Of a DNA stretch of 64,000 nt, positions 1 through 64,000 are shown in pieces; position 1 is the first letter of the stretch; the number at the start of each line of letters is the position of its first letter. Under the pieces are notes generated by a model that ran no database searches, was not told the DNA's origin, and saw only the letters and a program-made list of their open reading frames with translations. The DNA is from Streptomyces sp. M41(2017) (GTDB lineage: Bacteria > Actinomycetota > Actinomycetes > Streptomycetales > Streptomycetaceae). A program made the translations under genes and the position numbers. Where the stretch lies: contig NZ_MWFK01000001.1 in assembly GCF_002078175.1 (NCBI RefSeq), positions 4,154,001 to 4,218,000 on the forward strand, given 5' to 3'.

Positions 1-2
1 GC

Positions 3-350
3 ATCGACGCGACGGAGAGCGCCATCCGTGCCGCCGAGTCCGGCACCGTCCCGGTCGCGGCGGACGTCAAGCTGGCGGCGGCCCTGCCGACCTACGCTCC
101 GCTGACGACCGCCGCGTCCGTCGCCACGGTCAGCGCCCTCCCCGCGCCGGGGGACGGCGTGGTCGTCGAATGCGTCCAGGAGGGCGGACGCGTCCGGGTC
201 CACGTGGTCTCCGAGGGGTACGAGACCGGCTGGAAGGTCCAGTTCCCGCGGGCGATACGCGAACCCGGCGCCCGCTATGTGGTGGACGCGCTGCACTCCT
301 CCGTCGGCGGCTTCTACCGGGTGCGGGGAGAGATCAGGCGCCTCGTGTGA
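3..350 (+). CDS. C-terminal part of an unidentified protein (5' end outside window)
   Basis: The frame is open from the first bases of the window to a TGA at 348-350, so only about 115 C-terminal residues are visible. The first half is Ala/Thr/Pro-rich and looks like a linker. The last ~65 residues look like a folded basic domain containing GWKVQFPRAIREPGARYVVD and ending RVRGEIRRLV. I do not recognise the family. An internal GTG at 159 could be a start, but the reading frame and codon pattern continue upstream, so a truncated longer gene is more likely. Confidence 0.6.
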   Translation: MDATESAIRAAESGTVPVAADVKLAAALPTYAPLTTAASVATVSALPAPGDGVVVECVQEGGRVRVHVVSEGYETGWKVQFPRAIREPGARYVVDALHSSVGGFYRVRGEIRRLV

Positions 351-436
351 CGGAGGAGGGCCGGTCCGGCCGCTCGCCGTGAGTCACCCCGTGCGAGCTG
401 CTGGGTCCTATTCCTGGACCCTCGTATGCTGAACGC

Positions 437-934
437 GTGAGGCGGACTTCTTTTGCGAACTGGCCCTGCTCCATCGCGCGCACGATGGACCTCCTCGGCG
501 ACTGGTGGACCCCGCTGGTGCTGCGGGAGGCCTTCTACGGGATCAAGCGGTTCGACGCGTTCCAGCAGGAGCTGGGCATCGCGCGCAACACGCTGACCGA
601 CCGGCTGCGCCGGCTCGTGGACGAGGGCCTCATGGAGAAGCGGGCCTACCAGACGGACCCGGTGCGCCACGACTACGTGCTCACCGAGATGGGCCGCGAC
701 TTCTTCGGGGTGCTGGCCGCCATGAACAGCTGGGGCAACCGCTGGCTCAGCGGTGAGCAGGGGCCACCGGTCGTCTTCCACCACGACCGCTGCGGACACG
801 AGAGCGAGGCGGCCGTCGTGTGCGCCGACTGCGGCGAGCCGATGACGGCCGACGACACCCGGCCGCGCCTCGGCCCCGGCTATCCGCCGCACCTGGCCGA
901 ACGGCCGGACATCCGCAGCCGCTTCACGGACTGA
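437..934 (+). CDS. HxlR-family winged-helix transcriptional regulator
   Basis: 165 aa from a GTG start. The N-terminal CSIARTMDLLGDWWTPLVLR segment is the HxlR signature, followed by the winged helix (IARNTLTDRLRRLVDEGLM) and the wing VRHDYVLTEMGRDFF. The family binds DNA as a dimer and often senses electrophiles, redox state or small ligands. The C-terminal tail, after residue ~115, carries spaced Cys and His residues (HHDRCGH, then CADCGEP), which suggests a metal or redox-sensing site; that is inference. It stands alone, 86 bp after the preceding gene, and its target is not visible. The SRPBCC/LLM pair downstream is a candidate. Confidence 0.9.
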   Translation: MRRTSFANWPCSIARTMDLLGDWWTPLVLREAFYGIKRFDAFQQELGIARNTLTDRLRRLVDEGLMEKRAYQTDPVRHDYVLTEMGRDFFGVLAAMNSWGNRWLSGEQGPPVVFHHDRCGHESEAAVVCADCGEPMTADDTRPRLGPGYPPHLAERPDIRSRFTD

Positions 935-1111
935 TCGCCCACTTCGCCGATCCCGGCCCCGATCCCCATCCCGAACCGAGCGCGAGGGTGGGCCCGATAC
1001 CGAGCGCGACTCGGACTCCGCCTCCGCCGCCGAGTCCAGGCCCCGGTCCGCCTTCCCGCCCGACGCGTCGATTCCCTCCGTCCCCGGTCCGCGCGCCGGG
1101 GGCGGATTTCC

Positions 1112-1163
1112 TTGACAGGTCAGTTCATCTACGCAACTCTCAAGCTCAGGGCCCCTTTGGGGC
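1112..1163 (+). promoter_or_regulatory. Possible promoter and small inverted repeat before the SRPBCC gene
   Basis: A consensus -35 hexamer TTGACA lies at 1112-1117, 84 bp upstream of the SRPBCC start, without a convincing -10 at 16-18 bp. Downstream, GCCCC-TTT-GGGGC (1151-1163) is a perfect short inverted repeat that could be an operator or a 5' UTR hairpin. The rest of 935-1200 is Pro-codon-like low-complexity sequence with no gene. Confidence 0.35.
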
Positions 1164-1200
1164 AGATTCCCTGAACGCTGAGAGGAAGGCCGGACGACTC

Positions 1201-1725
1201 ATGGAGTGGACGGGCGCGCGGTACGCGGATCAGCCGACGGTCGAGGTGCGGACACGGATCGACGCCCCGCCGCCGCGGGTGTGGGAGCTGGTGTCCGACA
1301 TCGGGCTCATGCCGGAACTGAGCACGGAACTCCAGTCGGTGAGCTGGCTCGACGACGCGACGGCCCCCGCGGTCGGCGCCCGGTTCGTGGGCCGCAGCCG
1401 GCACGCGTCGCTGGGGGAGTGGGAGACCACCTCGTACATCGTGCGGTGCGATCCGTACCGCACGTTCGCGTGGGCCGTGGAGGACCCCGAACACCCCAGC
1501 TCCGTATGGCGGTTCAGCCTGGAGGAGAAGGACGGCGGCACCGAGCTGACCCAGTGGATGCGGATGGGGCCCGGCCGTTCAGGACTCTGCCAGGCCATCG
1601 ACCGGATGCCGGACAAGGAGCAGAAGATCGTCTTCGTGCGGCTGCGGGAGTTCGAGCGGAGCATGACGGGCACCGTCGAGGCGATCAGGGAACGCGCTGA
1701 GAACCGGGAAGGGGCGGGCGCGTGA
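1201..1725 (+). CDS. SRPBCC-family (polyketide cyclase/dehydrase-like) protein
   Basis: 174 aa, ATG start with a GAGAGGAAGG ribosome binding site. The START/SRPBCC pattern is clear: VEVRTRIDAPPPRVWELVSD opening strand and helix, DIGLMPELS, the mid-strand GARFVGRSR, and a long C-terminal helix (IVFVRLREFERSMTGTVEAI). These proteins form a helix-grip cavity for hydrophobic ligands and can act as cyclases, hydrolases or carriers; the ligand cannot be read from the sequence. Its stop TGA overlaps the start of the next gene (TGATG), so it is probably translated together with the LLM oxidoreductase and may handle the same substrate. Confidence 0.85.
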   Translation: MEWTGARYADQPTVEVRTRIDAPPPRVWELVSDIGLMPELSTELQSVSWLDDATAPAVGARFVGRSRHASLGEWETTSYIVRCDPYRTFAWAVEDPEHPSSVWRFSLEEKDGGTELTQWMRMGPGRSGLCQAIDRMPDKEQKIVFVRLREFERSMTGTVEAIRERAENREGAGA

Positions 1726-2789
1726 TGCGTACCTCCACGACCGTCGAGGCGTCCGGGGGCGACTGGCGGGAGACCGTCGACTTCGTCGTCGAGGCCGAGA
1801 AACTCGGCATGGACATCTGCTGGGTGGCGGAGGCCTGGGGGTCCGAAGCGCCGTCCCCCATCGGCTACTTGGCGGCACGGACCGAGCGGATCCTGCTCGG
1901 CTCCGGCATCATCCAGCTCGGCACCCGCACCCCCTCCGCCATCGCCCGCGCCGCGATCACCCTCTCCAACATCTCCGGCGGGCGGTTCCTGCTCGGTCTC
2001 GGACCCTCCGGGCCCCAGGTGATCGAGGGCCTGCACGGCGTGCCGTTCGCGCGGCCGCTGGCGCGGATGCGGGAGACCGTGGAGATCGTCCGGCAGGCCG
2101 TGGCGGGGGACAGGATCGACCACCCGGGACGGGAGTTCACGATTCCGCTGCCGGGAGGCGAGGCGCGTCCCATGCGGCTGTCGATGCGGGCCGAGCACGA
2201 CCTGCCCGTCTATCTCGCCACCCTCTCGCCCAAGATGCTGAGACTGACGGGCGAGATCGCCGACGGCTGGCTGGGGACCAGCTTCGTGCCCGAAGGGGCC
2301 AAGGAGGCGTACTTCGACCACCTGGACGCGGGCCTCGCGGCAGCGGGCCGGGGCCGTGCCGACCTCGACATCTGCCAGGGCGCCGAAGTGGCGTTCGCCG
2401 AGGACGAGGACGCGCTGCGCACCATGGTGGCGGGACGGAAGAAGGAACTCGCCTTCAGCCTCGGCGGGATGGGCTCCGCCACCACCAACTTCTACAACGC
2501 CGCGTACAGCAGGCAGGGCTGGGCGGACGTCGCCGCCGAGGTCCACCAGCGCTGGCAGTCCGGCGACCGGGACGGGGCGGCGGGACTCGTGACCGACGAG
2601 ATGGTGCTCGGCACGACCCTGATCGGCACCGAGGACATGGTCCGCGAGCGACTCCGGGTGTGGGGGGCCGCGGGCGTCGACACCGTCCGCCTCTACCCCG
2701 CGGGCGAGACCCTCGACGCCCGGCTCGCCACGCTGGGACGGGCCCTGGACCTCGTCTCCCGGCAGAACGCTGAGGCGGACGCGGCCTGA
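1725..2789 (+). CDS. LLM-class (luciferase-like) F420-dependent oxidoreductase
   Basis: 354 aa from ATG 1725, overlapping the previous stop as TGATG; GTG at 1722 is an alternative start one codon upstream. The luciferase-like TIM barrel is shown by EAEKLGMDICWVAEAWGSEA near the N terminus, ILLGSGIIQLGTRTP, the core GGRFLLGLGPSGPQV and PVYLATLSPKMLRLTGEIAD. In actinobacteria this subgroup usually uses deazaflavin F420 for hydride transfer to or from an alcohol, ketone or methylene-THMPT-like substrate. It forms a two-gene unit with the SRPBCC protein. The substrate is unknown. Confidence 0.88.
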   Translation: MRTSTTVEASGGDWRETVDFVVEAEKLGMDICWVAEAWGSEAPSPIGYLAARTERILLGSGIIQLGTRTPSAIARAAITLSNISGGRFLLGLGPSGPQVIEGLHGVPFARPLARMRETVEIVRQAVAGDRIDHPGREFTIPLPGGEARPMRLSMRAEHDLPVYLATLSPKMLRLTGEIADGWLGTSFVPEGAKEAYFDHLDAGLAAAGRGRADLDICQGAEVAFAEDEDALRTMVAGRKKELAFSLGGMGSATTNFYNAAYSRQGWADVAAEVHQRWQSGDRDGAAGLVTDEMVLGTTLIGTEDMVRERLRVWGAAGVDTVRLYPAGETLDARLATLGRALDLVSRQNAEADAA

Positions 2790-2875
2790 GACGAAAGGCC
2801 CGCCGGGACCGAGGGCGGGAAGCCGACCGGGGGAGGAGCGCGAGAGGGGTGCGGGCCCGTCGTCGGCGACAGGCC

Positions 2876-3145
2876 CGCACGGTCGTACTGTCGCCCGCTC
2901 GGCGGCAGCACGGGTCAGGCCCGTCGTCGTGCCGTCGCACGGTCGTCCCGTCGGCGGCACCACGGTGGCAAAGCCGTCGTCGCACGGTCGTCCCGTCGGC
3001 GGCAGCACGGTGGCAAGGCCGTCGTCGTACCGTCGCCCGCTCGGCGGCAGCACGGTGGCATGTCCGTCGTCTCGTGCCGTCGCTCGATCGGCAGCGCCAC
3101 GGTTGCGGGCCCGTTCGTGTCGTCACCCGGTCGGCGGCACCCCTC
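2876..3145. repeat. 45-bp tandem repeat block in the 2790-3240 gap
   Basis: Three full 45-bp units lie end to end at 2937-2981, 2982-3026 and 3027-3071. They differ at only a few positions, with core GTCGGCGGCAGCACGGTGGC. Degenerate units flank both sides (about 2876-2936 and 3072-3145). Because 45 is a multiple of 3, all frames stay open and encode 15-residue repeats. One of them (HGRPVGGSTVARPSS) is in frame with the membrane protein starting at 3241. The rest of the 451-bp gap shows no gene. It looks like a minisatellite with copy-number potential. Confidence 0.85.
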
Positions 3146-3240
3146 TGGCGGGGCGGGGAAGGGCGGCGGAGGCTCGAATTCCCCGATGCCTCCCGCACCG
3201 GGGACGGCCAGCGGCCGACAGCACAACGAGGTGGTCGAGC

Positions 3241-3822
3241 ATGAGCCAGGACGCTTCGCAGCCCCCGACCCCGCCGCCCGGTGGTGGCACGGGACCCCAG
3301 CCGAGCGGCGGCGACATGCCGCTGTGGGGAGACCAGTGGTCCGGAGCCGCGCCCGCCGGAGGAGGTCTCGGGCCGCCGCCGTCGGGCGACGGCGCGTGGG
3401 TGGCCGGCGGCGTCACCTTCGCCGGTGTGCTCCTGCTGGTGAACGGGTTCCTCAACATCCTCCAGGGCATCTCCGCGATCGCCAAGGACGATGTGTACAC
3501 CCGCGTGAACGACTACGTGTACCGCATCAACCTCACCGGCTGGGGCTGGATCCTGCTGGTCGTCGGTGTGATCGCCGCCGTCGTCGGCGCGGGCATCCTC
3601 AAGGGCGCCGCGTGGGCCCGGGTCACCGGTATCGCGCTGGCGGCGGTGAGCATGCTCTTCCACTTCATGTTCCTGCCGTACGCGCCGATCTGGTCGGTCA
3701 TCATGATCGCGATCGACGTGTTCGTGATCTGGGCGCTCGCCGCCTACCGGCCCCACGGCCACCACACACCGTCCCGGCCGCAGTCACCGTCGCAGTCCCC
3801 GCGGCAGCCGCAGCCGCGCTGA
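3241..3822 (+). CDS. Four-helix membrane protein, DUF7144-like
   Basis: 193 aa. ATG start with a GAGGTGG-type site just upstream. Residues 1-58 are a Pro/Gly-rich cytoplasmic tail, followed by four hydrophobic segments: GGVTFAGVLLLVNGFLNILQ, GWGWILLVVGVIAAVVGAGI, VTGIALAAVSMLFHFMFLPY and WSVIMIAIDVFVIWALAAY. A His/Pro/Gln-rich tail follows. This matches the small actinobacterial DUF7144-type membrane family; no catalytic motif is visible. The frame stays open upstream through the 45-bp repeats to GTG 2929, but the ATG has the ribosome binding site and the expected N terminus. Confidence 0.75.
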   Translation: MSQDASQPPTPPPGGGTGPQPSGGDMPLWGDQWSGAAPAGGGLGPPPSGDGAWVAGGVTFAGVLLLVNGFLNILQGISAIAKDDVYTRVNDYVYRINLTGWGWILLVVGVIAAVVGAGILKGAAWARVTGIALAAVSMLFHFMFLPYAPIWSVIMIAIDVFVIWALAAYRPHGHHTPSRPQSPSQSPRQPQPR

Positions 3823-3883
3823 ACCGTCCCCGCTCCGGCCGTCCGGACATGACGGCAGCGATGTGACATCCCCGCACCCACGA

Positions 3884-3929
3884 GGCCCCTCCGCCCGCCG
3901 GCCGATCCGAAGCCACCGGGGGAGGGGCC
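3884..3929 (+). terminator. Probable hairpin terminator after the DUF7144-like gene
   Basis: GGCCCCTCC (3884-3892) pairs with GGAGGGGCC (3921-3929), a 9-bp GC stem 62 bp after the stop codon. No T-run follows, as is common in Streptomyces. Confidence 0.5.
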
Positions 3930-3981
3930 GGCGTACCCGTCGTGCACCACCACCCAGCGCACCGAGCGGAACGAGAGCGCC

Positions 3982-4071
3982 ATGGACGACCTGATCGACC
4001 GGACCCGCGCCGGTCAACGGTCCGCGCACCGGCAGCCGTGTCCGGCCGCCGCCCCCGCGGAGGCGACGTGA
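3982..4071 (+). CDS. Possible 29-aa leader ORF coupled to the next gene
   Basis: ATG 3982 opens a 29-codon frame (starting MDDLIDRTRAGQRSAHRQP) with a GAGAG-like site upstream. Its TGA stop at 4069-4071 overlaps the GTG start of the membrane protein as GTGA. That arrangement would couple translation. It could equally be chance in GC-rich sequence; no homology is recognised. Confidence 0.3.
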   Translation: MDDLIDRTRAGQRSAHRQPCPAAAPAEAT

Positions 4072-5393
4072 ACGGCGACGACGCCCGGGAGATCGCCGAA
4101 CTCCGGGCCCGGGTCGCGGAACTGGAGCGACGCCGCCCGACGGGCCAACGGCACTGGGTACGGCCGTTCTTCGCGGTCCTGCTGATCATCGTCGCGGCCG
4201 TGCTCACCCCGCTCAGCGCCGTGGCGGCCTGGTCGAGCGACCTGATCGGAGACACCGACCGCTACGTCTCCACCATGAAGCCGCTCGCCTCCGACCCCGA
4301 CGTCCAGGAGGCCGTCGCCGACCGGGTGACCAAGGCCGTCATGCAGCACGTCGACATCGAGTCGCTGCTCACCTCCGTCGCCCCGGCCGACCGGCCCCGG
4401 CTGACCAAGGCCCTGGGCCCGCTGAGCGGTCCGATCACCAGTGGACTGACCGACTTCGTGCACAGTACGGCGGACAAGTTCGTCAGCAGCGATGCCTTCG
4501 CCACCCTGTGGACCGACCTCAACAGGACGGCCCACGCCTCCGTCGACAAGGCGCTCACCGGAAAGGGCGGCGGAGCCGTCAAGCTCACCGACGACGCCGT
4601 CGTCATCGACCTCGCACCGGTCATCGACCGCGTCAAGCAGGCCCTCGTCGACAGGGGACTCGGCATCGCCGCGAAGATCCCCGAGGTGCACACCGACTTC
4701 ACGGTCATGACGTCCGACTCCATCGGCAAGGCCAAGAAGTTCTACCGGCTGCTGCAGATCGTCGGGTTCTGGCTGCCGGTGCTGACCCTCGTGCTCGCGG
4801 CCGGCGGCGTGCTCCTCGCCATCCGCAGGCGCCGCGCCCTCGTCACGGCGGCACTCGCGGTGGCCGCCGGGGCAGCCGTCCTCGGCATCGCGCTGTGGAT
4901 CTTCCGCGGGATCTACCTCGACGGCCTGCCCTCGGGGGTCTCCCAGCCAGCGGCGGGCTCGGTCTACGACACCCTCGTGCGCTTTCTGCGGACGACGGTA
5001 CGCATGGTGATCACCCTCGGCATCATCGTGGCCCTCGCCGCCTGGCTGACCGGCAGCGGCCGGGCCGCCACGCGGGTCCTGGCCGCCTGGCGGGGCGGCA
5101 TCGGCGCCGTGCGCAACGCCGTGGGCCTCGACCTGGGTCCGGTCGGGGCCTGGGTGCACCGCGCCAAGACATGGCTCAACTGGACGGTCGTCGCGGTCGC
5201 CGCCGTCACCCTGCTCATCTGGAACTACCCCACGGCCGCCGTCACCGTCTGGATCGCCGTGGTGGCCCTGCTGGTGCTCGCCGTGGTCGAGTTCCTCGAC
5301 GACGACGGGGCCCCGCACCTGACCGGCACCACCGGCACCACCGGCGGAGCGGGCGGACCGGCCGCCGGTGCGGGCCCGGTCGAAATCACCTGA
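4068..5393 (+). CDS. Integral membrane protein with large extracytoplasmic domain, function unknown
   Basis: 441 aa from GTG 4068, chosen for the GCGGAGG site 7 nt upstream. An N-terminal coiled-coil-like stretch (REIAELRARVAELERR) precedes TM1 (FFAVLLIIVAAVLTPLSAVA). About 190 extracytoplasmic residues follow, predicted helical and rich in Asp, Lys and Val. Then come hydrophobic segments beginning FWLPVLTLVLAAGG, ALVTAALAVAAGAAVLGIAL, VRMVITLGIIVALAAWLTG, WTVVAVAAVTLLIW and VWIAVVALLVLAVV. The layout resembles conserved actinobacterial integral membrane proteins without known function. No enzyme motif is seen. The tail is Thr/Gly-rich. Confidence 0.8.
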   Translation: MNGDDAREIAELRARVAELERRRPTGQRHWVRPFFAVLLIIVAAVLTPLSAVAAWSSDLIGDTDRYVSTMKPLASDPDVQEAVADRVTKAVMQHVDIESLLTSVAPADRPRLTKALGPLSGPITSGLTDFVHSTADKFVSSDAFATLWTDLNRTAHASVDKALTGKGGGAVKLTDDAVVIDLAPVIDRVKQALVDRGLGIAAKIPEVHTDFTVMTSDSIGKAKKFYRLLQIVGFWLPVLTLVLAAGGVLLAIRRRRALVTAALAVAAGAAVLGIALWIFRGIYLDGLPSGVSQPAAGSVYDTLVRFLRTTVRMVITLGIIVALAAWLTGSGRAATRVLAAWRGGIGAVRNAVGLDLGPVGAWVHRAKTWLNWTVVAVAAVTLLIWNYPTAAVTVWIAVVALLVLAVVEFLDDDGAPHLTGTTGTTGGAGGPAAGAGPVEIT

Positions 5394-5482
5394 CAGTCGT
5401 CCGAACAGCGGGCTATGCTCCCGCCGATGACAACTCTCGCTGGTCACAGATTGGGGGCCCCGTCCGCGCAAGGTGAGTGCTG

Positions 5483-7171
5483 ATGCTCACTCGGATCGCG
5501 TACGAGGACTCTCTCCTCGCTTCCTTCTGGCCGCGCGTGCGGGACTTCGCCGTGCCGCCCTCCATGATCGAGACCGCGACCGCCCGTCGCCGTGCCGGGG
5601 ACTGGGCGGGGGCCTGCGCCGCCGCAGGCGTCGACGTCGATCTCCACCTCCGCTGCCTGGCTCGCACGCACGGACGTGATCTCGCGTCCCGAGTCCGGGC
5701 GGATCTGCGTCACTTGGCGCCGGATCTCCTGCGCTGGCACATGCCCCGGGTCGGCCCCGACGGACTGCTGCGCCCCGGGATCACCATGACGCTGGCGCGC
5801 TATGACAGGGCCTCGCCCGGGAGGGGCACGCCGACAGCTTCCGACCGGGCCGCCCCCGACACCGCCCACCCGCTGCACCTCGTGGTCCGCACGCCACCGG
5901 CCTGGGCCGACGGCGGCCAGCGGATCAGCCTCGCGCTGTGGGAGGCGCCCGACGGCGGTTCCCGCGGCGCGTGCTGCGACGGCGGGGCACGCCGGCATCC
6001 GCACTCCCGGCCCAGTCGGCGATTCCGTCTCGACCTGCACCGCCACCTCTGGGACGCCCGCAGGACGGACGAGCTGGGGGTCCGGTGCGGCGCGGTCTCC
6101 CCTGCCGGTGAACCCCGTTTCCCGGCCGGGGCCGAGGGCCTGCCGTTCCGGGCCGGGGTGGATGTCCCGCCTGCCGCTCCCCGCTTGGCGGACCTCGATC
6201 CATTCGGGCTCGTGCCGCCGGACCTCGGGTGTGCCGCGGACCGGTGGGCGGCCGAGGCCGCGATCCTGCTGCGGGCCGACGCCCGGACGAGGGGACCTGT
6301 CGCCGTACGCCTGGGATCGCGGTACCGCCTGCTCCTGGACGTGGACGTGGACGAGGTCCAAGGCCCGGACGTGGGCCGGGGGCGCTCGGCCCCGGGCCGG
6401 GTCAAGGACGGGGGTGTCGGCCCGGTCCTGGGCCCGGTCATGGACTCTGACGGGGACGTGGGGCCGGGCCCGGTCACGAGCTCGGGCGGGTACGAAGACG
6501 TGCCCCCGGTGTCGGACGGCCCGGGACTGCCCCGCCTGCGGATGCGCCCGGCCCCGAAGGGCGGCGGCGGCTCACCGCTGCCGGTCCTCCCCGACGCGGC
6601 GACCTGGGTGCTGCCCGACCTGCACCTGCTCCGCGCCGGCGCCATCGACGCCGATCGTCTGCATCCGCTGGTCGCGGCGGCCCTCGTACCCGGTCACCAC
6701 CCCGTCGCCGTCCCCCGGGCACCCGACCCGCCGGGCCGCCCCCGGATCGTGGAGTGCCGGGGCGACCGGCACCGGATCGGCCTGGTCGACGGTGTCCTGC
6801 AACCCCTGGACCACGACCCGACCGAGATCCGGCGCGAGGAAATGCTGGTCGCGCTGACCGGCACGCCCCTGCCCTGCCTCCAGGCCATAGACGAGGCGCA
6901 CCGGAGCCCGCACTGTCTGACCGGGGTCCGCGAACGACTCCACCACGGCGACACCGCCGGTGCGCTGGCCGTCGTCGAGGGACTGCTGGGACCCGAAGCG
7001 CTGCTGCGCGGCGGCGCGCTGCGGGACGAACTCCGGGCGGCCGCCGAGCGCCGGATCACCTACGGACTGTTTCGGGCGGGCCTGACCGGGCCCGCGCCCG
7101 GTCGTATCCGACCGGGGCCCACGCGGCCCCACGACCACCGGTCCCATCCGCGCGACACGACGGGCCGTTAG
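5483..7171 (+). CDS. Unknown protein, first gene of a MoxR/DUF2201 block
   Basis: 562 aa. ATG 5483 is chosen because AAGGTGAG ends about 5 nt upstream; GTG 5477 is a possible longer start. I recognise no domain. Visible features are an N-terminal helical part (RIAYEDSLLASFWPRVRDF), the short motif RRRAGDWAGACAAAGVDVD, a central Gly/Pro/Asp-rich low-complexity linker (residues ~300-370), and a C-terminal helical region (GALRDELRAAAERRITYGLF) followed by a disordered Pro/Arg tail. The tail runs into a degenerate repeat that continues in the gap downstream. The same-strand MoxR-type ATPase and DUF2201 protein that follow suggest it is a substrate, adaptor or partner of that pair; this is inference from context only. 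Confidence 0.7.
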   Translation: MLTRIAYEDSLLASFWPRVRDFAVPPSMIETATARRRAGDWAGACAAAGVDVDLHLRCLARTHGRDLASRVRADLRHLAPDLLRWHMPRVGPDGLLRPGITMTLARYDRASPGRGTPTASDRAAPDTAHPLHLVVRTPPAWADGGQRISLALWEAPDGGSRGACCDGGARRHPHSRPSRRFRLDLHRHLWDARRTDELGVRCGAVSPAGEPRFPAGAEGLPFRAGVDVPPAAPRLADLDPFGLVPPDLGCAADRWAAEAAILLRADARTRGPVAVRLGSRYRLLLDVDVDEVQGPDVGRGRSAPGRVKDGGVGPVLGPVMDSDGDVGPGPVTSSGGYEDVPPVSDGPGLPRLRMRPAPKGGGGSPLPVLPDAATWVLPDLHLLRAGAIDADRLHPLVAAALVPGHHPVAVPRAPDPPGRPRIVECRGDRHRIGLVDGVLQPLDHDPTEIRREEMLVALTGTPLPCLQAIDEAHRSPHCLTGVRERLHHGDTAGALAVVEGLLGPEALLRGGALRDELRAAAERRITYGLFRAGLTGPAPGRIRPGPTRPHDHRSHPRDTTGR

Positions 7172-7688
7172 CCGGGCCCCGTACGTCACCGGTCTCGCTC
7201 CCGGTGTCCGACCGGCCGTCGGCCGGGCCTCGTCCGGGGGCGGCCCTTCACGCGGTGCGTCTTTCCGCTGATCAGGGTCGGTTCGCCACCGGGCGCGCCC
7301 GCGGGGAGCGACTGGCCGCCGTCCACACCGCTCACCATCCGTCCCCACCCTCGCGACACAACCGGCAGTCAGCCGGACCTCGTCACACCGGTCGCACCCG
7401 CGTGACACCAGCATTCCGTCGGTCAGGACCCGCCACCACCGATCCGGCCCGAGCGACACAACAGGGGCTCGGCAAAGCGCCGTTCACGGATCGCCGTTCA
7501 CCGATCGCCGTTCTCGCTCACCGGACAGCCTCCTGCCGAGCGACGGCACCGTCCGTCGTCCGCGTCCACATCGCCCGCGAGCACCGCCCGAAGCCCCTCC
7601 CGTATCCCCTTCGCACAGTGGCCGGCCGCGTCCATCAGGCGCAGGTCCGCCGCCCTGCTATCCGCCACGAACCTCGAGGTGATCAGAC
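7172..7688. repeat. 517-bp gap with degenerate dispersed repeats
   Basis: No gene is supported here. A degenerate element beginning GCGACACAAC-GG and running into AGCCGG-CC-CGT---ACCGGTC occurs near 7152 (overlapping the end of the upstream gene) and again at 7353. A shorter piece (GCGACACAACAGG) lies at 7453. Each is preceded by a CACC--TCC/ATCCG-type string. Just before the MoxR start, GAGGTGATC is its ribosome binding site. The element may be a decayed duplication of the upstream gene's 3' end. Confidence 0.5.
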
Positions 7689-8963
7689 ATGCCCACACGC
7701 ACTCCGTTCCTTGAAGCCGACCTCCCCCTCGATCCGGTCGATCCGGCCGGACCGACCCAACTCGACCTGGCGGAGACGCTGTTGTCGCTCCTCCGTGACA
7801 CCGCAACCGAGCCGCGCCCCGACACACAGCTGGAGGCCCTCACTCTCTCCGTCGCCGCCGACCTGCCCGTCCTGCTGTGGGGCGAGCCGGGGATCGGCAA
7901 GACCGCTGCGCTGACCCAACTGGCCGAAACCCTCGACCTGCCGCTGACCACCGTGATCGCCAGCGTCCACGAACCGTCGGACTTCTCGGGGCTGCCCGTC
8001 CTCGGCGACGACCCCGTCGAACAGGGCGTTCCGATGGCCCCGCCGGACTGGGCGGTCCGTCTCGTGCGGGCGGGCCGCGGGCTGCTCTTCCTCGACGAAC
8101 TGTCCACCGCACCCCCCGCCGTCCAGGCCGCCCTGCTCCGGCTGGTCCTGGAGCGGCGGATCGGTGCACTCCAACTGCCTCCCGGCGTACGGATCGTAGC
8201 CGCGGCCAACCCGCGCTCCTCGGCCGCAGACGGCTGGGAGCTGAGCCCTCCGCTGGCCAACCGGTTCGTCCACCTCCAGTGGATCCACGACCACGAGGTC
8301 GTCGTCCGGGGCCTCGGCGGCACCTGGCCCCGGGCGACCCTGCCGAGCCTGGACCCGCGGAGGCTGCGCGAGGCCGTGGTCTTCGCCCGCCGTGCGGTGT
8401 GCGCTCTGCTCGCCGCCCGCCCCGGCCTCGTCCACCGGCTGCCGAGCGGCGAGACCCGGCGCGGCGGTGCCTGGCCCTCACCGCGAAGCTGGGAGATGAC
8501 CCTGCGCCTGATCGCCTTCGCGACCGCCGCCGGCTCCTCCCGCGAGGTGCTGTCCCTGCTCGTCCGGGGGACCGTGGGGGACGGACCGGGTTTGGAACTC
8601 CTCGCCAGTCTGGACCGGTTGGACCTGCCCGACCCGGAGACCCTGCTCGCCGACCCGGAGAGTGCCGAACTCCCCGAACGGGGTGATCTGCGCCAGGCCG
8701 TCCTCGACGGGGTGGTCGCCGCGGTCCGGGAACGTCCGGACAAGGCCCGCTGGGACGCCGCGTGGGCCGTGCTCGTCCGGGCGCTCGACACGGGCGCACC
8801 CGACCTCGTGGTCGTCCCCGCGACCACACTCGCCACCCTGCGCGAACAGGACTGGGACGTGCCCGCCTCCATCGAGCGGCTCGCCGGAGCGGTGACCCTG
8901 TCCCGGCGCGCGGACGACGCGGCGGCCCGCGTCGCGTCCGGCCCCGGAGCGGTACGCCGATGA
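7689..8963 (+). CDS. MoxR-type AAA+ ATPase
   Basis: 424 aa, ATG with GAGGTGATC upstream. The AAA+ core is intact: Walker A GEPGIGKT (residues 65-72), Walker B LLFLDE (132-137), the sensor-1 Asn in AAANP (174), and the MoxR-like SDFSGLPV loop. The rest is helical with no recognised partner domain. MoxR ATPases work as chaperones that remodel or load cofactors into partner proteins, usually ones with a VWA domain. The downstream gene, which overlaps by ATGA, encodes exactly such a protein, so the two very likely act together in the cytoplasm. The client is unknown. Confidence 0.92.
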   Translation: MPTRTPFLEADLPLDPVDPAGPTQLDLAETLLSLLRDTATEPRPDTQLEALTLSVAADLPVLLWGEPGIGKTAALTQLAETLDLPLTTVIASVHEPSDFSGLPVLGDDPVEQGVPMAPPDWAVRLVRAGRGLLFLDELSTAPPAVQAALLRLVLERRIGALQLPPGVRIVAAANPRSSAADGWELSPPLANRFVHLQWIHDHEVVVRGLGGTWPRATLPSLDPRRLREAVVFARRAVCALLAARPGLVHRLPSGETRRGGAWPSPRSWEMTLRLIAFATAAGSSREVLSLLVRGTVGDGPGLELLASLDRLDLPDPETLLADPESAELPERGDLRQAVLDGVVAAVRERPDKARWDAAWAVLVRALDTGAPDLVVVPATTLATLREQDWDVPASIERLAGAVTLSRRADDAAARVASGPGAVRR

Positions 8964-10228
8964 CGACACCCGACCCGCAGGGCGCAGCCCTGGACCTCGA
9001 CAAGCTGTTCGCCGCCCGTCTGCACGCGGCCCGGGCACGTCCCTACCTTGCGACGGCCCTGTTCGCCCTGCACGCCGTCGCGTCGCGGCAGGTTCCCACG
9101 ATGGCCGTCGACCGGTACTGGCGGTGCTATGTCTCGCCGGGCTTCGTGGACCGCACTCCCGTCGAGGACCTCGCCGGGGTCTGGGTGCACGAGGTGTCCC
9201 ACTTGCTGCGCGACCACCACGGCCGCAGCGACCGCGTGGCCCGAGCCCGCGGCCTGACAGGCCCGGCGGAGCGGCTGCGGATGAACATCGCCGCGGACTG
9301 CGAGATCAACGACGACGCGTTCGGTGACGGCCTTGTCCGGCCCGAGGGCGCCGTCACACCCCAGTTCCTGCACCTGCCGCCGGGCGAGCTGATGGAGGAG
9401 TACCTGACCCTGTTCCGGCTCGGGCCGCGCACCCAGAGCCTGGCCTGGCTGGACTGCGGCAGCGGCGCCGACGGACGCGAACGGGACTGGGACCTCGGGC
9501 CGGACGGTGCGCACGGGCTCAGCGCGCAGGAACGCGACGCCGTCCGTTTCCGGGTGGCCCAGGGCATCAACGCCCGCCCCGGCCACGCTTCCCGAGGCTG
9601 GAAACGGTGGGCGGAGGAGGCCTTCCATCCGCCGCAGCCCTGGCGGGAGCTGCTGGGCGCGGCCGTCCGGTCCGCCGCCTCCGGGCCGGGCGCGGGCGAG
9701 GACTACACGTACGGGCGCCCGTCGCGGCGCGCCTCCTGCCTGCCCGGCCTCGTGCTGCCGAGCCTGCGTCGCAGACCGCCGCGGGTCTTCGTGGTCATCG
9801 ACACCTCCGGCTCGGTCAGCGACGCGGAACTGGGCAGCGCTCTCCTGGAGGTGTCCGCCATCTCCCGCGCGGTGGGCGGCCGTCGGGACCTCGTGACGGT
9901 GGCCGCCTGCGACGCGGCCGCCCGGGTCGCCCACCCCCTGTGCCGAGCCGAGGGGATCACGCTGACGGGCGGCGGGGGCACCGACCTGCGCTCCGGGTTC
10001 GCCGCCGCGCTCCGGGCCACGCCCCGCCCCGACGTCGTCGTGGTCCTGACGGACGGGCAGACCCCGTGGCCGGACGAGCGGCCCCCGTACCGGACGGTCG
10101 TGGGCCGCTTCTCCCGGCAGGGGGGAGAAGGCTCCTGGGACGAGGACGACCCCTACTATGTGCCGGACACGCCGCCGGCCTGGGCGCGGGTGGTCGAGAT
10201 CGGCGCGACGGCGGGGACGGGCAGGTGA
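8960..10228 (+). CDS. DUF2201-type putative metallopeptidase with VWA-like domain
   Basis: 422 aa; ATG 8960 overlaps the ATPase stop (ATGA). The N-terminal half carries the zinc-metallopeptidase motif HEVSH (residues 77-81) and the downstream AADCEIND (111-118) typical of DUF2201 proteins. The C-terminal half is a von Willebrand A-like fold with an intact MIDAS motif D281-T-S283-G-S285 and a later VVVVLTDGQTPWP strand. The pair MoxR + DUF2201 recurs in bacteria; by family logic the ATPase conditions the VWA/metallopeptidase protein. Substrate and role are not known. An unknown 562-aa protein is encoded just upstream on the same strand. After the stop, 10229-10474 has no visible gene. Confidence 0.88.
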   Translation: MTTPDPQGAALDLDKLFAARLHAARARPYLATALFALHAVASRQVPTMAVDRYWRCYVSPGFVDRTPVEDLAGVWVHEVSHLLRDHHGRSDRVARARGLTGPAERLRMNIAADCEINDDAFGDGLVRPEGAVTPQFLHLPPGELMEEYLTLFRLGPRTQSLAWLDCGSGADGRERDWDLGPDGAHGLSAQERDAVRFRVAQGINARPGHASRGWKRWAEEAFHPPQPWRELLGAAVRSAASGPGAGEDYTYGRPSRRASCLPGLVLPSLRRRPPRVFVVIDTSGSVSDAELGSALLEVSAISRAVGGRRDLVTVAACDAAARVAHPLCRAEGITLTGGGGTDLRSGFAAALRATPRPDVVVVLTDGQTPWPDERPPYRTVVGRFSRQGGEGSWDEDDPYYVPDTPPAWARVVEIGATAGTGR

Positions 10229-10474
10229 GGACGGGGAAGGCGGCGGCGCCCCGGCCCGCGGGGTCGATCGGGCGCCCGGCCCGGGACCTTCCCCGGCCCG
10301 CACGGTCGACACCCCTGCCGCCCGGGGAGTTCGCACCTCGGGAACTGCCCGGCCCCGGGCCCGCTCGGCGTCCTGCCCGAGCGACTGGGACCCCTCGCTA
10401 CCGGTGGCCCCCTTCGGCCGCCACCCACGGTCGACCGCGGCACCCCCGGCCCGGAGCCGACCCCCACGTCACCC

Positions 10475-11254
10475 TCACACGCTGTACCCCCCGTCCACCC
10501 CCAGCGCCTGCCCGGTGATGAAACCCGCGCGGTCCGAGGCCAGGAAGGCGACCGCTTCGGCGATGTCCGTGGCGGAGCCGAAGCGGCGCAGGGGGATGTT
10601 GCCGCGGGCGATCTGCAGCGCGGTGTCGTCGAGTTCGCCGGAGCCGATCAGCCGGGCGGCGATGCCGTCGGTCAGCATGCCGGGGGCGACGCAGTTGACG
10701 CGGACGCCGTAACGGCCCTCCTCGGCGGCGAGCGCGCGGGCGACCGCCTCGACCGCCCCCTTCGTGCCCGAGGAGAGTCCGTCGCGGACGGGGAACCGGC
10801 GCGTGGCCACGGTGGTGACCGCGACGACACTGCCCCGGCTCTCCCGCAGCAGGGGCAGCGCCGGGTGCACGAGATTGAAGAACGCACCCGCCTCCGCGTC
10901 GAGTTGAGTCCGGTACTCACTCGGCGCGACCCGGCTCAGATGCACCATCGGAACGTGCGGCCCCGCCGCGTGGACGAGGCTGTGCAGACCGCCGAACGTG
11001 GCGGCGGTCCCGGACACGGCGTCGGCCACCGCCCGCTCGTCCGTCAGGTCGAGCCGCAGCGAGCGGATCCGGCGCCCGAGTCCGCCGAGTTCCTCCGTGA
11101 GCGCGTCCGCCGCGGCCCGGTTGGAGCGGTACGTGAACACCACGTCGCTGCCCCGCTCGGCGAGCGTCCGTACGACCGCCGAGCCGATGCCCCCGGTGCC
11201 GCCCGCGACCAGCGCGACACCCTCACGCTGCGAGAAATCCGACGTGCCGGTCAT
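10475..11254 (-). CDS. SDR-family protein lacking the catalytic tyrosine
   Basis: 259 aa, ATG 11254 (GGGGAG 6 nt upstream; GTG 11257 is also possible). The Rossmann nucleotide site is clear: ALVAGGTGGIGSAVVRTLAE, then LDLTDERAV and a SLVHAAG segment in place of the usual NNAG. The C terminus (RAGFITGQALGVDGGYSV) is FabG-like. At the usual YxxxK active site the sequence reads SSGTK: Lys is kept but Tyr is Ser. The usual catalytic Ser strand reads VVAVTTVATR, with Thr. The protein therefore probably binds NAD(P) but may not be a normal reductase. It is monocistronic and divergent from the SepF paralog. Confidence 0.88.
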   Translation of the reverse strand: MTGTSDFSQREGVALVAGGTGGIGSAVVRTLAERGSDVVFTYRSNRAAADALTEELGGLGRRIRSLRLDLTDERAVADAVSGTAATFGGLHSLVHAAGPHVPMVHLSRVAPSEYRTQLDAEAGAFFNLVHPALPLLRESRGSVVAVTTVATRRFPVRDGLSSGTKGAVEAVARALAAEEGRYGVRVNCVAPGMLTDGIAARLIGSGELDDTALQIARGNIPLRRFGSATDIAEAVAFLASDRAGFITGQALGVDGGYSV

Positions 11255-11522
11255 CACGGTCTCCCCTGGGTTGGGCGATGTCGACCATCACGGCCCCACT
11301 GCGCCCGGCCCGGTGCCGGGGTCGCCCGTCGGCGAACGGCCCGACGGCGACGGGGTATTCCAGCACGGAGCGTCTCCGGCGAACAGGGGCACGGCACCGG
11401 AAAAACGGGCCGGAGGCACGCGAACCGGGTCGCGGACCGTGTCGCTGTTGGGCCGAACGGGTGACCATGCGTAAGAATTGCCCGGTGCAGACTACGAGTG
11501 CGAGCCAGGACGGGGTGGATCG

Positions 11523-11912
11523 ATGAACAGCCACGACGTCACCGATGAACAGTGGAGAGGGCTCGCCCAGGTCGTTCCGCTGCGTGGCCGGGACGCCTGG
11601 CCCTCCTCGGTCGGCCATCGGTCGATCCCCGAGGCCCCGACGGAGGCGCGGCGCCGCTTCGTGGTCCTGCGGGTCAACGTCTTCGCGGACGCCCGCGACG
11701 TGGCCGAGACCCTCATGGCCGGCATCCCGGTCCTCCTCGACCTGACGGGCGCGGAGAGTGAAGTCGCCAAGCGCGTCCTCGATTTCAGTACGGGTGTGGT
11801 GTTCGGCCTGGCGAGCGGCATGCACCGCGTCGACCGGAACGTGTTCCTGCTGACCCCGCCGGGAACCGAGGTGCGCGGACTGATGGAGGAGGCGGGGGTC
11901 CCCGGGATCTGA
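11523..11912 (+). CDS. sepF: SepF-family cell division protein (paralog)
   Basis: 129 aa, ATG with GGTGG upstream. The whole SepF fold is present: RRFVVLRVNVFADARDVAET, the conserved GIPVLLDLTGAESEVAKRVL, DFSTGVVFGLASGMHRVD and VFLLTPPGTEV. SepF tethers FtsZ to the membrane and arranges the ring. The true dcw-cluster SepF has an N-terminal amphipathic helix and long linker. Here the N terminus (NSHDVTDEQWRGLAQVVPLR) is short and not obviously amphipathic, so this is one of the extra SepF-like proteins of Streptomyces, perhaps tuning sporulation septation. It has no ftsZ neighbourhood. Confidence 0.9.
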   Translation: MNSHDVTDEQWRGLAQVVPLRGRDAWPSSVGHRSIPEAPTEARRRFVVLRVNVFADARDVAETLMAGIPVLLDLTGAESEVAKRVLDFSTGVVFGLASGMHRVDRNVFLLTPPGTEVRGLMEEAGVPGI

Positions 11913-12230
11913 CACCCCCGCGCCGGGCCGGCGGGCGCTGCCCGACGTCATCCGCGATGTCAGCCGCGACGTCGTCCGCAACGGGGGACCGCAACCGACG
12001 CGGTGACCGGACACGGGTGAGCGGGGGGCGGCCATCACGTCGAGGTGACCGGATGCTCCGGCCTCCGCAGGGTTGCTGCCGTGACCATCGTGAACTCGGC
12101 TCCGGGTCGGGCGACCGAGGCCGGTGGCTCCCCTGAACTCGTCCTACGAACCGGTGGATTCGTCCCCCGATCGTAGGAAGGTTACCCAAGTGGAACGGTT
12201 CGTCCGGTGACGGAGGCCTACCGTCCGCAT

Positions 12231-13388
12231 ATGACCCTGTCCACGCCGGAAGCGCCCACCGTGGCGCAGGCGCGCCCCGACCGACCAGGCCTCACCGAAC
12301 TGCGCCTCGCCGCCTTCGCCACCCATCGCCGTGTCCGGTTCCCCCTCGGACCGCTCACCCTCGTCACCGGCCCGAGCGGCAGCGGCAAGACGGCGGTCCT
12401 GCGCGCCTACGAGGCGCTGGCCCGGCTCGGCGGCGGCGCCGAACTCCGGGAGGTGTTCCCGGACCCGGTCGCCTGCGTGCCCGAACTGGCCCTGCCCGAC
12501 GCGCAGCAGCGCCGCGGCTTCCGCATCGGCTGCACGGTGGACGGCCCCGAAGGACCGGTCCGCCTCGACGTCGCCGTCCAGGCCGAACCCGAACTGCGCA
12601 TCGTGGGGGAACGGTTGTCGGCGGGCGGCCGCACCCTGCTGGAGACCGCGCTGCGTGACCCGGGCCGCCCGTCCGTGCAGGCGGCCTGGCACACCGGGGG
12701 ATCGTCCGCCGTGACCCGCGGACCGCTCCCCGACGACCGGCTCGGCACCGCCCTGCTGCCCCTGCGCGTCGCGGGCCGCACCGCGGGCGAGTGCCAGGTC
12801 CTCGCCGCCGCCGAGCAGATGGTGCTCGCGCTGCGCTCCGTCTACGCCTGCGACCCGAACCCGCACACCATGCGCGGCCCCACCCCGCTGGGCTCGGGGC
12901 GCCTCCTGCGGAACTGCGGCAACCTCGCCGACGTGCTCCGGCGCACGCGGTCGGAGTGCGGCCACCGGTACGCCCACCTGGTCACGGCCGTCCGCGCCGG
13001 CTGTGCCGGGACCGTCACCGACGTCCTGGCCGAGGTGGTCGGCGACGGCCGGGTGCAGGGGCTCCTCGACCGAGGCGACGGCTCCCGTACGCCACTGGGG
13101 CTGCTCGGCGACGGCGAGTTGCGGTATCTCGCGCTGGCCCTCGTCCTGCTCACCGGGCCCGGGGTGCTGGAGGTCGATCCGGCGGGCGAGGTGCCGGCCG
13201 CGTTCCAGTCGCTGACGGTGCTCGCCGACGGCCTCGACCGCGGGCTGGACGCACGGCAGACCGGTGAACTGGTCCGGCTGGCCCAGCGCATGTGCGAGCG
13301 GGGCCACATCCGGCTGGTGGCCGCACTGAGCGACGGCGCACCGGCGTTCGGCGCGGCCGGCGCGACGGTGGTAGACCTGACGCCGTGA
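12231..13388 (+). CDS. AAA-family (RecF/SMC-like) ATPase, function unknown
   Basis: 385 aa from ATG 12231; an in-frame GTG at 12207 is an alternative and neither has an ideal ribosome binding site. The N terminus shows the pattern of the AAA_21/AAA_15 ABC-ATPase group: LTELRLAAFATHRRVRFPLG, then Walker A GPSGSGKT. Near the C terminus are an ABC-like signature region (LLGDGELRYLALALVLLTGP) and a Walker-B-like strand (GVLEVDPA), in which the acidic pair is replaced by E-V-D. Such proteins are often nuclease partners or stand-alone phage-response ATPases. Here the only partner is the overlapping MazG-like gene. Confidence 0.8.
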   Translation: MTLSTPEAPTVAQARPDRPGLTELRLAAFATHRRVRFPLGPLTLVTGPSGSGKTAVLRAYEALARLGGGAELREVFPDPVACVPELALPDAQQRRGFRIGCTVDGPEGPVRLDVAVQAEPELRIVGERLSAGGRTLLETALRDPGRPSVQAAWHTGGSSAVTRGPLPDDRLGTALLPLRVAGRTAGECQVLAAAEQMVLALRSVYACDPNPHTMRGPTPLGSGRLLRNCGNLADVLRRTRSECGHRYAHLVTAVRAGCAGTVTDVLAEVVGDGRVQGLLDRGDGSRTPLGLLGDGELRYLALALVLLTGPGVLEVDPAGEVPAAFQSLTVLADGLDRGLDARQTGELVRLAQRMCERGHIRLVAALSDGAPAFGAAGATVVDLTP

Positions 13389-13717
13389 GCGAACTGGACG
13401 TGGCGACACTGCAACGCAGGCTGGCCGACTTCGCGGCCGCCCGGAACTGGCAGCCTTATCACACCCCGAAGAACCTGGTCTCCGCGCTGAGCGTGGAGGT
13501 CTCCGAACTCGCGGAGATCTTCCAGTGGTTGACCCCGGAGGAGTCGGCCCAGGTCATGGAGGACGCGGACCGCGCCCACCGCGTCCGTGACGAGGTGGCC
13601 GACGTCCTCGCCTATCTGCTGCAGTTCTGCGAGGTGCTGGGCGTCGACCCGCTCGCCGCGCTCGACGCGAAGATCGACCGCAACGAGACGCGGTTCCCGG
13701 CGCCCGGCGGCTCCTGA
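13385..13717 (+). CDS. MazG-like nucleotide pyrophosphohydrolase
   Basis: 110 aa; GTG 13385 overlaps the previous stop (GTGA), so it is coupled to the AAA ATPase. The MazG fold has its metal-binding acidic pairs: EVSELAEIFQW in helix 1 and DEVADVLAYLLQFCEVLG in helix 3, plus the NLVSALSVE entry typical of the RS21-C6/dCTPase subgroup. The family hydrolyses (d)NTPs to NMP and pyrophosphate, cleaning non-canonical nucleotides. Pairing with an ATPase is unusual and hints at a shared nucleotide-related task; this is inference. Confidence 0.9.
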   Translation: MSELDVATLQRRLADFAAARNWQPYHTPKNLVSALSVEVSELAEIFQWLTPEESAQVMEDADRAHRVRDEVADVLAYLLQFCEVLGVDPLAALDAKIDRNETRFPAPGGS

Positions 13718-13845
13718 GGGGAGCGGAAGTCACCCGCACGATCACCGGGACGTAGCGACGTCACTCTCCGGAGTCGTTCAGTCGTCAACTCTCAACTCCG
13801 TGTCCACAGATTTCGGGCTTCCTCTGGCTTTTCGTCTCAAGGGAC

Positions 13846-13863
13846 TTCACTCTGGGTAGTGAA
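13846..13863. promoter_or_regulatory. Inverted repeat before the TTA-containing gene
   Basis: TTCACT-ctgggt-AGTGAA (13846-13863) is a perfect 6-bp inverted repeat in a relatively AT-rich stretch 55 bp upstream of the DUF6099-like start. It could be an operator of a developmental regulator; no regulator is assigned. Confidence 0.4.
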
Positions 13864-13917
13864 CCAGTGAGTTCGGGCGGACGCGTGCGAGCGCGTCGCG
13901 ACAGACGGGGGCAGCGC

Positions 13918-14397
13918 ATGGAAGCGGTGCGGCTCATCGTGACGAGCAGACGTGCCCTGGCGGAGAGCGGGGACACCCCGGAGGTGATGGCCGAGGCGTG
14001 GCAGGCGCATTCCCTGGCGCAGGCGATCGGCAGCCGTTTCGCGGTCTCCGGTCCGCCTGAACTCCGGGGCGAGGCCCTGGGTTTGACGGAGCTGGCGGGC
14101 CGTGGCTGCGGAGTGCTGGGCGCTCCCGCGCTCGGCGTCGGCGCCTTACGTGCCGCCCAGCTCACCGAGTTGGGCGATCCGCGGGAGACGCTCCTGTGCC
14201 TCGGCAGTCTCCTGGGCGAGGTCGGCATGGCCCTGGTCGGCGTCGCCTGTGCGGCGGACGACGAGGGGAGGTACTGGCAGTGCATGGAGGCGATCGACGC
14301 GGCGGACGAGTCCCGGGACCGCGTCCTGGAGATGCTCAGGCGCCTCGCGGTGCGGGACGAGAAGCGCGTGGTGGAGCGGGGTTCGGCCATGGGGTAG
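13918..14397 (+). CDS. DUF6099-like protein carrying a TTA codon
   Basis: 159 aa from ATG 13918 (GGGGGCAG upstream). The helical sequence starts MEAVRLIVTSRRALAESG and continues EVMAEAWQAHSLAQAIGS, matching my memory of the Streptomyces DUF6099 family; the function is unknown. Codon 77 (14146-14148) is TTA, the only TTA codon I found in any called gene here. In Streptomyces TTA is read only by the bldA tRNA, so full translation should be limited to development or late growth. It is monocistronic, and its promoter region holds an inverted repeat. Confidence 0.75.
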   Translation: MEAVRLIVTSRRALAESGDTPEVMAEAWQAHSLAQAIGSRFAVSGPPELRGEALGLTELAGRGCGVLGAPALGVGALRAAQLTELGDPRETLLCLGSLLGEVGMALVGVACAADDEGRYWQCMEAIDAADESRDRVLEMLRRLAVRDEKRVVERGSAMG

Positions 14398-14548
14398 GCA
14401 TGCGGCCCGTCCGGGCCCGTGCACCCCGCGGCCGGCGACCGGAGGACGCGAGCGAGGATGCGCGGGGCTTGGAGAGGCCGGGACGCGGGGCGGAGGACGC
14501 CGGGACCGGACGAGGGCGCGGCGACGGAGAGGCCGGGAGGCCCGGTCG

Positions 14549-14713
14549 TCAGGCGCTCTCGGGTTCGGGCGTCCGCGCGGGCCGTGGCGCGGACAGGTCC
14601 GCGTCCAGGCGGGAGAGATCCGCGTTCAGCGCCGCCATCAGCTCCTCCATCTGCTGGAGCAGCCCCTTCGGCTGGGCGGACGGGCCCTGTGGGGGCACGG
14701 TTTCCTGGGTCAC
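14549..14713 (-). CDS. Small acidic helical protein, 54 aa, unknown
   Basis: GTG 14713 start with GAGGAGG about 7 nt upstream, a very strong site for such a small gene. The sequence has a Pro/Gln N terminus, one amphipathic helix (LLQQMEELMAALNADLSRLD) that could form a coiled coil, and a Pro/Ala tail ending TPEPESA. Similar small proteins occur across Streptomyces without assigned role. A longer frame upstream to 14821 lacks a start site. It may dimerise or bind a larger partner. Confidence 0.65.
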   Translation of the reverse strand: MTQETVPPQGPSAQPKGLLQQMEELMAALNADLSRLDADLSAPRPARTPEPESA

Positions 14714-15070
14714 GACGGCCTCCTCGGCCCCCGCGACGGAGGGCCACTGACGAGGGTGACGCCCCGGCGACCGCCGGCGACGGGTGCCGGGCGGTCCGGC
14801 TCCGCCCGAGCCAACGATCACCGTCGACCCGGGTCACTGGCGTGGCCGCGCACCGCACCCGGGATGACGGATTTTCACCCGCCCGTGGACGCAAGTGCCG
14901 TCGTGGCGGCCGCGAACGACCGCTCGGCCGACCGGGATCGACCCGATCCGTGGCGGCTCCCGCGGAGTCGGCCGGCTGTCGGCCGGACCGCCGCGGGTCC
15001 GGCCGGAGCGGGGCGCGTGCCGCTCGACGGCCGGACCGTGCGGCGCGACGGGCGGGGTCGGGCGAGCCGG
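14714..15070. other. 357-bp gap without a recognised gene
   Basis: The gap lies between two minus-strand genes and should hold the promoter of the 54-aa gene near 14714-14830 and the 3' end of the LLM transcript. GC-rich, with no clear hairpin, repeat or RNA seen. Confidence 0.5.
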
Positions 15071-15994
15071 TCAGTCCAGCGCCGGCATCACCTCGGCCGC
15101 GATCAACTCCAGCTGGTCCAGGTCGTCGAGGTCGAGGATCTGGAGGTACATCCGCTGCGCACCCACCGCCTGGTACTGGGCGATCCGCTCGACCACCTCG
15201 GCGGGCGATCCCGCGAGACCGTTCGCCTTCAGCTCGTCGACGTCACGGCCGATCGCGTCGGCTCGCCGCTTCACCTCACTGTCGGTGCGCCCGACACACG
15301 CCACGAGGGCGTTGGAGTAGACGAGTTCGTCGGCCTTGCGTCCGGCCTGCTGCACCGCCGCCCGCACCCGGCCGAACTGCTGCTCCGAGTCCGCCACGGA
15401 GGCGAACGGGATGTTGAACTCGTCGGCGTAGCGCGCGGCCAGGGCCGGGGTGCGCTTGGCTCCGTGACCGCCGATCAGTACGGGCACCTTCGACTGCGCG
15501 GGCTTGGGCAGCGCGGGCGAGTCCTTCAGCTGGTAGTACGTGCCGTCGAAGCTGAACCGCTCGCCGACGGGCGTGCCCCACAGTCCGGTGACGACGGCGA
15601 GTTGCTCCTCCAGCCGGCCGAACTTCTCCTTCGGGAAGGGGATTCCGTAGGCGGCGTGCTCGGCCTCGTACCAGCCGGCTCCCAGACCCAGCTCCACCCG
15701 GCCGCCCGACATCTGGTCGACCTGGGCGACCTGGATGGCGAGGACGCCGGGAAGGCGGAAGGTGCCCGCGGTCATCAGGGTGCCCAGCCGGATGCTGCTC
15801 GTCTCGCGGGCGATGCCGGCCAGGGTGATCCAGGCATCCGTGGGGCCGGGAAGGCCGTCGGCGGAGCCCATGTGCAGATAGTGGTCGGAGCGGAAGAAGG
15901 CGTCGTAGTGAAGGTCTTCGGCGGCCTTGGCCACGCGAAGCAGCGTGTCGTAGGTCGCGCCCTGCTGCGGTTCTGTGAAGACTCGAAGATCCAT
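15071..15994 (-). CDS. LLM-class F420-dependent oxidoreductase
   Basis: 307 aa, ATG 15994 (MDLRVFTEPQQGATYDTLLR). The luciferase-like barrel is complete: DAFFRSDHYLHMGSADGLPG, IRLGTLMTAGTFRLPGVLAI, the signature GGRVELGLGAGWYEAEHAAY, and KVPVLIGGHGAKRTPALAAR near the F420/FMN site. It fits the actinobacterial F420-dependent subgroup best; the substrate is unknown. It is divergent from the epoxide hydrolase gene across a 264-bp region with an inverted repeat and a direct repeat, so the two may be co-regulated. Confidence 0.88.
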   Translation of the reverse strand: MDLRVFTEPQQGATYDTLLRVAKAAEDLHYDAFFRSDHYLHMGSADGLPGPTDAWITLAGIARETSSIRLGTLMTAGTFRLPGVLAIQVAQVDQMSGGRVELGLGAGWYEAEHAAYGIPFPKEKFGRLEEQLAVVTGLWGTPVGERFSFDGTYYQLKDSPALPKPAQSKVPVLIGGHGAKRTPALAARYADEFNIPFASVADSEQQFGRVRAAVQQAGRKADELVYSNALVACVGRTDSEVKRRADAIGRDVDELKANGLAGSPAEVVERIAQYQAVGAQRMYLQILDLDDLDQLELIAAEVMPALD

Positions 15995-16063
15995 GTATCC
16001 ATCATGCACCGGTCACGTCAGGCGTCCCCCGTCGAACCGCTGTGCCCGCCCGCCCCGATCCTC

Positions 16064-16131
16064 TCGTCCCGACAGTGCCGGTCGTCCCGACAGTCCGATC
16101 GCCCCCGTCGCTCTGTTTGCCGAAGCGGCAA
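16064..16131. promoter_or_regulatory. Candidate operators between LLM oxidoreductase and epoxide hydrolase
   Basis: Direct repeats TCGTCCCGACAGT at 16064-16076 and 16082-16094 (18 bp apart) precede a perfect inverted repeat TTGCCG-aag-CGGCAA at 16117-16131. Both lie in the divergent intergenic region. No regulator gene is adjacent. Confidence 0.4.
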
Positions 16132-16258
16132 CATCGCTCGCGACGGCGGGGGCGTTCCACCAGGATCGGAAGCGATCTTGGCGCACCGACCCCGTACCCG
16201 GCACGCGGCACCGTGCCCCCGCGCCGGTGCCGGCCGGACCGAGGCCCGTGGAGGACTC

Positions 16259-17248
16259 ATGCCGCAGCAGCTTCCGGACGTCACGCACCGGGTGGTCCCC
16301 GGACCCGCGGGGCGGATCCATCTCGTCGAGCAGGGCGAGGGGCCCCTGGTCCTGCTCGTGCACGGCTTCCCGGAGTTCTGGTACTCGTGGCGCCACCAGT
16401 TGCCGGTCCTCGCGGCGGCCGGGTACCGGGCTGTCGCCGTCGACGTGCGCGGCTACGGCCGCTCGTCCCGGCCGGAGGCGGTCGAGGCGTACCGGATGCC
16501 CGACCTGGTCGAGGACGGCGTGGCCGTCGTGCGGGCGCTGGGCGAACGGCGAGCGGTGATCGTCGGACACGACTGGGGAGCGAACATCGCGGCCGGCTCC
16601 GCACTGCTGCGCCCCGACGTGTTCCGGGCCGTGGGGCTGCTCAGCGTCCCCTACGCCCCGCGGGGCGGTCCGCGCCCCTCGGACATGTTCGCGGCCATGG
16701 GCGGTGAGGAGGAGTTCTACGTCTCCCGCTTCCAGCAGCCCGGCCGCGCGGAGGCCGAGATCGAGCCGGACGTACGCGGCTGGCTCGCCGGCTTCTACGC
16801 CGCCCTGTCCGGCGACACGAAGCCCGCGCCCGGAGCGCCCGACCCGCACTTCGCCGCACCCGGCGGTGTGCTCCGGGACCGCTTCCCGGCCGGCGTCCGC
16901 CCGGACTGGCTCGGTGAGGATGAACTCGACGTCTACACGGCCGAGTTCGAGCGCACCGGGCTGACCGGGGCGCTCAACCGCTACCGCAACATGGACCGGG
17001 ACTGGGAGGACCTCGCCGACCACGACGGTGCTCCGATCACCCAGCCCTCGCTGTTCGTCGGGGGCGCCCTCGACGCCTCCACCACATGGATGGCCGACGC
17101 CATCGAGGCCTTCCCCGTCACGCTGCCGGGCCTGGTCTCCTCGCACGTCCTCGACGGCTGCGGCCACTGGATCCAGCAGGAGCGCCCCGAGGAGACGGGC
17201 CGGCTGCTGACCGACTGGCTGGGCGCGATCGGTGACGCCGCCCCGTAG
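16259..17248 (+). CDS. Alpha/beta hydrolase, epoxide-hydrolase type
   Basis: 329 aa, ATG 16259 with GGAGG right upstream. Epoxide-hydrolase features are present: oxyanion motif HGFPEFW (35-41), the sequence RGYGRSSRP, nucleophile Asp105 in GHDWGA, a cap domain (~residues 130-240) and the catalytic His303 in DGCGHWIQQERPEE. These enzymes open epoxides through an alkyl-enzyme ester and water; haloalkane dehalogenases are the close alternative, but HGFPE plus GHDWGA favours epoxide hydrolase. It converges on the SDR gene with only 20 bp between stops. Confidence 0.9.
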   Translation: MPQQLPDVTHRVVPGPAGRIHLVEQGEGPLVLLVHGFPEFWYSWRHQLPVLAAAGYRAVAVDVRGYGRSSRPEAVEAYRMPDLVEDGVAVVRALGERRAVIVGHDWGANIAAGSALLRPDVFRAVGLLSVPYAPRGGPRPSDMFAAMGGEEEFYVSRFQQPGRAEAEIEPDVRGWLAGFYAALSGDTKPAPGAPDPHFAAPGGVLRDRFPAGVRPDWLGEDELDVYTAEFERTGLTGALNRYRNMDRDWEDLADHDGAPITQPSLFVGGALDASTTWMADAIEAFPVTLPGLVSSHVLDGCGHWIQQERPEETGRLLTDWLGAIGDAAP

Positions 17249-17268
17249 CGGCCCGGGCCCGCCGCGGG

Positions 17269-17982
17269 CTACAGCTGCTCGGCGAGCTGCGGGTACAGGC
17301 CGCTGAGGTCGCCCGAGAGGCCGGCCTTGACCTGGCGGGTCACCGCGTCGGCGAGAACCTCGTGGGCGTCCGCCTCGATGCCGTCGAGGGCCTCGGCCGC
17401 GACACTGTGCGCGGAGACCTTGGGCACGTCGAGACCGGCGGTCAGATCCGTGTCGACATAGCCGACGTGCAGCCCGGTGACCTTGATCCCGCGCGGCCGG
17501 AGCTCCAGGCGCAGCGCGTTGCTCTGCGACCACAGGGCGGCCTTCGAGGCGCTGTATCCGTCCGTGCCGGGGACCGTCATCCAGGACAGCACGGAGTGGA
17601 CGGTCAGGATGTGTCCGCCGCCGTTGCGCTCCAGGACCGGGACGAACGCCCGGGTGGTGAGCAGGGGACCGAAGAAGTTGATGTCGAACTCGCGCCGTAC
17701 GTCCTCGACGGGGGAGTCCAGGAACGACGTCCGTCCCGATCCGCCCGCGTTGTTGATCAGGATCGTGACGTCCTGGGCCCGCTCGGCGGCGGCCGCGACC
17801 GACGCGGGGTCGGTGACCTCCAGCGCCAGCGGCACCGCGTCGGGGTGGGAGACCGACTTCGGGTCGCGGGCGGTCGCGTACACCTTGGCGGCGCCCCGCT
17901 CGTAGAGGGACTCCACGAACGCCTTGCCGATACCGCGGCTGCCGCCGGTCACCAGTGCCACGGAACCTTCGATGCTGGTCAT
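17269..17982 (-). CDS. SDR-family oxidoreductase
   Basis: 237 aa. Classical short-chain dehydrogenase: cofactor motif TGGSRGIG (residues 12-19), NNAGG, catalytic Ser region HSVLSWMTVPG and active-site YSASK. ARDPK after the second strand suggests an NADP preference. It is divergent from a TetR gene; two palindromes between them make it the likely TetR target. Substrate unknown. Confidence 0.92.
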   Translation of the reverse strand: MTSIEGSVALVTGGSRGIGKAFVESLYERGAAKVYATARDPKSVSHPDAVPLALEVTDPASVAAAAERAQDVTILINNAGGSGRTSFLDSPVEDVRREFDINFFGPLLTTRAFVPVLERNGGGHILTVHSVLSWMTVPGTDGYSASKAALWSQSNALRLELRPRGIKVTGLHVGYVDTDLTAGLDVPKVSAHSVAAEALDGIEADAHEVLADAVTRQVKAGLSGDLSGLYPQLAEQL

Positions 17983-17997
17983 GAGCTTGCCCCTTTC

Positions 17998-18015
17998 GGA
18001 AACCGATCGGTTTCC
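17998..18015. promoter_or_regulatory. TetR operator 1 (18-bp perfect palindrome)
   Basis: GGAAACCGATCGGTTTCC is a perfect palindrome 16 bp upstream of the SDR start codon, in the divergent SDR/TetR region. It is a typical TetR-family operator. Confidence 0.8.
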
Positions 18016-18033
18016 TTCGTCTCCGGGAACTGT

Positions 18034-18047
18034 AAACCGATCGGTTT
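18034..18047. promoter_or_regulatory. TetR operator 2 (palindrome)
   Basis: AAACCGATCGGTTT repeats the core of operator 1 with centres 34 bp apart. It lies 33 bp before the TetR start codon, so it is suited to autoregulation. Confidence 0.8.
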
Positions 18048-18080
18048 CCGAAAGGCAACCGGAGACCGTAGGCTGTCCTC

Positions 18081-18692
18081 ATGACACAGGCGACACCGGC
18101 CGCGGCCTCCACGACCGCCGCCTCCTCGACCACCACCCCCACGACCCGGGACCGACTGCTCGACGCTGCGGCCGGGCTCTTCTACCGCGAGGGGGTCGGC
18201 ATCGGTGTCGAGGCACTGTGCCGCGAGGCCGGGGTCTCCAAGCGCTCGATGTACCAGCTGTTCGGCAGCAAGGACGAGGTGCTGGCGGCGAGCCTCGAAC
18301 GCAGCGCACCCGCCCACCAGGCGTTCCTGGTGCCCGGCGCCGACGAGCGGCCGCCGCGGGCGCGCATCCTGCACGTCTTCGAGCGCCTGGAGCAGCTCGC
18401 CGACCGCCCGGACTTCCGCGGCTGCCCCTTCGTGTCCGTGAGCGCCGAACTGAAGGCCCCGGACCACCCCGCGAGCCTGGTGGCCCGCCGCTGCAAGGAC
18501 ACCCTGACCGCGTTCTTCCAGGAGGAGGCGGAGCGCGCCGGCGCCGACGACCCGGCGCTGCTCGCCCGGCAGCTGACCGTCACCTTCGACGGATCGGGCG
18601 TCCGCGCCGTCATGCAGGGCCGGGGACTCGACGGCCTCGCCGTCACCATGGCCCGCACCCTCCTCGACGCCGCGGGCATCGGCGACCGGTAG
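18081..18692 (+). CDS. TetR-family transcriptional regulator
   Basis: 203 aa. A Thr/Ala-rich N-terminal extension of ~22 residues precedes the TetR helix-turn-helix: RDRLLDAAAGLFYREGVGIG, VEALCREAGVSKRSMYQLFG, SKDEVLAASLERS. The ligand domain contains GCPFVSVSAELKAPDHPAS, as in AcrR/YxaF-like regulators of SDR or efflux genes. The two AAACCGATCGGTTT palindromes upstream imply that it represses itself and the divergent SDR; the inducer is unknown. Confidence 0.92.
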   Translation: MTQATPAAASTTAASSTTTPTTRDRLLDAAAGLFYREGVGIGVEALCREAGVSKRSMYQLFGSKDEVLAASLERSAPAHQAFLVPGADERPPRARILHVFERLEQLADRPDFRGCPFVSVSAELKAPDHPASLVARRCKDTLTAFFQEEAERAGADDPALLARQLTVTFDGSGVRAVMQGRGLDGLAVTMARTLLDAAGIGDR

Positions 18693-19010
18693 GCGGCCGC
18701 GGCGGAGGTCGTCAGGTACCTCCGGCCGACGTCCGTCACCCACCCCGGTGGCCCGAAAAACCCCGAGCCCACCTGGGACGTCGGCGGTACGTTGTGGGGG
18801 CGCGCCGAGACCAGGCGTCGCCCCGCGGCCGACCGCGGCGCGGTGGGGCCACGAGCCGCCGGGCCAAAGGAAGGCGCGCGGCGGCGACCCCGAGGCGTGC
18901 TCGCCCATCGCTGCGACCGGGCAGCGCCGGAGAGGCGCGCACCCGAGTGCGCCGAACCGCCGATCCGTGTGGGTCTCCGCAGCTCAGAAGACGTTTCGAG
19001 GCAGACGACA
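18693..19010. other. 318-bp leader/promoter region of the RNA-repair operon
   Basis: No gene seen. CCGACGTC (18726-18733) and GACGTCGG (18777-18784) form a wide 8-bp inverted repeat, and a short A-run (cgaaaaacc) lies between. The hen1 promoter must lie here or just downstream; no clear sigma-54 (RtcR-type) promoter is visible. Confidence 0.4.
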
Positions 19011-20489
19011 GTGTTCCTGACGATCAGTACCACCGGTACCCCAGAGCGCCCAGCGACCGATCTCGGCTTTCTGCTGCACAAGCATCCCGACAAGGCGCAG
19101 ACGTTCTCGACGTCCTACGGCACGGCCCACGTCCTCTATCCCGAGGCGACCGCCGAGCGGTGCACGGCCGCGCTGCTCCTGGAGGTCGACGCGGTGGCCC
19201 TGGTCCGGCGCGGCAAGGGCAAGGGGCGTGGCGGCGCACCCGACGCCGCGCTCGCGCAGTACGTCAACGACCGCCCGTACGCCGCCTCCTCGCTGCTCGC
19301 CGTCGCGCTGAGCGCCGTCTTCTCCAGCGCGATGAAGGGCCAGTGCGCCGCTCGGCCCGAACTGCCCGCCGAAGCCCGGCCGCTGCGTGTCGAGGTGCCC
19401 GCGCTGCCCGCACGCGGCGGCGCCGGCCTCGTCCGAGCGCTTTTCGAACCACTGGGCTGGACCGTGTCGGCCGAGCCCGTTCCGCTGGACGAGCGGTTCC
19501 CGGAATGGGGTGAATCCCGCTACGTGAAGCTGGAGTTGGAGGCGCGGGAGCTGACGGTCGCCGAGGCGCTGCGCCACCTCTACGTCCTGCTCCCGGTCCT
19601 CGACGACGCCAAGCACTACTGGGTGGCGTCCGACGAGGTCGACAAGCTGCTGCGCGCGGGGGAGGGCTGGCTGCCCGACCACCCGGAGCAGAAGCTGATC
19701 ACCAGCCGCTACCTGTCCCGGCGTTGGTCGCTGACCCGGGAGGCCATGGAGCGGCTCGAACTCGTCCGCCTCGCCGAGACCGACGACACCGACGTCGAGG
19801 AGATCGACAACGCGGTCGACGAGGAGACCGACACCGAGGAGAAGCCGGTGCCGCTCGCCGTGCTGCGCCGGGACGCGATCCTCGCCGCGCTGCACGCGTC
19901 CGGCGCGAGCCGCGTCCTCGACCTCGGCTGCGGGCAGGGCCAGTTGGTCCAGGCACTCCTCAAGGACACCCGGTTCACCGAGATCGTCGGCGTCGACGTG
20001 TCCATGCGCGCGCTCACCATCGCCGCGCGCCGGCTCAAGCTGGACCGCATGGGCGAGCGGCAGGCCGCGCGCGTCCAGCTCGTCCAGGGCTCGCTCGCCT
20101 ACACCGACCGCCGGCTCAAGGGATACGACGCCGCCGTGCTCAGCGAGGTCGTCGAGCACCTCGACCTGCCCCGGCTGCCCGCCCTGGAGTACGCCGTGTT
20201 CGGCTCCGCACGCCCCCGGACCGTCCTCGTGACCACCCCGAACGTCGAGTACAACGTCCGCTGGGAGACCCTCCCCGCCGGACACAGCCGGCACGGAGAC
20301 CACCGCTTCGAATGGACCCGCGAGGAGTTCCGGGCCTGGGCCCGCACGGTCGCCGAACGGCACGGATACACCGTGGAGTTCGTCCCCGTCGGCCTCGACG
20401 ACCCCGAGGTCGGCCCACCGACCCAGATGGCCGTCTTCACCCTGACCACAGCCACCCCGACCACGAAGAAGGAGGAGAAGGCGGCATGA
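19011..20489 (+). CDS. hen1: Bacterial Hen1, 3'-terminal RNA ribose 2'-O-methyltransferase
   Basis: 492 aa from GTG 19011 (GAGG 9 nt upstream), giving the family-typical N terminus (V)FLTISTTG. Residues ~1-240 are the Hen1 N-terminal domain needed for Pnkp activation. An acidic linker (EETDTEEK) follows, then the SAM methyltransferase domain with motif I LDLGCGQGQL (~303-312). The Mn-binding EVVEH (E379, E382, H383) and a downstream His cluster (GHSRHGDHRFEW) are both intact. Hen1 methylates the 2'-OH at the 3' end of cleaved RNA before ligation, which protects the repaired site from being cut again. Its stop overlaps the pnkp start (ATGA). Confidence 0.95.
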   Translation: MFLTISTTGTPERPATDLGFLLHKHPDKAQTFSTSYGTAHVLYPEATAERCTAALLLEVDAVALVRRGKGKGRGGAPDAALAQYVNDRPYAASSLLAVALSAVFSSAMKGQCAARPELPAEARPLRVEVPALPARGGAGLVRALFEPLGWTVSAEPVPLDERFPEWGESRYVKLELEARELTVAEALRHLYVLLPVLDDAKHYWVASDEVDKLLRAGEGWLPDHPEQKLITSRYLSRRWSLTREAMERLELVRLAETDDTDVEEIDNAVDEETDTEEKPVPLAVLRRDAILAALHASGASRVLDLGCGQGQLVQALLKDTRFTEIVGVDVSMRALTIAARRLKLDRMGERQAARVQLVQGSLAYTDRRLKGYDAAVLSEVVEHLDLPRLPALEYAVFGSARPRTVLVTTPNVEYNVRWETLPAGHSRHGDHRFEWTREEFRAWARTVAERHGYTVEFVPVGLDDPEVGPPTQMAVFTLTTATPTTKKEEKAA

Positions 20490-23029
20490 GCGACGAGACC
20501 TACCAGGGGCGCGTCCTGCCCGTCACCGACCTCTCCCTCGTGGTGCTGATCGGCGCGTCGGGATCCGGCAAGTCGACCTTCGCCCGGCGCCACTTCAAGC
20601 CGACGGAGATCATCTCCAGCGACTTCTGCCGCGGCCTGGTCGCCGACGACGAGAACGACCAGAGCGCCAGCGGCGACGCCTTCGACGTCCTGCACTACAT
20701 CGCGGGCAAGCGCCTCGCGGCCGGCCGCCGGACCGTCGTCGACGCGACCAGCGTCCAGCAGGACAGCCGCCGGCAGCTGGTCGAACTCGCCCGCAAGCAC
20801 GACGTGCTGCCCATCGCGATCGTCCTCGACGTGCCCGAGGAGGTGTGCGCCGAACGCAACGCGGCCCGCACCGACCGCGCCGGGATGCCGCGCCGCGTCA
20901 TCCAGCGCCACATCCGCGAACTGCGTCGTTCCCTGCGGCAGTTGGAGCGTGAGGGCTTCCGCAAGGTGCACGTCCTGCGGGGCGTCGCCGACGTGGAGAA
21001 CGCCTCGGTGGTGACCGAGAGGCGGTTCAACGACCTGACCCACCTCACCGGCCCCTTCGACATCGTCGGCGACATCCACGGGTGCGCCTCCGAGCTGGAG
21101 ACCCTGCTCGGCAAGCTCGGCTACGTCGACGGCGCGCACCCCGAGGGCCGCACCGCCGTCTTCGTCGGCGACCTCGTCGACCGCGGGCCCGACACCCCCG
21201 GCGTACTGCGCCGCGTGATGTCCATGGTCGGGTCGGGCGACGCCCTGTGCGTGCCCGGCAACCACGAGAACAAGCTCGGCCGCTACCTCAAGGGCCGCAA
21301 GGTCCAGCACACGCACGGACTCGCCGAGACCATCGAGCAGCTGGACGCGCAGAGCGACGCGTTCCGTGCCTCCGTGCGGGAGTTCGTCGACGGGCTCGTC
21401 AGCCACTACGTCCTCGACGGCGGCCGGCTCGTGGTCTGCCACGCCGGTCTGCCCGAGAAGTACCACGGCCGCACCTCGGGCCGGGTGCGCTCGCACGCGC
21501 TGTACGGCGACACCACCGGCGAGACCGACGAGTTCGGCCTGCCCGTGCGCTACCCGTGGGCCGAGGACTACCGGGGCCGCGCCGCCGTGGTCTACGGCCA
21601 CACCCCCGTCCCCACGGCGACCTGGCTCAACAACACCATCTGCCTGGACACCGGCGCGGTGTTCGGCGGCAAGCTGACCGCGCTGCGCTGGCCGGAGCGC
21701 GAACTGGTCGACGTACCGGCCGAGCAGGTCTGGTACGAACCGGCCAGGCCGCTCGCCACCGAGGCGCCGGGCGGTCACGAGGGCAGGCCGCTGGACCTCG
21801 CGGACGTGTACGGCCGCAGGGCCGTCGAGACCCGGCACGCGGGCCGGGTGGCCGTCCGCGAGGAGAACGCCGCCGCGGCCCTGGAGGTCATGAGCCGCTT
21901 CGCCGTGGATCCCCGGCTGCTCCCGTACCTGCCGCCGACCATGGCCCCCACCGCGACCTCGCACGTCGAGGGCTACCTGGAGCACCCGGCGGAGGCCTTC
22001 GCCCAGTACAAGGACGACGGGGTCGCACGGGTCGTGTGCGAGGAGAAGCACATGGGATCGCGGGCGGTGGCCCTGGTCTGCCGGGACGCGGACGCGGCGC
22101 GCGAGCGGTTCGGCGTGGACGGCCCCACCGGGTCCCTGTACACCCGCACCGGCCGGCCCTTCTTCGACGACGCCGCCGTCACCGAGGAGATCCTCGGCCG
22201 GGTGCGTGCCGCCGCGACCGAGGCCGGACTGTGGGAGGAGCTGGACACCGACTGGCTGCTGCTCGACGCCGAGCTGATGCCGTGGTCGCTGAAGGCGTCC
22301 GGTCTGCTGCGCAACCAGTACGCCGCGGTCGGCGCCGCGTCCGGAGCCGTGTTCCCGGGTGCGCTGTCGGCGCTCGAAGGGGCCGCCGCGCGGGGCATCG
22401 ATGTCGGGGACCTGCTGAGCCGCCAGCGCGAACGGGCCGTGGACGCGGCCGCGTTCACCGACGCCTACCGGCGTTACTGCTGGACCACGGACGGCCTCGA
22501 CGGCGTCCGCCTCGCCCCGTTCCAGATCCTGGCCGTCCGGGGACGGAGCCTCGCCGCGCTGCCGCACGACGGGCAACTGGCCCTGATCGACCGGCTCGTG
22601 GAACACGACGGCACCGGTCTCCTCCGGACCACCCGGCGCCTCTTCGTCGACACGGGTGACCCGGAGTCGGTGCGGGCGGGTGTCGACTGGTGGCTGGAGA
22701 TGACCGGCCGCGGCGGCGAGGGCATGGTCGTGAAGCCGGCGGGGGCGCTGGTGCGGAGCGAGAAGGGGCGGCTGGTGCAGCCCGGCATCAAGTGCCGGGG
22801 GCGTGAGTACCTGCGGATCATCTACGGTCCCGAGTACACCCGTCCGGAGAACCTCACCCGCCTGCGCGGCCGCTTCCTGAACCACAAGCGGTCGCTCGCG
22901 CTGCGCGAGTACGCCCTCGGTCTGGAGGCGCTGGACCGCCTGGCGGAGGGAGAACCCCTCTGGCGCGTCCACGAGGCGGTCTTCGCCACGCTGGCCCTGG
23001 AATCCGAACCGGTGGACCCCCGCCTGTAG
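20486..23029 (+). CDS. pnkp: Pnkp, polynucleotide kinase-phosphatase-ligase for RNA repair
   Basis: 847 aa, the expected three-module length. Kinase: P-loop GASGSGKST (23-31). Phosphatase: calcineurin-type metal motifs GDIHG (195-199), GDLVDRG (228-234) and GNHEN (258-262). Ligase: nucleotidyltransferase with the lysine nucleophile K521 in CEEKHMGSR and later EGMVVKPAG. It heals 2',3'-cyclic phosphate and 5'-OH ends of broken RNA (for instance toxin-cut tRNA) and ligates them. Ligation requires Hen1, encoded in the overlapping upstream gene. All catalytic residues I can check are kept, so the operon appears functional. The 3' side is a repeat-rich gap. Confidence 0.96.
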   Translation: MSDETYQGRVLPVTDLSLVVLIGASGSGKSTFARRHFKPTEIISSDFCRGLVADDENDQSASGDAFDVLHYIAGKRLAAGRRTVVDATSVQQDSRRQLVELARKHDVLPIAIVLDVPEEVCAERNAARTDRAGMPRRVIQRHIRELRRSLRQLEREGFRKVHVLRGVADVENASVVTERRFNDLTHLTGPFDIVGDIHGCASELETLLGKLGYVDGAHPEGRTAVFVGDLVDRGPDTPGVLRRVMSMVGSGDALCVPGNHENKLGRYLKGRKVQHTHGLAETIEQLDAQSDAFRASVREFVDGLVSHYVLDGGRLVVCHAGLPEKYHGRTSGRVRSHALYGDTTGETDEFGLPVRYPWAEDYRGRAAVVYGHTPVPTATWLNNTICLDTGAVFGGKLTALRWPERELVDVPAEQVWYEPARPLATEAPGGHEGRPLDLADVYGRRAVETRHAGRVAVREENAAAALEVMSRFAVDPRLLPYLPPTMAPTATSHVEGYLEHPAEAFAQYKDDGVARVVCEEKHMGSRAVALVCRDADAARERFGVDGPTGSLYTRTGRPFFDDAAVTEEILGRVRAAATEAGLWEELDTDWLLLDAELMPWSLKASGLLRNQYAAVGAASGAVFPGALSALEGAAARGIDVGDLLSRQRERAVDAAAFTDAYRRYCWTTDGLDGVRLAPFQILAVRGRSLAALPHDGQLALIDRLVEHDGTGLLRTTRRLFVDTGDPESVRAGVDWWLEMTGRGGEGMVVKPAGALVRSEKGRLVQPGIKCRGREYLRIIYGPEYTRPENLTRLRGRFLNHKRSLALREYALGLEALDRLAEGEPLWRVHEAVFATLALESEPVDPRL

Positions 23030-23060
23030 CGGGTACCCCTCCCCTCACCCCCACGGGGCC

Positions 23061-23440
23061 GGTACCCCGGCCACCGGCCGGTGAGGGTGGCCCGCGCAGT
23101 TCCCCGCGCCCCTGGGCGGGCCGTCGGTACCCCGGCCACCGGCCGGTGGGGGTGGCTCGCGCAGTTCCTCGCGCCCCTGGGGCCGCCGTCGGTGGTCGTC
23201 GACTGGCGGGCCGGTGGGGGTTGCTCGCGCAGTTCCTCGCGCCCCTGGAGCCGCCGTCGGCGGCGCCCCTGGGCGGCCGTAGGCCGCCCAGGGGCGCGGG
23301 GAACTGCGCGGCCCGCCCCCACCGGGGGTCAGTGGGCCACGGGCCCGGGCGGGGACTGAAGTGCGCTGCACGTGCAACGGGGGTGCGTGGCCCAGGGGCG
23401 CGGGGAACTGCGCGGCCCGCCCCCACCGGCGGTCAGCCGG
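23061..23440. repeat. Cluster of Streptomyces GCGCAGTTCC-type intergenic repeats
   Basis: The gap 23030-23519 between the convergent pnkp and NAD-kinase-like genes holds three direct units, 23061-23125 (65 bp), 23126-23190 (65 bp) and 23191-23258 (68 bp). Each contains GCGCAGTTCC(C/T)CGCGCCCCTGG preceded by CCGGTGGGGGTGG. Two inverted copies follow, about 23287-23339 and 23390-23440 (GGGGCGCGGGGAACTGCGCG). This is the common dispersed Streptomyces element, here amplified around a hairpin. No gene is present. Confidence 0.85.
23263..23297. terminator. 16-bp perfect hairpin, likely bidirectional terminator
   Basis: GCGCCCCTGGGCGGCC (23263-23278) pairs perfectly with 23282-23297 around the loop GTA. 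It sits at the junction between direct and inverted repeat copies and midway between two convergent genes. Confidence 0.65.
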
Positions 23441-23519
23441 AGACGGCGGCGCCCCGCCAAGGGCGAAGGGGCCCGGCGGGGTTCGGCGAAGGCGGGGCGG
23501 GGAGGGCCGCCAGGCCCGA

Positions 23520-24413
23520 TCAGCCGACCAGCCGGAGCCGCACCCCGGCCACCCCCACCCGCACGGTCTGCCCCCACGTCAGTTCCACCGCATCCCCCTC
23601 CATCCCGTCCCCGAACACGATGAGCCGGTCCGACTCGACGGTGAGACACAGCCGCCCGTCGGCACCCAACTCACCGGCCACCAGCGACGTACCGGTGGCC
23701 GGCGAGGGCCACGCCTCGCGGACGAACCACAGCAGCCGCCGGTCGGTCGGGCCGGGCAGCGCGGGCCCCCCGCCCCGCTCCTGCCACACCGACCGGAGCC
23801 ACCCGCTCGCACCGGTCCCGGTCCCCACCAGCACCCCGCTGGAGGCCTGGGGCTCGACGGCACCCCCGTACTCGTCGAGCCCCAGCCGATAGCGGGCCGT
23901 CTGGTGGCCCGCGGATCCCAGGTAGATCTCGTTGAGGGCGACCAGCCGCTGCGTGTCGTCGGCCACCGCCTCGACCATGGTCAGTTCGTCCGCCGCCCCC
24001 GCGAACGCGGAGCCGAGCAGCGCCTTGGCGTTGCCGGGACGGTGCCGCACCAGCACGCCCGGATTGCGCCCGGGGTCGGCGTCGATCCCCACGACCGGCT
24101 GGCCCGCCAGGTACTTGGCCACGTTCGCGACCAGTCCGTCCTGCCCGACGACGACCACGACGTCCTCCGGCGCGAACAGGAACCGGTCCAGATCGGCCCG
24201 CTCCACCCGCGCCTGACGCCAGGTCAGCGGCACGGCGGCGACCACCTCGGCGAGCGCCGCACGGGCCCGCCGGTGCCGTTCGGCGACCTCCGCGATGTCC
24301 CGGCCGCGCGAGGACAGGAAGAACGCGGCCTGCCCGTGCGTACCGTGCCGGGCCACCAACTCCTCGTACTCGCTGGTGCGATGGACGAGGACGACCCGGG
24401 GAGCGAGGCTCAC
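23520..24413 (-). CDS. NAD-kinase-like protein
   Basis: 297 aa; GTG 24413 overlaps the stop of the SPFH gene upstream (GTGA). The NAD/diacylglycerol-kinase fold is recognisable from EDVVVVVGQDGLVANVAKYL, GQPVVGIDADPGRN, the NE motif in ALNEIYLGSAGH, and the Gly/Thr strand SSGVLVGTGTGASGW. The hallmark GGDG is GQDG here, and the protein is more divergent than housekeeping NAD kinase, so activity and substrate are uncertain. Coupled translation with a membrane-scaffold SPFH protein suggests a joint function. Confidence 0.75.
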   Translation of the reverse strand: MSLAPRVVLVHRTSEYEELVARHGTHGQAAFFLSSRGRDIAEVAERHRRARAALAEVVAAVPLTWRQARVERADLDRFLFAPEDVVVVVGQDGLVANVAKYLAGQPVVGIDADPGRNPGVLVRHRPGNAKALLGSAFAGAADELTMVEAVADDTQRLVALNEIYLGSAGHQTARYRLGLDEYGGAVEPQASSGVLVGTGTGASGWLRSVWQERGGGPALPGPTDRRLLWFVREAWPSPATGTSLVAGELGADGRLCLTVESDRLIVFGDGMEGDAVELTWGQTVRVGVAGVRLRLVG

Positions 24414-25489
24414 GCCTGTTCTCCGCCGGCTCCGTTGCCCAGCTTGGCGAGCAGCCCGGTCAGCACGTCGGGCGACACCGTGACGCTCTCGATGCGCGGC
24501 AGGTTCTCCGCGAGCCGGGTCCCGGTGAGGGCGTGCAGCGTGGTGACGTCCACCTCCCCGTGCACCCGCAGCCAGGCGGCCTGCGCCTCGGCCCGGGCCG
24601 CGCCGACCTCGCGCTCCGCCTGCGCCTCGGCCCCCGCCAGCCGCACCTTGCGGCTCGCCTCCGCCTCGGCCAGCCGCAGTGAACGGGTGGCCTCCGCCTC
24701 GGCCAGCCGGACCGTGCGGGCGGCCTCCGCCCCGGCGCGCACGGCGTCCGCCGCCGCGTGCTCCTCGGCCTCGCGGCGCGCGTTCGTACCGCGCTGGTCG
24801 ACCAACTGCTCCTCGCGCCGCGCGAGTTCGATCTGACTCGCGAGTTCGTTCTCGGCGATGGCGCGCTCCCGCTCGACGGCGACCGCCCGGCGTTCGTACG
24901 TCGCCTTGTCCGCGTCCTGCTGGATCTGCTCGCGGGCCGGGGTGCGCAGCGCGCGCTCCACCTCGGGCTCGGGGCGCAGCGCCACCACGCGCACGGCGAC
25001 CACCTCGATGCCGGTGGCGGGCAGCCGGGGTTCCGCGGCGAGCCCCCCGGCGATCCGCTCCCGGACCGCCGCGACCCCGTCGACCAGCGCGGAGGCCAGC
25101 GACGTACGGGCGAGGACGTCCAGCGCGTGCTGCTGAGCCGTCTCGGTGAGCAGCGAGCCCAGTTGTTCGAGCGGGGTGCCGCGCCACGCGCCCGTGTCGG
25201 GGTCGATGGAGAAGTCGAGGCGGGCGGCCGCGAGGGAGGGGTCGCTGATCCGGTACGTGACGGTGGCCTGCACGGCGACGTCCTGGAAGTCGGACGTCCG
25301 CGCGTGGAAGGTCATCGCCAGCTCGCGGTCGTCGACCGGGACCTCGGAGAGGGCCGCGGTCAGCGAGCGGTACCAGAAGCTGAGGCCCGGGCCGTCGTGC
25401 ACCAGCTGTCCCGACCGGTGGTGCCGGACGTGGGCCGTGGGACCCCCGCGCAGATGGCGCCAGCCGAAGCGACGGGTGATGTCGGCCAT
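24410..25489 (-). CDS. SPFH/band-7 domain protein
   Basis: 359 aa, ATG 25489 (GAGGGGG 6 nt upstream). Residues ~20-180 form the band-7 domain (LSEVPVDDRELAMTFHARTS, VAVQATVTYRISDP, LASALVDGVAAVRERIAG). A long coiled coil (~190-300) follows, made of AEA-rich heptads (RLAEAEATRSLRLAEAEASR), with a C-terminal oligomerisation region. No transmembrane helix is visible at the N terminus, so membrane contact would be peripheral. SPFH proteins build ring or cage scaffolds on membranes. Its stop overlaps the NAD-kinase-like start. It is divergent from arcA. Confidence 0.85.
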   Translation of the reverse strand: MADITRRFGWRHLRGGPTAHVRHHRSGQLVHDGPGLSFWYRSLTAALSEVPVDDRELAMTFHARTSDFQDVAVQATVTYRISDPSLAAARLDFSIDPDTGAWRGTPLEQLGSLLTETAQQHALDVLARTSLASALVDGVAAVRERIAGGLAAEPRLPATGIEVVAVRVVALRPEPEVERALRTPAREQIQQDADKATYERRAVAVERERAIAENELASQIELARREEQLVDQRGTNARREAEEHAAADAVRAGAEAARTVRLAEAEATRSLRLAEAEASRKVRLAGAEAQAEREVGAARAEAQAAWLRVHGEVDVTTLHALTGTRLAENLPRIESVTVSPDVLTGLLAKLGNGAGGEQA

Positions 25490-25549
25490 GAGTACCCCCT
25501 CGGCGCCGGGCGTTCCCGGCGACCTCTCGTTCCCTGTTGTCGTCACTGA

Positions 25550-25578
25550 GACGATAATCGGGGCACGTTCTTATCGTC
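25550..25578. promoter_or_regulatory. Inverted repeat between SPFH and arcA
   Basis: GACGATAA (25550-25557) and TTATCGTC (25571-25578) form an 8-bp inverted repeat with 13 bp between. A further CGTC-actga-GACG repeat overlaps its left arm. It lies 60-105 bp from both divergent starts and contains a -10-like GATAAT, so it probably controls one or both genes. Confidence 0.6.
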
Positions 25579-25589
25579 AAGAGGACGAA

Positions 25590-25625
25590 ATGAATGCGAC
25601 GCGGCTCACGGCGATCCGCGGGTGA
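25590..25625 (+). CDS. Possible 11-codon leader peptide of arcA
   Basis: ATG 25590 follows GAGGACGAA and encodes [11 protein letters not shown], with two arginine codons, before TGA at 25623-25625. That TGA overlaps an in-frame GTG (25622) of the arcA reading frame as GTGA. A short Arg-containing peptide before an arginine-degrading enzyme would suit translational control, but the length and codon content could be chance. Confidence 0.35.
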
Positions 25626-25654
25626 ACGCGCGTCCGGATGGTCAGGATGGAGAC

Positions 25655-26878
25655 ATGGGATTCCACGTCGATTCCGAGGCCGGGCGGCTGCGCCGCGTCA
25701 TCCTGCACAGGCCCGACCTCGAGCTCAAAAGGCTCACCCCCAGCAACAAGGACGCCCTCCTCTTCGACGACGTCCTGTGGGTGCGCCGGGCGCGCGCCGA
25801 GCACGACGGGTTCGCCGACGTGCTGCGCGATCGCGGGGTCGCCGTCCACCTCTTCGGAGACCTGCTCGCCGAGACGCTGGCGATCCCGGCGGCCCGGTCG
25901 CTCGTGCTCGACCGGGTCTTCGACGAGAAGGAGTACGGCCCGCTCGCCACCGATCACCTCCGGGCGGCCTTCGAGACGCTGCCCGCGCCGGAACTGGCCT
26001 CGGTCCTCGTCGGCGGCATGACCAAGCGGGAGTTCCTGGACGCCCACCCCGAGCCCACCTCCGTGCGCTTCCACGTCATGGACCTCGACGACTTCCTGCT
26101 CGGCCCGCTGCCCAACCACCTCTTCACCCGGGACACTTCCGCCTGGATATACGACGGGGTCTCCATCAACGCGATGCGCTGGCCGGCCCGGCAGCGCGAG
26201 ACCGTGCACTTCGAGGCGATCTACCGGCACCACCCGCTCTTCCGCGACGAGGGCTTCAACCTCTGGTCGCAGGGACAGGCCGACTACCCGTCCACGATCG
26301 AGGGCGGCGACGTCCTCGTCATCGGCAACGGCGCGGTGCTCATCGGGATGAGCGAGCGGACGACGCCCCAGGCCGTCGAGATGCTCGCGCACAAGCTGTT
26401 CGCGGCGGGCTCGGCCACCACCATCGTGGCGCTCGACATGCCGAAGCGGCGCGCGTTCATGCACCTCGACACCGTGATGACGATGGTGGGCGGTGACACC
26501 TTCACCCAGTACGCGGGCCTCGGCATGCTCCGCTCGTACACCATCGAGCCCGGCGTGGGGGAGAAGGAGCTGAAGGTCACCGACCACCCTCCGGAGCACA
26601 TGCACCGCGCCATCGCCGCGGCGCTCGGCCTCGACGCGATCCGGGTCCTGACCGCCACCCAGGACGTCCACGCGGCCGAACGGGAGCAGTGGGACGACGG
26701 CTGCAACGTCCTCGCCGTCGAGCCGGGTGTCGTGATCGCCTACGAACGCAACGCCACGACCAACACGCATCTGCGCAAGCAGGGCATCGAGGTGATCGAG
26801 ATCCCCGGCAGCGAACTGGGCCGGGGCAGGGGCGGCCCGCGCTGCATGAGCTGCCCCGTCGAGCGCGATCCCGTCTAG
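25655..26878 (+). CDS. arcA: Arginine deiminase
   Basis: 407 aa from ATG 25655 (GGAG upstream; GTG 25622 would add 11 residues). ADI motifs in order: [20 protein letters not shown], the FTRDTSAW Asp motif (~150), the [20 protein letters not shown] Glu/Asp motif, [10 protein letters not shown] with the catalytic His, and the nucleophile Cys397 in [12 protein letters not shown]. It converts arginine to citrulline and ammonia. The next gene, ornithine carbamoyltransferase, could split citrulline to ornithine and carbamoyl phosphate. No carbamate kinase gene is adjacent. Confidence 0.96.
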
Positions 26879-27024
26879 CCCCGGTCTCGGGGAAGGTGGC
26901 GGGAGGGGGCGTCGGAGGGGCGGCGAGGAGCGGTGCGCAGGCGCTCGGTGGGAGGTGCCGGGGCGCTCCTCGGGCCGGTGGCGGGGGTCCGGGCGGGGTC
27001 GGCGCGTGAAGTCGAACACGGGAC

Positions 27025-27054
27025 CGTATAGAAATGTCGGGCGTCGTATAGAAT
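27025..27054 (+). promoter_or_regulatory. Direct repeats CGTATAGAA before argF
   Basis: CGTATAGAA occurs at 27025 and again at 27045, exactly 20 bp apart, in an AT-rich island within a GC-rich gap. Either copy holds a -10-like TATAGA(AT). They may be two stacked promoters or half-sites of a regulator bound two helical turns apart. No classical ARG box is recognised. Confidence 0.5.
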
Positions 27055-27098
27055 TCCAATCGTCCCTGCCCCCGTCCCCGTATCCCTGGAGCGCCCCC

Positions 27099-28106
27099 AT
27101 GGCGACAGTCCCGACCGCCCTCGCCGGCCGCCACTTCCTCAAGGAGCTGGACTTCACCGACGAGGAGTTCCTCGGCCTGGTCGAGCTGGCCGCCGAGCTC
27201 AAGGCGGCCAAGAAGGCCGGGACGGAGCCCCGCCACCTCACCGGCAGGAACATCGCGCTGATCTTCGAGAAGACCTCCACGCGCACGCGCTGCGCCTTCG
27301 AGGTCGCCGCGGCGGACCAGGGCGCCTCGACGACGTACCTGGACCCCTCCGGATCGCAGATCGGCCACAAGGAGTCCGTGAAGGACACCGCGCGCGTGCT
27401 GGGCCGCATGTTCGACGCCATCGAGTACCGGGGCGACAGCCAGGCCTCCGTCGAGGAGCTGGCCGCCCACGCGGGCGTGCCCGTCTACAACGGCCTCACC
27501 GACGACTGGCACCCCACCCAGATGCTGGCCGACGTCCTCACCATGGGCGAGCACTGTGCCAAGCCGCTCGGCGGGACGGCGTTCGCCTACCTCGGCGACG
27601 CCCGCTTCAACATGGGCAACTCCTACCTCGTCACCGGCGCGCTCCTCGGCATGGACGTCCGCATCGTCGCCCCGCGCGCCTACTGGCCCGCCGACGAGAT
27701 CGTCGCGCGGGCCCGCGAGCTGGCCGACAAGAGCGGCGCCCGCGTCACCCTCACCGAGGACCTGGCCGACGGAGTCCGCGACGCCGACTTCGTCGCCACC
27801 GACGTCTGGGTCTCCATGGGGGAGCCGAAGGAGGTGTGGGCGGAGCGCATCGGCGCCCTGTCCCCGTACGCCGTGACCATGGACGTGCTGCGCCTGACCG
27901 GCAACCCCGACGTCAGGTTCCTGCACTGCCTCCCGGCCTACCACGACCTCGGCACCGCGATCGGCCGCGAGATCCACGCGACCCACGGCCTCGACTCGCT
28001 GGAGGTCACCGACGAGGTGTTCGAGTCCGCGCACTCCGTCGTCTTCGACCAGGCGGAGAACCGGCTGCACACCATCAAGGCGATCCTGGTCGCCACTCTG
28101 GCTTGA
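27099..28106 (+). CDS. argF: Ornithine carbamoyltransferase
   Basis: 335 aa. The carbamoyl-phosphate site STRTR is at residues 60-64. [28 protein letters not shown] and [10 protein letters not shown] (ornithine binding, catalytic Cys) are intact. It interconverts ornithine plus carbamoyl phosphate with citrulline in the cytoplasm. The length and the place next to arcA resemble catabolic ArcB. From memory, the S. coelicolor equivalent is the main OTC, so it may serve biosynthesis, degradation or both. It lies 220 bp after arcA with its own repeat-containing promoter region. Confidence 0.95.
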
Positions 28107-28210
28107 AATCGTCCGTACGATGTCCGTCGGGCCTTGGAACCATCCCTTCCGAGGCCTGCCGTGCGACCCACCCCGTCGCACCGCACCACCAGAAACGAGC
28201 ACTACCCCGC

Positions 28211-29665
28211 ATGCCCGCTCCCCGCATCAAGTCCCCCGCTCACCTGATAGCCGAGTCCGGCGCCGACCTCGAAGGCAACGGACTCAAGCGCACGATGGGT
28301 CTCTTCCAGCTCATCTGCTTCGGCGTCGGCGCCATCGTCGGCACCGGCATCTTCGTCGGACTCTCCGACTCGGTCGCCCAGGCCGGACCCGCCGTGGTCG
28401 TCTCCTTCGTCCTCGCCGCGATCACCTGCGTCTTCACCGCCTTCGCCTTCGCGGAGCTGGGCGGCGCCATCCCGGTCTCCGGATCCTCGTACTCCTTCGC
28501 CTACGCCGGGCTCGGCGAGAGCACGGCCTTCCTGGTCGGCTGGTGCCTGCTGCTGGAGTACGGCGTCTCCGTGTCGGCCGTCGCGGTCGGCTGGAGCCAG
28601 TACGTCAACGAGCTGCTCGTCAGCCTCACCGGCCTGCACCTCCCCGCCATGCTCTCCGCGGGCCCGTCCGACGGCGGGATCATCAACCTCCCCGCGGTCG
28701 TCGTGATCGCGCTCGCCTCGGTCCTGCTGGTGCGCGGTGTCCGCGAGAGCGCCCGCGCGACCGCCGCCATGGCCGTGCTGAAGCTCGTCGTGCTCGTGCT
28801 GTTCTGCGCGATCGGGTTCAGCGCCTTCAAGGACGGCAACCTCACGCCGTTCTCGCCCGCCGGACTCGGCGGCATCGGCGCCGGCACCACGGCCGCCTTC
28901 TTCTCGTACATCGGCTTCGACGCGATCACCACCGCCGGCGAGGAGGCCAAGAACCCCCGCCGCAACATCCCCATCGCCATCCTGGTCTGCATCGGCGTGG
29001 TCACCGTGCTGTACTGCGCCGTGGCCCTCGCCGCGATCGGCGCCATCGGCGGGGACAAGGTCGGCAGCCGCCCCGCCGCGCTGTCCTACGTCGTCAACGA
29101 GGTCACCGGGTCCACCGTCGGCGGCGGAGTGATCGCCTTCGGCGCGGTCGTCGCCATCGCCTCCGTGGTGCTCGCCGTGATGTACGGCCAGACCCGCATC
29201 CTGATGTCGATGTCCCGCGACGGCCTGGTCCCGCGCGTCTTCGAGAAGGTCTCCCCGAGGACGTCGACGCCGGTCGCCGGCACGTTGATCGTCGCGCTCG
29301 TCTTCGCGCTCCCCGCGGCCTTCGCGTCGCTGGACTCCGTGGTCAACCTGTGCACCATCGGCACCCTCGCCGTCATGGTGGCCGTCAACATCGCGGTGAT
29401 CGCGCTGCGCCGCCGCGAGCCGGGCCTCGCCCGTACCTTCCGGGTGCCGCTCTACCCCGTGGTGCCGGTCCTCGGCGTGGGTTTCTGCCTCTACCTGATG
29501 TACGAGACCGGCTGGACGACCTGGCTCCAGTTCGCCGGGTTCCTCGCGGCCGGACTGCTGGTGTACCTCGTCTACGGGCGCCGTAATTCCCGGCTGGCCC
29601 GTACCGGGGCCGACACCGCCGTCAGCGCACCGGACGCCGCTGAGCGGGAACCACAGGCAGTCTGA
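28211..29665 (+). CDS. APC-superfamily amino-acid permease
   Basis: 484 aa, ATG 28211 with a weak site. About 12 transmembrane segments begin with GLFQLICFGVGAIVGTGIFV, the APC helix-1 signature. Later landmarks are FSYIGFDAITTAGEEAKNPRRNIP (helix 6-7 region) and VMYGQTRILMSMSRDG. The pattern is of the YfnA/cationic amino-acid transporter type. Its place behind arcA-argF suggests arginine, ornithine or citrulline as substrate; that is inference. The last 44 bp overlap the 3' end of the opposite ATPase gene. Confidence 0.9.
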   Translation: MPAPRIKSPAHLIAESGADLEGNGLKRTMGLFQLICFGVGAIVGTGIFVGLSDSVAQAGPAVVVSFVLAAITCVFTAFAFAELGGAIPVSGSSYSFAYAGLGESTAFLVGWCLLLEYGVSVSAVAVGWSQYVNELLVSLTGLHLPAMLSAGPSDGGIINLPAVVVIALASVLLVRGVRESARATAAMAVLKLVVLVLFCAIGFSAFKDGNLTPFSPAGLGGIGAGTTAAFFSYIGFDAITTAGEEAKNPRRNIPIAILVCIGVVTVLYCAVALAAIGAIGGDKVGSRPAALSYVVNEVTGSTVGGGVIAFGAVVAIASVVLAVMYGQTRILMSMSRDGLVPRVFEKVSPRTSTPVAGTLIVALVFALPAAFASLDSVVNLCTIGTLAVMVAVNIAVIALRRREPGLARTFRVPLYPVVPVLGVGFCLYLMYETGWTTWLQFAGFLAAGLLVYLVYGRRNSRLARTGADTAVSAPDAAEREPQAV

Positions 29666-30074
29666 ACCAGACCGCCTTGCCGGAGTCGGTGGGGCGGTGC
29701 CCGCAGGACGAGCTGAGGGTGCGGATCAGCAGCAGACCGCGCCCGTGCTCCTGCCAGGGGTCGGGCTCGGCCGGGTGCGGAACCGTGAGGTCGCCCGGCG
29801 GCGCCGGGTCGGGGTCGTGCACCTCGACCTGGCAGCCGGTCGGCAGCAGTTCCACGACCAGCTCTATCGGCCCGTCGCCCGCGGTGTGCTCGACGGCGTT
29901 CGCGACCAGTTCCGCGGTGAGCAGCTCGGCGGTGTCGCTGTCGGCCGCGTGCTCCAGCTCGGCGAGGGCGGTACGGACCAGCGCACGGGCGACGGGCACG
30001 GCCGCGACGGAGTGCGGCAGCGCGATGCGCCAGGAGGTGGGGGCGGGGGTGTCGTGCAAGGCGGGTCCGTTCAT
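29622..30074 (-). CDS. RsbW-like ATP-binding protein (anti-sigma factor-type kinase)
   Basis: 150 aa, ATG 30074. GHKL ATPase motifs: N box TAELLTAELVANAVEHT, the D-containing strand CQVEVHDPDPAPP, and the G2 region HGRGLLLIRTLSSSCGHR. Streptomyces encodes dozens of such short kinases that act as anti-sigma or anti-anti-sigma switches; no partner is adjacent, so its sigma factor is unknown. Its stop lies inside the 3' end of the permease gene (29622-29665), a tail-to-tail overlap. Confidence 0.88.
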   Translation of the reverse strand: MNGPALHDTPAPTSWRIALPHSVAAVPVARALVRTALAELEHAADSDTAELLTAELVANAVEHTAGDGPIELVVELLPTGCQVEVHDPDPAPPGDLTVPHPAEPDPWQEHGRGLLLIRTLSSSCGHRPTDSGKAVWFRLPVVPAQRRPVR

Positions 30075-30397
30075 GGAGCAGGCTGTCCTGCTTTCAACCT
30101 TAGGAATGGTACGGCTCTGTCGGGCAAACGTGCCCGGCGGGCTTTCTCCGGACATCTGCCGCTGTGTCCCCGGGCCGTCCGGGGCTCCTTTCGGGACGTT
30201 CGGTCCGATACGGGGCTCTGTACCCAGGGGAACGGTCCCGCTCCCGTGTGTGCTCCCGCCGTTACACGGCTATCGAAGATCCGTGACGCCGTGACGGACG
30301 GGCCGACGGTTCTCCCGCCCCTCCAGGCCCCAGGGCCCCGACATCCCCTCGCGGCGCGGGCCCGGCGAGGACACCCGCGGAGCGCCCTATCGCGCAC
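30075..30397. other. Divergent intergenic region between RsbW-like and aromatic-CoA genes
   Basis: No gene is seen. The RsbW-like promoter should lie in the AT-richer patch around 30090-30115. The middle is GC-rich and unremarkable. The operator/promoter of the enoyl-CoA hydratase operon follows at 30398-30427. Confidence 0.45.
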
Positions 30398-30427
30398 TCG
30401 TGACGACAGTCACGAATGAGTGATAAC
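30398..30427 (+). promoter_or_regulatory. Palindromic operator plus -10 module, copy 1
   Basis: TCGTGAC-gaca-GTCACGA (30398-30415) is a perfect 18-bp palindrome. GATAAC at 30422-30427 is a likely -10, placed 17 bp after the -35-like CGTGAC inside the palindrome. The core TGACGACAGTCA and the offset to GATAAC are identical in copy 2 (36307-36335), so both were probably shaped by one repressor acting on the -35. The PaaX-type protein encoded between them is the best candidate. Confidence 0.75.
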
Positions 30428-30475
30428 TTCGGAGAGCAGTCGCAGCGTCGCCCCCGCCCGAGGAGGCCGCACCTC

Positions 30476-31303
30476 ATGAGTCCCTTCACCGGCTCCGCCG
30501 CCCGCACCCCCGAGTGGGAGCATCTGGGCTACGAGCTCACCGACGGGGTCGCCACGGTGACCCTGGCCCGCCCCGAGAAACTCAACGCCCTCACCTTCGG
30601 CGCCTACGCCGACCTGCGGGACCTGCTCGCCGAGCTGTCCCGCGAGCGGTCCGTCCGCGCCCTGGTGCTGGCCGGGGAGGGACGCGGATTCTGCTCCGGC
30701 GGCGACGTCGACGAGATCATCGGCGCGACCCTCGCCATGGACACCGCCCAGCTCCTGGACTTCAACCGGATGACCGGCCAGGTGGTCCGTGCCGTCCGGG
30801 AGTGCCCGTTCCCGGTGATCGCCGCGGTGCACGGCGTCGCCGCGGGCGCCGGAGCCGTCCTCGCGCTCGCCGCCGACTTCCGGGTGGCCGACCCGAGCGC
30901 CCGGTTCGCCTTCCTCTTCACCCGCGTCGGCCTCTCCGGCGGCGACATGGGCGCCGCCTATCTGCTGCCCCGCGTGGTCGGGCTCGGTCACGCGACCCGG
31001 CTGCTGATGCTCGGCGAACCCGTGCGCGCGCCCGAGGCCGAGCGCATCGGCCTCATCAGCGAACTCACCGACGAGGGGCACGCCGACGAGGCCGCGCAGG
31101 CGCTGGCCCGCCGGCTCGCCGAGGGGCCCGCCCTCGCGTACGCCCAGACCAAGGCGCTGCTCACCGCCGAGCTGGACATGCCGCTCGCCGCCGCCGTCGA
31201 ACTGGACGCCGCGACCCAGGCCCTGCTGATGAACGGCGACGACTACGCGGAGTTCCACGCCGCGTTCACCGAGAAGCGGGCACCGAAGTGGCGGGGGAGG
31301 TGA
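30476..31303 (+). CDS. Enoyl-CoA hydratase/isomerase-family protein of the aromatic-CoA island
   Basis: 275 aa, ATG 30476 with GAGGAGG upstream. Crotonase fold: VTLARPEKLNALTFGAY, the CoA oxyanion motif GRGFCSGGDVDEI, and VIAAVHGVAAGAGAVLALAAD for the second oxyanion Gly. At the catalytic loop it reads FLFTRVGLSGGDMGAAYLLP: the usual first Glu (as in PEI) is absent and an Asp sits in the GGD turn. It may therefore catalyse an isomerisation, ring-related hydration or retro-aldol rather than plain hydration. It is followed after 7 bp by the bifunctional monooxygenase, so they form one operon. Confidence 0.9.
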   Translation: MSPFTGSAARTPEWEHLGYELTDGVATVTLARPEKLNALTFGAYADLRDLLAELSRERSVRALVLAGEGRGFCSGGDVDEIIGATLAMDTAQLLDFNRMTGQVVRAVRECPFPVIAAVHGVAAGAGAVLALAADFRVADPSARFAFLFTRVGLSGGDMGAAYLLPRVVGLGHATRLLMLGEPVRAPEAERIGLISELTDEGHADEAAQALARRLAEGPALAYAQTKALLTAELDMPLAAAVELDAATQALLMNGDDYAEFHAAFTEKRAPKWRGR

Positions 31304-31310
31304 CCGGCGG

Positions 31311-33656
31311 ATGCGCGCGGACGACGGACAGGGGAACGGGACCGACGACACGGGCGCCGGGCGCGGTCCGGGAGCCGGGACGGGCGCGCGGCGCGTCGCG
31401 GTGATCGGCGGCGGACCCGGCGGCCTCTACACCGCGGCCCTGCTCAAACGCCTCGATCCCGCCCGCGAGATCACCGTCTGGGAGCGCAACGCCCCCGACG
31501 ACACCTTCGGCTTCGGCGTCGTCCTGTCCGACGAGACCCTCGGCGGCATCGAACACGCCGACCCGGTCGTCTACGCGGCGCTCCGTGCGGAGTTCGTCCG
31601 CTGGGACGACATCGACGTCGTGCACCGCGGCGTCCGGCACACCTCGGGCGGCCACGGCTTCGCCGCGCTCGGCCGCCGCCGGCTCCTCGCGATCCTCCAC
31701 GAACGCTGCCGTTCCCTCGGCGTCGACCTCCGCTTCAGGGCCGAGGCCCCGCCGGTCGCCGACCTGATGACCGCGTACGACCTCGTGGTCGCCGCCGACG
31801 GCGCGGGCAGCCTCACCCGCGCGGCGCACGCGGACGTGTTCCGCCCGTCCGTCGAGGAACACCGCTGCCGCTACATCTGGCTGGCCGCCGACTTCGCCTT
31901 CGACGCCTTCCGCTTCGAGATCGCCGAGACCGAACACGGCGTGATGCAGCTGCACGGCTACCCGTTCGCGGCCGACGCCTCCACCGTCATCGTCGAGATG
32001 CGCGAGGAGGTCTGGCGGGCGGCGGGGTTCGCGGACCTCGACGAGAGCGGATCCGTCGAGCGGTGCGGCAAGATCTTCGCGGACGCGCTCGGCGGACGCC
32101 CGCTCACCTCCAACACGTCGGCGTGGACGCGCTTCCGCACCGTCGTCAACGCCCGCTGGTCGCACCGGAATCTGGTGCTGCTCGGTGACGCCGCGCACAC
32201 CGCGCACTTCTCCATCGGCTCCGGCACCAAGCTCGCCGTCGAGGACGCCCTCGCGCTGGCCGCCTGCCTGGAGGAGCACCCCTCGCTCGACCGGGCGCTG
32301 ACCGCCTACGAGGAGGAGCGACGCCCCGTCGTCACCTCCACCCAGCGGGCCGCCCGCGCCAGCCTGGAGTGGTTCGAGGACATCGACCGCCATCTCGGCC
32401 AGCCCTCACGGCAGTTCACATTCAACCTGCTCACCCGCAGCCGCCGGGTCACGCACGACAACCTGCGGCTGCGCGACCCGCGCTTCGTGGCCGCCGTCGA
32501 GCGGGAGTTCCGCTGCCCGCCCGGGACCCCGCCCATGTTCACCCCGTTCAGGCTGCGCGGCCTGACCCTGCGCAACCGGGTCGTCGTCTCGCCGATGGAC
32601 ATGTACTCCGCCCAGGACGGCGTGCCGGGCGACTTCCACCTCGTCCACCTGGGAGCACGCGCCCTCGGCGGCGCCGGCCTGGTGATGACCGAGATGGTGT
32701 GCGTCAGCGCCGAGGGCCGCATCACCCCGGGCTGCGCGACGCTCCAGACGCCCCGGCAGGCCGACGCCTGGCGGCGGATCGTCGAGTTCACGCACCGGCA
32801 GGCACCCGGCACCGCCATCGGCGTCCAGCTCGGCCACGCGGGGCGCAAGGGCTCGACCCGGCTGATGTGGGAGGGCATCGACGAACCCCTGCCCGACGGC
32901 AACTGGCCGCTCGTCGCCGCCTCCCCGCTCCCGTACCGGCCGGACAGCCAGACCCCCCGCGAACTGACCCGCGCGCAACTCACCGACCTGCGGCAGCAGT
33001 TCACCGAGGCCGCCTGCCGCGCCGCCCGCTGCGGCTTCGACCTCCTCGAACTGCACTGCGCCCACGGCTATCTGCTCTCCGGCTTCCTCTCCCCGCTGAC
33101 CAACCGGCGGACCGACGCCTATGGCGGATCGCTGGAGAAACGGCTCCGCTTCCCGCTCGAAGTGTTCGACGCGGTACGGGCCGTGTGGCCGGAGGAACGG
33201 CCGATGACCGTGCGCATCTCCGCCACCGACTGGGTCGAGGGCGGCACCACCGGGGACGACGCGGTCGCCGTCGCCCGGGCGTTCGCCGCGCACGGCGCCG
33301 ACGCGATCGACGTGTCGACCGGCCAGGTGGTCGCGGACGAACGCCCCGACTACGGCCGCTCGTACCAGACGCCGTACGCCGACCGGATCCGCCACGAGAC
33401 CGGTGCCCCGGTGATCGCCGTCGGTGCGATCTCGTCCTGGGACGACGTCAACTCCCTGATCCTGGCGGGCCGGACGGACCTGTGCGCGCTCGCCCGGCCG
33501 CACCTCTACGACCCGAACTGGACGCTCCACGCGGCGGCCGAGCAGGGCTACGAGGGCCCCGGCGTCAGCTGGCCGGAGCCCTACCGCGCGGGCAGCAGGC
33601 GCCCGCAGACCGGCCGTACGGACGCTCCCCGGCCGCGCCTCACACTGGGCCCGTAG
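31311..33656 (+). CDS. Bifunctional salicylyl-CoA 5-hydroxylase / 2-aminobenzoyl-CoA monooxygenase-reductase type flavoprotein
   Basis: 781 aa. The N-terminal part (~28-395) is a class A FAD monooxygenase: GGGPGG (33-38), and the second FAD motif LLGDAAHTAHFSIGSG (~285-305). The C-terminal part (~405-770) is an Old Yellow Enzyme-like NADH:flavin oxidoreductase: FTPFRLRGLTLRNRVVVSPM, GVQLGHAGRKGSTR, LLELHCAHGYLLSGFLSPLT, NRRTDAYGGSLEKRLRF. This two-domain build is known from 2-aminobenzoyl-CoA monooxygenase/reductase of Azoarcus and salicylyl-CoA hydroxylase homologs: the first domain hydroxylates the ring of the CoA ester, the second reduces it. The neighbouring CoA ligase, dehydrogenase and Rid protein support a CoA-bound aerobic aromatic pathway. 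Which acid is used cannot be decided from sequence alone. Confidence 0.88.
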   Translation: MRADDGQGNGTDDTGAGRGPGAGTGARRVAVIGGGPGGLYTAALLKRLDPAREITVWERNAPDDTFGFGVVLSDETLGGIEHADPVVYAALRAEFVRWDDIDVVHRGVRHTSGGHGFAALGRRRLLAILHERCRSLGVDLRFRAEAPPVADLMTAYDLVVAADGAGSLTRAAHADVFRPSVEEHRCRYIWLAADFAFDAFRFEIAETEHGVMQLHGYPFAADASTVIVEMREEVWRAAGFADLDESGSVERCGKIFADALGGRPLTSNTSAWTRFRTVVNARWSHRNLVLLGDAAHTAHFSIGSGTKLAVEDALALAACLEEHPSLDRALTAYEEERRPVVTSTQRAARASLEWFEDIDRHLGQPSRQFTFNLLTRSRRVTHDNLRLRDPRFVAAVEREFRCPPGTPPMFTPFRLRGLTLRNRVVVSPMDMYSAQDGVPGDFHLVHLGARALGGAGLVMTEMVCVSAEGRITPGCATLQTPRQADAWRRIVEFTHRQAPGTAIGVQLGHAGRKGSTRLMWEGIDEPLPDGNWPLVAASPLPYRPDSQTPRELTRAQLTDLRQQFTEAACRAARCGFDLLELHCAHGYLLSGFLSPLTNRRTDAYGGSLEKRLRFPLEVFDAVRAVWPEERPMTVRISATDWVEGGTTGDDAVAVARAFAAHGADAIDVSTGQVVADERPDYGRSYQTPYADRIRHETGAPVIAVGAISSWDDVNSLILAGRTDLCALARPHLYDPNWTLHAAAEQGYEGPGVSWPEPYRAGSRRPQTGRTDAPRPRLTLGP

Positions 33657-33686
33657 GAGAAGGGGTGTCGCAGGCCGGGTGCGGGG

Positions 33687-34529
33687 TCACTCCGCCCCGG
33701 GATGCCCCGACCGCGGGGACACCCCGGCGAACTCGGCTCCCGCGTCCCGCAGTCGGTCGTGCAGGGCCCCGAAGACCTGCGCCGAGCGGGAGCCCGGCCA
33801 GTCCTCGGGGAGGAGGGCCGCGGGCAGTCCCGGGTCCGTGTAGGGGAGGTGCCGCCAGGAGTCCAGAGCGAGGAGGTAGTCGCGGTAGGCGTCCTCGTGC
33901 GAGGTGTCACCGCGCGCCTCCCAGGCACGCAGGACGGGCTCGTGCTGGTCGAGGAACGCCTCGTGCTCCTTGGCGATCGCGGCCAGGTCCCACCAGCGGG
34001 CGACCGCGTCGGCTGTCGGGGCGAACCCGAGGTGCTCGCCGCGGAACAGCTCGACGTACGCGTCGAGGCGCAGCCGCTCCAGGGTGTGCCGGGTCTCCTC
34101 GTACAGCCGGGCGGGCGCGAGCCATACGCCGGGGGCGGCCGTGCCGAAGCCGAGACCGGCGAGCCGCGAGCGCAGGACGTGGCGCTTCTGCCGCTCCGAC
34201 TCGGGCACCGAGAAGACCGCGAGCACCCAGCCGTCGTCCTCGGGTGCCGCCGACGCGTACACCCGGCGGTCGCCGTCGTCGAGGAGCTGCCGCGCGTCCG
34301 GCGACAGCGCGTACCCGGCCGCGCCCCCGGCCGTGCGCGCCGGTTCCAGGAGCCCGCGCCGCTTGAGCCGGGACACCGACGAGCGTACGGAGGGCGCGTC
34401 CACGCCGACCGCCGCGAGCAGCCGGATCAGCTCGGCCACGGGCACCGGACCGGGCATGAAGCGGCCGTACGCGCCGTAGAACGTGACGATGAGGGACCGG
34501 GGGGCGTGCTGCTCTGACACGTTGATCAC
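33687..34529 (-). CDS. PaaX-family transcriptional regulator
   Basis: 280 aa from GTG 34529; GTG 34520 is an alternative three codons later. The N terminus (SLIVTFYGAYGRFMPGPVPV, then LAAVGVDAPSVRSSVSRLKR) is the PaaX winged helix. The middle (DDGWVLAVFSVPESERQKRH) and C terminus fit the PaaX effector domains. PaaX proteins repress aromatic-CoA pathways and are released by the aryl-CoA made by the pathway ligase. It lies 15 bp downstream of the ligase stop in one operon and likely binds the TGACGACAGTCA sites at 30401 and 36309. Two direct AGTGATC copies lie at its start. Confidence 0.9.
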   Translation of the reverse strand: MINVSEQHAPRSLIVTFYGAYGRFMPGPVPVAELIRLLAAVGVDAPSVRSSVSRLKRRGLLEPARTAGGAAGYALSPDARQLLDDGDRRVYASAAPEDDGWVLAVFSVPESERQKRHVLRSRLAGLGFGTAAPGVWLAPARLYEETRHTLERLRLDAYVELFRGEHLGFAPTADAVARWWDLAAIAKEHEAFLDQHEPVLRAWEARGDTSHEDAYRDYLLALDSWRHLPYTDPGLPAALLPEDWPGSRSAQVFGALHDRLRDAGAEFAGVSPRSGHPGAE

Positions 34530-34544
34530 TCTAGTGCGCGAAGA

Positions 34545-36230
34545 TCACTTGGGGCCCCCGCCGGGGGACGTATCACCCTCCGGCGCGACGGGTGACGGTG
34601 CGTCAGCGACAGGTTCCGCCCGCAGCAGGAACCGCTGGAGCTTGCCCGTGGCGGTGCGCGGCAGCGCGTCCGGGAAGACGATCTCGCGGGGGCACTTGTA
34701 CGGCGCCAGCTCGGACTTCAGGAAGACGCGCAGCTCCTCGGCGTCCCGGCGGGCGCCCTCCGTCAGCACCACATGGGCCACCACGATCTGGCCGCGCTCC
34801 TCGTCGGCCCGCCCGACCACCGCCGCCTCGACCACGTCGGGGTGCCGCAGCAGCGCGTCCTCGACCTCGGGTCCCGCGATGTTGTACCCCGCCGAGATGA
34901 TCATGTCGTCGGCGCGGGCCACGTACCGGAAGTAGCCGTCGGGGTCGCGCACGTAGGTGTCGCCGGTGATGTTCCAGCCGCCGCGCACGTACTCCCGCTG
35001 GCGGGGGTCCGCCAGGTAGCGGCAGCCGACCGGGCCTCGCACCGCGAGCAGCCCCGGCTCGCCGTCCGGCAGCGCGGTCCCCTCGGCGTCGACCACCCGC
35101 GCGCGCCAGCCGGGCACCGGCACGCCGGTCGTGCCGGGCCGGATGTCGCCGTCGGCGGCGGAGATGAAGATGTGCAGCAGCTCGGTCGCGCCGATGCCGT
35201 TGATGATGCGCAGCCCGGTGCGCTCGTGCCAGTCCCGCCAGGTCGCCGCCGGCAGGTTCTCGCCCGCGGACACGCAGCGCCGCAGCGACCCGGTGTCGTG
35301 GCCGTCCAGGTCCGCGAGCATCGCCCGGTAGGCGGTCGGTGCCGTGAACAGGACGGAGACGCGGTGCTCGGCGATCGCCGGCAACAGCTGCCTCGGGCCC
35401 GCCTGTTCGAGCAGCAGGGAACTGGCACCGGCGCGCAGCGGGAAGACGACGAGTCCGCCGAGTCCGAAGGTGAAACCCAGCGGAGGGCTCCCCGCGAAGA
35501 CGTCGTCCTCACGCGGGCGCAGCACATGCTCGGAGAAAGTGTCCGCCGTCGCCAGCAGATCGCGGTGGAAGTGCATGCAGCCCTTGGGCCGGCCGGTGGT
35601 GCCCGAGGTGAAGGCGATCAGCGCCACGTCGTCGGCGGCCGTGTCCGCCGGTTCGAACGGCCCGTCGGGAGCGCCGGTGATGCGCAGCAGCAGGTCGTCC
35701 GGCGCGTCACCGCCGTACGGCGTGATCCGCAGGCCGGGGACGCCCGCCCGGGCCAGGTCGTCGACCGAGCGGAGGTCGCACAGGGCGTGGGTCACCCGCG
35801 CGATCCCGCAGATGGTGCGCAGCTCGTGCGGCCGCTGCTGCGCGAGCACGGTGACCGCGACGGCGCCCGCCTTCAGCACCGCCAGCCAGCACGCGGCCAG
35901 CCACGGGGTGGTGGGTCCGCGCAGCAGCACCCGGTTGCCCGGCACGACGCCCAGTTGGCCCGTGAGGACGTGGGCGATGCGGTCGACGCGGTCGCGCAGG
36001 TGCCCGTACGTCCAGGGAGGGCCGGACGGGGTGTGGAAGGCGGGGCGTCCGGGATCGGTCCCGGCGAGGAGTTCCGCGGCGCAGTTCAGCCGGTCGGGGT
36101 AACGCAGCCCCGGCAGGTCGAAGAGGAGCTCGGGCCACTGCTCGGGGGGCGGGAGATGGTCGCGCGCGAAGGTGTCGACGTGGGCCGAGTGTGCCGGCGC
36201 CAAGGTGTCCGCGGGGTCCACGGGATGCAT
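34545..36230 (-). CDS. Aryl-CoA ligase (benzoate/2-aminobenzoate-CoA ligase type)
   Basis: 561 aa. ANL-superfamily adenylating enzyme: P-loop-like AFTSGTTGRPKGCMHFH, A5-type GIGATELLHIFISA, the hinge GYFRYVARADDMIISAGYNI and the catalytic Lys in PRTATGKLQRF. The sequence around PPEQWPELLFDLPGLRYPDRLN and TELLHIFIS is typical of benzoate-CoA-ligase relatives. It activates an aromatic acid to its CoA thioester with ATP, the first step of the island's pathway. It is transcribed divergently from the acyl-CoA dehydrogenase gene. On its strand a -35 TTGACT overlaps the shared operator, and TACGCT lies 16 bp downstream as -10. Confidence 0.9.
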   Translation of the reverse strand: MHPVDPADTLAPAHSAHVDTFARDHLPPPEQWPELLFDLPGLRYPDRLNCAAELLAGTDPGRPAFHTPSGPPWTYGHLRDRVDRIAHVLTGQLGVVPGNRVLLRGPTTPWLAACWLAVLKAGAVAVTVLAQQRPHELRTICGIARVTHALCDLRSVDDLARAGVPGLRITPYGGDAPDDLLLRITGAPDGPFEPADTAADDVALIAFTSGTTGRPKGCMHFHRDLLATADTFSEHVLRPREDDVFAGSPPLGFTFGLGGLVVFPLRAGASSLLLEQAGPRQLLPAIAEHRVSVLFTAPTAYRAMLADLDGHDTGSLRRCVSAGENLPAATWRDWHERTGLRIINGIGATELLHIFISAADGDIRPGTTGVPVPGWRARVVDAEGTALPDGEPGLLAVRGPVGCRYLADPRQREYVRGGWNITGDTYVRDPDGYFRYVARADDMIISAGYNIAGPEVEDALLRHPDVVEAAVVGRADEERGQIVVAHVVLTEGARRDAEELRVFLKSELAPYKCPREIVFPDALPRTATGKLQRFLLRAEPVADAPSPVAPEGDTSPGGGPK

Positions 36231-36306
36231 GGCGGTTCGCCCCCTTGCCTTTGTGGGCTGCCTTCGTGGGCGTCGTGGTGGGCTCGCACAAGGAGCGTAT
36301 CGTGTT

Positions 36307-36335
36307 GGTGACGACAGTCAACGGTTCGCGATAAC
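36307..36335. promoter_or_regulatory. Operator plus -10 module, copy 2, in a divergent promoter
   Basis: The core TGACGACAGTCA lies at 36309-36320 and GATAAC at 36330-36335, with the same 21-bp offset as copy 1. GGTGAC-17 bp-GATAAC drives the acyl-CoA dehydrogenase side. The reverse strand reads TTGACT-16 bp-TACGCT toward the ligase. A repressor bound here would block both promoters. Confidence 0.75.
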
Positions 36336-36369
36336 GTGGGACGGTGTCCGACGGGGAGAGGGACCGGCA

Positions 36370-37517
36370 ATGACCGCATTCTCACTGGAACCGGGACAGA
36401 CCGCCTGGTGCGCCGAACTGCGCACCCTGGCCGCCGACCACCTGCGTCCGCTGGCCGACAAGGGCGAGCCGGGCCACGTCAACCGCCCGCTGGTCGCCGA
36501 GCTCGGCCGACTCGGACTGCTCGGCCGCCTGTTCACCTCCGGCGCACTCGACCTCTGCCTGATGCGCGAATCCCTCGCCCAGGTCAGCACCGAGGCCGAG
36601 ACCGCGCTCGCCCTCCAGGGCCTCGGCGCCCACCCGGTCCACGCCCATGGCACCGCCGCCCAGCGCGAGCGCTGGCTGCCCCGCGTCGCGGACGGCGAGG
36701 CGGTCGCCGCCTTCGCGCTGAGCGAGCCCGGCGCAGGCTCCGACGCGGCCGCGCTGGCGCTCCGCGCGGACGAGGACGGCTCCGGCGGCTGGCGGCTCAC
36801 CGGCGAGAAGTGCTGGATCTCCAACGCCCCCGAGGCCGACCTCTACACGGTCTTCGCCCGCACGGGACCCGCCTCCGGCGCCCGCGGCGTCACCGCGTTC
36901 CTCGTCCCGGCCGACCGCCCCGGCCTCACCGGCACCCCGCTCGACCTGCTCTCGCCGCACCCCATCGGCGCCCTCGCCTTCGACGCCGTCCCCGTCACCA
37001 CCGACGACGTCCTCGGCGAGCCCGGCCACGGCTTCCGGGTCGCCATGAGCACCCTCAACCTTTTCCGGCCCAGCGTGGGCGCCTTCGCCGTCGGCATGGC
37101 CCAGGCCGCGCTGGACGCCACCCTCGCCCACACCACGCGCCGCACCGCGTTCGACGGCCCGCTCAAGGACCTCCAGACCGTGTCCCACCAGGTCGCCGAG
37201 ATGGCCCTGCGCACCGAGGCGGCCCGCCTGATGGTCTACGCGGCCGCCGCGGCTCACGACGCCGGGGCCCCCGACGTGCCCCGCCGCGCCGCGATGGCCA
37301 AGCTGCTCGCGACCGAGACCGCCCAGTACGTCGTCGACGCCGCCGTCCAACTGCACGGAGCACGCGCCCTGCAGCGCGGCCACCTCCTCGAACACCTCTA
37401 CCGCGAGGTGCGCGCGCCGCGCATCTACGAGGGAGCGAGCGAGGTCCAACGAGCCGTCATCGCAAAAGAGTTGTACCGAAAGGCCGCACAGCCCCGGCCG
37501 ACGGGATCGGAGACCGT

Positions 37518-37521
<4 letters not shown>
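36370..37521 (+). CDS. Acyl-CoA dehydrogenase of the aromatic-CoA island
   Basis: 383 aa, ATG 36370 (GGGGAGAGGG upstream). The three-domain dehydrogenase fold is visible: FALSEPGAGSDAAALALRA, GWRLTGEKCWISNAPEADLY for FAD/substrate binding, the central beta domain, and the C-terminal helices with YEGASEVQRAVIAKEL, which carries the usual catalytic Glu. It transfers electrons from a CoA thioester to ETF. In the pathway it would act on the reduced alicyclic CoA ester after the ring attack. It overlaps the Rid-family gene (ATGA). Confidence 0.92.
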
Positions 37522-38847
<1,326 letters not shown>

Positions 38848-38850
38848 GCC

Positions 38851-38938
38851 GTCCGGGGCGCCGGGTGCGACGCGGCGCCCCGGACACACGAGTGCCGCCG
38901 CACCCGGCCCCGTCCTGCGTCCAGCAGGCCGGGGCCGG
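38851..38938. terminator. Two hairpins between convergent genes
   Basis: GTCCGGGGCGCC (38851-38862) pairs with GGCGCCCCGGAC (38874-38885), right after the DUF6299-like stop. CCGGCCCCG (38904-38912) pairs with CGGGGCCGG (38930-38938), just beyond the murA-like stop on the other strand. Each is placed to end one of the converging transcripts. Confidence 0.7.
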
Positions 38939-38965
38939 TCACGACGGCATCCGTGCGGGCCGTGC

Positions 38966-40495
38966 TCAGATGTCCCGGAAGATCTCGATCTGCGCCCCGA
39001 TCGAGTTCAGGCGCTCCGCGAGGTCCTCGTAGCCGCGGTTGATGACGTACACGTTGCGCAGCACCGAGGTGCCGTCGGCGGCCATCATCGCGAGGAGGAC
39101 GACCACGGCGGGGCGCAGTGCGGGCGGGCACATCATCTCGGCGGCGCGCCAGCGGGTCGGGCCCTCGACGAGGACGCGGTGCGGGTCGAGGAGCTGGAGC
39201 CGGCCGCCGAGGCGGTTCAGGTCCGTGAGGTAGATCGCCCGGTTGTCGTAGACCCAGTCGTGGATCAGCGTCTTGCCCTGCGCGGAGGCCGCGATGGCCG
39301 CGAAGAACGGGACGTTGTCGATGTTCAGGCCGGGGAACGGCATCGGGTGGATCTTGTCGATGGGCGCCTCCAGCTTGGAGGGCCGCACCGTCAGGTCCAC
39401 CAGTCGCGTACGTCCGTTGTCCGCGAAGTACTCGGGCGTGCGGTCGTGGTCGAGGCCCATCTCCTCCAGGACCGCGAGCTCGATCTCCAGGAACTCGATC
39501 GGCACCCGCCGCACCGTCAGCTCCGACTCGGTGACCACGGCGGCGGCGAGCAGGCTCATCGCCTCGACCGGGTCCTCGGAGGGCGAGTAGTCGACGTCGA
39601 CGTCGATGTTCGGCACGCCGTGCACGGTGAGGGTCGTGGTGCCGATGCCCTCCACCCGTACGCCCAGGGCCTCCAGGAAGAAGCACAGGTCCTGGACCAT
39701 GTAGTTGGACGAGGCGTTGCGGATGACGGTGACGCCGTCGTGGCGGGCGGCGGCGAGCAGCGCGTTCTCGGTGACGGTGTCCCCGCGCTCGGTCAGCACG
39801 ATCGGCCGCCCGGGGGTGACGGACCGGTCGACCTGGGCGTGGTACAGCCCCTCGGTCGCCGCGATGTCGAGCCCGAACCGGCGCAGCGCGATCATGTGCG
39901 GCTCGATGGTCCGGGTACCGAGGTCGCAACCGCCCGCGTACGGCAGCTTGAAGGCGTCCAGGCGGTGCAGCAGCGGGCCCAGGAACATGATGATGGAGCG
40001 CGTACGACGGGCGGCGGCCGCGTCGATCGCCTCCATGTCCAGCTCGCTCGGCGGCACGATCTCCAGGTCGACGCCGTCGTTGATCCAGCGGGTGCGGACA
40101 CCGATCGAGCCGAGTACCTCCAGAAGGCGGTACACCTCTTCGATGCGGGCGACCCGGCGCAGCACCGTGCGGCCCTTGTTCAGCAGCGTCGCGCACAGCA
40201 GCGCGACACACGCGTTCTTGCTGGTCTTGACGTCGATCGAGCCGGACAGACGACGCCCGCCCACGACACGCAGATGCATCGGACCCGCGTAGCCGAGCGA
40301 GACGATCTCGCTGTCCAGCGCTTCACCGATACGGGCGATCATCTCAAGGCTGATGTTCTGGTTGCCGCGCTCGATGCGATTGACGGCGCTCTGACTGGTG
40401 CCGAGCGCCTCGGCAAGCTGCGACTGTGTCCAGCCCCGGTGTTGCCGGGCGTCACGGATGAGCTTGCCGATACGTACGAGGTAGTCGTCTGCCAT
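38966..40495 (-). CDS. murA2: HTH-MurA fusion: UDP-GlcNAc 1-carboxyvinyltransferase paralog with N-terminal XRE domain
   Basis: 509 aa. Residues 5-62 are an XRE/Cro helix-turn-helix (IGKLIRDARQHRGWTQSQLA, then LGTSQSAVNRIERGNQNIS). Residues ~73-509 are a full EPSP-synthase/MurA domain: K93-N94 in TSKNA, RTRSIIMFLGPLLHR, the PEP-binding Cys190 in YAGGCDLGTR, and MPFPGLNIDNVPFFAAIAAS, where housekeeping MurA has a TG-F-TD/MQ-type stretch. Catalytic Lys and Cys are kept, so enzyme activity is plausible. The DNA-binding domain suggests a cell-wall enzyme that also regulates genes. From memory it corresponds to SCO5998. It has its own AT-rich promoter at 40500-40540. Confidence 0.9.
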   Translation of the reverse strand: MADDYLVRIGKLIRDARQHRGWTQSQLAEALGTSQSAVNRIERGNQNISLEMIARIGEALDSEIVSLGYAGPMHLRVVGGRRLSGSIDVKTSKNACVALLCATLLNKGRTVLRRVARIEEVYRLLEVLGSIGVRTRWINDGVDLEIVPPSELDMEAIDAAAARRTRSIIMFLGPLLHRLDAFKLPYAGGCDLGTRTIEPHMIALRRFGLDIAATEGLYHAQVDRSVTPGRPIVLTERGDTVTENALLAAARHDGVTVIRNASSNYMVQDLCFFLEALGVRVEGIGTTTLTVHGVPNIDVDVDYSPSEDPVEAMSLLAAAVVTESELTVRRVPIEFLEIELAVLEEMGLDHDRTPEYFADNGRTRLVDLTVRPSKLEAPIDKIHPMPFPGLNIDNVPFFAAIAASAQGKTLIHDWVYDNRAIYLTDLNRLGGRLQLLDPHRVLVEGPTRWRAAEMMCPPALRPAVVVLLAMMAADGTSVLRNVYVINRGYEDLAERLNSIGAQIEIFRDI

Positions 40496-40735
40496 GGCGC
40501 GACCGTATATCGGATGTGAGATAAAAAGAAATGGAGCGCCGCCTTCCGGGTGACGGGCTCCATCGGTGGGCGGGCGTGGGGGAGTTCGGGTGTCGCGGGC
40601 CTGCGCATCACGGCACGGCGGCGACCGTCGAGGGGCTCCCGAAGGTGCCGCCCGTCGACGTCGCCGCCGGTGAGTGCCGTGAAGGAACGCGTCTGTGACG
40701 GTTCGTCGAGACTGCCGACCTATGTCTCTCTTGCG

Positions 40736-40927
40736 TCACTTTGCCTTGCGGGTCTTGCGCCAGCCGAACGGACCCGGCAGGTCCATCGACGTCGTCCTGC
40801 GCCCGGTGGTGCTGTGCGTGTAGCGCGGGCCGTGGTCGCCGCCCGTGGTGATGGACATCGACTTGCGGTTGATGTTCAGGCGCACGCCGGGAAAGATCTT
40901 GAAGCTCTTGCGGAATGTCAGCGGCAT
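40736..40927 (-). CDS. DUF4236 small basic protein
   Basis: 63 aa, ATG 40927. DUF4236 pattern: PLTFRKSFKIFPGVRLNINR followed by KSMSITTGGDHGPRYTHSTT, a strongly basic beta-rich mini-domain often found at the N terminus of bacterial membrane or stress proteins. Here it stands alone and ends in basic residues (WRKTRKAK). Function unknown; its charge suggests nucleic-acid or membrane contact. Confidence 0.85.
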   Translation of the reverse strand: MPLTFRKSFKIFPGVRLNINRKSMSITTGGDHGPRYTHSTTGRRTTSMDLPGPFGWRKTRKAK

Positions 40928-41274
40928 GACTGCCCCCTGGTCTCGGTGTCCGCCGGGCCCTCCCCGGCAGACACCGGATACCCCGAAAGTGCTCCGACGT
41001 GCCTGCCTCTGTGGAGCGGGTCCGCCAACTTCCGGCTCCGGGCGAGAAGTTGGCATGGTTCGCCCGGTTTCGGGGGTGCGGCGGTGGAATTCTGCCGCCG
41101 AGGGGCACTCCTCGGAGGCCGTCGCGGGCCCGCGACCGGCGTACGGCCGGCCTGCTGCTGCTTGCGCCCGCGGTGCGGCGCCGTCCCGGCGGAGGCGTGG
41201 TGACGACCCTCGCGACCCGATGACACGGGTCACGGGCGCCCGGACATGACCTGCCCGCCCCCATGTACTAGAGT

Positions 41275-41292
41275 TATCTCGACATCGAGATA
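41275..41292. promoter_or_regulatory. Palindrome upstream of aconitase
   Basis: TATCTCGA-ca-TCGAGATA is an 18-bp palindrome with perfect 8-bp arms, 143 bp before the acnA start codon. It is probably the site of a TetR- or Lrp-like regulator of the TCA cycle; the protein is not known. Confidence 0.65.
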
Positions 41293-41347
41293 TCTGCCGA
41301 GGCGTACCGCAGCCCCACTGCTTCGTCGATCCGGTGGTAAGGGTTAC

Positions 41348-44149
<2,802 letters not shown>

Positions 44150-44170
44150 GCGGTCCGGCAAGCCAGTAGA

Positions 44171-44203
44171 GGGCCGCATTCCCGTCCGGCGGGGGTGCGG
44201 CCC
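44171..44203 (+). terminator. Terminator after acnA
   Basis: GGGCCGCA (44171-44178) pairs with TGCGGCCC (44196-44203), followed by TTCGCGTTGT, 22 bp after the stop codon. Confidence 0.7.
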
Positions 44204-44644
44204 TTCGCGTTGTCCGCCACCGCCCGCGACGACGACGCCCGGCGGTGCGGGCCGTCGACGGGCCCGCACCGCCGGGCGGGTGGAAGCTCAGGGCGGACCG
44301 GGCGGGTGGGTTCGGGCCCGTCCGGTCCGCGAGCCCGGACAGATCGGGGGGAGTCCTGCCCAGGATGGTGCGGCTTGTGACGACCAGGGTGCGCGACAAC
44401 GTTGTCTGCCTGGTCTGCGATCGACTCTACCGCCTCAACGGACAACGATGTCAAGGTAGTTGCCGGACCACTCGACCGCCGCACCCGTCCCTCTGGCCGG
44501 AACGCGCCTGCCCGCCGGAGCCGGCGACGAGCGCGTCGTCCGGGACGCACGCGGTCTTCCGTGGTACCCGTGGCGCACGTTACTGTCCCAGCGGCTTGTG
44601 CGACCCGTGGTGCGCGACCCGTCCGAAGGAGGAGGGGCCGCGTC
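44204..44644. other. Long leader of the first GH92 gene with two operators
   Basis: No gene is supported in this 441-bp region. GACAACGTTGTC at 44395-44406 is a perfect 12-bp palindrome and GACAACGATGTC at 44441-44452 is a one-mismatch copy 46 bp downstream. Both lie ~200-250 bp before the start codon. A GGAGGAGG ribosome binding site ends the region. Confidence 0.6.
44395..44406. promoter_or_regulatory. LacI-type operator of GH92 gene 1
   Basis: GACAACGTTGTC, a perfect palindrome with the central CG of LacI-family operators. The same 12-mer occurs upstream of the second GH92 gene (51860-51871). Confidence 0.75.
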
Positions 44645-47600
44645 ATGCGTTTCCGTCCGTCAACCGTCCTGCTGGCCGTCGCTCTGACGGTCGCCGGCGC
44701 CACTCCGGCGCTCGCCGCACCCCCGACCGGTCCACCGGACCTCGTCCAGGACCCCACCGTCCACGTCGACCCGCTCATCGGCACCAAGAACGGCGGCAAC
44801 GTCTTCCCCGGCGCCGTCACCCCCTTCGGCATGCTCTCCTGGAGCCCCGAGAACACCCGCGGGGACGCCACCCGCACGGCCGCGCCCGGCGGCTACCAGT
44901 ACGACGCCACCCGCATCCGCGGCTTCAGCCTGACCCACATGTCCGGCACCGGCTGCGCGGGCGGCAGCGGCGACATCCCCTTCTTCCCGTACGCCGGTGA
45001 GGTCACCTCCTCCCCGGCGAGCGACACCAAGGACGCCGTCTACGCGGCCGACTTCACGCACACGGACGAACAGGCCGAGCCCGGCCACTACCGGGTCGGC
45101 CTCGCCTCCGGGGTGAGCGCCGACCTCACCGCCACCGCGCGCACCGGCTCGGGCCGCTTCACCTTCCCCGAGGACAAGCCCGCCTCGCTGCTGATCCGCA
45201 CCGCCAACTCCGAGGTCGGCTCCACGGACTCGACCGTGCGGATCGACCCCAGGACCCGCACCGTCTCCGGCTCCGTCACCTCCGGCAACTTCTGCGGCTA
45301 CCTCGACCCCGAGGGCCAACGCTCCTACTACACCCTGTACTTCACCGCCCGCTTCGACCGCGCCTTCAAGACGACCGGCACCTGGCAGGACGACCGGCTC
45401 AGCCCCGGCTCCACCGAGGCGAGCGGCGGCACCGGAGGGTTCGCGCAGGGCGGCCGTCCCGTCGCGGGCAAGGGCGCCGGCGGCTACGTGCAGTTCGAGC
45501 CCGGCGCCGACCCGGTGAACGTGAAGGTCGGCATCTCCTACGTCAGCCAGGCCGGCGCCGCCGCCAACCTCGCGGCCGAGAACCCGCCGCACCGCACCTT
45601 CGCCTCGGTCGAAAGCGCCGCCCACCGCGCCTGGCGGGACCGGCTCGGCGCGATCGGCGTCGGCGGCGGCACCGACGGCGACCGCACCACCTTCTACACC
45701 GCGCTCTACCACTCCCTCCTGCACCCGAACGTCATCAGCGACGCCGACCGCAGATACCGGGGCGCCGACGACAAGGTGCACACCGTGAGCCGGGGGCACA
45801 CCGCGCAGTACGGCACCTTCTCCGGCTGGGACGTCTACCGCTCCCAGGTCCAGCTGCTGACCCTGCTCGACCCGGACACGGGCTCCGACATCGCACAGTC
45901 CCTGCTCGAACTCGCCCGGCAGAACGGTGGCGTCTGGGACCGCTGGCTGCACGGCGCGAGCGGCACGCACGTCATGAACGGCGACCCGTCACCCGCCGCC
46001 CTCGCCGGCATCCGCGCCTTCGGGGGCACCGACTTCGACCTGCGCGGCGCGCTCGACTCCCTGGTGCAGGCGGCCACCGTGCCGACCGAGGGCGACCTGT
46101 CCTCGGCGGGCAAGCCCGTCCTCTCCGCCGGCCAGCGGCCCTCCCTCGACAAGTACCTCGACCACCACTACATGCCGTCCGTGACCAACGCCTGGGGCGG
46201 CGCGGCCGAGACCCTGGAGATGTCCGGCGCCGACTTCGCCATCTCCCAGCTCGCCGGAGCGGCGGGCCGGAGGAAGACCGCCGCCGACTTCGCCGAACGC
46301 TCCCAGTGGTGGCAGAACAACTTCAACATCGCGGCCGACCCCGGCGGCGGCTACATCGCCAACCGCAAGGCCGACGGCAGCTGGGTCACCGGCTTCACCC
46401 CCGCGACCGGCAACGGCTTCGTGGAGGGCACGGCCGCCCAGTACACCTGGATGGTGCAGCACGACCCCGCGGGCCTCTTCGCCGCGATGGGCGGCCGGGA
46501 CAAGGCCCTCGAACGCCTCGACACCTTCTTCCACGACGCCGACGGCGGCTGGGCGTTCACCGGCAGCGGCGGCGACAAGTCCGAGCTGGACAACGAACCC
46601 TCGATCAACGTCCCCTACCTGTACGACTACGCGGGCGCCCCGTACAAGGCGCAGGAGACCGTCCGCGCCGCGATGACACGACTCTGGTCGACCAAGCCCG
46701 AGGGCATCCCCGGCAACGACGACCTCGGCGAGATGTCGTCCTGGTACGTCTTCTCCGCGCTCGGCATGTACCCCCAGGTCCCCTCCCGCGCCGAACTCAC
46801 CCTGGCCTCACCGCTGTTCCCGAGGATCGAGATCGACCGGCCCGGCGGTCGCGACATCGAGATCCGGGCCCGCGGCGCGGCGGCGGACGCCCCCTACGTC
46901 CGGTCGCTGCGCGTCGACGGCCGCACGACCGACCGGCCCTGGCTCCCTGCCTCCTTCGTCCGCGACGGCGGCACCCTGGACTACACCCTCTCCGGAACAC
47001 CCGACAAGGCCTGGGGCAGCGCCGAGAACGCGGCGCCGCCCTCCTTCCGCACCGGTGAGCAGCCGTACCAGATCGGAGTCGGTCCCACGGCGGCGACGCT
47101 GGCGCCCGGCGGCAGCACCGCGCTCGACATCCGCGCCCTCGCCCTGAGCGGCGGCACCGGACCCGACGTGCGCTTCCACGTGGACACCCCCGACGGCGTG
47201 ACGGCCACACCGGCCGAGGGCACCGTCACCGACGGCGCCCAGCGGATCACCCTCACCGCCGCGGACGACGCCGAGCAGGGGTTCTACGACGTCAAGGTCA
47301 CGGTGACCTCCGCCGACACCTCCTACGCGCAGCCGGTCGCCCTGACCGTCGCCGCCCCGGGTTCCCTGCTCGCGGCCTACGACAACACCGGGGTCTCCGA
47401 CGACGCCGGTGACCACGACGAGGCCGACTTCGACGGAGGCGGCTGGAGCTACTCCCGGCAGGCCCTCGCCGACGCCGGCGTGACTCCGGGCGGCCGGGGA
47501 ACGGTGGACGGCCTCACCTTCACCTGGCCCGACTCGCCCCCCGGCCGGCCCGACAACGCCTCGGCGGCCGGCCAGACCATCGAACTGGCCGATCCGGCCG

Positions 47601-47923
47601 CCCGGTTGTCCTTCGTCGGCAGTGCCGTCAACGGCAACCAGGAGAGCCACGCGACCGTGACCTACACCGACGGCGGCACCGACTCGGTCGACCTGGCCTT
47701 CACCGACTGGACCGTCGGCGGAGGAGGCGGCACCGTCCAGTACGGCAACGCCACCGTGGCCAAGGCCGCCTACCGCAACGTCGCGGGCGCGGACAGGGAC
47801 CCGGTGGCCACGTACGTCTTCGCCACCAAGCCCTTCGAGGCCCCCTCGGGCCGCACCGTCCAGAGCGTCAAGCTCCCCGACAACGCGGACCTGCACGTCT
47901 TCGCCCTCGCCGTGAACAAGTGA
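44645..47923 (+). CDS. Secreted GH92 alpha-mannosidase
   Basis: 1092 aa, ATG 44645 with GGAGGAGGGG upstream. A signal peptide (FRPSTVLLAVALTVAGATPALA) predicts export. The GH92 N domain starts VDPLIGTKNGGNVFPGAVTP; the catalytic (alpha/alpha)6 part has YGTFSGWDVYRSQVQLLTLL, EGTAAQYTWMVQHDP, NEPSINVPYLYDYAGAPYKA and the catalytic acidic stretch GNDDLGEMSSWYVFSALGMY. Residues ~810-905 look like an Ig-like NEW3 domain, and the last ~185 form a beta-sandwich (DNTGVSDDAGDHDEADFDGG), possibly carbohydrate-binding. GH92 enzymes are Ca-dependent exo-alpha-mannosidases that trim mannans or N-glycans. It converges on a second GH92 gene. Confidence 0.95.
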   Translation: MRFRPSTVLLAVALTVAGATPALAAPPTGPPDLVQDPTVHVDPLIGTKNGGNVFPGAVTPFGMLSWSPENTRGDATRTAAPGGYQYDATRIRGFSLTHMSGTGCAGGSGDIPFFPYAGEVTSSPASDTKDAVYAADFTHTDEQAEPGHYRVGLASGVSADLTATARTGSGRFTFPEDKPASLLIRTANSEVGSTDSTVRIDPRTRTVSGSVTSGNFCGYLDPEGQRSYYTLYFTARFDRAFKTTGTWQDDRLSPGSTEASGGTGGFAQGGRPVAGKGAGGYVQFEPGADPVNVKVGISYVSQAGAAANLAAENPPHRTFASVESAAHRAWRDRLGAIGVGGGTDGDRTTFYTALYHSLLHPNVISDADRRYRGADDKVHTVSRGHTAQYGTFSGWDVYRSQVQLLTLLDPDTGSDIAQSLLELARQNGGVWDRWLHGASGTHVMNGDPSPAALAGIRAFGGTDFDLRGALDSLVQAATVPTEGDLSSAGKPVLSAGQRPSLDKYLDHHYMPSVTNAWGGAAETLEMSGADFAISQLAGAAGRRKTAADFAERSQWWQNNFNIAADPGGGYIANRKADGSWVTGFTPATGNGFVEGTAAQYTWMVQHDPAGLFAAMGGRDKALERLDTFFHDADGGWAFTGSGGDKSELDNEPSINVPYLYDYAGAPYKAQETVRAAMTRLWSTKPEGIPGNDDLGEMSSWYVFSALGMYPQVPSRAELTLASPLFPRIEIDRPGGRDIEIRARGAAADAPYVRSLRVDGRTTDRPWLPASFVRDGGTLDYTLSGTPDKAWGSAENAAPPSFRTGEQPYQIGVGPTAATLAPGGSTALDIRALALSGGTGPDVRFHVDTPDGVTATPAEGTVTDGAQRITLTAADDAEQGFYDVKVTVTSADTSYAQPVALTVAAPGSLLAAYDNTGVSDDAGDHDEADFDGGGWSYSRQALADAGVTPGGRGTVDGLTFTWPDSPPGRPDNASAAGQTIELADPAARLSFVGSAVNGNQESHATVTYTDGGTDSVDLAFTDWTVGGGGGTVQYGNATVAKAAYRNVAGADRDPVATYVFATKPFEAPSGRTVQSVKLPDNADLHVFALAVNK

Positions 47924-47958
47924 GGCCGTAGCGGAACGAGCTGATCCGTCCGGAACGC

Positions 47959-47992
47959 GGGGCGGGCCCGGAGTCTCCTCCGGGCCCGCCCC
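47959..47992. terminator. Strong bidirectional terminator between the GH92 genes
   Basis: A perfect 15-bp stem (GGGGCGGGCCCGGAG at 47959-47973, complement at 47978-47992) with loop TCTC, followed by TTTCC on the plus strand. It lies in the 89-bp gap between the two convergent stops. Confidence 0.85.
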
Positions 47993-48012
47993 TTTCCGCC
48001 GTGCAGCGCGCG

Positions 48013-51000
48013 TCAGGCGAGCAGTTCCACCTCCGCGAGGGTCGCCGCGTCGTCGAGCACGAGACGGTAGTGGGCGTAGGAGCCCGGATGCGCCACGGTG
48101 AACGCCCGGGTCTGCTTGTCCCAGGGGAACGACTCGCCGGACCGCTTGTCGAGGTCCTTCCACGTCGTGCCGTCCGAGGACCCCTGGAGCGTCCAGCCGG
48201 CCGGCGCCTTGGTGTGGTCCGCGGAGGTCAGCGTGTACTGGACCCCCTTGGTGGCGTCGCCCGCCGGCAGGTCCACCGAGGTGACGGTGGCGTCGGTGCC
48301 CGAGGTGTTGTCGAAGAGCGGGCCGTCACCCTTGAGGGTGTCCGAGCGCGGCGACGGCACCTTGTCGTCCTGGGCGATCGACGGCGGAGCCGCGTTCTTG
48401 CCGGTGCCCCACGAGGACGGCTTCGCGCCCATGTCGAACTCCAGCACCCCGCCCTTCGAGATCAGCGAGTTCGGGAGCGAGGTCGAGCTCCACCGCTTGC
48501 CGTTGACCCTGACGCCCTGCACGTAGATGTTCTTCGCGCTGTTGCGCGGGGCCTTGATCACCAGGTCCCGGCCGTTCTCCAGGTGGACGGTCGCCTTCGT
48601 GAACAGCGGGGAGCCGATGGCGTACTCGCCGCTGCCCATCACCAGCGGGTAGAAGCCGAGCGAGGAGAACAGGTACCAGGCCGACTGCTCGCCGTTGTCC
48701 TCGTCGCCGTGGTAGCCCTGCCCGATCTCGCTGCCGGCGTAGAGCCGGGAGAGGACCTCGCGGACGTTCTTCTGCGTCTTCCAGGGCTGCCCGGCCGCGT
48801 CGTACATGTAGTTGACGTGGTGGGCGACCTGGTTGGAGTGCCCGTACATGCCCATCCGGACGTCCCGGGCCTCGGTCATCTCGTGGATGACACCGCCGTA
48901 GGAGCCGACCACGTCCGGCGAGGCCGTCTCGGGGGTCGCGAAGTACGTGTCGAGCTTGTCCGCGAGCGCGGCCCGGCCGCCGTACAGGTTGGCCAGCCCC
49001 CGGGAGTCCTGCGGCGCGGTGAAGGCGTAGCCCCAGCCGTTGGTCTCCGTGTAGTCGTAGCCCCACACGCGCGGGTCGTACTTCGCGGAGTCGACCCGCC
49101 AGTCGCCCTTCGCGTCACGGCCCTGGAAGAAGCCGGCCTTGGAGTCGAAGAGGTTCACGTAGTCCTGGGCGCGGTTGAGGAAGTAGTCCGACTCCTCCTT
49201 GTAGCGCTTCTCGCCGGTCTTCTTGTAGAGCGCCCGGCCCATCTCGGCGATGCCGTAGTCGTTGTTGTAGCCCTCCATGGCCCACGACAGGCCCTCACCC
49301 GTGTCGGTGTTCGTGTAGCCGAGGAAGGGGGAGGTGGACATGCCCTTGCGGCCGACGCCGGAGGTCGGCGGGACGACCGTCGCGTTCTTCAGGGCCGCCT
49401 CGTACGCCGCCTTGGCGTCGAACTTGACCCCCTTGACGTACGCGTCCGCGAACGCCACGTCCGAGGAGGTGCCCGTCATCAGGTCCGCGTAGCCGGGCGA
49501 GGACCAGCGCGAGGTCCAGCCGCCGTCCTTGTACTGCTGCACGAACCCGTCGACCATCTCACCCGCCTGACCGGGCGTCAGGAAGGAGTAGGCCGGCCAG
49601 GTCGTCCGGTAGGTGTCCCAGAAACCGTTGTTGACGTACACCTTGCCGTCGACGATCTTCGCCCCGGTGTGGGTCGGGGTGTCCGGGTTCGGCATGGGGG
49701 AGAACGGCGAGGCGTACTGGTACGTCGAACCGACCTTCTCGAAACCGGAGTTGGGGTACAGATACAGCCGGTACATGCTGGAGTACAGCGTGGTCAGCTG
49801 GTCCGGGGTCGCGCCCTGGACCTCGATCTTGCCGAGCAGCCGGTCCCACTGCTTCTGCGCCCCGGCCTTCACGGCCGCGAACGAGGTGCCGTCCGGGATC
49901 TCCTGGCGCAGGTTGTCCTTGGCCTGGTCCACGCTGATCAGCGAGGTCGCCAGGCGCAGCGTGACGGAGTGGTCGGCGCCGGGCTTGAACTTCATGTAGC
50001 CCTTGACGCCCTTGGAGCTGCCCTCGGTGACGGGGGCGTCGAAGACCCCGTAGACGAAGAGCCGGGTGGCGCCGGTCGACAGGCCGGACTTCACGTCCGA
50101 GTAGCCGGTGACCACACCCGCGTCGCTGTCCAGCGTCAGCCCGGCCTGCTCGGTGACGTTGTCGAACACCACGTTCGCGTCGTCACCGGGGTAGGTGAAG
50201 CGCAGGGCCGCCGCGTGGTCCGTCGGCGCCATCTCCGCCTTCAGGCCGTTCTCGAAGGTCACCCCGTAGTAGTACGGGCGCGCGGTCTCGTTCTCGTGCC
50301 GGAAGGCCAGCTCGCGGGCGTCCCGGGCGGTGTCCGGGGTTCCGGCCGCGACGGACGGCATCACCTGGAAGGTCTGCCGGTCGCCCATCCACGGGCTCGG
50401 CTCGTGGCTCGCGCTGAACGCCTCTATGGTCGGCAGGTTGTCCGCGTTGTTCGCACGTGCGTAGTCGTACAGCCAGCTGAGCGAACCCGCGTTGGTCACC
50501 GGCGTCCAGAAGTTGAAGCCGTGCGGGACCGCCGTCGCCGGGAAGTTGTTGCCGCGCGAGAAGCCGCCGCTGGAGTTCGTGCCGCGGGTGGTGAGCGCGT
50601 AGTCGGACAGATGCGCCTTGGGCTTCTCCGGCGCGACCGTCCTCAGTGACACGTCGTCCAGCCAGCCGCGGAACTTCGCGGGGCCCTTCGGCGAGTCGTA
50701 CGCGAGGAGGATCCGGTCGACGGTCTTCCCGGCCGCGACGGAACCGATCCGCGAGGTCACGTTGTTCCACTGGTTGACGTACAGCACCTTGGACGCGCCC
50801 TGGCCCTGCGGGGTGAGCGCGAACCCGTGCTGGTCCACGGCGTTCAGCCCGCTCAGCGAGGTGCCGTCGGTGAAGACCAGGTCCACCGACACGTTGGTCG
50901 CGTCGTAGTCCCGGTCACCGTCCGCCATCGCGGGGAAGATCCGGTATCCCAGCTCGGTGTCCCGGCCCACGCGCACGTTCACGTCGAAGACCTTGTTGTA

Positions 51001-51837
51001 GGAGTACGCCCGGCCGTCGCCCTTGTGGGTGCCGGCGTAGCGCAGGGCCCGCTTGCCCGTGAAGCCGGCGCCCGCCTTCGCGGTGGGCGAGCCGCTCGGC
51101 CCGCGGTCCACGAGCGAGAGCATGTCCTTGGGCGTCGGGTCGTCGCTCTGCCCGGTCGAGAACTGGACGTCGGCGAGCTGGAGTATGTCGCCGCCGTTGT
51201 TCTTCGTGACGTCGAGGCGGAAGTGCTGGTACTCGGCCGGGCTCGCGATGTCGTACGACTTCGTCTGGAACCGCTCGCCGAAGGACTCCCCGGTGCGGGT
51301 GTCGAGGGTCTTCCAGTCCTTGCCGTCGGTGGAGCCCTGGAGGGTCCAGTCCTTCGGGTCGCGCTCGTCGTGGTCGTTCGCGGAGGTGAGCGCGTACGTG
51401 ACCACCTTCACCGGCGCGTCCAGGTCGAACTCCGCCCAGCCGGTGGTGTCGAAGGTCAGCCACTTGCTGCTGGGCTCGCCGTCGACGAGGTTCTCCTTGA
51501 CCTCCCCGCCGCCGGTGTTCTCGTCGCTGGCCCGTACGTCGGTGACGTGGTCGGTCACGTTTCCGGGGATACCGGTGCTGTAGCCGCCGTCGACACCGGA
51601 GGATCTTTTCGTCCCGTCCGGTGCCGTATCCACCGTGTTGATCCAGTCCGGCGCCGGATCACCCGATTCGAACGACGAGCTGAAGTCCCGGTCGGGCGCC
51701 GCCGCTTGGACCGGCAGCGCGACCGCCACGCCCTGTGAGGCGGCCACCAGGGAAAGTGCCGCCACCCCCAGAGCGACGGGGGAAAGCCGTCCGACGCGAC
51801 CCGTGGAACTCCGTCTGTACCGAGCTCTCTGCTGCAT
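48013..51837 (-). CDS. Secreted multidomain GH92 alpha-mannosidase
   Basis: 1274 aa, ATG 51837 (GGGAGGG 7 nt upstream). A long signal peptide (~45 residues; basic RARYRRSSTGRVGRL then LGVAALSLVAASQGVAVALP) is followed by an F5/8C (CBM32-like) domain (~80-225; ENTGGGEVKENLVDGEPSSK, DWTLQGSTDGKDWKTLDTRT). The GH92 catalytic module has FNFWTPVTNAGSLSWLYDYA, GFWDTYRTTWPAYSFLTPGQ, AMEGYNNDYGIAEMGRALYK and GDEDNGEQSAWYLFSSLGFY. A second F5/8C domain closes the protein (WTLQGSSDGTTWKDLDKRSG). It should act outside the cell on mannosyl glycans, the carbohydrate-binding domains adding affinity. Confidence 0.95.
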   Translation of the reverse strand: MQQRARYRRSSTGRVGRLSPVALGVAALSLVAASQGVAVALPVQAAAPDRDFSSSFESGDPAPDWINTVDTAPDGTKRSSGVDGGYSTGIPGNVTDHVTDVRASDENTGGGEVKENLVDGEPSSKWLTFDTTGWAEFDLDAPVKVVTYALTSANDHDERDPKDWTLQGSTDGKDWKTLDTRTGESFGERFQTKSYDIASPAEYQHFRLDVTKNNGGDILQLADVQFSTGQSDDPTPKDMLSLVDRGPSGSPTAKAGAGFTGKRALRYAGTHKGDGRAYSYNKVFDVNVRVGRDTELGYRIFPAMADGDRDYDATNVSVDLVFTDGTSLSGLNAVDQHGFALTPQGQGASKVLYVNQWNNVTSRIGSVAAGKTVDRILLAYDSPKGPAKFRGWLDDVSLRTVAPEKPKAHLSDYALTTRGTNSSGGFSRGNNFPATAVPHGFNFWTPVTNAGSLSWLYDYARANNADNLPTIEAFSASHEPSPWMGDRQTFQVMPSVAAGTPDTARDARELAFRHENETARPYYYGVTFENGLKAEMAPTDHAAALRFTYPGDDANVVFDNVTEQAGLTLDSDAGVVTGYSDVKSGLSTGATRLFVYGVFDAPVTEGSSKGVKGYMKFKPGADHSVTLRLATSLISVDQAKDNLRQEIPDGTSFAAVKAGAQKQWDRLLGKIEVQGATPDQLTTLYSSMYRLYLYPNSGFEKVGSTYQYASPFSPMPNPDTPTHTGAKIVDGKVYVNNGFWDTYRTTWPAYSFLTPGQAGEMVDGFVQQYKDGGWTSRWSSPGYADLMTGTSSDVAFADAYVKGVKFDAKAAYEAALKNATVVPPTSGVGRKGMSTSPFLGYTNTDTGEGLSWAMEGYNNDYGIAEMGRALYKKTGEKRYKEESDYFLNRAQDYVNLFDSKAGFFQGRDAKGDWRVDSAKYDPRVWGYDYTETNGWGYAFTAPQDSRGLANLYGGRAALADKLDTYFATPETASPDVVGSYGGVIHEMTEARDVRMGMYGHSNQVAHHVNYMYDAAGQPWKTQKNVREVLSRLYAGSEIGQGYHGDEDNGEQSAWYLFSSLGFYPLVMGSGEYAIGSPLFTKATVHLENGRDLVIKAPRNSAKNIYVQGVRVNGKRWSSTSLPNSLISKGGVLEFDMGAKPSSWGTGKNAAPPSIAQDDKVPSPRSDTLKGDGPLFDNTSGTDATVTSVDLPAGDATKGVQYTLTSADHTKAPAGWTLQGSSDGTTWKDLDKRSGESFPWDKQTRAFTVAHPGSYAHYRLVLDDAATLAEVELLA

Positions 51838-51859
51838 GCCCGAGCCCTCCCAAGACATC

Positions 51860-51871
51860 GACAACGTTGTC
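51860..51871. promoter_or_regulatory. LacI-type operator of GH92 gene 2
   Basis: GACAACGTTGTC, identical to the operator at 44395-44406, lies 23 bp upstream of the start codon of the second GH92 gene, where a repressor would block transcription. Confidence 0.78.
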
Positions 51872-52321
51872 AATTTCAGTACGCAAGGACCATTGGGGCG
51901 TCAAGTTGTCTGTGCTGTCAAGGGTGTTGGATGTGGCATCCGGGGTGAATGCGTGCGACGAACCAGGCATTGGTTCCATTGCGGGAGGTTGGCCCCCTGG
52001 GGGCCTTCGCCGGGGTGATCCGTGGCTGCCCCATATTTCCGGGAGGTCTCAACTCGGAAAAGACCGACGGGCAAACCTGCATTCGATCTTGCTCCGCTGG
52101 CGGGAAGTGGACTATACCTGTCGCGTCCGGCCAGTCGATCGACTGGCTCTGGACAGGCAGGACCCAGGGGGGAAATTCGAGGGCCGGCGGACCGTGGTCG
52201 ATACACCTACCGCCGATTCGTCCCAGTGAATCCCCCATGCACGACCCCAGCTTGACCTAACCGCGGTGCCGGGGAGGATCCGGTTCACCGCCTGAGTCCT
52301 GGAGAAGGCGAGGACTTGAGC
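51872..52321. other. Divergent control region between GH92 gene 2 and ngcE
   Basis: No gene seen in 450 bp. A plausible ngcE promoter is TTGCTC (52089) - 18 bp - TATACC (52113-52118). Just downstream, GCCAGTCGATCGACTGGC (52130-52147) is a perfect 18-bp palindrome at the expected start of the transcript, so a repressor site. A canonical DasR dre site is not obvious. Confidence 0.6.
52130..52147. promoter_or_regulatory. 18-bp perfect palindrome before ngcE
   Basis: GCCAGTCGATCGACTGGC lies 175 bp before the ngcE start and 12 bp after a -10-like TATACC. Its symmetry and place suggest an operator for a LacI-, GntR- or ROK-type sugar regulator. Confidence 0.7.
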
Positions 52322-53770
52322 ATGGGATCCACTTCCGCCGAGAACAGCAGCCCCGAGGGTGTCGGCCGCCGTGACCTCATCAAGAGGTCGGCCGCACTTG
52401 GTCTGATCACCGTTCCGACGATGAGCTTCCTGTCCGCCTGCGCGAGCGGCGGCGGCGACGACACGTCGGACGACAAGGGCGCCGGCAAGACCAGCAAGGA
52501 CAACCCCTTCGGCGTGAAGAAGGGCGGCGGCAAGCTCGATGTCGTCGTCTTCAAGGGCGGCTACGGCGACGACTACGCCAAGGCCTGGGAAGCGGCCTTC
52601 GACAAGAAGTGGGGCACCAAGAGCGCCCACACCGGCACCCAGGAGATCACCGGCAAGCTTCAGCCGCGCTTCAACGGCGGCAACCCGCCGGACATCGTCG
52701 ACGACTCGGGCGCCCAGCAGATCAAGCTGGACGTGCTCTACAAGAGCGGCCAGCTCCTCGACCTGGCCGCGGTGCTCGACGCCCCGTCCATCGACGACCC
52801 GAGCAAGAAGGTCCGCGACACCCTGATCCCGGGCACGCTGGACCCGGGCCTGCAGGGCGGCAAGGTCGTCTCCCTGAACTACATCTACACGGTGTGGGGC
52901 CTCTGGTACTCCGGCAAGCTCTTCAAGGAGAAGGGCTGGGACGTCCCCAAGACCTGGGACGACTTCCTCGCCATCTGCAAGGACGCCAAGTCGCAGGGCA
53001 TCGGCGGCCTCGCCCACCAGGGCAAGTACCCGTACTACATCAACGTCGCCATCATGGACCTGATCGCCAAGAAGGGCGGTCTGGACGCCATGAAGGCGAT
53101 CGACAACCTCGACCCCAAGGCGTTCGTCGGTTCCGACGCCGCCCTGGCCGCCGTCGAGGCGATCTACGAGGTGGTCGAAAAGGGCTACCTGATGCCGGGT
53201 ACGAACGGCCTGACGCACACCGAGTCCCAGACCCGGTGGAACCAGTACAAGGCCGCGTTCATCACCTGTGGATCCTGGCTGGAGAACGAGCAGCTCAAGC
53301 AGACCCCGGACGACTTCGACATGAAGTTCATGCCGATGCCCAACCTGCCGGACAGCGCGCTGCCGTTCGAGGCGATCCGGGCCGGCTCCGGCGAGCCGTT
53401 CATCATCCCGGCGAAGGCCGCGAACCTGCCCGAGGCCAAGGAGTTCATGCGCTCCATGCTCTCCAAGGAGTGGTCGACGGTCTTCGCGCAGAAGGCCAAC
53501 TCGCTCACCATCCTCAAGGACGGTGTCTCCGACGGCGTGCAGCTGCGTCCCGGTACGCAGTCCACGGTCGAGGCCTCCAAGGCGGCCGGCGACAACACGT
53601 TCAACTACCTGTACCCCAACTGGTACAGCGAGATGGGCACCTCCATCGAGAACGCGTCCAACGAGCTGATGTCGAAGCGCATTCAGCCGAAGGAATGGCT
53701 GAAGCGGGCCCAGGCAGCGGTCGACAAGGCGGCCAAGGACCCGGAGTCCAAGAAGAACCACCGCGACTGA
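52322..53770 (+). CDS. ngcE: Carbohydrate ABC transporter substrate-binding lipoprotein (NgcE-like)
   Basis: 482 aa, ATG 52322 after GGCGAGGA. A twin-arginine-type signal (GRRDLIKRSAALGLITVP) ends in the lipobox FLSAC, so the protein is exported and lipid-anchored. The mature part is a family-1 sugar-binding protein (KLDVVVFKGGYGDDYAKAWE, FNGGNPPDIVDDSGAQQIKL, PYYINVAIMDLIAKKGG). From memory the S. coelicolor counterpart SCO6005 (NgcE-Sco) binds N,N'-diacetylchitobiose, so GlcNAc oligomers are the best guess. First gene of ngcEFG; no ATPase gene follows, so a shared ATPase such as MsiK is expected. Confidence 0.9.
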   Translation: MGSTSAENSSPEGVGRRDLIKRSAALGLITVPTMSFLSACASGGGDDTSDDKGAGKTSKDNPFGVKKGGGKLDVVVFKGGYGDDYAKAWEAAFDKKWGTKSAHTGTQEITGKLQPRFNGGNPPDIVDDSGAQQIKLDVLYKSGQLLDLAAVLDAPSIDDPSKKVRDTLIPGTLDPGLQGGKVVSLNYIYTVWGLWYSGKLFKEKGWDVPKTWDDFLAICKDAKSQGIGGLAHQGKYPYYINVAIMDLIAKKGGLDAMKAIDNLDPKAFVGSDAALAAVEAIYEVVEKGYLMPGTNGLTHTESQTRWNQYKAAFITCGSWLENEQLKQTPDDFDMKFMPMPNLPDSALPFEAIRAGSGEPFIIPAKAANLPEAKEFMRSMLSKEWSTVFAQKANSLTILKDGVSDGVQLRPGTQSTVEASKAAGDNTFNYLYPNWYSEMGTSIENASNELMSKRIQPKEWLKRAQAAVDKAAKDPESKKNHRD

Positions 53771-53804
53771 TCACGTAAACCCGGCACACCAGGGGCAGGA
53801 TGCC

Positions 53805-54737
53805 ATGCGAAAAGGGCAGTACCGGTTCGTCGCGGGGTTTCTCCTCGCACCTTTGGCGCTGTATCTGATCTTCGTGATCTGGCCTTACATACAGACCATC
53901 GGCTACTCCTTCACCGACTGGAAGGGCCAGTCGCAGACGTTCAGTTTCGTCGGCCTGGACAATTACAAGGCGCTGTTCCAGGACGACGTATTCCTCGGAG
54001 CGATCTGGCACAACATCCTGTTCCTGGTGTTCATCCCGGTGATCACCATCCTGCTCGCCCTCTTCTTCGCCTTCATGGTGAACGCGGGCGGGCGGGGCGG
54101 CGCCGGTGGCGTGCAGGGCGTCGCCGGCTCGCGCTTCTACAAGATCGTGTACTTCTTCCCGCAGGTGCTGTCGCTCGCGATCGTGGCGGTGCTCTTCGGA
54201 GCCCTCTACCGCAGTGACAGCGGCGGTCTGCTCAACGGCCTGCTGATCAAGCTGGGCCTGGTCGACGCCGCCAACCCCATCGAGTGGATGAACGAGCCCA
54301 ACCTGGTGCTCTGGTGCCTGATGGCGGTCGTCGTCTGGCACGGCGTCGGCTTCTACCTGGTGCTGTTCTCCGCCGCCATGCAGTCCATCCCGAAGGACAT
54401 CTACGAGGCCGCGCTGCTGGACGGCGCGAGCCGCACCCACACGTTCTTCCGGGTCACCCTGCCCCTGCTGTGGGACACGGTGCAGACCGCCTGGGTCTAT
54501 CTCGGCATCATCGCGATGGACATGTTCGTCCTTGTCTCGACCATGACCCAGGGCACGGGGTACGGCGGCGGACCGGACCACCACAGCGAGGTCATGTCGA
54601 ACGTCATGATGCGCAACTTCCTCTACTACGGAAAGAGCGGCTACGCCTGTGCCATGGGCGTCATCATGCTCCTTCTCACCCTGATCCTGTCCGTGGTCAC
54701 GCTGCGCGCCACCCGCCGCGAGCGCATCGAGTTCTGA
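53805..54737 (+). CDS. ngcF: Sugar ABC transporter permease (NgcF-like)
   Basis: 310 aa, ATG 53805. Six transmembrane segments; the first is FVAGFLLAPLALYLIFVIWP. The MalF-type EAA loop reads YEAALLDGASRTHTFFRVTL, which contacts the ATPase. Typical sugar permeases of this family pair with a MalG-type partner, here the next gene 15 bp downstream. Together with NgcE it would import chitin-derived sugars. Confidence 0.9.
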   Translation: MRKGQYRFVAGFLLAPLALYLIFVIWPYIQTIGYSFTDWKGQSQTFSFVGLDNYKALFQDDVFLGAIWHNILFLVFIPVITILLALFFAFMVNAGGRGGAGGVQGVAGSRFYKIVYFFPQVLSLAIVAVLFGALYRSDSGGLLNGLLIKLGLVDAANPIEWMNEPNLVLWCLMAVVVWHGVGFYLVLFSAAMQSIPKDIYEAALLDGASRTHTFFRVTLPLLWDTVQTAWVYLGIIAMDMFVLVSTMTQGTGYGGGPDHHSEVMSNVMMRNFLYYGKSGYACAMGVIMLLLTLILSVVTLRATRRERIEF

Positions 54738-54752
54738 GCGGGAGACACGACT

Positions 54753-55691
54753 ATGAGCGCACCCATCACGGAGCCGGCGAAGGTCGACGGCGCCGGAGTA
54801 CCCCCGCAACGAACCGTCAAGAAGGCCCCGCCCCGGCCGGGTGACAAGCGCACCGAGGGCATGGCCCTCAACGTCTTCTCGCACGGCTTCCTGGCCCTCT
54901 GGGCGATCCTGATCATCCTGCCGCTGCTGTGGCTCGTGCTGAGCTCGTTCAAGACGGACACCCAGATCGGCGGCTCGGCCCTCGGCTGGCCGACCAACTG
55001 GCAGCTCGACGTCTTCAGCAGGGCCTGGAACAAGGGCATCGGCGACTACTTCGCCAACACCCTGATCGTGCTGGTCTTCTCGGTCCCGCTGACCATGCTC
55101 CTCGGGGCGATGGCGGCGTACGTCCTGGCCCGCTACGAGTTCCCGGGCAACCGGCTCATCTACTACTTCTTCGTCGGCGGGGCCATGTTCCCCGTCTTCC
55201 TCGCCCTGGTCCCGCTGTTCTTCATGGTCAAACGCCTCGACATGTTGAACTCGTACCAAGGTCTGATCCTGGTGTACGTCGCCTACTCGCTGCCGTTCAC
55301 CGTGTTCTTCATGCACGCGTTCTTCCGGACACTGCCCGGGGCGGTGTTCGAGGCGGCGGTCCTCGACGGGGCCTCGCACACCCGGGCGTTCTTCCAGGTC
55401 ATGCTCCCGATGGCCAAGCCCGGACTGCTCAGCGTCGGCATCTTCAACGTGCTGGGCCAGTGGAACCAGTACATCCTGCCCTCGGTCCTGATGCAGCCGC
55501 AGAGCAGCTCCGACCCGGAGCGCTACGTCCTCACGCAGGGCCTCATCCAGCTCCAGCAGCAGCAGGGATACGCCACCGACCTCCCCGTCCTCTTCGCGGG
55601 CGTGACGATCGCGATGATCCCGATGCTCATCGTGTACCTGTCCTTCCAGCGCCAGGTACAGGCCGGCCTCACGTCGGCGACGCTCAAGTAG
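54753..55691 (+). CDS. ngcG: Sugar ABC transporter permease (NgcG-like)
   Basis: 312 aa, ATG 54753. A cytoplasmic N-terminal tail (~45 residues) precedes MalG-type helices (GFLALWAILIILPLLWLVLS). The EAA loop is FEAAVLDGASHTRAFFQVML. It completes the heterodimeric channel with NgcF. A strong terminator follows, separating the operon from rok7B7. Confidence 0.9.
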   Translation: MSAPITEPAKVDGAGVPPQRTVKKAPPRPGDKRTEGMALNVFSHGFLALWAILIILPLLWLVLSSFKTDTQIGGSALGWPTNWQLDVFSRAWNKGIGDYFANTLIVLVFSVPLTMLLGAMAAYVLARYEFPGNRLIYYFFVGGAMFPVFLALVPLFFMVKRLDMLNSYQGLILVYVAYSLPFTVFFMHAFFRTLPGAVFEAAVLDGASHTRAFFQVMLPMAKPGLLSVGIFNVLGQWNQYILPSVLMQPQSSSDPERYVLTQGLIQLQQQQGYATDLPVLFAGVTIAMIPMLIVYLSFQRQVQAGLTSATLK

Positions 55692-55713
55692 GTCTCCGGC
55701 CCCTTCCGCGCCA

Positions 55714-55742
55714 ACGCCACCCCCGTCTCGCGGGGGTGGCGT
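55714..55742 (+). terminator. Terminator of the ngcEFG operon
   Basis: ACGCCACCCCCG (55714-55725) pairs perfectly with CGGGGGTGGCGT (55731-55742) around TCTCG, 22 bp after the ngcG stop. Confidence 0.85.
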
Positions 55743-55759
55743 CCGCGTGTCCGGGCGGT

Positions 55760-55799
55760 GACGGAAATCGAACAAGACTGGACGGACCCGATTTCCGTC
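55760..55799. promoter_or_regulatory. Wide 11-bp inverted repeat upstream of rok7B7
   Basis: GACGGAAATCG (55760-55770) and CGATTTCCGTC (55789-55799) are perfect inverted arms 18 bp apart, about 140-175 bp before the rok7B7 start. The spacing suits a dimeric regulator binding two sites, for example autoregulation by the ROK protein; a structured leader is the alternative. Confidence 0.55.
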
Positions 55800-55872
55800 A
55801 AGGACTTGACTGCGGTAACCCGTTCAGCGGAGCTTGGAGTTCACAACTTGTAAGTGACCGGCGTCCCGTTGC

Positions 55873-55888
55873 TGTGACCCGGATCACA
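55873..55888. promoter_or_regulatory. CRP-like box upstream of rok7B7
   Basis: TGTGA-cccgga-TCACA matches the full CRP consensus TGTGA-N6-TCACA, 47 bp before the ATG. Streptomyces Crp recognises GTG-N6-CAC, which is contained here. It would link cAMP/Crp to the carbon regulator. A nearby ACTTGTAAGT (55846-55855) is another short palindrome. Confidence 0.65.
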
Positions 55889-55935
55889 CGGGTGGCATCG
55901 GGGCCGCCCGGCTGAGGGCAGGAGTGGATGAGTCG

Positions 55936-57135
55936 ATGGAGACTCCGGGGTCGCAGTCGTCGCTGCACCGAGCCAATCTGGAGCGCGTCGTAAGAGCGGT
56001 GCGCCTTGCCGGATCGCTCACGCAGGCGGAGATCGCGAGGACGACGGGCCTGTCGGCCGCGACCGTTTCCAATATCGTCCGTGAACTCAAGGACGGGGGA
56101 ACGGTCGAGGTCACTCCCACTTCGGCGGGCGGGCGCAGGGCCCGCAGCGTGTCCCTGAGCGGGGATGCCGGCATCGTCATCGGGGTCGACTTCGGTCACA
56201 CCCATTTGCGCGTCGCGGTCGGGAATCTGGCCCATCAGGTGCTGGCGGAGGAGTCCGAGCCGCTGGACGTGGACGCCTCGGCCGCGCAGGGCTTCGACCG
56301 GGCCGAGGAGCTGGTCAGTCGCCTGATCGCGGCAACCGGTGTCGACCGGTCCAAGATCGCGGGTGTGGGGCTCGGTGTGCCGGGTCCGATCGACGTGGAG
56401 TCGGGGACCCTCGGGTCCACCTCGATCCTGCCGGGCTGGACCGGTGCGAGGCCCGCCGAGGAGCTGCGGGGGCGGCTCGGCGTGCCCGTGCACGTGGACA
56501 ACGACGCCAACCTGGGCGCGCTCGGCGAGATGGTCTGGGGGAGCGGGCGCGGGGTCAGGGACCTCGCGTACATCAAGGTCGCGAGCGGTGTCGGCGCGGG
56601 CCTGGTGATCGACGGGAAGATCTACCGCGGCCCGGGTGGCACAGCGGGAGAAATCGGGCATATTACTCTTGATGAATCCGGCCCCGTGTGCCGTTGCGGC
56701 AATCGCGGCTGCCTGGAGACCTTTGCGGCGGCGCGCTATGTGCTGCCGCTCCTCCAGTCCAGCCACGGGACGGACCTGACCATGGAAGGCGTGGTCAGGC
56801 TGGCGCGGGACGGTGATCCGGGCTGCCGTCGGGTGATCGCCGACGTCGGCCGACATATCGGGAGTGGAGTCGCGAATCTCTGCAATTTGCTGAACCCGAG
56901 TCGGGTGGTCCTCGGCGGCGATCTCGCCGAGGCCGGAGAGCTCGTCCTCGGGCCCATCAGGGAGTCTGTCGGCCGCTATGCGATCCCCAGCGCCGCACGT
57001 CAACTCTCGGTGTTGCCAGGGGCACTTGGAGGCCGCGCGGAGGTGCTCGGGGCGCTCGCTCTCGCGCTCAGCGAGATGGGCGATTCGACCCTTTTGGACG
57101 GGTCTCTGAATGCCGTCACGCCTGCCTTCACTTAG
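55936..57135 (+). CDS. rok7B7: ROK-family transcriptional regulator Rok7B7
   Basis: 399 aa from ATG 55936; GTG 55924 with GGGCAGGA upstream would add four residues. N-terminal winged helix: LTQAEIARTTGLSAATVSNI, VRELKDGGTVEVTPTSAGGR. The ROK domain has the ATPase-fold strand IVIGVDFGHTHLRVAVG, VGLGVPGPIDVESGTLGST, VHVDNDANLGALGE and the zinc motif CRCGNRGCLETFAA. By synteny (SCO6008, between an ngcEFG-like operon and xylFGH) it is Rok7B7, reported to affect xylose transport, carbon catabolite repression and antibiotic production in S. coelicolor. Confidence 0.92.
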   Translation: METPGSQSSLHRANLERVVRAVRLAGSLTQAEIARTTGLSAATVSNIVRELKDGGTVEVTPTSAGGRRARSVSLSGDAGIVIGVDFGHTHLRVAVGNLAHQVLAEESEPLDVDASAAQGFDRAEELVSRLIAATGVDRSKIAGVGLGVPGPIDVESGTLGSTSILPGWTGARPAEELRGRLGVPVHVDNDANLGALGEMVWGSGRGVRDLAYIKVASGVGAGLVIDGKIYRGPGGTAGEIGHITLDESGPVCRCGNRGCLETFAAARYVLPLLQSSHGTDLTMEGVVRLARDGDPGCRRVIADVGRHIGSGVANLCNLLNPSRVVLGGDLAEAGELVLGPIRESVGRYAIPSAARQLSVLPGALGGRAEVLGALALALSEMGDSTLLDGSLNAVTPAFT

Positions 57136-57164
57136 AGAACGCATGGCACCGTTGCCATCTCGTT

Positions 57165-57176
57165 AAGTATTTACTT
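57165..57176. promoter_or_regulatory. AAGTATTTACTT palindrome before xylF
   Basis: AAGTA-tt-TACTT lies in a rare AT-rich patch between rok7B7 and xylF, just upstream of TTGACG (57179-57184), a likely -35 for xylFGH. It is a good candidate Rok7B7 operator. Confidence 0.6.
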
Positions 57177-57255
57177 CTTGACGTCGCACGTGTGGCCGAG
57201 TTGACTTCCAGCCACCTCGGCCGCAACGACGCGGCCTCGTCAGGGAGGTTTCAAA

Positions 57256-58368
57256 GTGAACACGCAGATGCGTCGTGCCGCTGTTGCCGTTGCCGCTGGT
57301 GCGATGGCCGTTTCGCTGGCCGCTTGTGGCAGCGCCAAGGAGTCCGGTGGCGGGAGCGACAGCTCCAGCAGCTCCGCCAAGAAGGGCGACGCGATCAAGG
57401 TCGGTCTGCTCCTTCCGGAGAACCAGACGGCCCGCTACGAGAAGTTCGACAAGCCGCTCATCGAGAAGAAGGTCTCGGAGCTCACGAACGGCAAGGGCAA
57501 GGTCATCTACGCCAATGCCAAGCAGGACGCGAGCACCCAGAACCAGCAGGTCGACACCATGATCACCAACAAGGTGGACGTGCTGATCGTCGACGCTGTG
57601 GACTCCGCCGCCATCAAGAGCTCGGTCCAGAAGGCCAAGGACGCCGGCATCCCGGTCGTCGCCTACGACCGCCTCGCGCAGGGTCCGATCTCCGCCTACA
57701 CGTCGTTCGACAACAAGACCGTCGGCAAGACGCAGGGTGAGGCCCTCCTCAAGGCCCTTGGCTCCAAGGCCAAGGACGGCAAGATCGTCATGATGAACGG
57801 TTCGGTCACCGACCCGAACGCCGCTCAGTTCAAGGCCGGCGCCCACGAGGTGCTCGACGGCAAGGTGAACGTGGGCAAGGAGTACGACACCAAGGAGTGG
57901 AAGCCGGAGAACGCCAACTCCAACATGGAGGCCGCGATCTCGGCGATCGGCAAGAAGAACATCGTCGGTGTCTACTCCGCCAACGACGGCATGGCCGGCG
58001 GTATCATCACCGCCCTCAAGGCCGCCGGCATCAAGGTTCCGGTCACCGGTCAGGACGCCGAGCTCGCGGGCGTGCAGCGGATCGTCTCCGGCGACCAGTT
58101 CATGAGCGTCTACAAGCCCTACGCCCCGGAGGCCGACGCCGCCGCGGAGATGGCCGTCTCGCTCGCTCAGGGCAAGTCGCTCGACTCCGTCGCCAAGGAC
58201 AAGGTCGACAGCCCCACCACCAAGCAGGTCCCGTCGGTGCTCGTCCCGGTCACCTCGCTGACCAAGGACAACATCAAGGACACCGTCGTCAAGGACGGCG
58301 TCTACACGGTCCAGGACATCTGCACCCCGGCCTACGCCGCGGCCTGCAAGAAGATCGGCCTGCAGTAA
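57256..58368 (+). CDS. xylF: Xylose ABC transporter substrate-binding lipoprotein XylF
   Basis: 370 aa, GTG 57256 after GGGAGG. Signal peptide with lipobox LAAC (~residues 21-24), then a Ser-rich linker. Periplasmic-binding-protein type I fold: IKVGLLLPENQTARYEKFDK, VDVLIVDAVDSAAIKSSVQK, AGIPVVAYDRLAQG, IVGVYSANDGMAGGIITALK and VTGQDAELAGVQRIVSGDQF. This is the XylF/RbsB group. The conserved locus (SCO6009-like) assigns xylose. Two strong hairpins follow before xylG, probably keeping XylF in excess. Confidence 0.92.
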   Translation: MNTQMRRAAVAVAAGAMAVSLAACGSAKESGGGSDSSSSSAKKGDAIKVGLLLPENQTARYEKFDKPLIEKKVSELTNGKGKVIYANAKQDASTQNQQVDTMITNKVDVLIVDAVDSAAIKSSVQKAKDAGIPVVAYDRLAQGPISAYTSFDNKTVGKTQGEALLKALGSKAKDGKIVMMNGSVTDPNAAQFKAGAHEVLDGKVNVGKEYDTKEWKPENANSNMEAAISAIGKKNIVGVYSANDGMAGGIITALKAAGIKVPVTGQDAELAGVQRIVSGDQFMSVYKPYAPEADAAAEMAVSLAQGKSLDSVAKDKVDSPTTKQVPSVLVPVTSLTKDNIKDTVVKDGVYTVQDICTPAYAAACKKIGLQ

Positions 58369-58391
58369 CAACCCTCGCAAGTCTCTATCCG

Positions 58392-58423
58392 CGTACGGGA
58401 ATTCGGACTTGAATTCCCGTACG
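58392..58423 (+). terminator. Intercistronic hairpin 1 between xylF and xylG
   Basis: CGTACGGGAATTC (58392-58404) pairs perfectly with GAATTCCCGTACG (58411-58423), loop of 6. A 13-bp stem just after xylF; it may act as attenuator or protect the xylF mRNA 3' end. Confidence 0.75.
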
Positions 58424-58446
58424 GGACTTGCGTGATTCGAAGCCCC

Positions 58447-58494
58447 TCCGGCGCCCCGCATCCAACAGCCCCGCAAGCTAGGCGGGGCGCCGGA
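58447..58494 (+). terminator. Intercistronic hairpin 2 between xylF and xylG
   Basis: TCCGGCGCCCCGC (58447-58459) pairs perfectly with GCGGGGCGCCGGA (58482-58494), with a 22-nt loop. The second strong stem in a 193-bp gap, upstream of the xylG ribosome binding site. Confidence 0.7.
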
Positions 58495-58561
58495 CGGAAC
58501 ACCCCTCCAGAAACTTCTGCACAACCTCCCGCCGGGTCAGGCGGCGAAGGAGATGGTTCAC

Positions 58562-59347
58562 GTGTCCGCTACGCCTGTTCTGGCGTTGCGCGGGATCTCC
58601 AAGCGATTCGGTGCCGTCCAGGCGCTCACCGACGTCGAGCTCGAGGTCCACGCCGGTGAAGTGGTCGCCCTGGTGGGCGACAACGGCGCCGGAAAGTCCA
58701 CGCTGGTCAAGACGATCGCCGGCGTGCATCCCATCGATGAGGGCGCCATCGAGTGGGACGGCAAGCCCGTCCAGATCAACCGCCCGCACGACGCCCAGCA
58801 CCTGGGCATCGCGACGGTCTACCAGGACCTCGCGCTGTGCGACAACATCGATGTCGTCGGCAACCTCTACCTGGGTCGCGAGCTGAAGAAGCGCGGCATC
58901 CTGGACGAGGTCGAGATGGAGCGCCGCTCCCGCGAGCTGCTGGACACGCTGTCGATCCGCATCCCCAGCGTCCGCATCCCGATCGCCTCGCTCTCCGGCG
59001 GTCAGCGCCAGACGGTCGCGATCGCCCGATCGATGCTCGGTGAGCCGAAGCTCGTCATCCTCGACGAGCCCACCGCCGCCCTCGGCGTCGAGCAGACCGC
59101 CCAGGTCCTCGACCTGGTCGAGCGACTCCGCGAGCGGGGTCACGCGGTCATCCTCATCAGCCACAACATGGCCGACGTCAAGGCCGTGGCCGACAAGGTC
59201 GCCGTCCTGCGCCTCGGGCGCAACAACGGCATCTTCGAGGTCAAGTCGACCTCCCAGGAAGAGATCATTTCCGCCATCACGGGCGCCACGGAGAACGCCG
59301 TGACCCGTCGTGCGGCGCGCAGCAGCAACGGGGAGGCTCAGAAGTGA
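58562..59347 (+). CDS. xylG: Xylose ABC transporter ATP-binding protein XylG
   Basis: 261 aa from GTG 58562, chosen because GAAGGAG lies 9 nt upstream; ATG 58553 is too close to that site. One ABC domain: Walker A GDNGAGKST, Q-loop TVYQDLALCDNIDVVGNLYL, signature SLSGGQRQTVAIARSML, Walker B LVILDEPTAALG, H-loop ISHNMADV. Unlike the ~500-aa two-domain XylG/RbsA of enterobacteria, this is a half-size subunit that must dimerise. The stop overlaps xylH (GTGA). Confidence 0.93.
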   Translation: MSATPVLALRGISKRFGAVQALTDVELEVHAGEVVALVGDNGAGKSTLVKTIAGVHPIDEGAIEWDGKPVQINRPHDAQHLGIATVYQDLALCDNIDVVGNLYLGRELKKRGILDEVEMERRSRELLDTLSIRIPSVRIPIASLSGGQRQTVAIARSMLGEPKLVILDEPTAALGVEQTAQVLDLVERLRERGHAVILISHNMADVKAVADKVAVLRLGRNNGIFEVKSTSQEEIISAITGATENAVTRRAARSSNGEAQK

Positions 59348-60633
59348 GCATCGACAAGACTTCTGAGACCCCTGAGGGTGCCGTGGAGAACCCCGAGGCG
59401 GCCGCCAAGGCCGTCACCGTGGTCGACCCCCGGCTCCTGGTCCGCGAGCAGGGCTTCGCCGGCTACGTGGGCGAGTTCAAGCGCAAGATCAAGGCGGGCG
59501 ACCTCGGTTCCATCCCGGTCGTCATCGGCCTGATCATCATCTGGGCGATCTTCGCGTCGCTGAACTCGAACTTCCTCACCGCGGGCAACCTGTCCGACAT
59601 CTCCGTCGCCATGGTCGGCACGGGCATGATCGCGGTGGGCATCGTGTTCGTGCTGCTGCTCGGTGAGATCGACCTGTCGGTCGGTTCGCTCTCCGGTGTG
59701 GCCGGCGCGACGTTCGCCGTGCTCAGCGTCACGCACGGCATGAACGAATGGCTCGCGTTCGTCCTGGCCATCCTCACCGGCACGGTCGCCGGTGCGATCC
59801 AGGGCTTCTTCTTCGCGCGGATCGGTGTGCCGGCGTTCGCCGTCACGCTGGCGGGTCTGCTGTTCTGGAACGGCCTCATGCTCCAGATCCTCGGCAGCAA
59901 CGGCACCATCAACCTGGACAGCGAAGGCGTCGTCGCCAAGCTGACCAGCTACTACTTCACCGATGTGGCCGCCTCGTACGTCCTCGCGATCGTCGTGACC
60001 GCCGGGTTCTTCCTCAGCTCCTTCCTCGGCAACCGTCGCCGTGAGGCGGCCGGTGTGCCGTCGCGTCCGCTGAGCGAGACCATCGCCCGCACGGTGCTGC
60101 TGGGCATCCTGACCTTCGCCGTGGCGATCGTCTACAACCAGTACAAGGGCCTGCCGCTCGCCGTGGTGATCTTCGTCGCGGTCCTGCTGCTCACGGACTT
60201 CGTGCTGCGCCGCACCTCCTACGGCCGGAAGATCTTCGCGCTCGGTGGCAGCGTCGAGGCCTCCCGTCGTGCCGGTATCAACGTCGAGCTGATCCGCATC
60301 TCGGTCTTCTCGATCTCCGGCACCTTCGCCGCGGTCGGCGGTCTGTTCATCGCCTCGAAGATCGCCTCCGCCAACCAGGGCGCCGGCGGTGGTGACCTCC
60401 TGATGAACGCCATCGCGGCGGCCGTCATCGGTGGCACCAGCCTCTTCGGTGGCCGGGGCCGCACGTGGAACGCCCTCCTGGGTGTCCTCGTGATCGTCTC
60501 GATCCAGTACGGCCTGGCCCTGCAGGGCATCGCCTCGCCGGTCCAGTACATGATCACCGGTGGTGTGCTTCTCGCCACGGTCGTCATCGACGCCGTCACC
60601 CGCAAGACCCAGAAGACGGCGGGTCGCGCGTAG
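59344..60633 (+). CDS. xylH: Xylose ABC transporter permease XylH
   Basis: 429 aa; GTG 59344 overlaps the xylG stop. A cytoplasmic N-terminal ~55 residues precede about 10-12 hydrophobic segments (PVVIGLIIIWAIFASLNSNF, GIVFVLLLGEIDLSVGSLSG). The EAA-like loop is RKIFALGGSVEASRRAGINV, and AAAVIGGTSLFGGRGRTWNA is the BPD_transp_2 signature. It forms the membrane channel of the XylFGH importer. A 14-bp stem terminator follows. Confidence 0.93.
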   Translation: MSIDKTSETPEGAVENPEAAAKAVTVVDPRLLVREQGFAGYVGEFKRKIKAGDLGSIPVVIGLIIIWAIFASLNSNFLTAGNLSDISVAMVGTGMIAVGIVFVLLLGEIDLSVGSLSGVAGATFAVLSVTHGMNEWLAFVLAILTGTVAGAIQGFFFARIGVPAFAVTLAGLLFWNGLMLQILGSNGTINLDSEGVVAKLTSYYFTDVAASYVLAIVVTAGFFLSSFLGNRRREAAGVPSRPLSETIARTVLLGILTFAVAIVYNQYKGLPLAVVIFVAVLLLTDFVLRRTSYGRKIFALGGSVEASRRAGINVELIRISVFSISGTFAAVGGLFIASKIASANQGAGGGDLLMNAIAAAVIGGTSLFGGRGRTWNALLGVLVIVSIQYGLALQGIASPVQYMITGGVLLATVVIDAVTRKTQKTAGRA

Positions 60634-60653
60634 GGTTCACGCCCTTCACAGCC

Positions 60654-60687
60654 CTGTGCCCGGCACCAATGGCGGTGCCGGGCACAG
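60654..60687 (+). terminator. Terminator of xylFGH
   Basis: CTGTGCCCGGCACC (60654-60667) pairs perfectly with GGTGCCGGGCACAG (60674-60687), loop of 6, 20 bp after the xylH stop. Confidence 0.88.
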
Positions 60688-60827
60688 TCATGTCCGGAAA
60701 GCGAATGCGTGTTCCCGTCCGGTACGGCCGATCGTGTGGCGTGGATCGCCGGGCCCGGCCCGCGGCCGCAAAGGCGGAACATTAGACTCGACAAGCCCGG
60801 CAACAGCTCTACTGCAAGGAGGCACGG

Positions 60828-62759
60828 GTGCCGCTGCTGACCCGCATCACGGGACCGCGCGATCTGGACCGGCTCAGCCTGGAGCAGCTGGACCAGCTGG
60901 CCGGCGAGATCAGGACCTTCCTCGTGGACGCGGTCTCCAAGACCGGCGGCCACCTCGGCCCCAACCTCGGTGTCGTGGAGCTGACCCTCGCCCTGCACCG
61001 CGTCTTCGAGTCGCCCAAGGACAGGGTGCTGTGGGACACCGGCCACCAGTCCTACGTCCACAAGCTGCTCACCGGCCGCCAGGACTTCTCCCGGCTGAAG
61101 ATGAAGGGCGGCCTGTCCGGCTACCCCTCGCAGGCCGAGTCCGAGCACGACGTCATCGAGAACTCGCACGCCTCCACGGTCCTCGGCTGGGCCGACGGTC
61201 TGGCGAAGGCGAACGAGGTGCTCGGCCGTGAGGACCACGTGGTGGCCGTCATCGGTGACGGCGCCCTCACCGGCGGCATGGCCTGGGAGGCGCTGAACAA
61301 CATCGCCGACGCCAAGGACCGCCCGCTGATCATCGTCGTCAACGACAACGAGCGGTCGTACGCACCGACCATCGGCGGCCTCGCGAACCATCTGGCGACC
61401 CTGCGGACCACCGACGGCTACGAGCGCTTCCTGGCCCGCGGCAAGGACCTCCTGGGGCGTACTCCGGTCGTCGGCAAGCCCCTCTACGAGACGCTGCACG
61501 GCGCGAAGAAGGGTCTGAAGGACTTCATCGCCCCGCAGGGCATGTTCGAGGACCTCGGCCTGAAGTACGTCGGACCGATCGACGGCCACGACATCGAGGC
61601 CCTGGAGTCCGCCCTCGCCCGCGCCAAGCGGTTCGGCGGCCCGGTCATCGTGCACTGTCTCACCGAGAAGGGCCGCGGCTACCAGCCCGCCCTCCAGGAC
61701 GAGGCGGACCGCTTCCACGGCATCGGCCCGATCCACCCCGACACCGGCCTGCCCATCAAGGCCTCCGGCGCCGACTGGACCTCCGTCTTCGGCGACGAGA
61801 TGGTCGCGCTCGGCACGGAGCGCGAGGACATCGTCGCGATCACCGCAGCGATGCTCCAGCCGGTCGGCCTGAAGAAGTTCGCCGACGCCTTCCCGAACCG
61901 CATCTACGACGTCGGCATCGCCGAGCAGCACGGCGCCGTCTCCGCGGCGGGCCTCGCCACCGGCGGACTCCACCCGGTCTTCGCCGTCTACGCGACGTTC
62001 CTCAACCGGGCCTTCGACCAGGTCCTGATGGACGTGGCCCTGCACAAGTGCGGAGTCACCTTCGTGCTGGACCGCGCGGGTGTCACCGGCACCGACGGCG
62101 CCTCGCACAACGGCATGTGGGACATGTCGATCCTCCAGATCGTCCCCACCCTCCGGCTCGCCGCACCGCGCGACGCCGACCAGGTCCGTGCCCAGCTCCG
62201 CGAGGCCGTCGAGGTGACGGACGCGCCCACCGTGGTCCGCTTCTCCAAGGGTGCGGTCGGCCCGGCCGTGCCCGCCGTGGGCCGGATCGGCGGCATGGAC
62301 GTCCTGCGGGCGCCCGGCACCGACGCACCGGACGTGCTCCTGGTCTCCATCGGCGCGCTCGCCCCGATGTGCCTGGAGATCGCGACGCTCCTCGACCAGC
62401 AGGGCATCTCCACCACCGTCGTCGACCCGCGCTGGGTCAAGCCGGTCGACGAGGCGATGGCGCCGCTCGCCGAGCAGCACCGCGTCGTCGTCACCGTCGA
62501 GGACAACTCGCGCGTCGGCGGTGTCGGTTCCACGATCGCCCAGGCACTGCGCGACGCGGGCATCGACGTACCGCTGCGCGACTTCGGCATCCCGCCGCGC
62601 TTCCTCGACCACGCCTCGCGCGCCGAGGTCATGGCGGAGATCGGGCTGACCGCGCCGGACATCGCCCGGCAGGTCACCGGCCTCGTCGCCAAGCTCGACG
62701 GGCGCTACGAGCGCAGCACCCCGCAGGCCGTGGACGCGGTGGAGCCCGCGCGCGACTGA
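60828..62759 (+). CDS. dxs: 1-deoxy-D-xylulose-5-phosphate synthase
   Basis: 643 aa, GTG 60828 with AAGGAGG 5 nt upstream. Thiamine-enzyme motifs: [17 protein letters not shown] with the essential His, the TPP/Mg site [16 protein letters not shown], the transketolase Pyr domain ([20 protein letters not shown], with the catalytic Glu) and the C-terminal domain [20 protein letters not shown]. It condenses pyruvate and glyceraldehyde-3-phosphate to DXP, the entry step of the MEP isoprenoid pathway and of thiamine/pyridoxal precursors. A single gene with its own promoter (CATTAGACT at ~60780) and terminator. Confidence 0.97.
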
Positions 62760-62789
62760 CGCGGGGACAGCGCGACAGCAGGGCCGAAG

Positions 62790-62828
62790 GGCCGGTTTCA
62801 GCACCCTGGACGGGTGGTGAAACCGGCC
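62790..62828 (+). terminator. Terminator of dxs
   Basis: GGCCGGTTTCA (62790-62800) pairs with TGAAACCGGCC (62818-62828). The stem continues inward (CACC/GGTG) after one mismatch. Confidence 0.8.
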
Positions 62829-62915
62829 GTTCGCGTTAACGGGGCCCGCGTCGGGGCATACGTGTCACCCGCCCTCTCGATGATGTCGAGGACGACAAGC
62901 GTGGGAGGTACGCCC

Positions 62916-64000
62916 GTGAGGAACACCCTCTTCAGGACGAAGAAGATCGAACAGTCGATCTCCGACACCGAGGAGCCGGAGCACGCACTCAAGAAGTCGC
63001 TGTCGGCTCTGGATCTCACCGTGTTCGGTGTCGGTGTCATCATCGGCACCGGCATCTTCGTCCTCACCGGCAAGGTCGCCAAGGAGAACGCGGGGCCGGG
63101 CGTCTCGCTGGCCTTCGTCGTCGCGGGCGTCGCCTGCGGCCTGGCCGCCCTCTGCTACGCGGAGTTCGCCTCCACGGTCCCGGTCGCGGGGTCCGCGTAC
63201 ACCTTCTCCTACGCCTCCCTGGGGGAGCTGCCCGCCTGGATCATCGGCTGGGACCTCGTCCTGGAGTTCGCGCTCGGCACGGCGGTGGTCGCCGTCGGCT
63301 GGTCGGGCTACGTCCGATCGCTGATGGACAACGCGGGCTGGCATCTGCCCGAGTCCCTGAGCGGCCGTGACGGGGCCACCGGGTTCGGCTTCGACATCCT
63401 CGCCGCCGCCCTGGTGCTGGTCCTGACCGCCATCCTCGTCGTCGGCGTGAAGCTCTCCGCCCGGATCACCACCCTGGTCGTGGCCATCAAGGTCACCGTC
63501 GTCATGATCGTGATCATCGCGGGCGCCTTCTTCATCAAGGGCGACAACTACAAGCCGTTCATCCCCAAGGCGCAGAACGTGGAGGCGGGCAGCGGCATCA
63601 AATCGCCGCTGATCCAGCTCATGTTCGGCTGGGCCCCCACCAACTTCGGCCTGCTCGGCATCTTCACCGCCGCCTCCGTGGTGTTCTTCGCCTTCATCGG
63701 CTTCGACGTGGTCGCGACGGCCGCCGAGGAGACGAAGAACCCGCAGCGGGACATGCCGCGCGGCATCCTCGGCTCGCTCTTCATCTGCACCGCGCTCTAC
63801 GTCCTCGTGTCGATCGTGGTCACGGGCATGCAGAAGTACACCGAGCTGTCCGTCGACGCGCCGCTCGCCGACGCGTTCAAGGCCACGGGGCATCCCTGGT
63901 ACGCGGGTGTCATCAGCTTCGGCGCCGCCGTCGGTCTCACCACGGTCTGCATGATCCTGCTGCTCGGCCAGACCCGCGTCTTCTTCGCGATGAGCCGCGA
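62916..64000 (+). CDS. Amino-acid permease, cationic amino acid transporter type (3' end outside window)
   Basis: The first 361 residues are visible from GTG 62916 (GGGAGGT 7 nt upstream). APC-fold transporter of the CAT (SLC7A1-like) group: basic tail (RNTLFRTKKIEQSISDTEEP), then LDLTVFGVGVIIGTGIFVLT as helix 1, TVPVAGSAYTFSYASLGELP, and FFAFIGFDVVATAAEETKNP. The frame is open at the window end (GQTRVFFAMSR). The likely substrate is a basic or broad-range amino acid. Its promoter lies in the 87 bp after the dxs terminator. Confidence 0.92.
   Translation, partial: MRNTLFRTKKIEQSISDTEEPEHALKKSLSALDLTVFGVGVIIGTGIFVLTGKVAKENAGPGVSLAFVVAGVACGLAALCYAEFASTVPVAGSAYTFSYASLGELPAWIIGWDLVLEFALGTAVVAVGWSGYVRSLMDNAGWHLPESLSGRDGATGFGFDILAAALVLVLTAILVVGVKLSARITTLVVAIKVTVVMIVIIAGAFFIKGDNYKPFIPKAQNVEAGSGIKSPLIQLMFGWAPTNFGLLGIFTAASVVFFAFIGFDVVATAAEETKNPQRDMPRGILGSLFICTALYVLVSIVVTGMQKYTELSVDAPLADAFKATGHPWYAGVISFGAAVGLTTVCMILLLGQTRVFFAMSR

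Follow-up and report, generated by a model that had tools for sequence, protein, structure and literature searches.

Two exact copies of the palindrome TGACGACAGTCA lie in the window (the whole 64,000-nt stretch of Streptomyces DNA analysed here), one at each of two promoter regions of an aromatic-CoA island. With a probability of roughly 0.8, they are operators of the PaaX repressor encoded between them, situated in the -35/-10 spacer and relieved by anthraniloyl-CoA. A sequence-only reading of the window had pointed to the two copies, to an equally spaced GATAAC behind each and to a PaaX-family gene between them. The coordinates bear this out, GATAAC standing at 30422-30427 and 36330-36335 with an offset of 21 from TGACGACAGTCA in both cases, and the gene being located as given in Table 1.

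Table 1. Features of the two sites and of the island genes, in window coordinates
Feature	Position	Strand	Basis or remark
Copy 1 left outer arm TATCGCG	30388..30394		inverted repeat; pairs with right arm
Copy 1 predicted -35 GTGACG	30400-30405	+	18-bp spacer to TAACTT
Copy 1 core palindrome TGACGACAGTCA (TGAC-N4-GTCA)	30401..30412	+	exact repeat
Copy 1 right outer arm GTGATA	30420..30425	+	symmetry, conservation; contains the GATA of the sequence-only reading
Copy 1 predicted -10 TAACTT	30424..30429	+	conserved bases; start sites predicted only
Enoyl-CoA hydratase	30476..31303	+	first gene downstream of copy 1; PF00378; NF006107, 397.3 bits (cut-off 330)
FAD monooxygenase + old-yellow-enzyme fusion	31311..33656	+	NF006101, 1231.8 bits (cut-off 1078)
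PaaX-family repressor, proposed binder	33687..34529	-	PF07848, PF20803, PF08223, all above cut-off
Aryl-CoA ligase	34545..36230	-	PF00501; 15 bp upstream of paaX
Ligase-paaX promoter, predicted -10 TACGCT	36294..36299	-	from sequence
Copy 2 left outer arm TATCG	36298..36302		2 bp closer to core than in copy 1
Dehydrogenase promoter, predicted -35 GTGACG	36308-36313	+	18-bp spacer to TAACGT
Copy 2 core palindrome TGACGACAGTCA	36309..36320	+	overlaps the predicted -35 of each divergent promoter
Ligase-paaX promoter, predicted -35 TTGACT	36321-36316	-	16-bp spacer to TACGCT
Copy 2 right outer arm CGCGATA	36327..36333	+	all 7 positions invariant in 71/71 distinct sites
Dehydrogenase promoter, predicted -10 TAACGT	36332..36337	+	conserved bases
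Acyl-CoA dehydrogenase	36370..37521	+	PF00441, PF02770, PF02771
RidA-family protein	37518..37916	+	PF01042; 48% identical to pAL1 RidA

Distribution of the sites

The two copies are the sole exact occurrences of TGACGACAGTCA in the 9.02-Mb genome, where up to one mismatch yields 38 matches (the 2 exact ones included) and the reversed control 14. The longer pattern TGAC-N4-GTCA-N7-G-N-GATA gives 6 matches at up to one mismatch and none for its reversed control; the 3 exact matches are the two island copies, copy 1 being read in both orientations. A loose search of the window (up to 3 mismatches) returned 64 matches against 54.4 expected, a number reached by 13 of 100 shuffles and thus nothing special. 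One further one-mismatch site (C2:329608, core TGACGGACGTCA) lies 15-40 bp within a sodium/hydrogen exchanger ORF if that ORF is taken in its longest form; with a later likely Met as the start, it would be about 110 bp upstream of the gene. It is more likely a chance match than a third operator.

The sequence-only reading had also proposed an operator common to both promoters and linked to the PaaX gene, to be sought across Streptomyces. The module TGACGRCRGTCA-N9-GATA is present in 232 of the 295 Streptomyces genomes searched, its reversed control in none, and both sites recur around similar islands containing ligase, monooxygenase/reductase, enoyl-CoA hydratase, acyl-CoA dehydrogenase, RidA and PaaX genes. 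The sites were surveyed in 81 sequences (80 loci and the window), with up to 2 mismatches allowed in the core. Among them, every sequence bearing the hydratase has a site upstream of it (58/58) and every sequence bearing the dehydrogenase has one in the divergent promoter (72/72). Under that selection, the cores of the copy 1 kind (type 1, n=58) are TGACGACAGTCA in 48 cases, TGACGACGGTCA in 9 and TGACGGCAGTCA in 1, and those of the copy 2 kind (type 2, n=72) are TGACGACAGTCA in 56 and TGACGGCAGTCA in 16. Core position 8, an A in the window, is occupied by A or G in every one of the 128 distinct Streptomyces sites. Among the 45 PaaX-positive Streptomyces genomes lacking the strict module, at least 15 contain a type-2-like site (GTCAACGGTNCGCGA) whose core or arm departs from the usual form, by a very loose pattern most of whose matches are due to chance. 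Five of these variant-site genomes were inspected, leaving out one further genome (G187) that has a site but no island; all five contain the island, and in two of them paaX is absent from it.

Association with PaaX

Within Streptomyces the strict module occurs in 231 of 276 PaaX-positive genomes, some of which have a weak homologue only, versus 1 of 19 PaaX-negative genomes (Fisher 1.6e-12), a co-occurrence that arises partly because module and gene are physically linked. In the one PaaX-negative genome that has the module (G008), the contigs end within the ligase and monooxygenase genes, and paaX may therefore sit in an assembly gap. Outside the genus the module is found in 6 of 31 PaaX-positive versus 2 of 323 PaaX-negative genomes. 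One of the 6 (G471) has its site 23 kb from the paaX match, yet adjoining a ligase gene, and the 2 PaaX-negative genomes with the module count against PaaX as its reader. Some loci of PaaX genes with 50-56% identity, from other actinobacterial families, have related sites. In the 31 PaaX loci from outside the genus, 26 cores were counted versus a shuffled mean of 6.7 (at most 11 across 20 runs). An outer arm agreeing at 4 or all 5 of its positions accompanies 14 of the 26 cores versus 2.9% of shuffled flanks, the sites of related genomes not being independent in either count. TGAC-N4-GTCA is absent from 15 of these 31 loci. Solitary close paaX genes (84-88%) with no adjoining island have a core within about 150 bp upstream in 4 of 7 loci; the other 3 are without it.

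In four genomes (G072, G075, G023 and G259) the island is retained with its two operators, yet no paaX was found in the surrounding 13-16 kb, and in three of them a GNAT acetyltransferase ORF stands in its place. Another PaaX-family protein may bind there, since only weak PaaX matches were found elsewhere in these genomes (best E values 5.3e-67 to 5.1e-76, with 8 candidates scored per genome). Extended to the window, this becomes the strongest competing explanation: a distant paralogue encoded elsewhere would read the operator, alone or together with the island PaaX. Two PaaX homologues do exist in some genomes, and the wHTH region is alike across paralogues; PaaX proteins with and without a nearby core are similar there, with no clear difference by eye. 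Such an arrangement is nevertheless improbable, as the promoters of four of the seven solitary orthologues have kept the core and the module follows PaaX within Streptomyces, even though the positive genomes include those with a weak homologue only.

Site architecture and predicted promoters

An inverted-repeat search identified copy 1 as a 38-bp imperfect palindrome, TATC-N9-TGAC-N4-GTCA-N9-GATA, with 17-nt arms (30388-30404 / 30409-30425) that are 82% complementary. It had been described as a perfect 18-bp palindrome. The 7-bp arms are indeed perfect (TCGTGAC-GACA-GTCACGA), but the GACA centre breaks the symmetry, which on the other hand extends to 38 bp, and the shorter description was rejected. 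In the left arm, T-12, T-10 and G-6 are invariant in 57 distinct Streptomyces type-1 sites and C-7 is kept in 55 of 57. The same search reported no symmetry at copy 2, where GAGCGTATCG at -15..-6 is conserved at every base in 71/71 distinct sites, except for T-8 in 70/71.

GATAAC had been taken for the -10 element of both promoters. This register is wrong and was rejected on two grounds: the bases invariant in type-1 and type-2 sites alike are T24, A25 and T29 (TANNNT at 30424-30429 and 36332-36337), and GATA is mirrored as the left TATC in copy 1. The predicted -10 elements are thus TAACTT and TAACGT, and the copy 1 GATA is read as the outer palindrome arm overlapping the predicted -10. T24, A25, T28 and T29 are all invariant in the 57 distinct type-1 sites. 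A strict scan for TATAAT-type promoters found none. Copy 2 lies between the divergent starts of the ligase (ATG 36230, minus strand) and the acyl-CoA dehydrogenase (ATG 36370, plus strand) and overlaps a predicted -35 on the other strand, TTGACT, as had been noted earlier. The bases that give the T, A and T of the predicted ligase-paaX -10 are invariant in 71/71 type-2 sites.

The block might be no operator but a promoter signature, of -35, spacer and -10 or of an alternative sigma factor, given that T24, A25 and T29 are conserved in the manner of a -10 with GTGACG 18 bp upstream, and that the opposite strand of type-2 sites always has TTGACT. This is very unlikely, for the left arm of copy 1 (T-12, T-10, C-7, G-6) is kept where no promoter element is expected, its -16 base misfits a minus-strand -10 (A in 6/57), type-1 sites have two-fold symmetry, and the block occupies just two places in its own genome. 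A regulator unrelated to PaaX and encoded elsewhere, of the TetR, MarR or another family, is the least probable binder of all: PaaX is a proposed binder and paaX is missing from the island in the four genomes above, but the sites at 4 of 7 solitary paaX loci, the association with PaaX outside the genus and the pAL1 parallel speak against it.

Island genes and probable substrate

The model NF006101, matched by the monooxygenase fusion, is named salicylyl-CoA 5-hydroxylase/oxidoreductase. With 61% identity to a protein of plasmid pAL1, the fusion is a probable anthraniloyl-CoA monooxygenase/reductase. The aryl-CoA ligase, probably co-transcribed with paaX, shares 55% identity with the pAL1 ligase, whose gene-order position is consistent with ARUE_113p00220, an enzyme reported in PMC3534580 as an anthranilate-CoA ligase; the same function is probable here. 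The repressor has the N-terminal, Cas2-like central and C-terminal domains of the PaaX superfamily and matches the E. coli PaaX structure 8a39 (phmmer, E 3.4e-15), while its score against the phenylacetate equivalog TIGR02277 (138.9 bits) is below the curated cut-off of 264.55. Judged by these similarities, the island probably serves the breakdown of anthranilate, a metabolite of the tryptophan route.

Proposed mode of regulation

In the proposed switch, a PaaX dimer would bind the 12-bp palindrome TGAC-N4-GTCA and probably also touch the outer arms (TATCGCG...CGCGATA/GTGATA), which lie some 17 bp from its centre. RNA polymerase would be blocked, because the core would cover the -35 together with the first part of the spacer, and the outer arm the -10. 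Occupation of copy 1 would silence the hydratase and monooxygenase genes. A single bound copy 2 could silence both divergent promoters, since both predicted -35 boxes lie within its palindrome, and would thereby shut off ligase-paaX (autoregulation) together with dehydrogenase-ridA. Anthraniloyl-CoA made by the ligase would then free PaaX from the DNA and turn the island on.

Such a two-site regulon of a Streptomyces PaaX-family repressor, kept through most of the genus, is directly testable, and its conserved 38-bp layout offers a way into how a PaaX dimer reads DNA. No description of a PaaX operator in Streptomyces, or of the extended 38-bp architecture, was found in searches of open-access papers. 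A more tentative idea is that actinobacterial PaaX operators are two-tier, the inner TGAC-N4-GTCA and the outer TATCGCG / CGCGATA arms about 17 bp away being contacted by a pair of dimers or by a single dimer with wrapped DNA. If true, this would join the E. coli and MeqR2 site types in one architecture, with the outer arm doubling as -10.

Comparison with known PaaX systems

According to PMC9493321, E. coli PaaX binds the operator TGATTC-N27-GAATCA, regulates itself and controls divergent promoters, and its complex with DNA was structurally unsolved as of 2022. The window PaaX resembles it in family and in the proposed autoregulation and divergent-promoter control, and the operator spans are similar (38 bp in the window, 39 bp in E. 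coli). TCGCG / TCGTG adjoin the E. coli half-sites as well. The two proteins share 26% identity over the tblastn segment, and E. coli PaaX responds to phenylacetyl-CoA, whereas anthraniloyl-CoA is proposed for the window protein. Neither TGATTC nor GAATCA occurs in 30300-30480 or 36200-36400, and TGAC-N4-GTCA is absent, even at one mismatch, from the E. coli paaZ/paaA and paaX promoter regions. The sequence-only reading was thus right, as regards the core, that the site is not built like that of E. coli, but the core is no new type, as it resembles the operator reported for MeqR2 and the sites found on pAL1.

MeqR2 is reportedly a PaaX-type repressor of the Arthrobacter sp. Rue61a plasmid pAL1 with the palindromic operator TGACGNNCGTCA, said to lie at -35 to -24, in the -35/spacer of the promoters it controls, and to be released by anthraniloyl-CoA. 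Three exact TGACGNNCGTCA sites are present on the part of pAL1 examined; the plasmid also carries a homologous anthranilate-CoA operon and two PaaX genes, whose products are 41-42% identical to the window PaaX. The MeqR2 operator is not known to have the extended 38-bp symmetry. At two looser pAL1 sites (14756 and 17609) the outer-arm position reads CGATATA / CGACATA. The window operator is on a chromosomal contig and that of MeqR2 on a plasmid, and TGACGACAGTCA agrees with the reported consensus at 9 of 10 fixed positions, differing at position 8. The window cores share TGAC-N4-GTCA with the pAL1 sites and, if the predicted -10 (core positions 24-29) is right, would be placed as reported for the MeqR2 operator. 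Like MeqR2, the window PaaX adjoins genes for a ligase and a monooxygenase/reductase that would act on anthranilate and its CoA ester, and the switch looks like the Streptomyces version of a kind already described for Arthrobacter.

Operator pair and its occurrence in the genome

The operator pair of the aromatic-CoA island is real and strongly conserved, and it very probably belongs to the island's PaaX repressor. The 12-mer and its GATAAC partner, which the sequence-only reading had placed at 30401-30412 (copy 1) and, in a divergent promoter, at 36309-36320 (copy 2), are present at both positions, and these are the only two exact copies of the 12-mer in the whole 9.02-Mb genome. The pattern TGAC-N4-GTCA-N7-G-N-GATA, searched with zero mismatches, is likewise found only at these two places, with none for the reversed control. 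Loose matches in the window are unremarkable (64, with 54.4 expected), so that the strength of the observation lies in the exact copies, their equal spacing and their conservation. A third site with one mismatch (core TGACGGACGTCA) coincides with the beginning of a gene for a sodium/hydrogen exchanger and may be due to chance or be a weak extra target.

Positions of sites and genes
Feature	Stretch	Position	Strand	Remarks
Copy 1 (core)	window	30401-30412		before enoyl-CoA hydratase
Copy 2 (core)	window	36309-36320		divergent promoter
paaX	window	33687-34529	-	
MurA-like enzyme	window	38966-40495	-	matches both Pfam HTH_3 and Pfam EPSP_synthase
Third site	L242	1501-1525		C2:329608 of the same genome
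GNAT acetyltransferase ORF	L243	6808-7629		PF00583 above cut-off
GNAT acetyltransferase ORF	L244	6865-7686		PF00583 above cut-off
GNAT acetyltransferase ORF	L252	8655-9533		PF00583 above cut-off
Looser pAL1 site	L143	14756		about 335 bp upstream of superoxide dismutase gene
Looser pAL1 site	L143	17609		just upstream of gene row leading to anthranilate-CoA ligase

Structure of the two site types

The comparison covers 57 distinct type 1 sites, which precede the hydratase, and 71 distinct type 2 sites from the divergent promoter. All of them share an invariant TGAC and GTCA; the spacers are less conserved, and an outer arm is conserved again. Type 1 sites are symmetrical around the core centre, with complementarity at pairs -7/20 (96%), -9/22 (82%), -10/23 (96%), -11/24 (84%) and -12/25 (100%), and almost never at -6/19 (4%) and -8/21 (2%). 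The left arm of type 2 is 2 bp closer to the core than that of type 1, and an inverted-repeat search reported none at copy 2 of the window. In both types the right arm overlaps TANNNT, with T24, A25 and T29 invariant. Since the left arm of type 2 overlaps TACGCT on the minus strand, with TTGACT 16 bp from it, the core is predicted to contain the -35 boxes of both divergent promoters; a strict promoter scan gave no promoter at the predicted sites.

Conservation in Streptomyces

Loci were collected by a scan with the PaaX protein (best 80 of 274, or 81 sequences with the window), and sites were defined by a core with no more than two mismatches and GAT, GTT or GAC at position 22. A site lies upstream of the hydratase in all 58 sequences with a tblastn hydratase match and in the divergent promoter in all 72 with the dehydrogenase; 7 of the 81 have neither gene. 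The module TGACGRCRGTCA-N9-GATA is found in 232 of 295 genomes of the genus. PaaX (E <=1e-60) occurs in 276 of the 295, and the module in 231 of these versus 1 of the 19 PaaX-negative genomes (Fisher 1.6e-12). The exception, G008, gave no PaaX match even at E 1e-5, but in its assembly the ligase and monooxygenase genes are cut by contig ends at the place expected for paaX. The strict module is missing from 45 PaaX-positive genomes; at least 15 of them have a type-2-like site with variant core or arm, and the island was present in all five of these that were examined.

Separation of paaX and island

In four Streptomyces genomes (G072, G075, G023 and G259) the island and both operators are retained, but no paaX was found in the stretches examined, which counts against assigning the operators to PaaX; these genomes hold only a weak PaaX match. 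Three of them have an ORF for a GNAT acetyltransferase (273-292 aa) in the paaX position, and G023 has a short gap there.

At seven Streptomyces loci a close paaX (84-88%) stands alone, without an adjoining island. In four of the seven the core is found no more than about 150 bp upstream of this solitary paaX, and in the other three it is not. Solitary paaX genes at L015, L019, L061 and L066, which are separate from the catabolic island, retain a type-2-like operator; it looks as though a ligase that once separated promoter and paaX had dropped out. The genomes of all seven carry elsewhere a diverged ligase-monooxygenase cluster (tblastn; ligase 54-57%, monooxygenase 62-65%), with no core near its ligase, monooxygenase or RidA genes.

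Distribution outside Streptomyces

Of 354 genomes from other members of the class, 31 are PaaX-positive (E <=1e-50), and the strict module occurs in 6 of these versus 2 of the 323 PaaX-less genomes. The 31 PaaX loci together contain 26 TGAC-N4-GTCA cores (shuffled mean 6.7), spread over 16 loci; 14 of the 26 are flanked by an outer arm that agrees in at least 4 of its 5 positions, versus 2.9% of shuffled flanks, counts that are not independent as several of these genomes are related. Many of the 16 have a hydratase, dehydrogenase, ligase or monooxygenase gene close to the site; the other 15 of the 31 PaaX loci have no such core.

Island genes and probable substrate

Around and between the two copies lie genes for enoyl-CoA hydratase, a PaaX-family protein, aryl-CoA ligase, acyl-CoA dehydrogenase, a RidA-family protein and a fusion of a flavin monooxygenase with an old-yellow-enzyme domain. 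The window also encodes a MurA-like enzyme with an N-terminal Cro/C1-type helix-turn-helix domain. The fusion bears the NCBIfam name salicylyl-CoA 5-hydroxylase/oxidoreductase, as does a protein of pAL1, the plasmid of Arthrobacter sp. Rue61a. Anthranilate is the likely substrate of the island, because of the likeness to the pAL1 monooxygenase (61% identity) and ligase (55%), with salicylate as a less likely candidate. ARUE_113p00220 of pAL1 is reported to be an anthranilate-CoA ligase (PMC3534580); from gene order we infer that the published locus tags are the pAL1 genes compared here. A homologous PaaX-ligase-monooxygenase cluster on a Rhodococcus qingshengii plasmid (L145) is near genes for tryptophan 2,3-dioxygenase and a PLP-dependent class-V aminotransferase-fold protein, which fits a tryptophan-to-anthranilate route; the stretch examined contains no TGAC-N4-GTCA core.

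Comparison with known PaaX operators

No description of the extended 38-bp form was found in the literature searched, a weak negative as most subscription papers lay outside its reach. The reported operator of MeqR2, the PaaX-type repressor of pAL1, is TGACGNNCGTCA, which occupies -35 to -24 in two promoters; anthraniloyl-CoA is said to release the repressor from it. Three exact TGACGNNCGTCA sites were found in the part of pAL1 examined, two separating divergent catabolic operons and a third preceding a PaaX gene, as well as two looser sites with one mismatch, which have CGATATA and CGACATA at the outer-arm position. The E. coli PaaX operator is TGATTC-N27-GAATCA (PMC9493321). The TGAC-N4-GTCA core was not found in the E. 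coli paaZ/paaA and paaX promoter regions, whereas the window sites show the reverse, with the core and with neither TGATTC nor GAATCA. PaaX binding, repression and an anthraniloyl-CoA signal at the window operators are what we infer, and by their sequence these operators would fall with the MeqR2 type, because of the pAL1 sites and the contrast with the E. coli operator.
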